A stretch of 32,529 nt of DNA, from positions 1-32,529 of the IMG/VR virus record IMGVR_UViG_3300044974_000194. One strand, 5' to 3'. The notes under the pieces are model-generated. The model did no database searches and was not told where the DNA came from. It saw only the letters and a list, made by a program, of their open reading frames with translations. Source of the DNA: a virus. Of this stretch, positions 1 to 32,529 are shown in pieces. Both the position numbers and the translations under genes were made by a program. The stretch's first letter is position 1. Each line of letters opens with the position of its first letter.

Positions 1-6
1 AATTTA

Positions 7-80
7 AAGAGGGGCGCGACTCTCCAACGCGCAACAAACCATAACTCATACCATCAAATACCATGACTTTTCCAAAGCTC
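7..80. repeat. Terminal direct repeat, left copy
   Basis: Bases 7-80 are identical to 32456-32529, the last 74 bases of the window. Bases 1-6 compared with 32450-32455 differ at two positions (4 and 6). The repeat covers a leader and the first codons of the gene at 63. The simplest reading is that the contig closes on itself, giving a circle of about 32,449 bp. A genuine short direct terminal repeat is the alternative. Confidence 0.95.
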
Positions 81-266
81 ATCAAGACCGTTGAGACCGC
101 GCATCCAGCACGATTCTTGTCTGGATTGCGAATCTACAAGACCCAATTTATTGACGTTGGAGACCGCATCGTTGCTGTTGAGTTTTTGCACTTGAACTCG
201 GGACAACTTCACAAAGTTAGGCAACGCGAACTTCGCGAAGAAGACCGCGAGCTTCTAGCCAACTGA
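63..266 (+). CDS. Small protein of unknown function (67 aa)
   Basis: I do not recognise this family. The product is charged and soluble, with a basic N-terminal half and an acidic-basic tail (ELREEDRELLAN), and no membrane segment. The ATG is preceded by an A/C-rich leader (catcaaatacc) without Shine-Dalgarno, the same leader type as at 328. Its first 18 bases recur at the right end of the window, so across the circular junction it follows the gene at 32248-32448 and belongs to the same presumed transcription unit. Confidence 0.6.
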   Translation: MTFPKLIKTVETAHPARFLSGLRIYKTQFIDVGDRIVAVEFLHLNSGQLHKVRQRELREEDRELLAN

Positions 267-327
267 ATCATCAACGTGGGGAGCGCATACGTTAAACGCT
301 AAAAACCATTAACACCCATCAAATACC

Positions 328-522
328 ATGAAATACCATTGCAGAAACAAAGATAACAAAGTCCTAAGCATTCACCGCAGCATTGAGGAGGCTCTCCGCG
401 CTAGAGACGTTTGGAACCATACCATTGAGCTAATCGGAATCACCGATGAGACCGGACGGTTGCTGGAAGCTACCGAGATCGTCCAATCCAAAGCCGCTAC
501 TTGGATGAAAGGTCTCCGATGA
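328..522 (+). CDS. Small protein of unknown function (64 aa)
   Basis: The product is 64 aa with no membrane segment and no family I recognise. The start ATG sits behind the leader cattaacacccatcaaatacc, nearly the same as that of the gene at 63 and partly shared with 8963. Its stop overlaps the start of the lysozyme-like gene by 4 bases (ATGA at 519-522), so the two are probably translationally coupled. The 61-base gap before it holds only this leader and a weak AACGT/ACGTT inverted repeat. Confidence 0.6.
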   Translation: MKYHCRNKDNKVLSIHRSIEEALRARDVWNHTIELIGITDETGRLLEATEIVQSKAATWMKGLR

Positions 523-851
523 ACTTGGGACCACTTATTGCGGCTCTCATCGCTGTGGAGTCTAACGGACGGGACAATGCGGTTGGCGACGGTGGTCTAG
601 CTATCGGTGCGCTCCAGATCCACAAAGCGGTTGTGGTGGACGTTAACCGGATTGCTGGCACTCATTACACTCACGCTGAGATGACCAACCGGATTGCAGC
701 CCGTCGAGTTTGCGAGATTTATCTTAATCACTACGGCAAAGGTTGTACGACCGAACAACTAGCTCGCAAATGGAACGGAGGCGGTCCCGCTGGTGATAAG
801 AAAACAGCCACAATCGCGTACTGGAACAAAGTTAAACGCCATCTCAAATGA
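519..851 (+). CDS. Lysozyme-like peptidoglycan hydrolase (endolysin candidate, 110 aa)
   Basis: The N-terminus has the transglycosylase/lysozyme-superfamily signature: a glutamate in AVESNG (E14) followed by GDGGLAIGALQIH, the usual catalytic-Glu and substrate-cleft arrangement of SLT-like phage hydrolases. A later RKWNGGG-type segment also fits. At 110 aa it is a bare catalytic domain without a wall-binding module or an obvious signal peptide, so it would need a holin for release. Holin-like genes lie far away at 19478-19827. I chose ATG 519 because it overlaps the upstream stop (ATGA); a TTG at 501 would only add six residues. The role as endolysin is inferred. Confidence 0.75.
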   Translation: MNLGPLIAALIAVESNGRDNAVGDGGLAIGALQIHKAVVVDVNRIAGTHYTHAEMTNRIAARRVCEIYLNHYGKGCTTEQLARKWNGGGPAGDKKTATIAYWNKVKRHLK

Positions 852-1069
852 ATTCTTCTCAAAGAGTTGTTTTGGAAATTAAGATTGCTCCTGAAAACGG
901 AGTTATTGAAGAAGGAGGCACTATGATAGTTGAGCTTATTGAAGAATACGGAGAGAGGTATGTTCAACTAAGGGATATGCACAATCCAGAATGGATGTTT
1001 CCAATTATGGATGAGACACAGTGGTCTAGAATTAAAACATCAGTAAATTTTGCTATAAAGATATGCTAA
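848..1069 (+). CDS. Unknown protein (73 aa)
   Basis: This is a 73-aa acidic product of unrecognised family. The start overlaps the lysozyme stop by 4 bases (ATGA). The gene is visibly richer in A and T than its neighbours and uses codons such as ATA, TTA and AGA, as does the HNH gene downstream, which hints at separate acquisition. An in-frame ATG at about codon 26 (TMIVEL) follows an AAGGAGG-type site, so a shorter 48-aa product beginning MIVELIEEYG is also plausible and may be the true one. Confidence 0.5.
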   Translation: MNSSQRVVLEIKIAPENGVIEEGGTMIVELIEEYGERYVQLRDMHNPEWMFPIMDETQWSRIKTSVNFAIKIC

Positions 1070-1086
1070 TAATACAAAAAGCACCT

Positions 1087-1224
1087 ATGAACAAATCAGT
1101 CATCATATCAGAAGAGGCTCACAAACTACTCAAAGAATACTGCCAGAGCGAAGGTATCAAAACCCAACATCTAGCGGATCGAATTATCCGCGAGTGGCTG
1201 GAGAACAAGAAGGAATCGAAATGA
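1087..1224 (+). CDS. Ribbon-helix-helix-like DNA-binding protein (45 aa)
   Basis: The 45-aa product has the pattern of a CopG/Arc-type ribbon-helix-helix domain: a short beta strand (SVIISEEAHKLL), a helix, a turn, then a second helix (LADRIIREWLE). Such proteins bind operators as dimers through the strand. It is a candidate for the factor acting on the repeated palindrome described at 28949. The stop overlaps the next start (ATGA at 1221). The fold is judged by eye only. Confidence 0.55.
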   Translation: MNKSVIISEEAHKLLKEYCQSEGIKTQHLADRIIREWLENKKESK

Positions 1225-1277
1225 GCAACCAACCAATCAACGACGGAGGACCGTTTTCCGTTGACTCTGCGGTTTAA
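1221..1277 (+). pseudogene. N-terminal fragment of a split small phage gene
   Basis: This 18-codon frame starts by ATGA overlap and reads MSNQPINDGGPFSVDSAV before a TAA. The MSNQPINDGGP start is typical of a common small phage protein that continues with PAFP...GMTLRDYF. That continuation is found about 460 bases downstream in another frame (1732-1970), after the HNH gene. I read this as the severed front end of that gene. Confidence 0.55.
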
Positions 1278-1294
1278 TTTGCCACAGTGAGCGC

Positions 1295-1789
1295 GTGAAA
1301 CAAATCACGCTCATTGCACCGCTTAAATCCTACTCTTTGATTTCAGATGAAGACTTTGAACTCATTTCAGATTCAAAATGGATATTAGGATCAAATGGAT
1401 ATGCTTACAAATCAGGATACAGAAAGCGTGGCGCACAATGTCTCATGCACCGAATCATAATAGGTGCAAAACAAGGAGAAGAAGTGCATCACATTAATGG
1501 GAACAAACTTGATAATAGGCGTCAGAATCTTGAGTTAACAACACCACAACAACACCAGATAAGCCATCATTCTTGGATGCTGGCAGAACGAAACAAGAAA
1601 AGGAGAATATATGACACACACGCAAAATGCATCAGATGCGCAGTGCAGTTCACAAAAGACCCAAACCATAGGGGAAGGCAAAAATGCTGCGGAAAACGAT
1701 GTGCAATCATGCTCGCAGTTGAAGCGAGGAAGCGAACCCGCATTTCCGGGAATGGATTACGTCAGTCAGTACGGAAAGAAGAATCCTGA
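1295..1789 (+). CDS. HNH homing endonuclease (164 aa)
   Basis: The central HHINGNKLDNRRQNLEL segment (about residues 66-82) is the HNH beta-beta-alpha-metal core found in phage homing endonucleases, and residues 52-53 supply the upstream MH. The C-terminal third has a CIRC...CCGKRC zinc-finger pattern (about residues 111-135). The start is GTG with no clear ribosome-binding site. The last 15 or so residues read out of frame through the conserved part of the next gene, so they are probably recruited rather than ancestral. The gene is AT-rich relative to its surroundings. It sits between the two halves of a small phage gene, which fits mobile insertion. Confidence 0.85.
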   Translation: MKQITLIAPLKSYSLISDEDFELISDSKWILGSNGYAYKSGYRKRGAQCLMHRIIIGAKQGEEVHHINGNKLDNRRQNLELTTPQQHQISHHSWMLAERNKKRRIYDTHAKCIRCAVQFTKDPNHRGRQKCCGKRCAIMLAVEARKRTRISGNGLRQSVRKEES

Positions 1790-1970
1790 AGGCATGACCC
1801 TGCGCGACTACTTCGCAGCGGCTGCCACTGAAAAAGACATTCAGGAGTTTATTCCTGCAACCTGTGGAGAAGCTGATCAGTTCCGGCAAAAACACGGATT
1901 CTTACCAAGTCGTCAGTGGGCGAGATATTGCCATGCCGACGTGATGCTTAAGGCGAGGGGGGAGAAATGA
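1611..1970 (+). CDS. GMTLRDYF-family small phage protein, C-terminal part with a new N-terminus (119 aa)
   Basis: From about residue 42 the product has the conserved EPAFPGM...GMTLRDYFAAAAT...WARYCHADVML layout of a small phage protein whose function I do not know. The first 41 residues come from the HNH gene read in another frame and look unrelated. I chose ATG 1611 because a strong Shine-Dalgarno (aaaggaga) lies 5 bases upstream, inside the HNH coding region. An internal ATG at 1752 would give only the conserved part. Thus the inserted endonuclease appears to carry a ribosome-binding site that rescues the gene it split. Confidence 0.6.
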   Translation: MTHTQNASDAQCSSQKTQTIGEGKNAAENDVQSCSQLKRGSEPAFPGMDYVSQYGKKNPEGMTLRDYFAAAATEKDIQEFIPATCGEADQFRQKHGFLPSRQWARYCHADVMLKARGEK

Positions 1971-2191
1971 GCGATACACCCAAGACAAATGCGGCAAAAT
2001 TCTGGTCTGACATTGGAGGGTGGGTAACGCCTGCCTCTAAGTTTATGGAACTGGAACAGGAACTCAACGCGGCAAACCGGCACATCAATCGGTTGGTTCA
2101 AGCTGGTGACTGCTTATTGAGTCATCGCAATAGCACCGATTATCACGAAAAAGTTAGAGAGTGGGACAAAGCAAAGAAGGACAAACCATGA
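1967..2191 (+). CDS. MSDTP-family small coiled-coil protein, paralogue 1 (74 aa)
   Basis: The N-terminus MSDTPKTNAA and the core MELEQELNAANRHINRL match a small-protein family common in phages, which begins MSDTPRTD and has an ELERELNAAN coiled coil. The biochemical role is unknown. It ends in WDKAKKDKP, the tail produced by the repeated coupling cassette. Purine-rich ribosome-binding sequence (gaggggggag) precedes the ATG, which overlaps the upstream stop by 4 bases. Relatives in this window start at 2762, 4119 and 8963. Confidence 0.7.
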   Translation: MSDTPKTNAAKFWSDIGGWVTPASKFMELEQELNAANRHINRLVQAGDCLLSHRNSTDYHEKVREWDKAKKDKP

Positions 2192-2529
2192 CAGACCTAG
2201 AAATCAATATCGCAATTGCTGAAATGTGTGGCTGGGGATTTCTTTCAAAAGATAAATTTATTGTTATACCGCCCAATAGTCCGTATAGCGTTCAACCTCT
2301 TTCAACAATTACTGATTATGTTAACGATCTCAATGCGATGGCGGAAGCAGAGCAGATTCTGGACTCTACGAATGGAGGAATCACAGACCCAAGTTGCTTG
2401 CGCTACGCATACGGCAGTGAGATCTACCGTATCGTTCCAAATGATATTCAACCATTCAGGGCATCAGCCCGTCATCGTGCAGAAGCGTTTCTCAGGACGG
2501 TTGGAAAATGGAAGGAGTCCAATCCGTGA
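2188..2529 (+). CDS. Phage small protein, possible ABA-sandwich domain (113 aa)
   Basis: The layout MTDLEINIAIAEMCGW...YVNDLNAMAEAEQIL...ASARHRAEAFLRTVGKW matches a widespread small phage protein in which a GW-containing start, an NDLNAMxEAE helix and an RAEAFLRTxGKW end are conserved. I associate this with the Phage_ABA_S type domain, by memory only. Function is unknown. ATG 2188 overlaps the previous stop, which is preferable to a longer start at 2161. It ends WKESNP at another coupling site. Confidence 0.65.
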   Translation: MTDLEINIAIAEMCGWGFLSKDKFIVIPPNSPYSVQPLSTITDYVNDLNAMAEAEQILDSTNGGITDPSCLRYAYGSEIYRIVPNDIQPFRASARHRAEAFLRTVGKWKESNP

Positions 2530-2543
2530 GCGACATTCACTAA
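2526..2543 (+). other. Vestigial coupled start, GTGAGCGAC followed by stop after five codons
   Basis: A ggaaggagtccaatcc ribosome-binding region leads to GTG, which overlaps the upstream stop exactly as at neighbouring junctions, but the frame reads only VSDIH before TAA. The VSD beginning is that of the MSDTP family, so this may be the stub of a deleted gene or a translated mini-leader for the next gene. Confidence 0.4.
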
Positions 2544-2561
2544 ATCAGGCAGTTTCACCGA

Positions 2562-2765
2562 ATGCTAAAACCGAAACAACCAATGAAAGACTCAAGACCA
2601 ATCATAGCCGGACTAATCGCAGGACTTGTTGCCGCTGCATGCATCCTCTGGGGAGGACATACCGGAGCGCGACAGGTAAAGGAACATGCGGTCATCAAAG
2701 GCCACGCCGAATGGGTGGCCGATCAGAGCGGAAGAGCAGTGTTCAAATGGAAGGAGGCGAAATGA
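2562..2765 (+). CDS. Small single-pass membrane protein (67 aa)
   Basis: One hydrophobic segment (about residues 14-30, PIIAGLIAGLVAAACILWG) is followed by a soluble tail with the GHAEWVxDxxGRAVFKWKE pattern seen in many small phage membrane proteins of unknown role. The positive residues before the segment suggest N-in, C-out, though topology is uncertain. ATG 2583 (MKDSRP) is an equally plausible start; neither has a clear Shine-Dalgarno. The last codons contain GGAAGGAGG, which serves the next gene. Confidence 0.65.
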   Translation: MLKPKQPMKDSRPIIAGLIAGLVAAACILWGGHTGARQVKEHAVIKGHAEWVADQSGRAVFKWKEAK

Positions 2766-3112
2766 GCGACACCCCAATATCAGACAGCACTCCGCACAAC
2801 GTAGCCGATCTGGGAATGCTGTGCAGGAGGCTGGAACGCGAACTCACAGCGGCAAACTCAATCATCCGGCAGCAGCAATTATTGGATGAGGAGAACCTGC
2901 GGTTACAAGAGTGGATCAAGCGGCTGGAGGAGGCTCTTGCAGCGTACCTAGACCTTCTAGGAACCGATGGTGTCGAGCAGGGAGTGGCTGTGGTGCGTGG
3001 GATGAAAGAGCGCATCAAGCGGTTGGAGGAGGCGGGGGATAGAGCGATTGAGAACTCATACTATCCAGACCGAGTTAAAGTGTGGCACAAAGCCAAGGAG
3101 GCCAAGCCGTGA
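2762..3112 (+). CDS. MSDTP-family coiled-coil protein, paralogue 2 (116 aa)
   Basis: It starts MSDTPISDSTPHN and carries CRRLERELTAANSI, the family core, followed by two copies of an IKRLEEA heptad-like segment (around residues 56-62 and 88-94), so most of the protein is likely a coiled coil. It ends VWHKAKEAKP. Start ATG 2762 has an AAGGAGG 5 bases upstream and overlaps the previous stop. A longer reading frame upstream (to 2216) is only a shadow of other genes. Function unknown. Confidence 0.7.
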   Translation: MSDTPISDSTPHNVADLGMLCRRLERELTAANSIIRQQQLLDEENLRLQEWIKRLEEALAAYLDLLGTDGVEQGVAVVRGMKERIKRLEEAGDRAIENSYYPDRVKVWHKAKEAKP

Positions 3113-3113
3113 G
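3095..3113 (+). repeat. Coupling cassette copy 1 (SD plus overlapping stop/start)
   Basis: The 19-base unit aaggaggccaagccgtgag holds a perfect Shine-Dalgarno, and GTG overlaps TGA. In the upstream frame it encodes KEAKP then stop; in the downstream frame GTGAG starts the next gene. It recurs at 3412-3430 and 3606-3624 and in looser form at 1967, 2188, 2526, 2762, 3841, 4119, 4403 and 4618. Confidence 0.85.
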
Positions 3114-3429
3114 TGATACAATTATTCTTGATAGCAAAAAGTGCAACGCGGAATTACTAACCATCCACGCCGACGGCCGCATCACTGTAGCCGAGCATCT
3201 TAAACCTACGGAGACAGCAGCGAAGGTGTTACAGATCATGCGCGAGCAATGGTTGGCCGACATCCAATCCAAAAAGATCCGCGAGCAAGAGGACCACATC
3301 AAGCGGTTGGAGGAGGCGGGGGATGCAGTCGAAGAACGACTTGGCTGCGGGTGTGGATGCGGTGGGCCTTGTCGGGCTTGCCGTAGCGCATCCGAGAACT
3401 GGTTTAAAGCCAAGGAGGCCAAGCCGTGA
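3109..3429 (+). CDS. Unknown protein with coiled coil and Cys-rich knot (106 aa)
   Basis: It starts GTG (read as Met) SDTIILDSKK. A strand-rich N-terminus (LLTIHADGRI) leads to a charged helix with EDHIKRLEEAGDAVEERL, which matches the IKRLEEAGD segment of the gene just upstream at the DNA level as well, so part was probably copied between them. The C-terminus has CGCGCGGPCRAC, six cysteines in 12 residues, a possible metal site. It ends KAKEAKP. Function unknown. Confidence 0.65.
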   Translation: MSDTIILDSKKCNAELLTIHADGRITVAEHLKPTETAAKVLQIMREQWLADIQSKKIREQEDHIKRLEEAGDAVEERLGCGCGCGGPCRACRSASENWFKAKEAKP

Positions 3430-3430
3430 G
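3412..3430 (+). repeat. Coupling cassette copy 2
   Basis: The sequence is identical over 19 bases to 3095-3113, ending the Cys-knot gene with KEAKP and starting the membrane-protein gene at GTG 3426. Confidence 0.85.
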
Positions 3431-3623
3431 CATCACAATCAAATCGTGGATCGTGCCAGCACTCATCACCGTAATCCTGCTGTGCATCATGTTCAGGCCA
3501 TACCGTTCCAGCGGGCAGTATGACTTTGGACAGATCTTCCGGCTGTTTTGGCTGATACCTATTGGAGCCGTTTGGATAATTTATATGGGAATTCTTTTAA
3601 TTATTAAGGAGGCAAAGCCGTGA
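3426..3623 (+). CDS. Small two-pass membrane protein (65 aa)
   Basis: Two hydrophobic segments, about residues 8-22 (VPALITVILLCIMF) and 39-60 (FWLIPIGAVWIIYMGILLII), are separated by a polar RPYRSSGQYDFGQIFR loop. No catalytic motif is seen. It could be an accessory membrane or lysis-timing protein, but nothing in the sequence proves this. GTG start by overlap in the coupling cassette; it ends IIKEAKP at the next copy. Confidence 0.65.
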   Translation: MSITIKSWIVPALITVILLCIMFRPYRSSGQYDFGQIFRLFWLIPIGAVWIIYMGILLIIKEAKP

Positions 3624-3624
3624 G
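3606..3624 (+). repeat. Coupling cassette copy 3
   Basis: The sequence aaggaggcaaagccgtgag differs from copies 1 and 2 at one base. It ends the membrane-protein gene with KEAKP and starts the gene at 3620. Confidence 0.85.
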
Positions 3625-3844
3625 AACCTCAACTGAAACACTGATCGCAGCCATGCACATATTGGCAACAGAAATCCAATCCGACGATGGCGTGGCCAAC
3701 TCAGCAATCGCTGAAGCAGGGGAGCGACTAGCGGAGCAGCATATGCGCATCACCCAATTAGAGCGTGAGAACGACGCTCTCCGCGCCGATCTGCTGCTGT
3801 GGGACAAAGCTGGCATCGGATTTACCACGGAGGACAAGCCGTGA
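3620..3844 (+). CDS. SDDGVANxAIAEAxERL-family small protein (74 aa)
   Basis: The motif EIQSDDGVANSAIAEAGERL is the hallmark of a widespread small phage protein of unknown role. It is followed by a leucine-zipper-like stretch (ITQLERENDALRADLLL). GTG start within a coupling cassette. Ends EDKP. Confidence 0.65.
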   Translation: MRTSTETLIAAMHILATEIQSDDGVANSAIAEAGERLAEQHMRITQLERENDALRADLLLWDKAGIGFTTEDKP

Positions 3845-4122
3845 ACCTCAACGATTCCCAGCGCAAGCTCATCACCAACAGCATTTCCACTGTTTGGAAG
3901 GGAAAGCGCGAATGCCCGATCTGCATCCCCACCACCGTTTGGGGCATTGGAACCCTCGTTGAGGTCCGAGAGTTCAACGAAGGTAATCACTGCCCCGGCG
4001 CAGCCATCACCCCACTGATACAAGTCGAGTGCCAAAACTGCGGGTACACCGTTCTGTTCAACGCCATTGCATTGGGTGTCGTTGACCGAGACACCGGCAA
4101 GGTGAAGGAGGGAAAGCTGTGA
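3841..4122 (+). CDS. Zinc-ribbon-like small protein (93 aa)
   Basis: CPIC near residue 25 and CQNCG near residue 66 form two CxxC knuckles typical of a zinc ribbon, with a conserved VLFNAIALGV segment after the second pair. I have seen this architecture in small phage and bacterial proteins of unknown function; nucleic-acid binding is a guess. GTG start with GGAGG 8 bases upstream, overlapping the previous stop. Confidence 0.65.
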   Translation: MNLNDSQRKLITNSISTVWKGKRECPICIPTTVWGIGTLVEVREFNEGNHCPGAAITPLIQVECQNCGYTVLFNAIALGVVDRDTGKVKEGKL

Positions 4123-4406
4123 GCGATACACCAAGGACGGATGCTGTCGATGCTTACATACGAACAAGAAGAGAGTTTTCAATAACAGACCATCAAGTGT
4201 GGCAAGAACATGGTGAGCATTTGGAACGAGAACTCAACGAAGCCAACAAAACAAACAGACTCCAATACGAACTGATAACGACCGCAGAAAAGCGTGGAGT
4301 AGATAAAAGTAAAGAGGAACTCAATCGTCTCAACGACCGCATCAAACAACTCGAAGCCAAAGTGGACGAACTCCACGACTTGGAGAAATGGTTGGAGGGA
4401 AGATGA
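4119..4406 (+). CDS. MSDTP-family coiled-coil protein, paralogue 3 (95 aa)
   Basis: This is the clearest member of the family: MSDTPRTDAVDAYI, then GEHLERELNEANK, then a long heptad region (LNRLNDRIKQLEAKVDELHDL). GTG start behind GAAGGAGGG, overlapping the upstream stop. The role is unknown. The family's N-terminal TPRTD box and coiled coil suggest oligomerisation or partner binding. Confidence 0.7.
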   Translation: MSDTPRTDAVDAYIRTRREFSITDHQVWQEHGEHLERELNEANKTNRLQYELITTAEKRGVDKSKEELNRLNDRIKQLEAKVDELHDLEKWLEGR

Positions 4407-4621
4407 TTGTACCCATCGGCCCTGCCGCATTCGTGTTCTGTCACAAGCGAACCGGCCAGATTGTCGTCGTACCCAACGAACGATGGCATGAATTGTACGA
4501 CAACAAAGAGGACTGGGAACACACTGCGAGCGTGAATGCTTGTGGCGCACTTCAGTACATCATCGACGTCAAACCGGCTGAACGGAAACGATACATCAAG
4601 TCACTTACGGAAAAGCCATGA
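4403..4621 (+). CDS. Unknown protein (72 aa)
   Basis: The family is not recognised. The product is soluble, with one cysteine near each end of the globular part and a basic tail (ERKRYIKSLTEKP). I chose ATG 4403, which overlaps the previous stop and follows TTGGAGGGAAG; the alternative ATG at 4388 would overlap its neighbour by 19 bases. Confidence 0.6.
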   Translation: MIVPIGPAAFVFCHKRTGQIVVVPNERWHELYDNKEDWEHTASVNACGALQYIIDVKPAERKRYIKSLTEKP

Positions 4622-4767
4622 GATCAGTTCAAGACATCATGCGAGAAGGGACCGGCATCAAAGTCCTAAGCCGCAAAGACGTTGGAGAAGCAGTCAGAGC
4701 AGCCAAAGCTAAGAAAACAGAGTTCACTAGCTTCTGGACTCGAAAGAAAGGCAAAGCAACCAAATGA
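4618..4767 (+). CDS. Small basic protein (49 aa)
   Basis: The 49-aa product MRSVQDIMREGTG... is strongly basic toward its end (AAKAKKTEF...TRKKGKATK). No family is recognised. ATGA overlaps at both ends keep it in the coupled chain; ribosome-binding sequence is weaker here (acggaaaagcc). Confidence 0.55.
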   Translation: MRSVQDIMREGTGIKVLSRKDVGEAVRAAKAKKTEFTSFWTRKKGKATK

Positions 4768-4931
4768 GACAATCAACATACATACCATTACGGGGACACA
4801 TACCACAAGCAGTTGTATTGGAAGTGCTAGAAGACATTAGCAAAAACAAAACATACAGACAGATCAAAGAAGATTACTCAGTCAGCTTAGGTTGGATACA
4901 CAAAGTCAGACATAACAAGATTAGAAAATGA
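4764..4931 (+). CDS. Small helix-turn-helix protein (55 aa)
   Basis: The C-terminal half (TYRQIKEDYSVSLGWIHKVRHNKIRK) has the spacing of a helix-turn-helix with a basic end. The same tail pattern occurs in the next gene (YGVSDYWVWAVRNNKFRK), so the two probably share an ancestral domain. DNA binding is inferred. The start overlaps the previous stop; no strong Shine-Dalgarno is visible. Confidence 0.55.
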   Translation: MRQSTYIPLRGHIPQAVVLEVLEDISKNKTYRQIKEDYSVSLGWIHKVRHNKIRK

Positions 4932-5203
4932 GCATGCTTAGCAAAATCGGAATCACTAAAGACGCAATCGCAAGACTCTTGGGAGTTCATAAGACGGTGA
5001 CGGTTAAGGAACCGCAATGGGAGCCACTCAGCAAGAAGACCAAGCGCGGTCGTGGACGACCAAAAGGCCAGAAGATCCCGCAATGGGTCGTTGATGCGGT
5101 AAGGAACTCTCACAAGAGCTTCACCGCTAAGGAACTATCAACCAAGTACGGAGTCTCTGACTATTGGGTCTGGGCTGTACGCAACAACAAGTTCAGAAAG
5201 TAA
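4928..5203 (+). CDS. AT-hook plus helix-turn-helix DNA-binding protein (91 aa)
   Basis: Residues about 37-48 (KKTKRGRGRPKG) contain GRGRPKG, a canonical AT-hook core (RGRP) that grips AT-rich minor groove. The C-terminus (FTAKELSTKYGVSDYWVWAVRNNKF) is a helix-turn-helix of the type in the preceding gene. An N-terminal IARLLGVHKTVT segment may be a second one. A transcription regulator or nucleoid-like protein is likely. It ends the coupled chain. The 67 bases after it (5204-5270) hold no feature I can support. Confidence 0.65.
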   Translation: MSMLSKIGITKDAIARLLGVHKTVTVKEPQWEPLSKKTKRGRGRPKGQKIPQWVVDAVRNSHKSFTAKELSTKYGVSDYWVWAVRNNKFRK

Positions 5204-5270
5204 CCAAATCCAACGATAATCAACGCGAGTGTGTCTTGATTAAGTTCTAATTCCATGATTCTTCAACATT

Positions 5271-6020
5271 GTGAACATTACACAGCACCAACGCCGAGTG
5301 ATGGCGATTGGTTGCAGTCATGGCAACCGAGCGAATCAAGATGCACTCGCTGCGGTGCTTTTGTTCCGCGAGAGATTCAAGCCAGACGAAGTGATTCATC
5401 TCGGAGACGCATACGATCTTGCATCGTTGCGGTCTGGTTCACTCCGCGACCCTCAAGACTCGGACCAAGCCGATGACTATTTGGACGACATTCAAGAGGG
5501 GGCAAAGTTCTTGGATGAATTGAGGCCAACAGTCTTCACAATGGGCAACCATGACGAACGAGCTAAGAAGTATCTTAATCATCATAACGCTGTTGTAAGA
5601 GGTTTTGCTGAAGCTGTATGGGAACGAATGCTAAAACCAATTGAGAAACACTGTCATACTTTTATCAAATACAATGATTGTCACGACAGATCCTTTTACA
5701 AGTTGGGTGGATTTCGGTGGGGACATGGAGTCTTATTCGGTGAGAACTTCTTGCGTGACTCCGCTGAGACATTTGGTAACTGCGTTGTGGCCCATGCTCA
5801 CAGAGCGGGTCAAGCGACTGGTCGCACTCAATCAAATCCGATTGGCTTTTGCGTCGGTACTTTGGCAGACATTCCTGCAATGGATTACGCGAGCAAACGA
5901 CGATCAACCCTAGCATGGTCCCACGGGATTGTTTTTGGGGAATACACAGATAAATCAGCGCAACTCTACCTCCACCAATGGCCGCAAAACGAACAGAAAT
6001 GGACTCTGCCGACCTTTTAA
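5271..6020 (+). CDS. Metallophosphoesterase (calcineurin-like, 249 aa)
   Basis: The metal-binding blocks appear in order: GCSHGN (residues 14-19), HLGDAYD (43-49), GNHDE (92-96), a GHG segment near 154 and VVAHAHR near 175. These are the five motifs of the metallophosphoesterase superfamily, which hydrolyses phosphomono- or diesters, including nucleic-acid ends. Motif I normally reads DxH; here the aspartate position is cysteine (C15-S-H17), so activity may be altered or this subfamily may differ. Start is GTG 5271; ATG 5301 (MAIGCSHG) is possible and would begin directly at motif I. It precedes the replication genes. Confidence 0.8.
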   Translation: MNITQHQRRVMAIGCSHGNRANQDALAAVLLFRERFKPDEVIHLGDAYDLASLRSGSLRDPQDSDQADDYLDDIQEGAKFLDELRPTVFTMGNHDERAKKYLNHHNAVVRGFAEAVWERMLKPIEKHCHTFIKYNDCHDRSFYKLGGFRWGHGVLFGENFLRDSAETFGNCVVAHAHRAGQATGRTQSNPIGFCVGTLADIPAMDYASKRRSTLAWSHGIVFGEYTDKSAQLYLHQWPQNEQKWTLPTF

Positions 6021-6238
6021 GACAGCTTCGGCTTGCCATAGCCAATCAACCCGAACCGGTCCCAGAAGGGTTTAAGACCTCCGCACAGTGGGCTGATGAG
6101 TGGAAGATTACCAATAACGCTGCGGGAATCGTACTCTGCAAATCAGTCAAAAACGGATTGATAGAGTCCAAAAAGTTTCGCGTAATGTCTGGATCTCGCG
6201 GCGTTTATCCCGTCGTGCATTACCGTCTAAAACAATGA
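5978..6238 (+). CDS. Winged-helix-like small protein (86 aa)
   Basis: The central segment (GFKTSAQWADEWKITNNAAGIVLCKSVKNGLIESKKFRV) has the helix-turn-helix-plus-wing pattern of small phage DNA-binding proteins with a conserved PEG(F/W)KTxxQWAxEW start. Its start overlaps the phosphoesterase gene by 43 bases. It overlaps the next gene by 4 bases. It may bind DNA near the replication region; the target is unknown. Confidence 0.6.
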   Translation: MAAKRTEMDSADLLRQLRLAIANQPEPVPEGFKTSAQWADEWKITNNAAGIVLCKSVKNGLIESKKFRVMSGSRGVYPVVHYRLKQ

Positions 6239-6417
6239 AATACAGATCCAAGACCAATCAGAATCTGACCGTGGAGTACATCTCCGAAGCGCAACTGCGG
6301 ATCGCTGAGACCAAGAGACTCGCGGTAATCTACCGCAAAGAGGGGTTGCTATACGTCAGACCCAAAGCCGAATTTTTTGATAAGTTCAAGCTGGACGAAA
6401 CACCGATTCCGAGTTAG
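6235..6417 (+). CDS. Unknown small protein (60 aa)
   Basis: This is a basic 60-aa protein without a recognised motif. The ATGA overlap with the winged-helix gene implies coupling. After its stop comes 150 bases of noncoding DNA with the hairpin at 6490-6554. Confidence 0.55.
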   Translation: MKYRSKTNQNLTVEYISEAQLRIAETKRLAVIYRKEGLLYVRPKAEFFDKFKLDETPIPS

Positions 6418-6489
6418 GAGTAAGGAGTCAGCGCAAGCCGTGAGAAGCGAGCGTTGATGTCAAATCAGAACCCATGTTAACCCAATTTC

Positions 6490-6554
6490 TCCCCACTCTT
6501 CCCGTGTACGTCGCGTTGGTTCTGCGCGAGTTCTCACCACGGGCTGAGTGGGGA
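6490..6554. promoter_or_regulatory. Long hairpin before the replication genes
   Basis: TCCCCACTC (6490-6498) pairs with GAGTGGGGA (6546-6554). After a 2x2 internal loop CCCGTG (6501-6506) pairs with CACGGG (6538-6543), and an inner TCGCG (6511-6515) pairs with CGCGA (6525-6529). The base of the stem lies 13 bases before ATG 6568. There is no U-tract, so it is not an ordinary intrinsic terminator; an operator, origin element or mRNA structure covering the start is more likely. Confidence 0.7.
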
Positions 6555-6567
6555 TTTTGGTTTCATC

Positions 6568-7296
6568 ATGCCGAATAGATACATCAGAGAATCAGCGATA
6601 GAATCCGAAGCGATCAACAGCCTATCATGGGAAGCTGAAGTCTTCCTGCGGAGGCTCTTTAACAGAGTTGACGATTTCGGAAGACACTCAGCATCAACGC
6701 AACTTCTTAGAGCCGCGCTATTCCCGCTCCAGCTTGATCGTGTATCCGAAAAGAAAACGGAAGCGATCTTGTCTGAGCTTGAATCTGTCGGTTTGCTCGC
6801 CATCTACCAAGTTGATGGAAAGAAGTATCTTCAACTTGCCAAGTGGGAGCAGGGAAGAGCAAAGACAAGCAAACATCCGTCTCCATCTTCAGAAGTCTGT
6901 AAGCGTCTGCAAACATATGTTTACAACGGACAGCAAGTTCCAACAAATGCTCCCGACTCCGACTCCGACTCCGATACCGATCCAGACTCCGATTCGCTTC
7001 GCTCACGGATTAACAAATGGTTTTCTCGCAGAGAGAACACCGAGTGGTCCGATAAGGAACTCAAAGCTCTTAAGCCAATCGTGAAGCTTAAGACTCCAGA
7101 ATCAGACCTTCAGCTTTTGGATGCTCGCTACGAGTTGAAGAATAAGTATCGAAGGAAGGATATTCTAACCCTGCTCAACAACTGGAACACCGAGATTGAT
7201 CGCTGCAAGTCTGGAGACGATGACTCGCAGCAATCCCTGCCCATCCAATCCAACGGATCGTTCAAGCTGGATGAAGACATTCGGAGCTACCTATGA
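6568..7296 (+). CDS. Replication initiation-like protein (242 aa)
   Basis: Residues 1-100 (MPNRYIRESAI...VFLRRLFNRVDDFGRHSA...LLAIYQVDGKKYLQLAKWEQ) match the winged-helix domain found at the N-terminus of many phage replisome-organiser/DnaD-like proteins. A low-complexity linker of alternating Ser/Asp/Pro follows (about residues 129-143), then a helical C-terminal domain that may contact the helicase. The gene overlaps the DnaB-like helicase gene by 4 bases, the usual initiator-helicase pairing. No Shine-Dalgarno is visible before the ATG. Confidence 0.75.
   Translation: MPNRYIRESAIESEAINSLSWEAEVFLRRLFNRVDDFGRHSASTQLLRAALFPLQLDRVSEKKTEAILSELESVGLLAIYQVDGKKYLQLAKWEQGRAKTSKHPSPSSEVCKRLQTYVYNGQQVPTNAPDSDSDSDTDPDSDSLRSRINKWFSRRENTEWSDKELKALKPIVKLKTPESDLQLLDARYELKNKYRRKDILTLLNNWNTEIDRCKSGDDDSQQSLPIQSNGSFKLDEDIRSYL
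6953..6994. repeat. Seven hexamer repeats (CCGACT-type) inside the initiator gene, candidate origin
   Basis: Consecutive hexamers CCGACT, CCGACT, CCGACT, CCGATA, CCGATC, CAGACT, CCGATT run from 6953. A perfect palindrome AAACATATGTTT lies just upstream at 6911-6922. In lambda the origin iterons lie in the equivalent place within gene O, between its two domains. The repeat may instead only reflect the low-complexity protein linker. Confidence 0.5.
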
Positions 7297-8588
7297 ACGA
7301 CGTTTTTTCCGCTGAAGACGACGAGTTTGGTCTGATTGGATCGTGTATCTCTGGAGGCAATGACGTTTGCTTTGATGCATTCGCTGAAGTTCCAACAGAA
7401 GCAATCCAGCACTTCCAATTACAAAAGACCTACGAACTGATAAAAGGTCTCGTATCACAATCAAAGTCGGTATCACTACCGGAGTTGATGAAAGAATGGA
7501 AGCGAGTCCATCAATCCGAAGCAGTCCCGTTTGAGACTTGGAATCGGTGCGATGAACTTTGCCCATCACCAGCGAGCTACCCGATGTTCGCCAAGAGCGT
7601 CTTGGAGGCTCATTACCGACGACAGCTCAGATTCGCTGGAGACCGTTTGATCCGCGAGTCCGCTGTCTCCACCCTCTCCGTCGATCAAATCGTCGCTAAT
7701 GCCGAATCTGGCCTCACCGTTGAGGTCTCTAAGGAAGCAGTCCAAACCTCAAAGACGATTGTTGGCCGTTTCATTGACCAGACCCAAGAGCGGTTTGAGC
7801 GCAAAGGTCAACTCAGCGGAGTGACTTCGGGCTTCCATTGGCTCGACGTTAAGACCGACGGGTTTCAGTTTGGAGAACTCGCAATTTTAGCGGCTAGACC
7901 TTCCATCGGTAAGACTGCAATGGCTATTGCTATCACAGAAGCAGCAGCAGTTAGGAATAAGATTCCGACTCTCTTTGTATCACTAGAGATGTCCGATGAA
8001 TCTATTGTTAGACGAATGGTCTCAAGTGTTGGATCTATTCCAATGCAAGAGATACGAACCGGAGAGATGACCGAAGGCTCGTTTAAGTCGATGGGAGTAG
8101 CTTCTGGCAAGATCGCCAACAGTCCGCTCCATTTTGTGTCTGGTTCATCTGCAAACGGAATCGCATCGCTCACCGCAATCATACGTCGATCTGTCCGCAA
8201 GTGGGGAATCAAGCTGGTAGTCATCGACTACCTTCAGAAGATCCACGGGAGTAGAGCGGCAGAGAAAAAGACCTACGAGATTGCAGAAGTGTCTGGAAAG
8301 CTCAAAGCCATCGCAGTCGATACCAAGACAGCCATCGTGGCTCTGGCGCAACTCAACAGAGAGAACGAAAAGGATAAGGGTCGTGCGCCAAAGCTCACGG
8401 ACATTGGTGAGTCAGGACAGATAGAGCGAGACGCTGACCTAGTGTTGCTCTTGAACCGAGACCGCACACAACCCTCTGGTGAAGCCATCATTGCCATCGC
8501 AAAGCAACGCGACGGTGAATGTGGAGTGGTCAAACTCTGGTATGATGGACAGTTCTGCCGCTTCTCAGACTCCGGTGTAGATACTTAA
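7293..8588 (+). CDS. dnaB: Replicative DNA helicase, DnaB-like (431 aa)
   Basis: The RecA-like core has Walker A ARPSIGKT (residues 201-208), SLEMS (230-234), Walker B-type LVVIDYLQ (308-315), and the later ALAQLNRENEK and DLVLLLNRD segments typical of DnaB. An N-terminal alpha-helical domain of about 150 residues precedes it. The length (431 aa) is normal for the family. It would unwind DNA at the phage fork as a hexamer, loaded by the upstream initiator. ATG overlaps the initiator stop by 4 bases. Confidence 0.92.
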   Translation: MNDVFSAEDDEFGLIGSCISGGNDVCFDAFAEVPTEAIQHFQLQKTYELIKGLVSQSKSVSLPELMKEWKRVHQSEAVPFETWNRCDELCPSPASYPMFAKSVLEAHYRRQLRFAGDRLIRESAVSTLSVDQIVANAESGLTVEVSKEAVQTSKTIVGRFIDQTQERFERKGQLSGVTSGFHWLDVKTDGFQFGELAILAARPSIGKTAMAIAITEAAAVRNKIPTLFVSLEMSDESIVRRMVSSVGSIPMQEIRTGEMTEGSFKSMGVASGKIANSPLHFVSGSSANGIASLTAIIRRSVRKWGIKLVVIDYLQKIHGSRAAEKKTYEIAEVSGKLKAIAVDTKTAIVALAQLNRENEKDKGRAPKLTDIGESGQIERDADLVLLLNRDRTQPSGEAIIAIAKQRDGECGVVKLWYDGQFCRFSDSGVDT

Positions 8589-8589
8589 T

Positions 8590-8640
8590 CCCAACGATGG
8601 GTTGACTGCCATAAACTATTCCTGTAAACTCACCATCGAC
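8590..8640 (+). promoter_or_regulatory. Promoter A with upstream palindromic operator
   Basis: CCCAACGATGGG (8590-8601) abuts a sigma-70-like promoter: TTGACT (8602-8607), 17-base spacer, TAAACT (8625-8630). Downstream CCATCGAC (8633-8640) is shared with promoter C. It would drive the SSB-like gene and the structural genes. Confidence 0.65.
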
Positions 8641-8663
8641 AGCAAGAAACACCCACAAACACC

Positions 8664-8948
8664 ATGCAAACCGGTAAGATTGACGTTCTGAAGATCGACA
8701 AAGCATTCCTATTCAAAGGCAAAGCTGGAACGTATTTGGATATCGCACTCATCCCCAACAAGTCTGGCCGAGATCAATACGGTAACGATGGAATGATCGT
8801 GCAATCTATTAGCAAAGCCGCACGACAAGAAGGTAAGAAGGGTCCGATCTTGGGTAACTATGTTGACTTAGATAAGCGTGAGGCTGCGCCAGTTAAGAAG
8901 GTTACCGCTAACGATCCGCTTGGACCTGAAGATGACATTCCCTTTTGA
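8664..8948 (+). CDS. SSB-like single-stranded DNA-binding protein (94 aa)
   Basis: The C-terminus ends GPEDDIPF, the same acidic-plus-IPF tip by which bacterial SSB recruits replication partners. The body (KAFLFKGKAGTYLDIALIPN...YGNDGMIVQSISKAARQEGKKGPILGNYV) matches a small phage protein family I associate with ssDNA binding, though a canonical SSB OB-fold is not obvious. The ATG follows an A/C-rich leader (acacccacaaacacc) without Shine-Dalgarno. It lies first after promoter A. Confidence 0.65.
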   Translation: MQTGKIDVLKIDKAFLFKGKAGTYLDIALIPNKSGRDQYGNDGMIVQSISKAARQEGKKGPILGNYVDLDKREAAPVKKVTANDPLGPEDDIPF

Positions 8949-8962
8949 TACCATTAACACCC

Positions 8963-9169
8963 ATGACTAACACGGAAAGCTTCTGGGAAGATCCAGATAC
9001 AGACACTCCACGCTGTGACTTAGAGCAGAAGCGAATTGAGGGACAGTTCCCGCCGCATCTCACTACCTTAGCAATGTCTTTCGCTCGACGCTTAGAGCGT
9101 GAGCTTAACGAACAACGACGACGCATCTATGATCTAGAGGAAGAGCTAGAGCGTTTGACTCTAGAGTGA
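8963..9169 (+). CDS. TPR(T/C)D coiled-coil small protein, paralogue 4 (68 aa)
   Basis: DTDTPRCDLEQ near residue 13 and ARRLERELNEQRRRIYDLEEELERL further on place it with the MSDTP-family proteins of the accessory operon, though the first residues differ. I chose ATG 8963 rather than a TTG at 8945 because its leader (ccattaacaccc) is the same as that of the gene at 328. Function unknown. Confidence 0.65.
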   Translation: MTNTESFWEDPDTDTPRCDLEQKRIEGQFPPHLTTLAMSFARRLERELNEQRRRIYDLEEELERLTLE

Positions 9170-9170
9170 T

Positions 9171-9608
9171 ATGCATCACAAGCGTTATCTACACAAGAAG
9201 ATGGATGTTGATGGTATCAAGAAGGAGGACACGTTAGACATACAAGCTCGCATTACTCTTCTCAATCTAGCTCCTTCCATTGTAACCAACGCAATCAAAG
9301 CTGGCTGGATCTCATATCCTGCCAACGCATACGTTGATCCTGAAGAACAAGACCTGACCGAGTGGCTTAAGAAGTACGACTGCGAGAAGGCTTACAACCT
9401 AAGGCAAAAGGGGATGACTTATCGTGAGATCGGCAAGCTGTTGTGTGTGGGTATTGGCAGGGTTACTGAGATACTAAGACGCGGTGAAGAAATAGCAGTT
9501 CAACGCAAGCTTGATGAGATAGGTGTTAAGCCTATTGATTTGCCAAAGAAATCCACAGTGCAGAAGCATACGACACTAACTAAGCAACGTAAAAACACTA
9601 AGCGATAA
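9171..9608 (+). CDS. Helix-turn-helix protein, possible transcription regulator (145 aa)
   Basis: The central segment YNLRQKGMTYREIGKLLCVGIGRVTEILRRGEE (about residues 79-111) is a resolvase/sigma-region-4-like helix-turn-helix. The C-terminus is strongly basic (KHTTLTKQRKNTKR). ATG 9201 (MDVDGIKKED), with AAGAAG upstream, is an alternative start to ATG 9171. Its position just before the packaging genes suggests a late-gene regulator, which is only inferred. Confidence 0.6.
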   Translation: MHHKRYLHKKMDVDGIKKEDTLDIQARITLLNLAPSIVTNAIKAGWISYPANAYVDPEEQDLTEWLKKYDCEKAYNLRQKGMTYREIGKLLCVGIGRVTEILRRGEEIAVQRKLDEIGVKPIDLPKKSTVQKHTTLTKQRKNTKR

Positions 9609-9611
9609 CGT

Positions 9612-9704
9612 ATGACACAACGTATAGCAGTACCTAATATTGCGTGTATCAGATGCGGTGTAACGACCTGTATCATTAACCTAGGAGGCTCCCGCTATCT
9701 ATAG
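9612..9704 (+). CDS. Possible 30-aa ORF in the pre-terminase region
   Basis: This 30-codon frame begins MTQRIAVPNIACIRCG and has a CxxC and one further cysteine. No homologous family is recognised and it lies in a region rich in palindromes, so it may not be translated. Confidence 0.25.
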   Translation: MTQRIAVPNIACIRCGVTTCIINLGGSRYL

Positions 9705-9746
9705 ATACGCTGGTGATCGCGCGGGGCCGATCATCTTCCGCGATCA
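9696..9746. other. Palindrome cluster upstream of terminase genes (possible packaging site)
   Basis: TATCTATAGATA (9696-9707) is a perfect 12-base palindrome. TGATCGCG (9714-9721) and CGCGATCA (9739-9746) form 8-base arms around a 17-base GC-rich loop. The 170-base stretch 9609-9777 otherwise holds only the doubtful 30-aa ORF. In lambda-like phages with a GpA terminase, cos lies next to the small-subunit gene, so this is a candidate cos region; no overhang sequence can be assigned. Confidence 0.4.
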
Positions 9747-9777
9747 AACTCGCTATTGTATTATAAACGCACCACTA

Positions 9778-9990
9778 ATGACAAACGCTGCACAATACGT
9801 TATGCTTAATTTTGGGCATCACACACTGCGCTGGCATCTTGCTCAGATCCGCGCTGGACGTTCTACGGCTGAGCAGATTGCGGGTTACTACCAGCCGAAT
9901 CCAAAAGACCCAGAGCAGCGCACAATCTGCAAAGGGTTGGCTGACCTGCTCAAAGCCAAATCCGAAGATCTTCCCGAAAGTCTCCGATGA
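9778..9990 (+). CDS. Unknown small protein before terminase (70 aa)
   Basis: This 70-aa soluble protein is unrecognised; a helix-rich RAGRSTAEQIAGYY segment hints at a DNA-binding helix-turn-helix, not convincingly. The ATG follows an A/C-rich leader (aacgcaccacta). The stop overlaps the small terminase start by 4 bases. Confidence 0.6.
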   Translation: MTNAAQYVMLNFGHHTLRWHLAQIRAGRSTAEQIAGYYQPNPKDPEQRTICKGLADLLKAKSEDLPESLR

Positions 9991-10604
9991 CACAAAGCGA
10001 GTACGTCAAACATTCCGGTCTAACCAAAGGCCGAGTGTCACAGCTTGTATCTAAAGGTATGCCTTTGGACTCCGCGCAAGCTGCTGACGCTTGGCGTGGA
10101 TCTGGAGCGCAAAGACGCAAAGCTGCTATCGAAGCAAGTCACATTCGCTCAGAGCCGATAGACGGACCTTATCGCCCCCCAGAAGCCGAAGAGAAAGTGG
10201 ACCGCTCACAAGTCGCTAACGACACTCCGCAGGGGGCTTATGAGAGACAGAAGGAGATTGAGCGAGCCGCTTATGGATTGGCCGTCGAGTCTCTCAGAGC
10301 GCGGTCTTTGGATGCTGGACGTATGGTCTCGGTTCATTCAACCGCTGCCAAAAATCTCATTAACTCAAAGCAAGACGTTCTGGATCTCGCAGAGCGTGAA
10401 CGCAAGCTAGTGTCTGGCGATTGGGTCAAGAAAGCGATGCTGGACCATGATGGAGCGGTTGCTCAGTTGCTGAAGAGTATGCCTAAGCAGTTGGCTGGAC
10501 GAATTGCACCGCATGACCCAGAACACGCTGAGCGTGAGCTGGAGCGTTGGGTCCAAGACGTTTGCTTGAAAACCTTACACCAGACTGACCCGTGGAAATC
10601 TTGA
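9987..10604 (+). CDS. terS: Terminase small subunit (205 aa)
   Basis: The N-terminus (EYVKHSGLTKGRVSQLVSKG, residues 5-24) is a Nu1-like winged helix-turn-helix used to recognise the packaging site. The middle (TPQGAYERQKEIERAAYGLAVE) and the C-terminal helical region (WVKKAMLDHDGAVAQLLKSMPKQLAGR) match small terminases of lambda-like phages. It would dock the large subunit on cos or pac DNA. Its neighbours (nuclease-like gene and large terminase) support the call. Confidence 0.75.
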   Translation: MTQSEYVKHSGLTKGRVSQLVSKGMPLDSAQAADAWRGSGAQRRKAAIEASHIRSEPIDGPYRPPEAEEKVDRSQVANDTPQGAYERQKEIERAAYGLAVESLRARSLDAGRMVSVHSTAAKNLINSKQDVLDLAERERKLVSGDWVKKAMLDHDGAVAQLLKSMPKQLAGRIAPHDPEHAERELERWVQDVCLKTLHQTDPWKS

Positions 10605-11086
10605 ACTGCCAGAAGCCGAGAGGGTTGGAGGCTCTCCGTCAGAACAAGATCGCGCTCAAAGCCATTGAGCGTGACACGGTTCTCCGGTTTTTGCCAATCG
10701 CAGACGATAAGCCGTCACGCATTGATGGGTTCATCTGGAACCAAAACTCTGGCGTAATTACCGGAAGCTATGAGGTGAAATCTCGGAATTACGGACTCGC
10801 AAAGCTGGAGTCAACCTTCGGCAACCAATGGATGATTTCATGGGGTAAGCTTCATGCCGCGCTTGAGATTACGAAGCATACGAAGCTTCCGTTTTGGGGA
10901 ATCCTGCACTTAGAACCAGACGGTCTGGTGCTGATGGTTGAAATCTTCAACGAGAACGCAACGTGGGGTTGCAACGTGCAGTTGCGGGACAAGCTGATGG
11001 ATGGAGTCAATGAGCGAATGGCGTTTCTCAACATGAGTGAAGCTCGAAAGCACCGGATCGAAGAATTGAATACGGAGTTGTTCTGA
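10592..11086 (+). CDS. PD-(D/E)XK nuclease-like protein between terminase genes (164 aa)
   Basis: RIDGFIW (about residues 43-49) followed by YEVKSRNYG (about residues 60-68) matches the D...ExK core of restriction-type nucleases, with LAKLESTFGNQWMISWGKL as the following helix. The GTG start overlaps the small terminase gene by 13 bases, and the stop abuts the large terminase start by 1 base. Cutting DNA during packaging or recombination, or structure-specific cleavage, is possible. The fold call rests on the motif only. Confidence 0.6.
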   Translation: MEILNCQKPRGLEALRQNKIALKAIERDTVLRFLPIADDKPSRIDGFIWNQNSGVITGSYEVKSRNYGLAKLESTFGNQWMISWGKLHAALEITKHTKLPFWGILHLEPDGLVLMVEIFNENATWGCNVQLRDKLMDGVNERMAFLNMSEARKHRIEELNTELF

Positions 11087-12936
11087 TGCTTGATTTACAG
11101 CGCGAAATCTTAGAGTTCCGTCGTCAGATCTACCGCCCGTCTCCACGGCAAACGGTTGTCGAGTGGAGCGAGTCAAACCTCACGTTGACACAACGGCAAA
11201 CGGAACATCCCGGACCTTTCTCGACCGCTGTTCGTCCGTATTGCAGAGAACCGCTTGAGTGCTGGAAAGATCCGTCAGTCTCTGAGGTGACTTTGTGTTG
11301 GGGTTCTCAGACCAGCAAGACAACCACTTTGATGGCTGGATTGGCTTGGGCTATCGACACAGAACCGAGTCCCGCGCTGTGGCTGATGCCTTCAGAGAAT
11401 CTGGCTCGCTCGTTCAGCAAAAGCCGCTGGATGCCATTGCTGGAGGATTGTCCCGCATTGGTTGCGCGGTTCCCTTCGGATGCGGACCAGATGACCAATC
11501 TTGAGCAGCAATTTGATCGCTGCACTTTGACCTTTGTTGGGTCCAATTCACCGGCAAATCTAGCGTCCCGTCCGGTGCGAATCTTGGTCGCAGATGAGGT
11601 GGACAAATTCGCTGAAGCAACAGCTAAGGAAGCCGATGCTTTGGACCTCGCAGAACAGCGGCTCAAAGCATTCTCAAGCTCAAAAGCGTTCTTTACGTCC
11701 ACTCCGACAACTTCAGAAGGGAGAATCTGGCAGCGTTATCTTAGGGGCGACCAGCGACGGTATTACATCCCGTGTCCGCATTGCGCGGAATACATCAAGT
11801 TGGAGTGGAAGCAAGTCACTTGGGACAACGCGAAGACCGAAGATGGAAAACCCGACTGGCAACGCATCCGGTCGTCAGCGCACTACGTTTGCCAGCTTTG
11901 TCAGGGTAAGATTTCGGATTCCCATAAGGTGGCAGCGTTGAGGCATGGAAAGTGGATTTCAGAGAATCAAGCGAGCCTTCCAAGCGTTAGATCTTATCAC
12001 TTATCGAGCCTCTATTCACCGGATCGTAAATGCACTTGGGGACACTTGGCGGTCTCGTTCTTGGAAGCCAAAGCTTCAATGATGGGGTTGCAGGGTTTCA
12101 TTAACGGTATGCTGGCGGAACCGTGGGAAAACCAAGAGTCCCAACAAGAGCGAGTTGAGATTGTGTCTGATGCTGGACTTCCTGAAGCAAGACGCTACCT
12201 AACCGCTGACGTTCAAGCCGCTGCTCCGTTTGTCTGGTGGGTCTGCCGCGAGTGGAGCAAAGGGAATTCGCGTCTTGTCGCTGCTGGTCACGCTGACGAC
12301 TTTGCTGCACTTCGACGGGTTCAACTTCAATACAACGTGCATGACATGGACGTTGGTGTTGATTCTGGCTTTAATACACAAGCCGTATATGACGCTTGTG
12401 GTGGTTTCTGTTTAATAAGCAGCAATCCCATCACATATCCCTGCGGTCTCCGGTATCCACCAGAGGGAGGATTGAGAAAGCCGATGTTGATCGGTTGGCT
12501 TCCAATGAAAGGCCGAGAGACTGGAGCGCGATTCACGAGCAAAACCGGAGCAATTCATCCGTTTGGTATTACGACTTCAACATCAATGCGGACTGATGCG
12601 GTCCAGCCTTTGCTAGTCTTTGACACTGAGCATATGCGGGAAGTACTTCAGCGACTCCGTAGAGGATCGGAAAGTCATCAATGGACCGTTTGCAGCTTAC
12701 CTGCACCACTTGAAGCTGAAGGAGCATTTGCGGCTGATTCTGACACATACTGGAAGCACTTGGATTCTCACGTTCTCAAGCCAACGGCTAACAGAGCGGG
12801 ACGAATCAAACATCTGTGGTTCAAGCGAAACACTCGCTGGCCCGATCATTTGCATGACTGCGAGTTGATGCAATTGGCGATGGTGATGCTCTGGAATGAT
12901 CTCGCATCTACTAGTTCTGAAAATTCTAGTAGTTGA
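11086..12936 (+). CDS. terL: Terminase large subunit, GpA family (616 aa)
   Basis: The ATPase half has a deviant Walker A WGSQTSKTT (residues 72-80) and Walker B ILVADEVD (166-173), followed by a coupling-type TSTPTTSEGR (204-213). A four-cysteine knuckle (C230xxC233, C269xxC272) is usual in GpA. The nuclease half starts at LTADVQ (372-377) with later acidic residues (D422, D425). It cuts concatemers and pumps DNA into the prohead through the portal. The length is close to lambda gpA (641 aa). Confidence 0.93.
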   Translation: MLDLQREILEFRRQIYRPSPRQTVVEWSESNLTLTQRQTEHPGPFSTAVRPYCREPLECWKDPSVSEVTLCWGSQTSKTTTLMAGLAWAIDTEPSPALWLMPSENLARSFSKSRWMPLLEDCPALVARFPSDADQMTNLEQQFDRCTLTFVGSNSPANLASRPVRILVADEVDKFAEATAKEADALDLAEQRLKAFSSSKAFFTSTPTTSEGRIWQRYLRGDQRRYYIPCPHCAEYIKLEWKQVTWDNAKTEDGKPDWQRIRSSAHYVCQLCQGKISDSHKVAALRHGKWISENQASLPSVRSYHLSSLYSPDRKCTWGHLAVSFLEAKASMMGLQGFINGMLAEPWENQESQQERVEIVSDAGLPEARRYLTADVQAAAPFVWWVCREWSKGNSRLVAAGHADDFAALRRVQLQYNVHDMDVGVDSGFNTQAVYDACGGFCLISSNPITYPCGLRYPPEGGLRKPMLIGWLPMKGRETGARFTSKTGAIHPFGITTSTSMRTDAVQPLLVFDTEHMREVLQRLRRGSESHQWTVCSLPAPLEAEGAFAADSDTYWKHLDSHVLKPTANRAGRIKHLWFKRNTRWPDHLHDCELMQLAMVMLWNDLASTSSENSSS

Positions 12937-12956
12937 CTTCACAGTTGGTCTGTGAA
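12908..12956. promoter_or_regulatory. Two tandem hairpins at the terminase/head-gene boundary
   Basis: CTACTAG (12908-12914) pairs with CTAGTAG (12926-12932), covering the last codons of the terminase. TTCACAG (12938-12944) pairs with CTGTGAA (12950-12956) around a 5-base loop. There is no U-tract after either. They may attenuate, protect or process mRNA where expression should change from low (terminase) to high (head). Confidence 0.55.
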
Positions 12957-12968
12957 TAGTCCGCGCAA

Positions 12969-13370
12969 GTGTTGACCTACACCGTAGCAACGAAGCGGAG
13001 TTATTTGCGTACTACCTACGCAAGCAAAGCTGCTTTGACATTGCTTGAAGCTTTGACGGCAAAGCTAACTGTTGCTGCAAACGCTATAGAGTCTGGTCAA
13101 GTTGTCCGCTCAACTTCTAGTTCTGACGTTTCCGTTGAGTTCGCTGAACCCGGTAAGGGTTCCGCTTCCGCTGGTGAAATGTTGGAAATGTGGGAATCAC
13201 TGCTGTCAGACTACGATCTCGCCGTGACCCTATTGGCTGGAGACGGAATCACTAGCCCGTCAGACCTCCAGATCTATAACAAGATGCTTGGGACCATTCT
13301 GGTGGCGGTTACTCGGTATTACGGTGATTTCACACAGTTCCGTCGTGAAGCCACAACCCGAATGAGCTAA
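12969..13370 (+). CDS. gpW-like head-completion/head-tail joining protein candidate (133 aa)
   Basis: It lies between terminase and portal, the exact place of lambda W. The first 60 residues (alternating helix LTLLEALTAKLTVAANAIESGQ, then SSSDVSVEFAEPGKG) loosely follow the gpW pattern of helix, beta hairpin and helix. It is longer than gpW (68 aa), with an extra C-terminal half. Start is GTG 12969, with a TTG next to it; the ribosome-binding site is weak. The call rests mostly on context. Confidence 0.5.
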   Translation: MLTYTVATKRSYLRTTYASKAALTLLEALTAKLTVAANAIESGQVVRSTSSSDVSVEFAEPGKGSASAGEMLEMWESLLSDYDLAVTLLAGDGITSPSDLQIYNKMLGTILVAVTRYYGDFTQFRREATTRMS

Positions 13371-14941
13371 TGGGAATCCTTCAAACCATTGCGAATAAGT
13401 TGTTTCCCGCTCCCGTTAATAAGTACGAGGGAGCCGGTCAGTCGTTGCGTCGTTCGTATCTTGATACGTCCTATACTTCGGCTCGCTTTGATGTAACGAG
13501 TTCAACCCGACAAGCGATTGTCCGTAAGTCCCGTTTCTTTGAGCAGAACAATGCTGTTCTAAATAGACTTGGGGATCTGTTTGAGTCGTACACCGTTGGC
13601 TCTAGCTTCTCGGTTCAACCGGCTTCCAGCGATCCTGCTTGGAATCTCAAAGCCAAGAAGTGGTTCGATGTTTGGAGCCGTTATCCCGATATTGGTTCGC
13701 GTCAGTCTTTCGCAACGCTGATGAGCCAAGCGGCTCGCGGTTGGTTCTTCGACGGTGAGAGCTTTATCCTTTTGACCAAAGGTGAGAGCGGAAAGCCGAG
13801 ATTGCAGCTTATCGAAGCTCAATCAATTGCCACTCCTGTTGGCATGGAGTCCGATTTAACTGTGTTTGATGGCATCCGGTTTGATCCTAAGACTGGACGC
13901 GCAATCTCGTATTTTATCGGATCAGAGAAGACTCAGGGTAATCTTACTGACGTTCGCTCAATTGGTTCAGACTCGGTAGTTCACATTTACGAGCCGAATC
14001 GTCCCGGTCAGCTTAGAGGTCTTCCGTTTGTCTCTGCGGTTATCAATGATCTCCACGATCTCGACGACTTGCAGAAGCTGGAGATGGAAGCTTGCAAGCT
14101 CGGTGCTTCCGTCGCTCAGATCGTCAAGACGGTAAGCGGTGAGGTCCAAGCATCCAGCCTCCGTTCCGGTGGAATCTCGCAAACCACTCAGAACACTGCC
14201 GAGAACTATTACGAGCAAGTCTTTGGGTCGTCTGTTAAAGTACTCAAGAACGGTGATTCATTTGAACAGTTTGCGACTGAGCGTCCCGGTGTGAATATGC
14301 GCGAATACTGGCGGCAATTGACCGAGAAGGTCTGCGCTGGTGTTGGTATTCCTTACGTTCTCGTTTATCCCGAGTCCATGCAGGGAACTGTCTATCGCGG
14401 TGCGCTAGATATGTCTGCTGTGTGGTTTAAGTCTCGGCATCAAGTGATGTCGTCAGCGGCTCGACGTATTTATGAATATGTCATGGAGTACGCTATCAAG
14501 ACTGATCCAACGCTCAACGATGCTCCGTCTGACTGGTATGAAGTAGCGATCACCGCTCCCCGCTCCCCGAACGTTGATGTTGGCCGTAATTCCGCTGCTC
14601 AGTTGGCTGAATTGGAGGCTGGCATTCTGACTTACGATGAAGTCTATGGTGCGCGTGGTCTTGATTGGCGGTCTGCTTTAGAAGCAAAAGCACAGCAAGC
14701 TTTGTTTGTGCGTCAACTTGCTGACAAATACGGAGTTGATGTATCTGAGATTTCGGTGATTCAGAAAGAACGTCCTGCGGCTAGTGCTGCACCGGCTATT
14801 GACATTGAAGATGATTCTTCTGAATCTCCGTCTCCAGTTGCTCCGTCAGAAGGTGGATCACAACCGCTTGTTGTAGAACAAACCGAAGTGACCGCTTCAG
14901 TCAAAAAGCAACGTAAGCCGCGAGCCAAGAAAACAAAATGA
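13370..14941 (+). CDS. Portal protein, lambda type (523 aa)
   Basis: The N-terminal third (RSYLDTSYTSARFDVTSSTR, VRKSRFFEQNNAVLNRLGDLFESYTVG, then W..W...YPDIGSRQSFATLMSQAARGWFFDGE) follows the lambda gpB/PF05136 layout. The later PNRPGQLRGLPFVSAVINDLHDL and the GVGIPYVL...YRGALDMS region are the clip and stem segments of that family. The C-terminus is basic (KKQRKPRAKKTK). The dodecameric ring forms the DNA channel. The start overlaps its neighbour by 1 base and the stop overlaps the protease gene by 4. Confidence 0.92.
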   Translation: MGILQTIANKLFPAPVNKYEGAGQSLRRSYLDTSYTSARFDVTSSTRQAIVRKSRFFEQNNAVLNRLGDLFESYTVGSSFSVQPASSDPAWNLKAKKWFDVWSRYPDIGSRQSFATLMSQAARGWFFDGESFILLTKGESGKPRLQLIEAQSIATPVGMESDLTVFDGIRFDPKTGRAISYFIGSEKTQGNLTDVRSIGSDSVVHIYEPNRPGQLRGLPFVSAVINDLHDLDDLQKLEMEACKLGASVAQIVKTVSGEVQASSLRSGGISQTTQNTAENYYEQVFGSSVKVLKNGDSFEQFATERPGVNMREYWRQLTEKVCAGVGIPYVLVYPESMQGTVYRGALDMSAVWFKSRHQVMSSAARRIYEYVMEYAIKTDPTLNDAPSDWYEVAITAPRSPNVDVGRNSAAQLAELEAGILTYDEVYGARGLDWRSALEAKAQQALFVRQLADKYGVDVSEISVIQKERPAASAAPAIDIEDDSSESPSPVAPSEGGSQPLVVEQTEVTASVKKQRKPRAKKTK

Positions 14942-17097
14942 GCTTCACTAAGAAATCAGATTGGCTTTATTACGCTCCTGCGGCTTCCGCTGGTGAGACT
15001 GCGACCATTCAAATCTTTGACCAGATTGGCGAAGATTGGTTTGGTGGTAACGGTCTATCTGGTAAGCAATTCTCTGACGTTCTTGCTGAAGTTGGCAATG
15101 GTCCGCTGCTTGTAGAGATCAACTCTCCCGGTGGCAACGTCTGGGATGGTCTGAGCATCTACAACCAGTTGCGCGGTCGCAAAGCTCCGGTGACCACTCG
15201 GGTTGTTGGTATTGCGGCTTCCATTGCTTCGATTATTGCTCTGGCTGGTGATCGTGTAGAGATGGCTGATGCCGCTCTAATGATGATTCACGATCCTTCC
15301 GGAATGGCTTCTGGCACTTCGGAAGATATGCGGAAAATGGCTGACGCTCTTGATCAACACGCTGAAGTACTGGTTGGAGTGTACGCTAAGAAAACGGGAC
15401 GATCTCCCGAGTCGATCCGCGCTGCGATGAAATCGGAAACTTGGTTCACAACCGCTGAAGCAATTGAGTTTGGCTTGGTGGACAAACCGATCAAACAGCT
15501 TGCGATGGCTGCTAAGTGGCATCCCCGCGCTGTTACCAAGACCGCTCCCGAGACGGTCAAGAACAACCTCCGCAAAGGTCTTGAGCAATACGCTGAAGGT
15601 CTTGCTGGTGAAGGTCTTGAGAAGCAGACGGTTCTTGAGGCTGAATCACTCGTTGCCGGTGAAGCTCCCACCGAAGATAAAGTTGAGAAGGCTAATGCTT
15701 GGTGGGGTCGCAATGAACGCTTTCTTGAGGCTGAACCTAACACTCCCGCTGATGTAGCTGCCAACCTTTGGGGCGGTGCTGCTGGACGCGATTGGTTCCG
15801 CGCTCTGTACGCTCAAATCGAGCGTGAAGAAGGGGAAGAAGATGAATCCCCAGACGACAAGATTTCTGCCGATAGCAACAACGCTGTCAGCGAGAATGGC
15901 GTGACCAACACGCCGCAACCACACAACAACAACACCGACACAACCATGTCTGACACTACTCCTGTGGCGGCTGCGGCTCCTGCTGCTTCCGTCGATCTTG
16001 CTACCATTATGGCTAAGCTCTCCGCTCTGGAAGCTTCCATGAAGTCCCCTGCCGCTGCTCCTGCTCCTGAGCCGGTGCGTCCCGTGATTGAGAACCTCGG
16101 CAACCCGCTGCTGGAGAAGCATAAGAGCCTCCGCGCTGGTGCTGAGCGTAAGGGTTTCTTGATTCAGAACCACAGCGAGTTGCTGCGTCAGTCGCGCTTG
16201 ATCGCTCCCCAGAACGCGAACACTTTCGCTGCTGGTTTGGTTGTCGATTATCTCGCTGACTCGGTTATCACTGTCGCGACTACTAAGTTGGCTATGATTG
16301 CCAATTTCACGCGCAACGTTGGTCTCGATAACTTGCGTCCCCGAGCTACGGTTCAGGTGAAGAAGTTCACTGGTGGTGATGACGCTCAGGACAATCTGAC
16401 CGACTTCGAGAACAACTCCAACAACGAGTCCACTCTGGCTGCTACCTCGGTGACTGTTAACCAGATCACCAAGACTTTTACCGTCACTCAGCAGGAACTG
16501 AATCAGGGTTTCCAGTTGGCTGATCTCGCTCAGGGTTCGGCTGAGATCTTCGCTCTTGCCATTAGCAAGAAGGTCACCGCTCAGATGACCTCTGCTCTGT
16601 TTGGTGCTGGTACTGTCATTGGTGCTGCTGCCAACTTCGATACTAGCGATCTCCCTGCGATTTTGGCTCTGGCTAAGAATTACCGCCAGAAGCTGTTGCT
16701 GTTGGATGGTAGTCACATGGCTCGCTTGATGTTCTCCGGTCAGTTGACTGCTGCCGCTGGAACCAACCCGTTCCCTGATGCGCGCTACGGCCCCCTGAAC
16801 AACGGCTATTTCGGATTCGCGAACATCTTGGAGCAGAACGACTGGACTGGAGCTATTGCGAACACCGCTGGTTTCGTCTGCGGTCAGGACGCTATTGCGG
16901 TTGCGAGCGGTTTGCCGGTTGGAATGATCGCTGGTGAGTTCGTTGAGCAGCGCACTGTTGAGTTGAGCAACGGTCTGTCTGTGTTGCTCTCTGTCTGGTA
17001 CAGCCGCGCCTCCCGCGCTCACATGGCGTCTTACGACATCATGTTTGGGGCTGCTGCTGCGGACACTACGCAAGCTGAAGTGCTGATCACCGCTTAA
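14938..17097 (+). CDS. Head maturation protease fused to major capsid protein (719 aa)
   Basis: Residues 1-190 are a ClpP/S49-like prohead protease: EINSPGGNVWDGLSIYNQLR, then GIAAS with catalytic Ser95, MMIHDP with His118, and the usual EAIEFGLVDK end. An acidic linker (about residues 290-336, EEGEEDESPDD) leads to a second half (337-719) that has the features of a major capsid protein: an Ala/Pro-rich scaffold-like delta segment, then the coat domain with VSVTVNQITKTFTVTQQEL-type strands and a C-terminal MFGAAAADTTQAEVLITA. Most relatives encode these as separate genes. The single frame contains no stop between the parts. Confidence 0.88.
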   Translation: MSFTKKSDWLYYAPAASAGETATIQIFDQIGEDWFGGNGLSGKQFSDVLAEVGNGPLLVEINSPGGNVWDGLSIYNQLRGRKAPVTTRVVGIAASIASIIALAGDRVEMADAALMMIHDPSGMASGTSEDMRKMADALDQHAEVLVGVYAKKTGRSPESIRAAMKSETWFTTAEAIEFGLVDKPIKQLAMAAKWHPRAVTKTAPETVKNNLRKGLEQYAEGLAGEGLEKQTVLEAESLVAGEAPTEDKVEKANAWWGRNERFLEAEPNTPADVAANLWGGAAGRDWFRALYAQIEREEGEEDESPDDKISADSNNAVSENGVTNTPQPHNNNTDTTMSDTTPVAAAAPAASVDLATIMAKLSALEASMKSPAAAPAPEPVRPVIENLGNPLLEKHKSLRAGAERKGFLIQNHSELLRQSRLIAPQNANTFAAGLVVDYLADSVITVATTKLAMIANFTRNVGLDNLRPRATVQVKKFTGGDDAQDNLTDFENNSNNESTLAATSVTVNQITKTFTVTQQELNQGFQLADLAQGSAEIFALAISKKVTAQMTSALFGAGTVIGAAANFDTSDLPAILALAKNYRQKLLLLDGSHMARLMFSGQLTAAAGTNPFPDARYGPLNNGYFGFANILEQNDWTGAIANTAGFVCGQDAIAVASGLPVGMIAGEFVEQRTVELSNGLSVLLSVWYSRASRAHMASYDIMFGAAAADTTQAEVLITA
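15946..17097 (+). CDS. Internal in-frame start giving free major capsid protein (383 aa)
   Basis: ATG 15946 is in frame with the fusion (codon 337) and begins MSDTTPVAAA. The preceding bases (caacaacaacaccgacacaacc) form the same A/C-rich leader that stands before true starts at 328, 8664, 22358 and 25296; here it is read as HNNNTDTT. Lambda C/Nu3 shows that nested starts can occur in head genes. Separate translation would give excess capsid over protease from one gene. The use of this start is inferred. Confidence 0.6.
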   Translation: MSDTTPVAAAAPAASVDLATIMAKLSALEASMKSPAAAPAPEPVRPVIENLGNPLLEKHKSLRAGAERKGFLIQNHSELLRQSRLIAPQNANTFAAGLVVDYLADSVITVATTKLAMIANFTRNVGLDNLRPRATVQVKKFTGGDDAQDNLTDFENNSNNESTLAATSVTVNQITKTFTVTQQELNQGFQLADLAQGSAEIFALAISKKVTAQMTSALFGAGTVIGAAANFDTSDLPAILALAKNYRQKLLLLDGSHMARLMFSGQLTAAAGTNPFPDARYGPLNNGYFGFANILEQNDWTGAIANTAGFVCGQDAIAVASGLPVGMIAGEFVEQRTVELSNGLSVLLSVWYSRASRAHMASYDIMFGAAAADTTQAEVLITA

Positions 17098-17108
17098 TCC
17101 TTAAGGAT

Positions 17109-17285
17109 ATGCGTATTGCAACTACCGTAGCAGTGGACAAGAACGGCAAGAGCAAGCTGGTTTCTGGTCCCGATATTGACGCGAGTCTCCAACGCGACAA
17201 TTTCAACACTGTTTCAGTTCCCGAAGGAGGCAAACTCGTACTGTGGATACAGGGAGCTTTAGCACCGAAGATCCGTAAAGGTTAA
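17109..17285 (+). CDS. Small unknown protein after the capsid gene (58 aa)
   Basis: A 58-aa product (MRIATTVAVDKNGKSK...LVLWIQGALAPKIRKG) with no recognised family. Its start lies just after cttaaggat, in a perfect palindrome (17097-17108). It may be a minor head protein, by position only. Confidence 0.6.
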   Translation: MRIATTVAVDKNGKSKLVSGPDIDASLQRDNFNTVSVPEGGKLVLWIQGALAPKIRKG

Positions 17286-17295
17286 CCGTAAAATT

Positions 17296-17329
17296 GGGGA
17301 GGTTGCTGGAAAGTTCCGGTGACCTCCCC
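17296..17329 (+). promoter_or_regulatory. GC-rich hairpin in the head operon
   Basis: GGGGAGGT (17296-17303) pairs with ACCTCCCC (17322-17329) around an 18-base loop. The following bases (tctaaccgaaaa) lack a U-tract. It could be a partial terminator or an mRNA stabiliser between the capsid region and the next gene. Confidence 0.6.
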
Positions 17330-17346
17330 TCTAACCGAAAAACAAA

Positions 17347-17607
17347 ATGGCCGTTCAAGCAGACATTTCAACCGAGTACAGCATGGGCCGAGAAGGCTTC
17401 CAACTCGTCACTAGCACAGCCGCTCAGACCGGCAACTGGTCTGGCTTGATTCCAACCGAGCCAACCGTTTTCACTTCCATTACCGGATTCCAGATCAGCG
17501 GAACTTGGACATCCAAGACCATTCCGGCTGGTTTCCCGCTGGTGGGCAACATCACCGGCTTCCAGATCTCCAGCGGCTCTGTGGTGGCGTTTAACGCTCG
17601 CGCCTAA
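17347..17607 (+). CDS. Small head or decoration protein candidate (86 aa)
   Basis: An 86-aa beta-rich protein with an internal near-repeat: TSITGFQISGTWTS and GNITGFQISSGSV. There is no signal peptide or membrane segment. The position right behind the capsid gene favours a decoration or head-stabilising protein; the family is not recognised. Confidence 0.55.
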   Translation: MAVQADISTEYSMGREGFQLVTSTAAQTGNWSGLIPTEPTVFTSITGFQISGTWTSKTIPAGFPLVGNITGFQISSGSVVAFNARA

Positions 17608-17841
17608 ATGATTTCACTCGGAACATCAATCAACAGGACACGATCTGTAAGCCAGATCATGCCCGAGCCTCCGATCATGCGGAGGGATGTTCTGCAAGAG
17701 GACGAGACCTTCCTTCTTCAAGAGGATGGTGTGAGCAAGCTCGTCATTTCATTTGGAACCTTCGACAGCATAGTGCTGGAGGACGGGACCAGTTTCCTTT
17801 TACAAGAAGACCTCGGAAAATTCATTCTAACCGTTTACTGA
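17608..17841 (+). CDS. LLQED-repeat protein (77 aa)
   Basis: It contains repeats of a short acidic unit: LQEDETFLLQEDGVSKLVISFG and VLEDGTSFLLQEDLGKFILTVY. The same LLQE unit recurs in the gene at 20632 (LLQESGSLLLQEN). It follows the preceding gene with no gap. Likely structural; function unknown. Confidence 0.6.
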   Translation: MISLGTSINRTRSVSQIMPEPPIMRRDVLQEDETFLLQEDGVSKLVISFGTFDSIVLEDGTSFLLQEDLGKFILTVY

Positions 17842-17842
17842 T

Positions 17843-18961
17843 ATGGCCGACTCTAAAATTACAGCACTGACGGCGTTGACCGCCGCCGATCCCGCCAATG
17901 ACATGATCCCTATTGTGGATGTGTCAGATACGCCACCAGCGTCAGGGAATACTAAGCGCATCTCGATCAACAACATCCTCGCTTGTTCGCCATCCGCCAC
18001 CCTCGCCAGCGCCACCATCACCGGCGATCTGACGGTGGATACGAGTACGCTGAAGGTGGATTCGGCGAACAATCGGGTGGGTATTCTTACGGCGACACCT
18101 GCTGCCGGTTATGCGCTGGATGTGCGTGGTATTCTGGCCGCTGGAAACAGTGCTGGCACAATTATCGGTGGGATTTCATTTTCTACACGACCTGAAATTG
18201 GAGCAATCTCAAACCATAGTCTTGGTTTGATTGCAAACAACACGACGATGCACCTTATCACACCTGCTGGTGTGTTTGACTGGTACGACGGCGCTGGCGG
18301 CACTCGAATGACCCTGAACTCCACGGGGCTGGGCGTGGGGGTTAGTCCGGCGTTCAAGATTCACGCAAACGGTGTAATTGGCACTACAAACACGTTTGGT
18401 GCATTCACGGCATTGCAGACTGCTGGCGGCACTGGATATCGCTGGACGTTAGCCAACGACAACAATTTCTATCTTCAGTATTCGCCTGATGGGTTTGGCT
18501 CTACTGCAACAAGCCGCATCGCTTTGGACTCCTCCGGCAACGTCGGCGTGGGGGTTACGCCGAGTGCGTGGGGTAGTAATTACAAAGCACTTCAAATTGG
18601 AACGCAATCATGCTTCTACAATGCGCTTGGATACATAACGAGCATCAACACGAATGCTTTTGAGAATTCATCTGGCCAACTTGTTCGCATAGCAAACGGA
18701 GAAGCCACTCGATATGTCCAATCTGGCGGAGCGCATCAATGGTTTTATGCTGCTAACGCTATCGCTGGAACTGTTGACGGCTTCACCCAAGCGATGACGC
18801 TCGACGCGAGCGGGAATCTGATTCTGCAATCTTCCGCAACTCCCGCCACGCTGACCACCAACGGCCAGCTTACCGTCAACGCCACCAGCAACACCAACCT
18901 CCGCTTCAGCTATCGCGGTTCCGATGGCACGACCCGAGTCGCCAACATCACTCTCGCCTAA
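17843..18961 (+). CDS. Tail-fibre or virion-surface protein (372 aa)
   Basis: The N-terminus MADSKITALTALTAADPANDMIPIVDVSD...KRISINNIL and the repeated LDSSGNVGVGVTPSAW-type motifs (near residues 150-170, 226-240 and 310-320) are common in phage fibre and receptor-binding proteins. Parts are more GC-rich than the neighbours, which suggests horizontal exchange. It lies among head genes rather than after the tail genes, so it may decorate the head or neck. There is no chaperone-type end. Confidence 0.7.
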   Translation: MADSKITALTALTAADPANDMIPIVDVSDTPPASGNTKRISINNILACSPSATLASATITGDLTVDTSTLKVDSANNRVGILTATPAAGYALDVRGILAAGNSAGTIIGGISFSTRPEIGAISNHSLGLIANNTTMHLITPAGVFDWYDGAGGTRMTLNSTGLGVGVSPAFKIHANGVIGTTNTFGAFTALQTAGGTGYRWTLANDNNFYLQYSPDGFGSTATSRIALDSSGNVGVGVTPSAWGSNYKALQIGTQSCFYNALGYITSINTNAFENSSGQLVRIANGEATRYVQSGGAHQWFYAANAIAGTVDGFTQAMTLDASGNLILQSSATPATLTTNGQLTVNATSNTNLRFSYRGSDGTTRVANITLA

Positions 18962-18967
18962 TATCCC

Positions 18968-19324
18968 ATGATTACCCTCTCTTGGATCATCGAACGCCTT
19001 CTCTGCAAACCGACCGAAGGCACTCTCACCGATGTCGTAATCACCGCCGATTGGCGTTGCAACGGCACTCAGGATCAATACAGCGGAACTTGCTACGGAT
19101 CGACCAGCTTCGCTCCGCCGAGCGGTTCGTTCACGCCTTACGATCAACTGACCGAAGCTCAAGTCTTGAGCTGGTGCTTCGCGAATGGCGTCGATCAAGC
19201 GGCCATCGAAGCGAACGTCACGCAGCAGATCAACGACCAGATCAACCCGCCGATCATCGCTCCTCCGCTGCCGTGGAATCCAGTTGCGGAGATCGTTGCT
19301 GTGGCTGAAGTTCCCGTCGCCTAA
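18968..19324 (+). CDS. Unknown phage protein of the DUF7936-like type (118 aa)
   Basis: The layout of an early strand (TLTDVVITADWRCNG), SYGSTSF-like turn, YDQLTEAQVLSWCFANGVDQAAIEANVTQQINDQ and a LPW near the end matches a family found beside fibre genes in environmental phages. I recall it as DUF7936, not verified. Role unknown; it may be a fibre partner or attachment factor. Confidence 0.55.
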   Translation: MITLSWIIERLLCKPTEGTLTDVVITADWRCNGTQDQYSGTCYGSTSFAPPSGSFTPYDQLTEAQVLSWCFANGVDQAAIEANVTQQINDQINPPIIAPPLPWNPVAEIVAVAEVPVA

Positions 19325-19325
19325 T

Positions 19326-19478
19326 ATGGAAATCATCGTCAAGCTGACTCAAGAACAAGCCAACGGTTTGCTGCAACTCATCGACATTGCGGTCAAAGCT
19401 GGTGGCATTCAGAACGCAAAAGTTGCTCTGCCGCTTGTTGACCTAATCGTCAACGCTGCTCAACCTAAATCCGAGTAA
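19326..19478 (+). CDS. Small unknown protein (50 aa)
   Basis: This 50-aa protein (MEIIVKLTQEQANGLLQLIDIAVKAGG...) is one amphipathic helical unit typical of a small phage family of unknown role next to holins. The stop overlaps the next start (TAATG). Confidence 0.6.
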   Translation: MEIIVKLTQEQANGLLQLIDIAVKAGGIQNAKVALPLVDLIVNAAQPKSE

Positions 19479-19648
19479 TGCAAACCGATACCAACAGCAA
19501 CAGTGGGGTTGGAATCTCTCTGGCTACCGCTGCCGCTGCTGGTGCGGTTTCTTTGCTTCCGCAGCTAACACAGTGGTTCCAATTCGGGGCCGCTGTGTTG
19601 GCTTTTGTCGCTGCTGCAATTGGACTCTGGAAAGCTCTAAAGAAATGA
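19478..19648 (+). CDS. Two-pass membrane protein, holin candidate (56 aa)
   Basis: After a polar N-terminus, two hydrophobic segments (about residues 12-30 and 36-54) are joined by a short polar turn, followed by KALKK. This size and topology fit a class II holin, which would open the inner membrane. The next gene encodes a second two-pass protein, and spanin-like genes follow. The choice between holin and antiholin cannot be made. Confidence 0.55.
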   Translation: MQTDTNSNSGVGISLATAAAAGAVSLLPQLTQWFQFGAAVLAFVAAAIGLWKALKK

Positions 19649-19827
19649 ACTGGAAAACTACTCTTGCCGGTGTTGGCGCAATCATGGTTGCCGTGGGTGG
19701 AGCGTTGAAAGCTCTGTTTGACGGCGACCCGTCCACCAACATTGATCTTGCCGCGACCATTGCCGCTGTGACCGTTGGTTTTGGTCTTATTGCCGCAAAG
19801 GATGCGGACAAAAAGAAGCCCGAGTGA
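19645..19827 (+). CDS. Two-pass membrane protein, second holin candidate (60 aa)
   Basis: Two hydrophobic stretches, residues 7-25 (LAGVGAIMVAVGGALKALF) and 35-51, flank a DGDPSTN loop, and the C-terminus is charged (KDADKKKPE). The MNWKTTLAGVGAIMVAVGGAL start is common among small phage holin-like proteins. ATG overlaps the previous stop by 4 bases. Confidence 0.55.
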   Translation: MNWKTTLAGVGAIMVAVGGALKALFDGDPSTNIDLAATIAAVTVGFGLIAAKDADKKKPE

Positions 19828-19967
19828 ACATCGTCGAGCAGATCATCACCGCTTTGCTAAAGTGGCTGACTGGTCTGGCGAAAACTCCTCCCACCGCCGA
19901 AGATGCAAAACCAGACAAAGAGCTTAAGCAGAAGTTGCTGGATCGCATTGATCGCGCTGGCGGGTAG
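19824..19967 (+). CDS. Small amphipathic protein overlapping the spanin-like gene (47 aa)
   Basis: A 47-aa protein with an N-terminal hydrophobic stretch (IVEQIITALLKWLTGL) and a charged C-terminal helix (DAKPDKELKQKLLDRIDRAGG). GTG start by overlap with the holin-like gene. The lipoprotein gene at 19903 starts inside it in another frame, the architecture of Rz/Rz1 pairs, but this protein is too short for a typical inner-membrane spanin. Confidence 0.5.
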   Translation: MNIVEQIITALLKWLTGLAKTPPTAEDAKPDKELKQKLLDRIDRAGG

Positions 19968-20133
19968 CTGTGGCTGCGGGACTCGCGTCGTTTACGTCCC
20001 ACACGGTGAGCCGGTGAGGCTCGCTGAGAGCGTCAAAGCTAAGGTTTGGGTCAAAGGTGCTGACGGTGTTTCTGTGCGCTCCAAGAACCGTATAACGCTG
20101 CCAGAGGGTTGGTACGCATTGCCGAAGGAATAG
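19903..20133 (+). CDS. Rz1-like lipoprotein, outer spanin candidate (76 aa)
   Basis: Basic residues (K6, R10) precede a hydrophobic run (WIALIALAGSC), giving a lipobox LAGS-C at about residues 19-23, so it is probably a lipoprotein cleaved at Cys23. The mature part is 54 aa and rather charged. Starting within another gene in a different frame matches Rz1 organisation. It would link the outer membrane to an inner spanin at lysis, which implies a Gram-negative type host. Confidence 0.55.
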   Translation: MQNQTKSLSRSCWIALIALAGSCGCGTRVVYVPHGEPVRLAESVKAKVWVKGADGVSVRSKNRITLPEGWYALPKE

Positions 20134-20134
20134 T

Positions 20135-20635
20135 ATGTCGCAACAAGTCATCAACGTTGGATCAACCGCAAACGACAACAACGGAGACACGCTCCGTGGG
20201 TCGTGGATCAAAGCGAACGCGAACTTCGATGAGATCTATGCCGCGCTCCCACTGACCGCTCCGTCAACGTGGGTTCCTACGCTGATTGATTCCGGTGGTG
20301 GTAGAACGTTTAACTTTACCGTCAACACTGCTCGACGAACGGCTGTCGGTTTTGTTGAGACATTTACTGTTGATTTGACCATCAACTCAGTGAGTGGTTC
20401 TGCGACCGGAAACCTGCGGTTGGGTCTTCCTGATGCTGCGACCTACGACGCTGCTGTGTCCATCTGGTTGGACAATGCGACGAATCAAGCGAAGACTTCT
20501 GTGATTGGTAAGATTGTTGGTGGGACTTCCTACTGCGAGTTGAGCCATTATGAAAATGGCGACATCACAAGTCTCACAAGCCAACTCCAAGCCACTTCAC
20601 GCATTCTCGTCTCCGGTGTTTACTTCACAGCGTGA
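20135..20635 (+). CDS. Fibre-like structural protein with conserved phage N-terminus (166 aa)
   Basis: The start MSQQVINVGSTANDNNGDTLRGSWIKANANFDEIYAAL matches an N-terminal attachment module that is very common in phage fibre and baseplate proteins. The rest is beta-rich (FNFTVNTARRTAVGFVETFTVDLTINSV). Short for a full fibre; possibly a small appendage protein. Confidence 0.65.
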   Translation: MSQQVINVGSTANDNNGDTLRGSWIKANANFDEIYAALPLTAPSTWVPTLIDSGGGRTFNFTVNTARRTAVGFVETFTVDLTINSVSGSATGNLRLGLPDAATYDAAVSIWLDNATNQAKTSVIGKIVGGTSYCELSHYENGDITSLTSQLQATSRILVSGVYFTA

Positions 20636-21087
20636 ACCTAATCGCAACCAGTCTCCAGTTGGGGATGTCTGTGCTACAGAGCGCGATGGGAAATCCATCT
20701 TTTCTCTGGCAGGGAGTGCTGGTGCGTTGTCTTCCTGCTGCGATTACTGACGCAAACTCGGTCATTGCCGGTGGATTCCAAGATAACGTTCAAGCGCGGA
20801 TCTTGGTTAAGTTCAGCGACTGGAGATTGGCTGACTCGACTCTTGTAACCGTTGACGCTTCGGTCTGGTCTTGTGACGTTGGTTTCACCGCTGACCGTCT
20901 CTTGCAAGAGTCTGGAAGCTTGCTGCTGCAAGAAAACACAGATCGCTTGCTTCTGACTTTTGGCAAAATGATTCCGGTCGTGGGCCGTCTTGTGACCTAC
21001 GATGGGCGACAAATGCGGATCATGTCGGCTAAGAGAGACGGCTCCGGTGCTTACTACGCTCTTGAGCTTGGAGCTAAGACCAAATGA
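20632..21087 (+). CDS. Head-tail connector candidate with LLQE repeat (151 aa)
   Basis: A globular protein with the LLQESGSLLLQEN unit in the middle (shared with the gene at 17608) and a C-terminus of alternating strands (RLVTYDGRQMRIMSAKRDGSGAYYALEL). GTG start overlaps the previous stop. It stands just before the HK97-gp10-like gene, the usual place for head closure proteins; the family is not certain. Confidence 0.5.
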   Translation: MNLIATSLQLGMSVLQSAMGNPSFLWQGVLVRCLPAAITDANSVIAGGFQDNVQARILVKFSDWRLADSTLVTVDASVWSCDVGFTADRLLQESGSLLLQENTDRLLLTFGKMIPVVGRLVTYDGRQMRIMSAKRDGSGAYYALELGAKTK

Positions 21088-21866
21088 CTCCAACCGTCAC
21101 AGTAGATACGTCCCGCTTTGACGCTGCTTGGAAGGAATATCTGCCCAAGACTCGGAGGTCTTTGGCTGATGCTGTTAACTCCCGCACGTTTTTCTTGATG
21201 CTGCGGCTGTACATTCTGCTTCCGCCAAAGTCCCCACAAGCGGCTCGAAACAAGATTCTCGACTACTTCAATCGTCCGATTGGAGCGAGAAGGATTGACA
21301 AGAAGACTGGCAAGTTTCTCGGTCGTTCGCGTGAATTGCGCTTGGTCCACTTGATCGCTCAAGCGAAGAACGCTAAAGCGGGAAAACCCGGACTCTACGG
21401 TCAAGATATGCGTGACGCTGCTGGAAAGCTTCGCCGTCGCGCTGCTGGTTCAGTTGGTTACCTCAAGTCTGCTGTAACCAAAGCAATCAAGAAGCTGTCT
21501 CCGTCGTTTCAACAATTTGGTGGGACTCGACGAGCAAAGAAGGGTTCTGCTCAAGTGCGGATTGTTGCTGGAAATCAAGCTCTCATCAATCTTGCGAACC
21601 AATACGGGTTGCCACAAGAGAACGTTTCAATGCATCGCGGGTCTTCAGCGTATGCATACAATGCAAAAGCCGGTTTCTCACCATCTAGTCATGTCCGCTT
21701 GAACATCGGTCTTGCTGACAACCAGATCGGAAAAGTTGAGGCAATCTACGCAAAAGCGATGCAACAAGCCTACAACGACGAAGCCAAAGAACTTGAGGGT
21801 CACATTACCGCTGCGTTTCAAGCGGCTTTTGATGGTTCTGAATCGAAAGGAATCACTGTCCAATGA
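21084..21866 (+). CDS. HK97 gp10-like neck/tail-joining protein candidate (260 aa)
   Basis: It is basic and helical with a VTVDTSRFDAAWKEYL start, and it precedes the tail terminator and tail tube, which is where HK97-gp10-type proteins lie. At 260 aa it is longer than the usual 110-150, and it has a Lys/Arg-rich middle (AKAGKPG, KKLSPSFQQFGGTRRAKKG). Function inferred from position. The start overlaps the previous stop by 4 bases. Confidence 0.5.
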   Translation: MTPTVTVDTSRFDAAWKEYLPKTRRSLADAVNSRTFFLMLRLYILLPPKSPQAARNKILDYFNRPIGARRIDKKTGKFLGRSRELRLVHLIAQAKNAKAGKPGLYGQDMRDAAGKLRRRAAGSVGYLKSAVTKAIKKLSPSFQQFGGTRRAKKGSAQVRIVAGNQALINLANQYGLPQENVSMHRGSSAYAYNAKAGFSPSSHVRLNIGLADNQIGKVEAIYAKAMQQAYNDEAKELEGHITAAFQAAFDGSESKGITVQ

Positions 21867-22345
21867 ATGGCGTTGCTCTCAGAACTGAACGCGCTTTAGT
21901 CGATTGGCTTGCCGCTCAAGACTGGTCTGCGTCTCCGCTTGGAACCCCAACCTGTTTGACGAGCTACGGTCATGGAGCGTTTACAGATCCAGACTTAGAA
22001 GACCGGATGCCAGACTTTCCGCGCATCGTTGTGCGCTCATCGACTGCGGTTCCGGTGCATCCGATTGACCGGACTTGTGAGGTGGATGTAACCGCTACGC
22101 TTCAGCTTTCCGCTGACGATACTCCCGAATACAACGTGTTGGCTACCGTTGCAGCGTTTGAAAACATCCTGCAACCGCTATTTGTTGACGACAACATTTC
22201 AGAATTAAACGCTGGAGAATACAACGAGTCTGGAGGGTTTGTTGCGTATTTCGCAACACCAACGGACTTCGGCATCAATGACACTAGCGAAAGGGCTAGA
22301 ACTTTTTCGCGTTCAATGACAATCTTTGCAGCAGCAAACTCATAA
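21863..22345 (+). CDS. Tail terminator/completion protein candidate (160 aa)
   Basis: It begins with an amphipathic helix (RTERALVDWLAAQDW), followed by strands with IVVRSSTAVPVHPIDRTCEVDVTATLQLSA, a layout like tail terminators that cap the tail tube. It is followed immediately by the tail tube protein. Start overlaps the previous stop by 4 bases. Confidence 0.5.
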   Translation: MNGVALRTERALVDWLAAQDWSASPLGTPTCLTSYGHGAFTDPDLEDRMPDFPRIVVRSSTAVPVHPIDRTCEVDVTATLQLSADDTPEYNVLATVAAFENILQPLFVDDNISELNAGEYNESGGFVAYFATPTDFGINDTSERARTFSRSMTIFAAANS

Positions 22346-22357
22346 CACACTAACAAC

Positions 22358-22834
22358 ATGGCACTTTCAAAAGGTCTTGCGCTAGTATACGGCGCAAAAG
22401 GAACCATCAAGCTGTACACGGTTGGGGTCGCAAACGCTCTTACCGAAATCACCACCGGAACCATCACGACGATTGAGAGCTACGACGCTTCGCATGAGGC
22501 CGATGTCGAGCAGATCAAAAACTCTGCTGGCGAGGTCGTGGCTCAAGTCTCGGCTAACGAGCGCATTTCACTCAACATCACCTTTATCCCGAGTGCCTCC
22601 ACTTTTGCCCAAGCTAAGTTGGCCGCGAGCCTCCCCAAAGTGAATGGATATGCAGCTATTGCCGGAAGTGATGCAACCACTGTTGGCGGTGGTTCTATTG
22701 ATGGTGATTACGTTTATTCGGGAGGTGGAAGCGTTAAGTTCACCAGCAGCGGTAAGGTCATGGTTACTATTACCGTGACCAAGTATCTCGACGCTTCCGC
22801 TCTGACCGGAACTGCCGCTGTCTTCACGCTGTAA
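22358..22834 (+). CDS. Major tail tube protein (158 aa)
   Basis: A small beta-rich protein (KLYTVGVANALTEITTGTITTIESYDASHEADVEQIKNSAGEVVAQVSA, later Gly/Ser-rich strands and VTITVTKYLDASALT) with the general look of phage tail tube subunits. Position after the terminator and before the chaperone and tape measure supports it. The leader ataacacactaacaac is A/C-rich without Shine-Dalgarno. Confidence 0.65.
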   Translation: MALSKGLALVYGAKGTIKLYTVGVANALTEITTGTITTIESYDASHEADVEQIKNSAGEVVAQVSANERISLNITFIPSASTFAQAKLAASLPKVNGYAAIAGSDATTVGGGSIDGDYVYSGGGSVKFTSSGKVMVTITVTKYLDASALTGTAAVFTL

Positions 22835-22836
22835 TT

Positions 22837-23388
22837 GTGGCAGATCTTGCAAAGATACTCGCAGAGACCGGACCTCAAGCTCCAGTGGTGCTTGGGGTTC
22901 GACTTGTTCCCTACACCGTAGGACACGCGATTGTCTTGCAGCGTTTGCGCTCCCCCTACGTTTTAGGTGGAGAAATTACACCGAGCGATTTAGCGGAGGC
23001 TGTGCTTGTTTGCTCACAGTCTCCGCTTGAATCCATCAGGTCCATCAAATCAATCTGGCGTGACCTCATTCTGTGGTTGTGGGGAAAACGGATTGAGCGG
23101 ATGAACTTGGCCGTTGAGTCCGACAAGTTTCAATTGTGGCTCAAAGAGCAGTCAACCGCTCCCGAAGTGCTGATGGAAAGCGCAAGCAAGCCAAAGACTC
23201 CCGCGATGCCGTGGCCCGAACGGGTTCTTGTTGGATGTCTGAATATTGGGATTGCTCCTGACGATGCGATCCAAATGCCTCTTGGTGACGCAGAAAGGCT
23301 CATTCTAGCTCACGCAGAGATGATGGGTCAGGTTCAGTTGTGGGACGACCAGAGCGAAGCCATTTGGCAGAATCAACAAGCGAACTGA
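22837..23388 (+). CDS. Tail assembly chaperone-like protein (183 aa)
   Basis: The acidic-hydrophobic protein lies exactly between tail tube and tape measure, where tail chaperones act. It has a GEITPSDLAEAVLVCSQSP helix and a PLGDAERLILAHAEMMGQVQLWDDQSE end. Tail chaperone genes often make a frameshifted longer form; I see no clear slippery site at the end of this gene, so no such product is proposed. The start codon is GTG (22837). Confidence 0.55.
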   Translation: MADLAKILAETGPQAPVVLGVRLVPYTVGHAIVLQRLRSPYVLGGEITPSDLAEAVLVCSQSPLESIRSIKSIWRDLILWLWGKRIERMNLAVESDKFQLWLKEQSTAPEVLMESASKPKTPAMPWPERVLVGCLNIGIAPDDAIQMPLGDAERLILAHAEMMGQVQLWDDQSEAIWQNQQAN

Positions 23389-23389
23389 T

Positions 23390-24460
23390 ATGGGTGTACT
23401 TTCTCTACTTGTTAAGCTTGGTCTTGATTCCACAGCGTTTGAGATGGGCGTGAAACGCGCTCAGAGCGTTGGTGAAAAGTTTGGATCAAGCTTCAAGTCT
23501 GCGGTCACCAGCAAGCTTGGCGCGGCTTTGTCGGTTGCTGCTGTTACTGCTTTCACAAAGAATATAATTGAAACAGCAGACCGCATATCTGATTTATCGG
23601 AACAGCTTAATCTAACTACAGATCAAGTTCAGAGGCTTCAAATACTAGCTGGGGAAACTGGTGTAACTTTTGAAAAGTTTGGTTCAGTTCTCGGCAAATT
23701 TGAGCAAGCCAGATTAAAAGCCACTTCTGGAGATGATGACGCGATTCAAACGCTCAAAGCTCTTGGTTTGACAATGGAACAGTTGCGCGACCCGCAACTG
23801 TCAACGATTGACGGGGCAGTCAAAGCTGCTGAAGCCTACAAAAACTCTGGAAGGTCCGCTGAAACAACGGCGGCAATGATTGACGTTTATGGTCTAAAGC
23901 TCAAAACCGCTGCCGCTGCTCTGGCTGATTATAACACAACGTCAAATCGTCTTTTGATTTCAAAAACGGACATTGATGTTCTAGCCAAAGCAAACACTTT
24001 GCTAGAAGAGCAATTTCGGATCATCAAAGGAATAGCAGCACCGACAATTGCGGCAGGAATTACCGCAACTGCAAACGCTATTAACAGTGTTTCAAAGCCG
24101 ACTGAGAGCTTTCTTGAAAGGTTTGATCGTACTATGCGAAAGGCTTACACGATTCAATTGATTAAGAGGATGCCAGATGAAGCGTTGTCCAGAATAGTGC
24201 AGCAGAGAATTGCAGAAGAAAAACAGGGGAAGGTTGGCGATCAAAACACGCCTCCTCCTATTGGAACTGCTCAATTTGAACGGGTAGCTGGCATGAAGTT
24301 TTCAATGGGCGGACCTCAAGACTCTCTTGCTCGCATTGGTGGATTCACTGGCTTTCAATCGTCTCAAGACACTGCAATCAGGAATGCAATTGAGCAGACG
24401 CTTCAGTTGAAGCTAATCGTCAAGAACACGGACAGGACTGCCAACAACACGCAAGACTGA
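23390..24460 (+). CDS. Tail tape measure protein, unusually short (356 aa)
   Basis: The N-terminus (LLVKLGLDSTAFEMGVKRAQSVGEKFGSSFKSAV) and the long coil with DRISDLSEQLNLTTDQVQRLQILAGETGVTFEKF are typical of tape measure proteins. A hydrophobic helical segment (about residues 213-230, PTIAAGITATANAINSV) may be the membrane-interaction part. By the usual rule of about 1.5 angstroms per residue the tail would be near 50 nm, which is short for a siphovirus. Start is ATG 23390. Confidence 0.75.
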   Translation: MGVLSLLVKLGLDSTAFEMGVKRAQSVGEKFGSSFKSAVTSKLGAALSVAAVTAFTKNIIETADRISDLSEQLNLTTDQVQRLQILAGETGVTFEKFGSVLGKFEQARLKATSGDDDAIQTLKALGLTMEQLRDPQLSTIDGAVKAAEAYKNSGRSAETTAAMIDVYGLKLKTAAAALADYNTTSNRLLISKTDIDVLAKANTLLEEQFRIIKGIAAPTIAAGITATANAINSVSKPTESFLERFDRTMRKAYTIQLIKRMPDEALSRIVQQRIAEEKQGKVGDQNTPPPIGTAQFERVAGMKFSMGGPQDSLARIGGFTGFQSSQDTAIRNAIEQTLQLKLIVKNTDRTANNTQD

Positions 24461-24461
24461 T

Positions 24462-25283
24462 ATGGCAACGATCAAAACCAATGTCATCACGCCAGTTGCA
24501 ACTGGATACATTGAGATTTCCCGCGAGTACAACAACGGTGATGGCACTGGTCGTTTCATTACCTACAAGTACCGTGGTAGCAAAGATGCTTTGCGGCTTG
24601 CGTCTGCTGATTGGGTTGCTGCTGGTGGCAAATATCAAATCACTGAAGACGGTCCTTATTCGACTGCAACCGTAACGTTTTCAGGGGTTAACTTTAACCC
24701 TAACACACCAACCGCTCAGGGTCCGTTAGACGAAGATGATCCTGCTCAGCGGTATGAGTTCCGCACAGAATACGTTGATGCATCGTTGTTTGAGCTTCCT
24801 GCCGTCCGCGCTGAAGCCAAAAAGAATCTTGATACTGAGTTGTACTTTGCAGCAGTGAAGCAAGCTGGAGACGATCCGAAGAACAACAAGTTGCCGCTGC
24901 TTGAAACTCAATTTCCGCTGGCTCACAAGTTGGTCAGGAGATTGGCTAGAGGTCAAAGCAGCTTTCAGACTTCCAGAGTGTCTCTAACTCGGATCTCTAC
25001 TTACTCGGCTCGCAACGGTCTTCCTGCCACTCCTCCGATCATCTCGGCAATCTACGATTCAATCACGCTCGCAAACCGGAATGGATTTCCGCAAGTTGTG
25101 CGCAACGTGATGCCTCAAGCACCGCTGGACCCGTTGCTGACTCCAGACGAGACCGCTTGGGCTTGGTTGAAAACCAACGATTCAACCAGCTTGATGATCA
25201 AGACCAACCAAGTCGAAAGAAACGAGACTTGGACCTTTGCAGCGTGGGACCTTTTCGCGTATCCATACAACCCAGCATTCTAA
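24462..25283 (+). CDS. Tail component of unknown type (273 aa)
   Basis: Placed immediately after the tape measure, where distal tail or minor tail proteins usually are. The first 90 residues are beta-rich (GYIEISREYNNGDGTGRFITYKYRG), followed by a helical middle and a second strand-rich part. No catalytic motif is visible. I do not recognise the family. Confidence 0.55.
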   Translation: MATIKTNVITPVATGYIEISREYNNGDGTGRFITYKYRGSKDALRLASADWVAAGGKYQITEDGPYSTATVTFSGVNFNPNTPTAQGPLDEDDPAQRYEFRTEYVDASLFELPAVRAEAKKNLDTELYFAAVKQAGDDPKNNKLPLLETQFPLAHKLVRRLARGQSSFQTSRVSLTRISTYSARNGLPATPPIISAIYDSITLANRNGFPQVVRNVMPQAPLDPLLTPDETAWAWLKTNDSTSLMIKTNQVERNETWTFAAWDLFAYPYNPAF

Positions 25284-25295
25284 CACTTACACACT

Positions 25296-25655
25296 ATGGC
25301 AGACGAAATTCAACTGACGGCTCGCTTGTACGCTTCCAAAGGTGGCGCGTATCTCCCGAGTGTAACCTACACCAAGTCGGCAACAATGGTTGGAACCGAC
25401 ATGGGTTCTCAGACCCAATTGATTGGAACCACCGTTGAAGCTCTGGACGTTCCGGTTGATGTCTCCAGCCCGTACAAGCTGTTGATCTCCAATCTGGATT
25501 CCACCAACTTTGTTGAGTTGGGTTTTGTTTCTGGAACCTACACGATGCGGATTCCCGCTGGCGAGACGCTCTTGATGCCATACGTCAGCGCGACTCTGTA
25601 TCTCAAAGCGGATACCAGCAACGTGACGATCCAAGCGACTTTCTGCGAGATCTAA
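25296..25655 (+). CDS. Tandem tail protein, copy 1 (119 aa)
   Basis: Paralogous to the next gene: both begin MA(D/N)EI(Q/E)(L/M)TARLYASK, have a TxxTxxATMxGxDMGxxTQ turn, a PYKxLIxNLD strand and an IPAGExxL(I/M)P end with a final CEI. A beta-sandwich is likely. Preceded by the leader taacacttacacact. Probably a minor tail or adhesin-support protein. Confidence 0.6.
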   Translation: MADEIQLTARLYASKGGAYLPSVTYTKSATMVGTDMGSQTQLIGTTVEALDVPVDVSSPYKLLISNLDSTNFVELGFVSGTYTMRIPAGETLLMPYVSATLYLKADTSNVTIQATFCEI

Positions 25656-25666
25656 CCGTTTGACCT

Positions 25667-26032
25667 ATGGCAAACGAAATCGAAATGACAGCGCGGTTGT
25701 ATGCGTCCAAAAACGGCGCATCAATCAACCCTCAGACGTTCACCGCTACGGCAAACATGACCGGAAGCGACATGGGTCAAAATACCCAAGATATCGGTTC
25801 CGGTTCTGACGAACTACTTGAGATCGCTGCGGATCTTTCGCTCCCGTATAAGGTGCTGATTAAGAATTTGGACCTCCAAAATGCGGTGTATGTTGGAGTT
25901 TCGATTCCTTACCAGTTCCAGATTCCCGCTGGTGAGTTCATGCTGATTCCGCGAGTGGATTCTAACTTGTATCTGCGAGCAGTTATCAGCGGATCTGTGG
26001 TTAAGGTGTTCGCTCAATACTGTGAAATCTAA
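25667..26032 (+). CDS. Tandem tail protein, copy 2 (121 aa)
   Basis: The second copy of the gene at 25296, with the same start (MANEIEMTARLYASK), PYKVLIKNLD and IPAGEFMLIP. It has diverged to moderate protein identity and slightly longer loops, so the duplication is not recent. It overlaps the next gene by 1 base. Confidence 0.6.
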   Translation: MANEIEMTARLYASKNGASINPQTFTATANMTGSDMGQNTQDIGSGSDELLEIAADLSLPYKVLIKNLDLQNAVYVGVSIPYQFQIPAGEFMLIPRVDSNLYLRAVISGSVVKVFAQYCEI

Positions 26033-26244
26033 TGGCTGTAACGCTTCCATCTAAGGTGGCAGAGCGCGGCATGAAAGCGGACCATGCTCGCGCAATCAAT
26101 CAACTGATTGACGCAGTTCGCAAGATCCAGTTGGTTGCTGGACCGGATCAAGCTATTGAGCAGACTCCGAACGGGACGACCATCAAGATCAAGCAACCGC
26201 CAGCCACAATCGTTGGCGGCACTCCTGACGACTTCTTCTATTGA
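26032..26244 (+). CDS. Small tail-region protein (70 aa)
   Basis: A 70-aa protein with a helical first half (HARAINQLIDAVRKIQ) and a polar end. Not recognised. It lies between the duplicated tail genes and the large tail-tip gene. Function unknown. Confidence 0.55.
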   Translation: MAVTLPSKVAERGMKADHARAINQLIDAVRKIQLVAGPDQAIEQTPNGTTIKIKQPPATIVGGTPDDFFY

Positions 26245-26247
26245 TGT

Positions 26248-28944
26248 ATGCCCGTTGCTACAGACAAGCGTCAGCGGATGTTCAATGCGCGGAACTTGAA
26301 CGATCTGTACGCACGGTTTGACAATAAGTGTGCAAGAGCGTTAGACGGCAAGACCCCGTTTGTTGTTGGTCTCAGTTCCAAGATACCTTTTGGAGTTCAA
26401 TACGACTATTGTATTGATCCAGCCACAAGCTTCTATGTCACCGGAAGCACTCCAACACAGACGCAGATTGCGATTGAGCTTTCAAAGCTTGAGAGCAAGT
26501 ACTTAGACGTTAGCGGAGGTCAGGTTTACGTTGATCACTACGTCACTTCTTTCAACTCTTCATATTGCAACGTTGGCTCAATTCAAAAGTCTTTTGAGTT
26601 ACACAAGCGCAATGTTGACGGCATTGACTACGATGTCCATTTAGGTTGGGACGATTGGGATTCTGGTTTCGATTCTTACGTTAGGTCTTACTTTTCTTCA
26701 GTTGGATCTTCCCCTTCACTGCCTCCCGGTAGAATCCACAACCACAAAACCGCAGTTGCTGAGATACGGATTGAAGGTCTTTTGACTTTCAAAATTCTTA
26801 ACAGTTACAAGCGGTTTGATTGCTGGAGGGTTCACAATTGCGGAAGCAAAGACATGATGGTCTTGCTTCAATTGCCAGACGGCTCAGCGGAGACCAAGAC
26901 AGTTCCTGCAATGGGCTGTAGATCGTTCAGGAGACGCGCTGACGGGACTTGGGCAACAACGTGGAGGGATGGTACTGCTTGTACCTATTTCTTCCCATAC
27001 TTCACCGGAGACGTTCCATACTTTGCTGGTGGTCCACCAATGTATGGACAACCGGATTCTCTAGCGGTATGCATGGAGAGGTCAGCCAAAGCGAACAACA
27101 TTGCAAACCCGTTTTTGTTGCTGCAATGGATGCGAGCAATGGGCGCATGGGTTGACGCTCGTTTTGCTTACGACATCCGCGCACTGTATCCAGAATACTC
27201 AGACCCAACGGATGCAAACACCGCAATTGGAGACGCGATCTTCACTTGGGGACGCGCTAGAGTTCAAATTTACAGCAGCCTTTCCGGTGTCGTCTTTGAG
27301 GATTACATCACTGTATTCACCGGAGTTACCGACTTCATGCCGAAGCTCCAACGCATAGGCATCAACGCTGAGGTTTCTGGTGATGTCTTGGTGATGAGCA
27401 GCAAGAGACCGAATGCGATTGTCAGAATCTATCCGATTGACTGCAACGTATTCTTTGGTTCAACCGATCCATATTGGCAGATCAATCCTACTACAACTTA
27501 CATTTCAATTGCGTATCCGTCCTACTACTACACCCAGAACGTAGCAACACCCAACACGGCAACCCAATGGCAATCCGGAAACGTCCCAACATGGATGGAA
27601 ACAATGCGAACGCTTCGCAGACGGGTTGCTGTGGAAGAGGGTTTCCTTAACAGCTTTGACGATGAAGTGGATATCTCTGAAGAGAAAGTTGGGATCGTCA
27701 GATTAAGCTCAATTGGATTAACAGTAACAGCATCAACCGCCGTTGGCATTGAGGCATTTGACGCCAACGCTTTAAGCGAGATTCCCAACTACGAACGCAT
27801 CGCAAACGTAATAGAATTGCGAACTGAGTTAAGGCCAAATGGATTCTCACCGGCAATTGGTTATTCAAACAACAAATACATATCGGCAACTAAAACATAC
27901 ATCATAGCACAGCCGAGCAATTATGGTGGAATGTATGGATATGTATTCCCGCAGATTAGCACTTCAATCGGTGGTGGAGCATCGTATCCTGCTGTCAATT
28001 GTGCTTACATCGCTTCCGGTGGTCCGTGGGCTTTTTCAAGCAGCGTTTACGACTATAATCTTGAGCGGGTTTTTACAACCGATCCGCTGACTCCAGCTAC
28101 AACCAACGTCTTTGGTTCTGATTTCTGGATCAACAAATGGGGAGGAAAAGGTGGCGTTGATGCGTCTGTCAGAGTTCTGGGGAGACCCAATAAGACGATT
28201 CAAGATAACGGAGTCGCTGACGATGTATTCAAAGACCAAAACAACGCCGCAATGGCTTGTTTGGCTCCGTGGTATACTCAAGTTTCTGTAACCACTACAG
28301 AGCAAGCTTACATTGCGGACATCAGATGGACTTCATCCACTTATTTTGATCTCCAGTTTTCCAGCACTGCAAACGCTCTGAATTACGATGGAATTGGACC
28401 GTTCTACCACAAGATTCCAAAGTCAGCGTTTTTGTGGAATCTGTTGGAAGCTCACGTTTCTGGATGGAATCGGTCTGTCCCGTTAGCTCATGGCGAAGTG
28501 TGGTGTCCAATTTACAGTTTTGATGCTGGCGGTGCATTGGTTGCGGATACGCTTGGAGATTTGATTCCGAAGGATACAACGGTCACTTGCTTGGACACAA
28601 TGTGGGGGCCGTCTTTCTTTATTACACAAAGCCAATACGATTCTTTGATTGCTAATGGAATACAAGCAAAGGAGTTGTATGACGTTAGCTTGTCTCAATA
28701 CTATTGGATAGTTACACAAATGGATCTGGCAACTTACAGCAGATCAAAGGGATTCGCTTCTTTCAATTTCGACTGCTCCAATCAGGTCATTGATGCGTCT
28801 GGAGGCATCTTGACTCCTGCAACCGCTTGGGAGCCAATGCGATCCTACGGCTTCGGTGAGACGACCCAATCTGCCAACTTTGAGGACGTTAACGGAGACC
28901 CATTCTATCGGTTCATTCGATACGTTGATCTCGACGTAGCTTGA
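26248..28944 (+). CDS. Large tail-tip or receptor-binding protein candidate (898 aa)
   Basis: The largest gene of the window, at the end of the tail genes, where host-recognition proteins are found. It is rich in Tyr, Trp, Ser and Asn, with many strand-like segments (YYYTQNVATPNTATQW, FDCWRVHNCGSKDMMVLLQLPDGS), scattered cysteines and no coiled coil. I do not recognise any domain. It may be a tail-tip hub, tailspike or depolymerase; no catalytic motif can be pinned down. Promoter B overlaps its last codons. Confidence 0.65.
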   Translation: MPVATDKRQRMFNARNLNDLYARFDNKCARALDGKTPFVVGLSSKIPFGVQYDYCIDPATSFYVTGSTPTQTQIAIELSKLESKYLDVSGGQVYVDHYVTSFNSSYCNVGSIQKSFELHKRNVDGIDYDVHLGWDDWDSGFDSYVRSYFSSVGSSPSLPPGRIHNHKTAVAEIRIEGLLTFKILNSYKRFDCWRVHNCGSKDMMVLLQLPDGSAETKTVPAMGCRSFRRRADGTWATTWRDGTACTYFFPYFTGDVPYFAGGPPMYGQPDSLAVCMERSAKANNIANPFLLLQWMRAMGAWVDARFAYDIRALYPEYSDPTDANTAIGDAIFTWGRARVQIYSSLSGVVFEDYITVFTGVTDFMPKLQRIGINAEVSGDVLVMSSKRPNAIVRIYPIDCNVFFGSTDPYWQINPTTTYISIAYPSYYYTQNVATPNTATQWQSGNVPTWMETMRTLRRRVAVEEGFLNSFDDEVDISEEKVGIVRLSSIGLTVTASTAVGIEAFDANALSEIPNYERIANVIELRTELRPNGFSPAIGYSNNKYISATKTYIIAQPSNYGGMYGYVFPQISTSIGGGASYPAVNCAYIASGGPWAFSSSVYDYNLERVFTTDPLTPATTNVFGSDFWINKWGGKGGVDASVRVLGRPNKTIQDNGVADDVFKDQNNAAMACLAPWYTQVSVTTTEQAYIADIRWTSSTYFDLQFSSTANALNYDGIGPFYHKIPKSAFLWNLLEAHVSGWNRSVPLAHGEVWCPIYSFDAGGALVADTLGDLIPKDTTVTCLDTMWGPSFFITQSQYDSLIANGIQAKELYDVSLSQYYWIVTQMDLATYSRSKGFASFNFDCSNQVIDASGGILTPATAWEPMRSYGFGETTQSANFEDVNGDPFYRFIRYVDLDVA

Positions 28945-28969
28945 CACAAACCCACCGTTGGGTTATTGG
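28941..28969 (+). promoter_or_regulatory. Promoter B with operator in the spacer
   Basis: TTGACA (28941-28946), 17-base spacer, TATTGG (28964-28969). The inverted repeat AACCCA-CCGT-TGGGTT (28949-28964) fills the spacer. The ATG at 28982 would be only about 6 bases beyond a start site, giving a nearly leaderless mRNA. Confidence 0.65.
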
Positions 28970-28981
28970 TGTCTTCAGCCG

Positions 28982-29191
28982 ATGAAATGTCCGTCCTGCA
29001 ACTGCATTTTTGCCGCAAGTCTCCGCGAGATCGCGAAGGAGTTGGGTGCGTCCAAATCGTCGGCAAAGGCCGAAGCTTCCCGCGCAAATGGAAAGCGCGG
29101 AGGTAGGCCAAAGAAGACCAATGAAACAAGAAATTATTCCAAGTCAGAAACAGTCCGCGCTCGCGATAATGGCGAGCAAATTCAGCGTTGA
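28982..29191 (+). CDS. Small basic protein with CxxC (69 aa)
   Basis: MKCPSCNCIF followed by LREIAKELGASKSSAKAEASRANGKRGGRPKK: a CxxC start and a Lys/Arg/Gly-rich stretch common in small phage proteins with a GKKGGRPKK end. It overlaps the following recombinase gene by 71 bases in another frame, and its last third is probably only the by-product of that overlap. DNA binding is possible. Confidence 0.5.
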   Translation: MKCPSCNCIFAASLREIAKELGASKSSAKAEASRANGKRGGRPKKTNETRNYSKSETVRARDNGEQIQR

Positions 29192-29783
29192 ACCCGCTCG
29201 TTTGCTGGAGACGCTGAAGGCAACCCTAATGCCCAAAGCAACGAACGAAGAGCTTCTCTCCTTCGTTGTCACCGCTAACCAGTACGGACTCAACCCGTTT
29301 ACCCGAGAGATCTACGCTTTCCCCGCGCGGAATGGTGGCATCCAGCCCGTTGTCTCAGTCGATGGGTGGATACGCATGATGAACAATCACGCGAGCTTCG
29401 ACGGCATCCAGTTCACGACCGAAGACAAAGACGGAAAGCCGTTCAGCGTAACCGCTACGATTCATCTCAAAGACCGGACCCATCCGGTGGAAGTGACTGA
29501 GTATTTCTCGGAATGCTCGCGGAATACTGAGCCGTGGAAGGTCAATCCTCGACGGATGTTGCGACACAAAGCGTTGATCCAATGCGCTCGCGTAGCGTTT
29601 GGGTTCAGCGGCATCACTGACGAAGAGGAAGCCATCCCGCAAGCTCCGGTCAACGTAACTCCATCGCGTCCAATCTTCCGCAGCAAGCTGGAGCCGAAGG
29701 TTGAACCCGAGTCTGAACCGACTCCGTCAGTGGTTGTTCAACCCACCGAGTTGACTCTTAACGAAGGGAAATCCAATGAGTGA
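29121..29783 (+). CDS. RecT/Bet-like single-strand annealing protein (220 aa)
   Basis: The core (LLSFVVTANQYGLNPFTREIYAFP...IQPVVSVDGWIRMMNNHASFDG, then WKVNPRRMLRHKALIQCARVAFG) is typical of the Bet/RecT family, which anneals complementary single strands. The acidic Pro-rich C-terminus is usual. Start ATG 29121 (MKQEIIPSQKQ) keeps overlap with the previous gene short; 29010 is also open but reads as shadow. The following gene encodes an exonuclease, giving an annealase-exonuclease pair. Confidence 0.88.
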   Translation: MKQEIIPSQKQSALAIMASKFSVEPARLLETLKATLMPKATNEELLSFVVTANQYGLNPFTREIYAFPARNGGIQPVVSVDGWIRMMNNHASFDGIQFTTEDKDGKPFSVTATIHLKDRTHPVEVTEYFSECSRNTEPWKVNPRRMLRHKALIQCARVAFGFSGITDEEEAIPQAPVNVTPSRPIFRSKLEPKVEPESEPTPSVVVQPTELTLNEGKSNE

Positions 29784-30876
29784 CGAACGCAGTGGATTAC
29801 CGTCAGCGTCCGCAGCGAGCCGCTACGCTGCTTGTCTCGGAAGTTGGTGGCTTGAAAAGCAAATCGCAGAAGGTGTTGCCACGCACGACGCGACCATTGG
29901 AAACCGCATCCATGCGGCTCTTGCAATGGAGCCGGTGGAGAACCTGACATCAGACGAGACGTGGACCATTGATCGCTGCCGAGAGCAGGAACTGGAATTG
30001 GTGAAAGCGACGTTTCCAGAAACCATCGAAGAGCCGAGTGTGTGGCGCGAGAAGCGTTTGTGGTCCATCGATGACCGTGGGGTCAAACTCTGGAGCGGTA
30101 AGCCAGACGTTATCTACGTTGTCGGCTCCGCTGGTCTGATTATCGACTACAAGAGCGGTCGCGGTGCAGTCGAGGACGCTGCCGAGAACCTCCAGTTGCG
30201 GTGCTTGGTTGCTCTGCTCGACGAGAACTTTGGTTTCACATTCGACCGCATCACTGTGGCAATTGTGCAGCCTCTTGCAGGACTGCCAAGTGTCGCGGTC
30301 TACGAGTCAGCGGATATCCGCAATGCAATCGCGGAGTCTGCTGACCTGATGGAGCAGATCCAGAAGATCGGACATCCCCGCACTCCGTCCGAGTCCGCTT
30401 GCAAGTATTGCAAAGGCAAACCGTATTGTCCCGAAGCGCGGGAGCTTGCCATTGCTCCTCCGTTGAGCAATGCGCCAGATGGCATAACGCCAGACGCTAT
30501 AGCATCAACGTTGACCAATCAGACGCTTGGAGCGTTCTTGGACCGTGCAGCACAAGCGGAGGCTGTCATTGAGGCTTGCCGGTCAGAAGCTCGACGGAGA
30601 TTGAGCGAAGGGGACTCCATCGAAGGTTGGACGCTCAAAGAAGGATCGGTGCGCGAATCTATTTCAAACTCTGAAATAGTTGCGTCTCGGTTCTTGGAAC
30701 TTGGAACTTATGAGCAGCTAAGTTCCGCAATCACGCTGAACAAAACGAAGCTCAAAGATGCTCTAAAGGTTGCGACTGGAACTAAAGGTCGCGACTTGGA
30801 ATCAAAGCTGGATCAACTGCTTGCTGGCTGCACTGAAAGCAAGACCGGACAACCCACACTTACGAAGATCAAATGA
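29776..30876 (+). CDS. Cas4/RecB-like PD-(D/E)XK exonuclease with Fe-S type cysteines (366 aa)
   Basis: The active-site motif is KPD (D111), IDYKSG (D124, K126) and ENLQL (Q140). Cys20 near the N-terminus and a C209xxC212...C218 set after the catalytic core give the four-cysteine layout of Cas4/AddB type iron-sulfur nucleases. The SASAASRYAACLGS start resembles DUF2800 proteins. It would resect DNA ends to feed the annealase. The start overlaps the RecT-like gene by 8 bases. Confidence 0.8.
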   Translation: MSDERSGLPSASAASRYAACLGSWWLEKQIAEGVATHDATIGNRIHAALAMEPVENLTSDETWTIDRCREQELELVKATFPETIEEPSVWREKRLWSIDDRGVKLWSGKPDVIYVVGSAGLIIDYKSGRGAVEDAAENLQLRCLVALLDENFGFTFDRITVAIVQPLAGLPSVAVYESADIRNAIAESADLMEQIQKIGHPRTPSESACKYCKGKPYCPEARELAIAPPLSNAPDGITPDAIASTLTNQTLGAFLDRAAQAEAVIEACRSEARRRLSEGDSIEGWTLKEGSVRESISNSEIVASRFLELGTYEQLSSAITLNKTKLKDALKVATGTKGRDLESKLDQLLAGCTESKTGQPTLTKIK

Positions 30877-31307
30877 ATCAAACCCACCCAATGGAATTAG
30901 TCCGCGAGTTCATGCGGACCTATCAACAATGCATCCCAGAGCGTCCCGCACTGCCAGATCCCATCACGATCAACCTTCGGTATCGACTGATTGACGAGGA
31001 GGCTCAGGAGCTTTCCGAATCAACTTCCGCTGTCGAGTATCTCGACGCAATCGGAGATCTCTTGTACGTCGTATACGGAGCCGCGCTGGCTGCTGGATTC
31101 AGTCCGCATCAAGTGGACGCTGCTTTCACCGAGATCCATCGAAGCAATATGTCCAAAATCTGGACTGACGATGAGATTCATTCCATCCCCGCTGACTGCC
31201 GGTCTCACCGAGTTGGGGACAACCGACACATTGTGCGGAGAACGGACGGTAAGATCGCGAAGAGTCCGTCTTATTCTCCCGCTCGATTGGAGGGCTATAC
31301 CCGATGA
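30873..31307 (+). CDS. MazG/PRA-PH-like nucleotide pyrophosphohydrolase (144 aa)
   Basis: YRLIDEEAQELSES (E42, E43, E46) and EYLDAIGDLLYVVYG (D58, D62) form the metal-binding helices of the all-alpha NTP pyrophosphohydrolase superfamily. A C-terminal FTEIHRSNMSKIW and a KSPSYSPARLE end match phage members of that group. The enzyme may remove non-canonical dNTPs or alarmone-type nucleotides. The substrate is not deducible. Starts by 4-base overlap. Confidence 0.8.
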   Translation: MNQTHPMELVREFMRTYQQCIPERPALPDPITINLRYRLIDEEAQELSESTSAVEYLDAIGDLLYVVYGAALAAGFSPHQVDAAFTEIHRSNMSKIWTDDEIHSIPADCRSHRVGDNRHIVRRTDGKIAKSPSYSPARLEGYTR

Positions 31308-31633
31308 GACATCTATGGTCCCGAGGATTCGGACGGCTCCATTCTGATGCTGAAGTTATTACGAATGACGACGGTAAGAGATTCCTGCTCGCTGTCGTTG
31401 AGTTTGAGAAGCGAACTCTTGCGAACGGAAAACCCTACGCGCAACGGGTCACGTTCAGATCGTTTGACCCTGAAGACATGGACTGCGTGAGGATGCTCAC
31501 TGAGGGGACGCATATCATGTTCGACGGTGATTGCGATGCGCTCGCTGAAAAGAGCGCGACTGGCTGGTGGTACGCGAATCCGCGCATCACCGGACGAATC
31601 CATGAGATCATCCCGCCGCACGATGCATCTTGA
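31304..31633 (+). CDS. OB-fold, SSB-like protein candidate (109 aa)
   Basis: Five strand-like stretches in the order of an OB fold (RGFGRLHSDAEVITN, KRFLLAVVEFEK, AQRVTFRSF, GTHIMFDGDCDA, GWWYANPRITGRIHEI) suggest a single-strand DNA-binding protein. No acidic IPF tip is present, unlike the gene at 8664. Its place between exonuclease and RusA fits. Start ATG 31304 overlaps the previous stop. Confidence 0.6.
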   Translation: MRHLWSRGFGRLHSDAEVITNDDGKRFLLAVVEFEKRTLANGKPYAQRVTFRSFDPEDMDCVRMLTEGTHIMFDGDCDALAEKSATGWWYANPRITGRIHEIIPPHDAS

Positions 31634-32045
31634 TTTCCATGTCAGCGGAATCCCAAAGGCTCAACCGCGAGTCAAAGCGTTTGTGCGCGGTGGTCATGCG
31701 GGAGTCTACACTCCAGATTCAGCCGAGTCTTGGAAGCGAGCGGTCCGTCAGGAAGCCACTGCAAACGCTCCACGTTGCCTTCTGACGGGTCCGATTAGGT
31801 TGCAGCTCGACTTCTTCCTTCCACGACCCAAAGCGCATCTGGACAAGCACGGAGTCCCGAAGGCACAAAGTCCGGTTTGGCATTGCAAAAAACCGGATTT
31901 GGACAACCTCATCAAAGCGGTGACCGATGCGATAACCGACACTCAACGAGTCTGGTTGGACGACAGCCAGATTTACCAGATTACAGCGGTGAAAACATAC
32001 GCTCTGTACGCTTCGGGATGCAGCGTAAGGATCAACGCTGACTGA
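31623..32045 (+). CDS. rusA: RusA-type Holliday junction resolvase (140 aa)
   Basis: KKPDLDNLIKAVTDAIT (D92, D94) and RVWLDDSQI (D113, D114) are the hallmark acidic motif of RusA, which cuts Holliday junctions symmetrically. The N-terminal VSGIPKAQPRVKAFVRGG also fits. The length is typical (RusA of E. coli is 120 aa). The start overlaps the preceding gene by 11 bases; a longer start at 31527 would be a shadow. Confidence 0.88.
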   Translation: MHLDFHVSGIPKAQPRVKAFVRGGHAGVYTPDSAESWKRAVRQEATANAPRCLLTGPIRLQLDFFLPRPKAHLDKHGVPKAQSPVWHCKKPDLDNLIKAVTDAITDTQRVWLDDSQIYQITAVKTYALYASGCSVRINAD

Positions 32046-32054
32046 CTCTTGGAA

Positions 32055-32120
32055 AGTGCGGCATGGTGTGCAGGGAGATCCTGCAACGGGTTAGGTTTCA
32101 TCCCATAGAAACACCGCATT
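32055..32120 (+). ncRNA. Three-way-junction RNA candidate after rusA
   Basis: An outer stem (AGTGCGG 32055-32061 with CCGCATT 32114-32120, one G-U) encloses two hairpins: TGCAGG/CCTGCA (32069-32085, 5-base loop) and GTTTC/GAAAC (32095-32112). U-rich stretches follow (32119-32147). It could be a terminator-like structure, a small RNA or a riboswitch. The rest of the gap (32046-32247) holds this element and promoter C. Confidence 0.45.
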
Positions 32121-32174
32121 TTCCTAAGGTTTTCGCTGGTTTTTGAAACTCTTGAAAAAAGTTGAAGATTTTTG

Positions 32175-32215
32175 TTGCAGATAACCCACCGATGGGTTTA
32201 ACTCTCTCCATCGAC
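32175..32215 (+). promoter_or_regulatory. Promoter C with operator in the spacer
   Basis: AACCCA-CCGA-TGGGTT (32183-32198) fills the spacer between TTGCAG (32175-32180) and TTAACT (32198-32203), spacing 17. CCATCGAC (32208-32215) follows, as after promoter A. Promoter C would drive 32248 and, across the junction, the accessory and replication genes. Confidence 0.55.
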
Positions 32216-32247
32216 GGCGATCAAGCCGACGAAGAAACGACAAGAAT

Positions 32248-32448
32248 ATGACGAACGAAAACATCATCTCCGCTGCTCCTGAACTGCTCTTGGCTCTCAA
32301 GTCTTTGACTCTGGAAATTGAGAGCATCCTGTCGCACGAAGCCGGAAAGACTCGCGACCAGTTGATGGAACGTCTGCACATGGATTACGACGGAAAGCTC
32401 CGCGCTGCACGGTTCGCGATCTCGAAAGCCAACGGCAGAACAAACTAA
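32248..32448 (+). CDS. Small unknown phage protein (66 aa)
   Basis: MTNENIISAAPELLLALKSLTLEIE...AARFAISKANGRTN: the AAPELLxALK start and AxxAIxKA end occur in many tiny phage proteins of unknown role. Preceded by promoter C. No clear Shine-Dalgarno. Its stop is followed directly by the terminal repeat, so through the circle it lies just upstream of the gene at 63. Confidence 0.65.
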   Translation: MTNENIISAAPELLLALKSLTLEIESILSHEAGKTRDQLMERLHMDYDGKLRAARFAISKANGRTN

Positions 32449-32455
32449 GAATCTC

Positions 32456-32529
32456 AAGAGGGGCGCGACTCTCCAACGCGCAACAAACCATAACTCATAC
32501 CATCAAATACCATGACTTTTCCAAAGCTC
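32456..32529. repeat. Terminal direct repeat, right copy
   Basis: The right copy matches 7-80 without mismatch. The window ends within the gene that starts at 63 (its ATG is at 32511 here), so this partial frame is not annotated twice. Confidence 0.95.

Follow-up and report, generated by a model that had tools for sequence, protein, structure and literature searches.

Why should very short viral genes with unrelated bodies bear near-identical ends, and does the DNA unit found at those ends allow the genes to be exchanged? The question is raised by the window analysed here, a stretch of 32,529 nucleotides (IMG/VR record IMGVR_UViG_3300044974_000194), whose 1.9-4.6 kb region, lying between CopG-like and HTH genes, is likely to be an array of short accessory genes sharing one standard connector. 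This connector is a 19-mer, AAGGAGGCCAAGCCGTGAG, which combines a stop, a Shine-Dalgarno (SD) sequence and a start in one unit. It is composed of AAGGAGGCCAAGCC followed by GTGAG; the first part supplies the final codons of the upstream gene and contains the SD 7 nt 5' of the overlapping next start. The window has six copies with no more than three mismatches (0.02 expected from shuffles), and in all six AAGGAGG encodes KEA or similar upstream and NTG overlaps TGA.

All features described here lie on the + strand. The first cassette gene (1967-2191; 74 aa, MSDTPK..REWDKAKKDKP) opens at an ordinary overlap and is connected by a 14/19 joint with a KKDKP tail (2174-2192) to a 113 aa cassette gene at 2188-2529 (MTDLEINIAIAE). 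The latter is followed by a 17/19 joint with a KESNP tail (2512-2530), whose GTG at 2526 opens just a 5-codon ORF (MSDIH, then stop), the next longer ORF beginning 33 nt downstream; in another locus (L089) the same element follows a different gene. The product of the 2562-2765 cassette (67 aa, ending KWKEAK at its stop) may be a membrane protein, as suggested by a hydrophobic segment. Between this gene and 2762-3112 lies a variant joint, AAGGAGGCGAAATGAG (2751-2766; KEAK-stop tail), with a spacer 3 nt shorter, and this short-spacer class (GGAG at -9) accounts for 59 boundaries. The chimeric 2762-3112 gene (116 aa; MSDTPISDSTPHN .. RIKRLEEAGD .. YYPDRVKVWHKAKEAKP) ends in an exact AAGGAGGCCAAGCCGTGAG at 3095-3113, which provides its KEAKP-stop tail, the SD and the GTG start of a second chimeric gene (3109-3429; 106 aa, MSDTIILDSKKC). 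Another exact copy (3412-3430) leads into a 65 aa, membrane protein-like cassette (3426-3623), and a copy with one mismatch (18/19; 3606-3624) into a 74 aa cassette (3620-3844; MRTSTETLIAAM .. LRADLLLWDKAG). Two 16/19 joints complete the series: 3827-3845 (TEDKP tail) precedes the 93 aa cassette at 3841-4122, whose CPIC and CQNC cysteines look zinc-ribbon-like from sequence alone, and 4105-4123 (KEGKL tail) precedes the final gene opened by a joint (4119-4406; 95 aa, MSDTPRTDA). That the cassette genes are real is indicated by their mismatches by codon position (648/349/1311). The sequence-only reading had placed a near-identical 19-base unit at 3095, 3412 and 3606 that ends one gene and starts the next, with AAGGAGG as SD of the next gene and KEA codons of the previous one and with GTG overlapping TGA. 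This held, two copies being exact and one 18/19. Its looser copies held in part: those at 2188 (14/19), 2526 (17/19), 3841 (16/19) and 4119 (16/19) are genuine and that at 2762 is recognisable as the short-spacer variant, but those at 1967 (9/19), 4403 (6/19) and 4618 (11/19) are ordinary overlaps.

The shared tail could in principle be maintained as protein or as DNA. We addressed this in loci found via a helicase rather than via the motif, searching by protein sequence only. All 58 KEAK[PL]-stop tails in these loci end in a TGA stop preceded by G/A, and their codons are AAG in 58/58, GAG in 57/58 and GCC in 48/58 cases, against body usages of 0.53, 0.53 and 0.26. Moreover, each of the 80 KExKx-stop tails is followed by an overlapping ORF, 36 codons long or more, and among these 80 no conserved tail without a coupled downstream gene was found. 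Since stop/start coupling is thus universal in this set, the tail is dictated by the DNA signal, as had been proposed from the window; a protein-conserved tail without a coupled follower, which would have refuted that proposal, did not turn up.

Among the uncultivated phages that carry such arrays, genes and half-genes have been exchanged at shared units, also between unrelated phages. Across the loci compared, 393 distinct junctions join 183 upstream gene ends to 197 downstream starts in 348 combinations. End-based DNA types were used for this count in place of single-linkage protein clustering, which fell into one giant family because the genes are chimeric. DNA identity drops to chance inside the joint whichever side it is approached from, as seen in 369 pairs with the same upstream and different downstream gene and 253 pairs with the converse arrangement. 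In tight same-upstream pairs divergence begins at +4 to +6 in 105 of 136, and in tight same-downstream pairs at -16 to -14 in 60 of 113. Variable bases go preferentially with the upstream gene up to -6 and with the downstream gene from +4; a cassette therefore carries its follower's ribosome-binding site and depends on that of its predecessor. Many loci were fetched using the exact motif, which leaves a smaller motif-independent subset (104 joints). In those motif-independent loci, pairs sharing the upstream gene differed in its follower in 33 of 47 cases at joints, compared with 83 of 668 at other NTGA overlaps. Precise gain or loss of one to three cassettes is seen in 16 listed rows, including the window versus L174, although some rows come from overlapping loci. 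Recurrent cassette pairs keep their relative order in 33 of 38 cases, so that cassettes are replaced, gained and lost and not freely permuted. All sequence data are metagenome assemblies, and assembly chimerism was considered as a source of the shuffling. It is countered by 30 shuffled combinations that recur in non-identical form, although most combinations beyond these were seen once, and by the far greater stability of other boundaries in the same loci. The idea that the joint lets genes be swapped is thus supported, in that neighbours vary, the joint stays and identity steps inside it, with the refinement that the genes are themselves mosaics with a second joint within and that recurring cassettes mostly keep their order.

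This second joint lies at 3011-3040 in gene 2762-3112 (RIKRLEEAGD) and at 3295-3324 in gene 3109-3429 (HIKRLEEAGD), the latter matching the copy at 3008-3040 with 94% identity. It was found at 205 sites, with 286 and 161 switch pairs, and it recombines N- and C-terminal modules in frame. Accordingly named chimeric, gene 2762-3112 has no full-length relative, its DNA matches being N-only in 55 cases and C-only in 144; for gene 4119-4406, 40 of 51 matches are confined to the C-part. Gene 3426-3623, by contrast, behaves as an indivisible unit, its matches being full-length in 14/14. The description of the genes as unrelated held only in part, since N-terminal or C-terminal modules recur among several of them and genes 2762-3112 and 3109-3429 have an internal 30-nt repeat in common. 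A hairpin in the MSHLVNANK leader, noticed by eye, was also considered as a possible mobile or recombination element and rejected, being present in some leaders and weak or absent in others.

Sharing of this kind might suggest tandem duplication and divergence, with the genes as paralogues of one ancestor that kept its ends, and several cassettes do share the frame MS..L..RIKRLExAGD..W..AKEAKP. We regard this explanation as all but excluded. The same end occurs with different starts and vice versa, near-identically and across phages; membrane, zinc-ribbon-like and coiled-coil genes have only their ends in common, so that unrelated bodies bear near-identical ends; and 80/80 tails show stop/start coupling, the tail codons being of SD type. 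A second alternative invokes translation only: selection for stop/start coupling would have arrived convergently at the joint as an optimum (SD, 7-nt spacer, GTGA), and illegitimate recombination at random places would be followed by selection for in-register products. In its favour, the SD bases are the most conserved, and the 19-mer has 11 matches in 257 Gb of cellular genomes, as single copies only and mostly at stop/start overlaps of unrelated genes, showing that this solution can arise independently. Against it, bases not needed for SD pairing are also fixed (the GCC codon noted above, and the spacer AAGC at about 0.91-0.98), the SD occupies one position, in the upstream frame, in 126 cases although several positions would be open to a free SD, and the intragenic joint behaves alike without any start codon. 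Translation alone is therefore an unlikely explanation.

We favour instead a standard translational joint that is likely to double as a short homology for recombination, probably via RecT-type annealing proteins. The window encodes a RecT-family single-strand annealing protein (29010-29783; PF03837, 5.7e-29), a candidate enzyme for exchange at joints, together with a PD-(D/E)XK nuclease (29776-30876; PF12705, PF10926) as candidate exonuclease partner and a RusA-family Holliday-junction resolvase (31527-32045; PF05866). RecT-family proteins occur in 28 of 46 array-bearing records and RecT-like proteins were undetected in the other 18, which may be fragments or encode other proteins. Many phages have RecT-like proteins yet no such arrays. 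In the proposed mechanism the connector (19 nt, or about 27-34 nt including looser flanks) would serve as homology in mixed infections, and annealing-type recombination, probably by the phages' own RecT-like proteins and nuclease, would let aligned arrays gain, lose and replace cassettes. With a standard connector any cassette should be translatable behind any other, although coupling is inferred from layout without expression data; the inferred outcome of exchange is that small proteins for host interaction or counter-defence turn over fast. For Red-beta, 23-27 bp of identical sequence suffice (PMC3945230), and RecET can recombine, at low rate, 5-13 bp (PMC2327257). Among pairs of unrelated junctions only 4.8% share an exact stretch of 23 nt or more, which is short for Red-type recombination, so exchanges would have to be rare or proceed via imperfect homology. 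Exchange at the joint is supported by comparison; use of the joint as recombination homology and the recombining enzyme are inferred and not shown.

A dedicated recombinase cutting at the joint, as in an integron-like site-specific cassette system, would also account for precise cassette insertion and deletion and for an array of interchangeable small genes in a single orientation and at one fixed position between conserved flanking genes. This is very unlikely. No integrase domain (PF00589) is present in the window and a tyrosine integrase was found in only 3 of 46 records (serine recombinases were outside the search); the core 19-mer shows, on inspection only, no extended inverted repeat or attC-like palindrome; cassette order is mostly kept; and variable joint bases switch partners across a range of positions, not at one base. 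The array cassettes also differ from those of integrons in having no ribosome-binding site of their own. Stem-loops are present only in some downstream N-terminal leaders.

Our preferred reading, homology at a translational joint, has partial precedents. The lambdoid nin region was described as a 'chain of interlinked genes' (Kroger & Hobom 1982, cited in PMC8022706) and resembles the array as an accessory chain of short genes with ATGA overlaps (ATGA and GTGA in the window), but nin junctions share only 4-13 of the 19 bases, in runs of 2-10 nt, without a standard unit. Nor do nin gene families between recombination/replication genes and Q fit the window, whose ten cassettes gave no PHROG or Pfam match above noise and have CopG-like and HTH flanks. 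Short conserved boundary sequences have been proposed as recombination joints in phage mosaicism (PMC3029335), where a shared tail was noted once (18 C-terminal residues common to Island3 gp67 and gp68). Both cases involve short homology at gene ends for module exchange, and in the arrays, too, both sides of a mosaic switch have a short sequence in common; the array phages, however, have hundreds of junctions with one sequence that also includes SD and start, add an intragenic joint and span different terminases. The promoter-early stem-loops (PeSLs) of T4-type phages (Arbiol 2010; Comeau 2014, as cited in PMC4503421) are likewise repeated regulatory elements between early genes that mediate modular shuffling, but consist of promoter and terminator, whereas the array joint is translation-signal-like and lies within overlapping coding sequence, leaving no intergenic room for such a stem-loop (judged by layout only, without a promoter scan). 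Finally, the start-associated sequences (SAS) of cluster K mycobacteriophages, a 13-mer (5'-GGGATAGGAGCCC) upstream of mostly ATG starts (PMC3203893), are also short SD-containing repeats before non-structural genes of different families. The joint sequence differs from the SAS consensus, which at 13 bp lies upstream of the start and fixes no shared protein tail, and no gene exchange at SAS is reported in the relevant passages of PMC3203893.

It is an old question whether phage mosaicism arises by homologous recombination at short shared sequences or by illegitimate recombination filtered by selection, and the usual lack of junction sequences makes it difficult to resolve. With hundreds of junctions bearing one defined unit, it becomes measurable. 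The array is a natural counterpart of standard-part assembly, with common-ended parts translatable in any order and a second connector through which new in-frame fusion proteins arise. On balance, and with no great margin, we lean towards a bolder reading in which several unrelated phage groups draw on a common pool of standard-ended cassettes and half-gene modules. Two short DNA words, the translational joint and the in-frame intragenic joint, would form a universal connector by which phage recombination continually assembles new small fusion proteins and operons, with immediate translation, since every cassette brings along the ribosome-binding site of its neighbour. What such proteins might do is not indicated by searches of 70 cassette types against Pfam, PHROGs and PADLOC, which assigned no function and returned only marginal coiled-coil matches and a few PHROGs (one 'hol-like chemotaxis', the rest without described function).

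The 19-mer has exact copies in 119 or more stretches of viral DNA, and reversed and synonymous 19-mer controls had 0 matches in viral_contigs. No such array was found in isolated phages, whether by DNA, joint or protein search. As an independent replication, loci were fetched by the internal joint alone; 47 of 49 also carried the terminal joint, in 139 same-strand and 0 opposite-strand copies. Near-identical cassettes, with 40 near-identical ends, are found both in phages that have the window's terminase and in phages that lack it; this protein matches Verrucomicrobiota at 36-39% identity (best 234 bits) and Pseudomonadota at 38% (best 202 bits).

The window, a viral record 32,529 bases long, carries ten short genes at 1967-4621 that overlap almost throughout. 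The terminal joint AAGGAGGCCAAGCCGTGAG, a 19-mer combining the stop of the upstream gene, a Shine-Dalgarno (SD) sequence and the overlapping start of the next gene, matches perfectly at 3095 and 3412, differs by a single base at 3606 and by up to three at 2512, 3827 and 4105 (0.02 copies with ≤3 mismatches expected in the window from shuffled sequence). The sequence-only reading had placed near-identical 19-mers at 3095, 3412 and 3606, which held. Its looser copies fared unevenly: those at 2188, 2526, 3841 and 4119 are true members by score, that at 2762 held in part as a variant with a spacer one codon shorter, and those at 1967, 4403 and 4618 are ordinary overlaps.

Neighbouring genes change partners at the joint. 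All but two of the 144 distinct exact junctions open a downstream ORF of ≥49 codons, and one upstream gene was found ahead of many different genes. With a looser set (≥14/19 matches; 591 hits vs 16 in shuffles), 393 distinct junctions were compared, giving 183 upstream-end types, 197 downstream-start types and 348 combinations. In pairs with a common upstream gene, identity stays at ~0.93 as far as the joint and drops to 0.25-0.3 beyond GTGA; in those with a common downstream gene, it is no better than chance ahead of the joint and becomes high behind it. Among the tightest pairs, divergence starts at +4 to +6 relative to the downstream start in 105/136 same-upstream cases and at -16 to -14 in 60/113 same-downstream cases. 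The variable bases -7 and -6 go with the upstream gene (identity 0.76/0.87 in same-upstream, 0.65/0.64 in same-downstream and 0.58/0.55 in unrelated pairs). These onsets and this linkage together make a switch between -5 and +3 the likely placement, and each cassette, or short gene of the array, bears the SD of the gene behind it. Metagenome assemblies are the sole source of all these data; 30 shuffled combinations were seen again in non-identical form.

Because many loci had been fetched with the motif, control loci were fetched by helicase alone. Here, pairs with a common upstream gene differed in the gene that came next in 33/47 cases at joints and in only 83/668 at other stop/start overlaps, so that the earlier idea of interchangeable cassettes, with neighbours varying while the joint is kept, held. 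In sixteen comparisons, some from overlapping loci and one of them window versus locus L174, 1-3 cassettes have been precisely inserted or deleted. Relatives L007, L010 and L011, whose helicase is near-identical, carry other cassettes at this place, adjoining conserved HTH genes. Gene order, whose variation the sequence-only reading had proposed to check, is mostly kept (33/38 recurrent cassette pairs; 5 seen in both orders vs ~21 expected with shuffled orders) and it is gene content that differs. Such a pattern is better explained by cassettes being gained, lost and replaced between aligned arrays than by free insertion.

A protein-only search within motif-independent loci supported the claim that the KEAKP tail is dictated by a nucleotide signal. 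KEAK[PL]-stop tails end in G/A plus TGA in 58/58 cases and use AAG in 58/58, GAG in 57/58 and GCC in 48/58, compared with usages of 0.53, 0.53 and 0.26 in the bodies of the same genes. An overlapping ORF of ≥36 codons lies behind 80/80 KExKx-stop tails; no tail was seen that is kept as protein where no downstream gene is coupled, a finding that would have refuted the claim. Coupled translation itself is inferred from the layout. GCC and the spacer AAGC are also fixed, yet SD pairing requires neither, which argues for common descent of the joint and against translational optimisation alone.

A second, internal joint acts like the terminal one. The 30-mer CGCATCAAGCGGYTGGAGGAGGCGGGGGAT, encoding RIKRLEEAGD, occupies 205 distinct sites within cassette genes; identity steps across it in 286 same-N/different-C and 161 same-C/different-N pairs, and its codons are fixed (CGG 60/64 vs usage 0.18). 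A 30-mer-only scan matched at least 119 stretches. The terminal joint was present in 47/49 new loci fetched by the 30-mer alone (139 copies, with the opposite strand holding none), and the next terminal joint was in frame in 44/47. Many cassettes are therefore built as N-module, RIKRLEEAGD, C-module and KEAKP, with the consensus MS..L..RIKRLExAGD..W..AKEAKP over 70 cassette types. The window gene at 2762-3112 has no full-length relative; of its DNA matches, 55 cover only the N-part and 144 only the C-part. By codon position, related cassettes differ at 648/349/1311 sites, and this third-position excess shows that they encode real proteins.

In a scan of viral contigs the exact 19-mer occurred in at least 119 stretches, with ≤5 per contig; the reversed string gave no match there, and nor did a synonymous string keeping KEAKP-stop and the overlap without the SD. 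The joint (≤3 mismatches) was present in 45/46 searched records of 26-68 kb, its copies never divided between the strands of a record and almost always confined to a single few-kilobase region; read backwards, the pattern gave one match in this search. Cellular genomes (257 Gb) held 11 exact 19-mers, each single and most of them where unrelated genes share a stop/start overlap. Thus, a lone joint can arise independently, and arrays were observed only in these phages; none were found in collections of isolated phages. The single KEAKP-stop/GTGAG copies at unrelated overlaps in bacterial stretches L203-L213 appear to represent convergence.

The window's terminase was found in 15/46 array-bearing records; the remaining 31 include nine with Terminase_6N and five with DnaB helicase (Pfam), and Terminase_3 matched three of the 46. 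Cassette ends with ≥85% DNA identity between terminase groups numbered 40/4368 pairs, and sharing between groups with and without the window's terminase is about as frequent as within them.

Genes for a RecT-family protein, a PD-(D/E)XK nuclease and RusA lie near one another in the window; RecT-family matches occur in 28/46 array-bearing records and tyrosine integrases in 3/46. For Red-beta the identity needed is 23-27 bp (PMC3945230); RecET also recombines over 5-13 bp, though at a low rate (PMC2327257). When unrelated junctions are paired, the exact run common to both is ≥15 nt long in 26% of cases and ≥23 nt in 4.8% (shifted control: ≥8 nt in 0.2%). Given these lengths and requirements, it is plausible that cassettes would be exchanged by annealing recombination during mixed infection, a route that is inferred.

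Genes of the lambda nin region are likewise chained by overlaps, but their junctions match one another at 4-13/19 bases, with runs of 2-10 nt and no common unit. The nearest ideas are cluster K start-associated sequences, PeSLs (as cited in PMC4503421) and boundary sequences (PMC3029335). New here is a single unit that combines the roles of stop, SD, start and point of exchange at this scale, plus a second in-frame joint; to our knowledge, the open-access literature searched holds no prior report of such a unit.

At window 2526-2561 the joint precedes a 5-codon ORF (MSDIH-stop), with a gene 33 nt further on. The same element lies behind a different upstream gene in locus L089, and a leader-type cassette may therefore exist. 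Elsewhere (locus L061:432-656 and others) a ~30-nt leader, able in some copies to form a stem-loop, separates the joint from SDTPRTDA-type starts; leader-bearing N-termini include MSHLVNANK.., MSNHIG.. and MSDHIP... Immediately left of the array, an HNH_3 endonuclease gene (window 1295-1789) is possibly a homing-type element. Because the record ends carry an exact 74-nt direct repeat (window 7-80 and 32456-32529), the contig probably represents a whole, circularly permuted genome of ~32.4 kb and not a linear fragment; in relatives L016 and L023 the two ends are joined. Finally, CATCAAATACCATG repeats ahead of starts at window 52-65, 317-330 and 32501-32514, in a leader without SD-like sequence, and is likewise present in 18 related loci.
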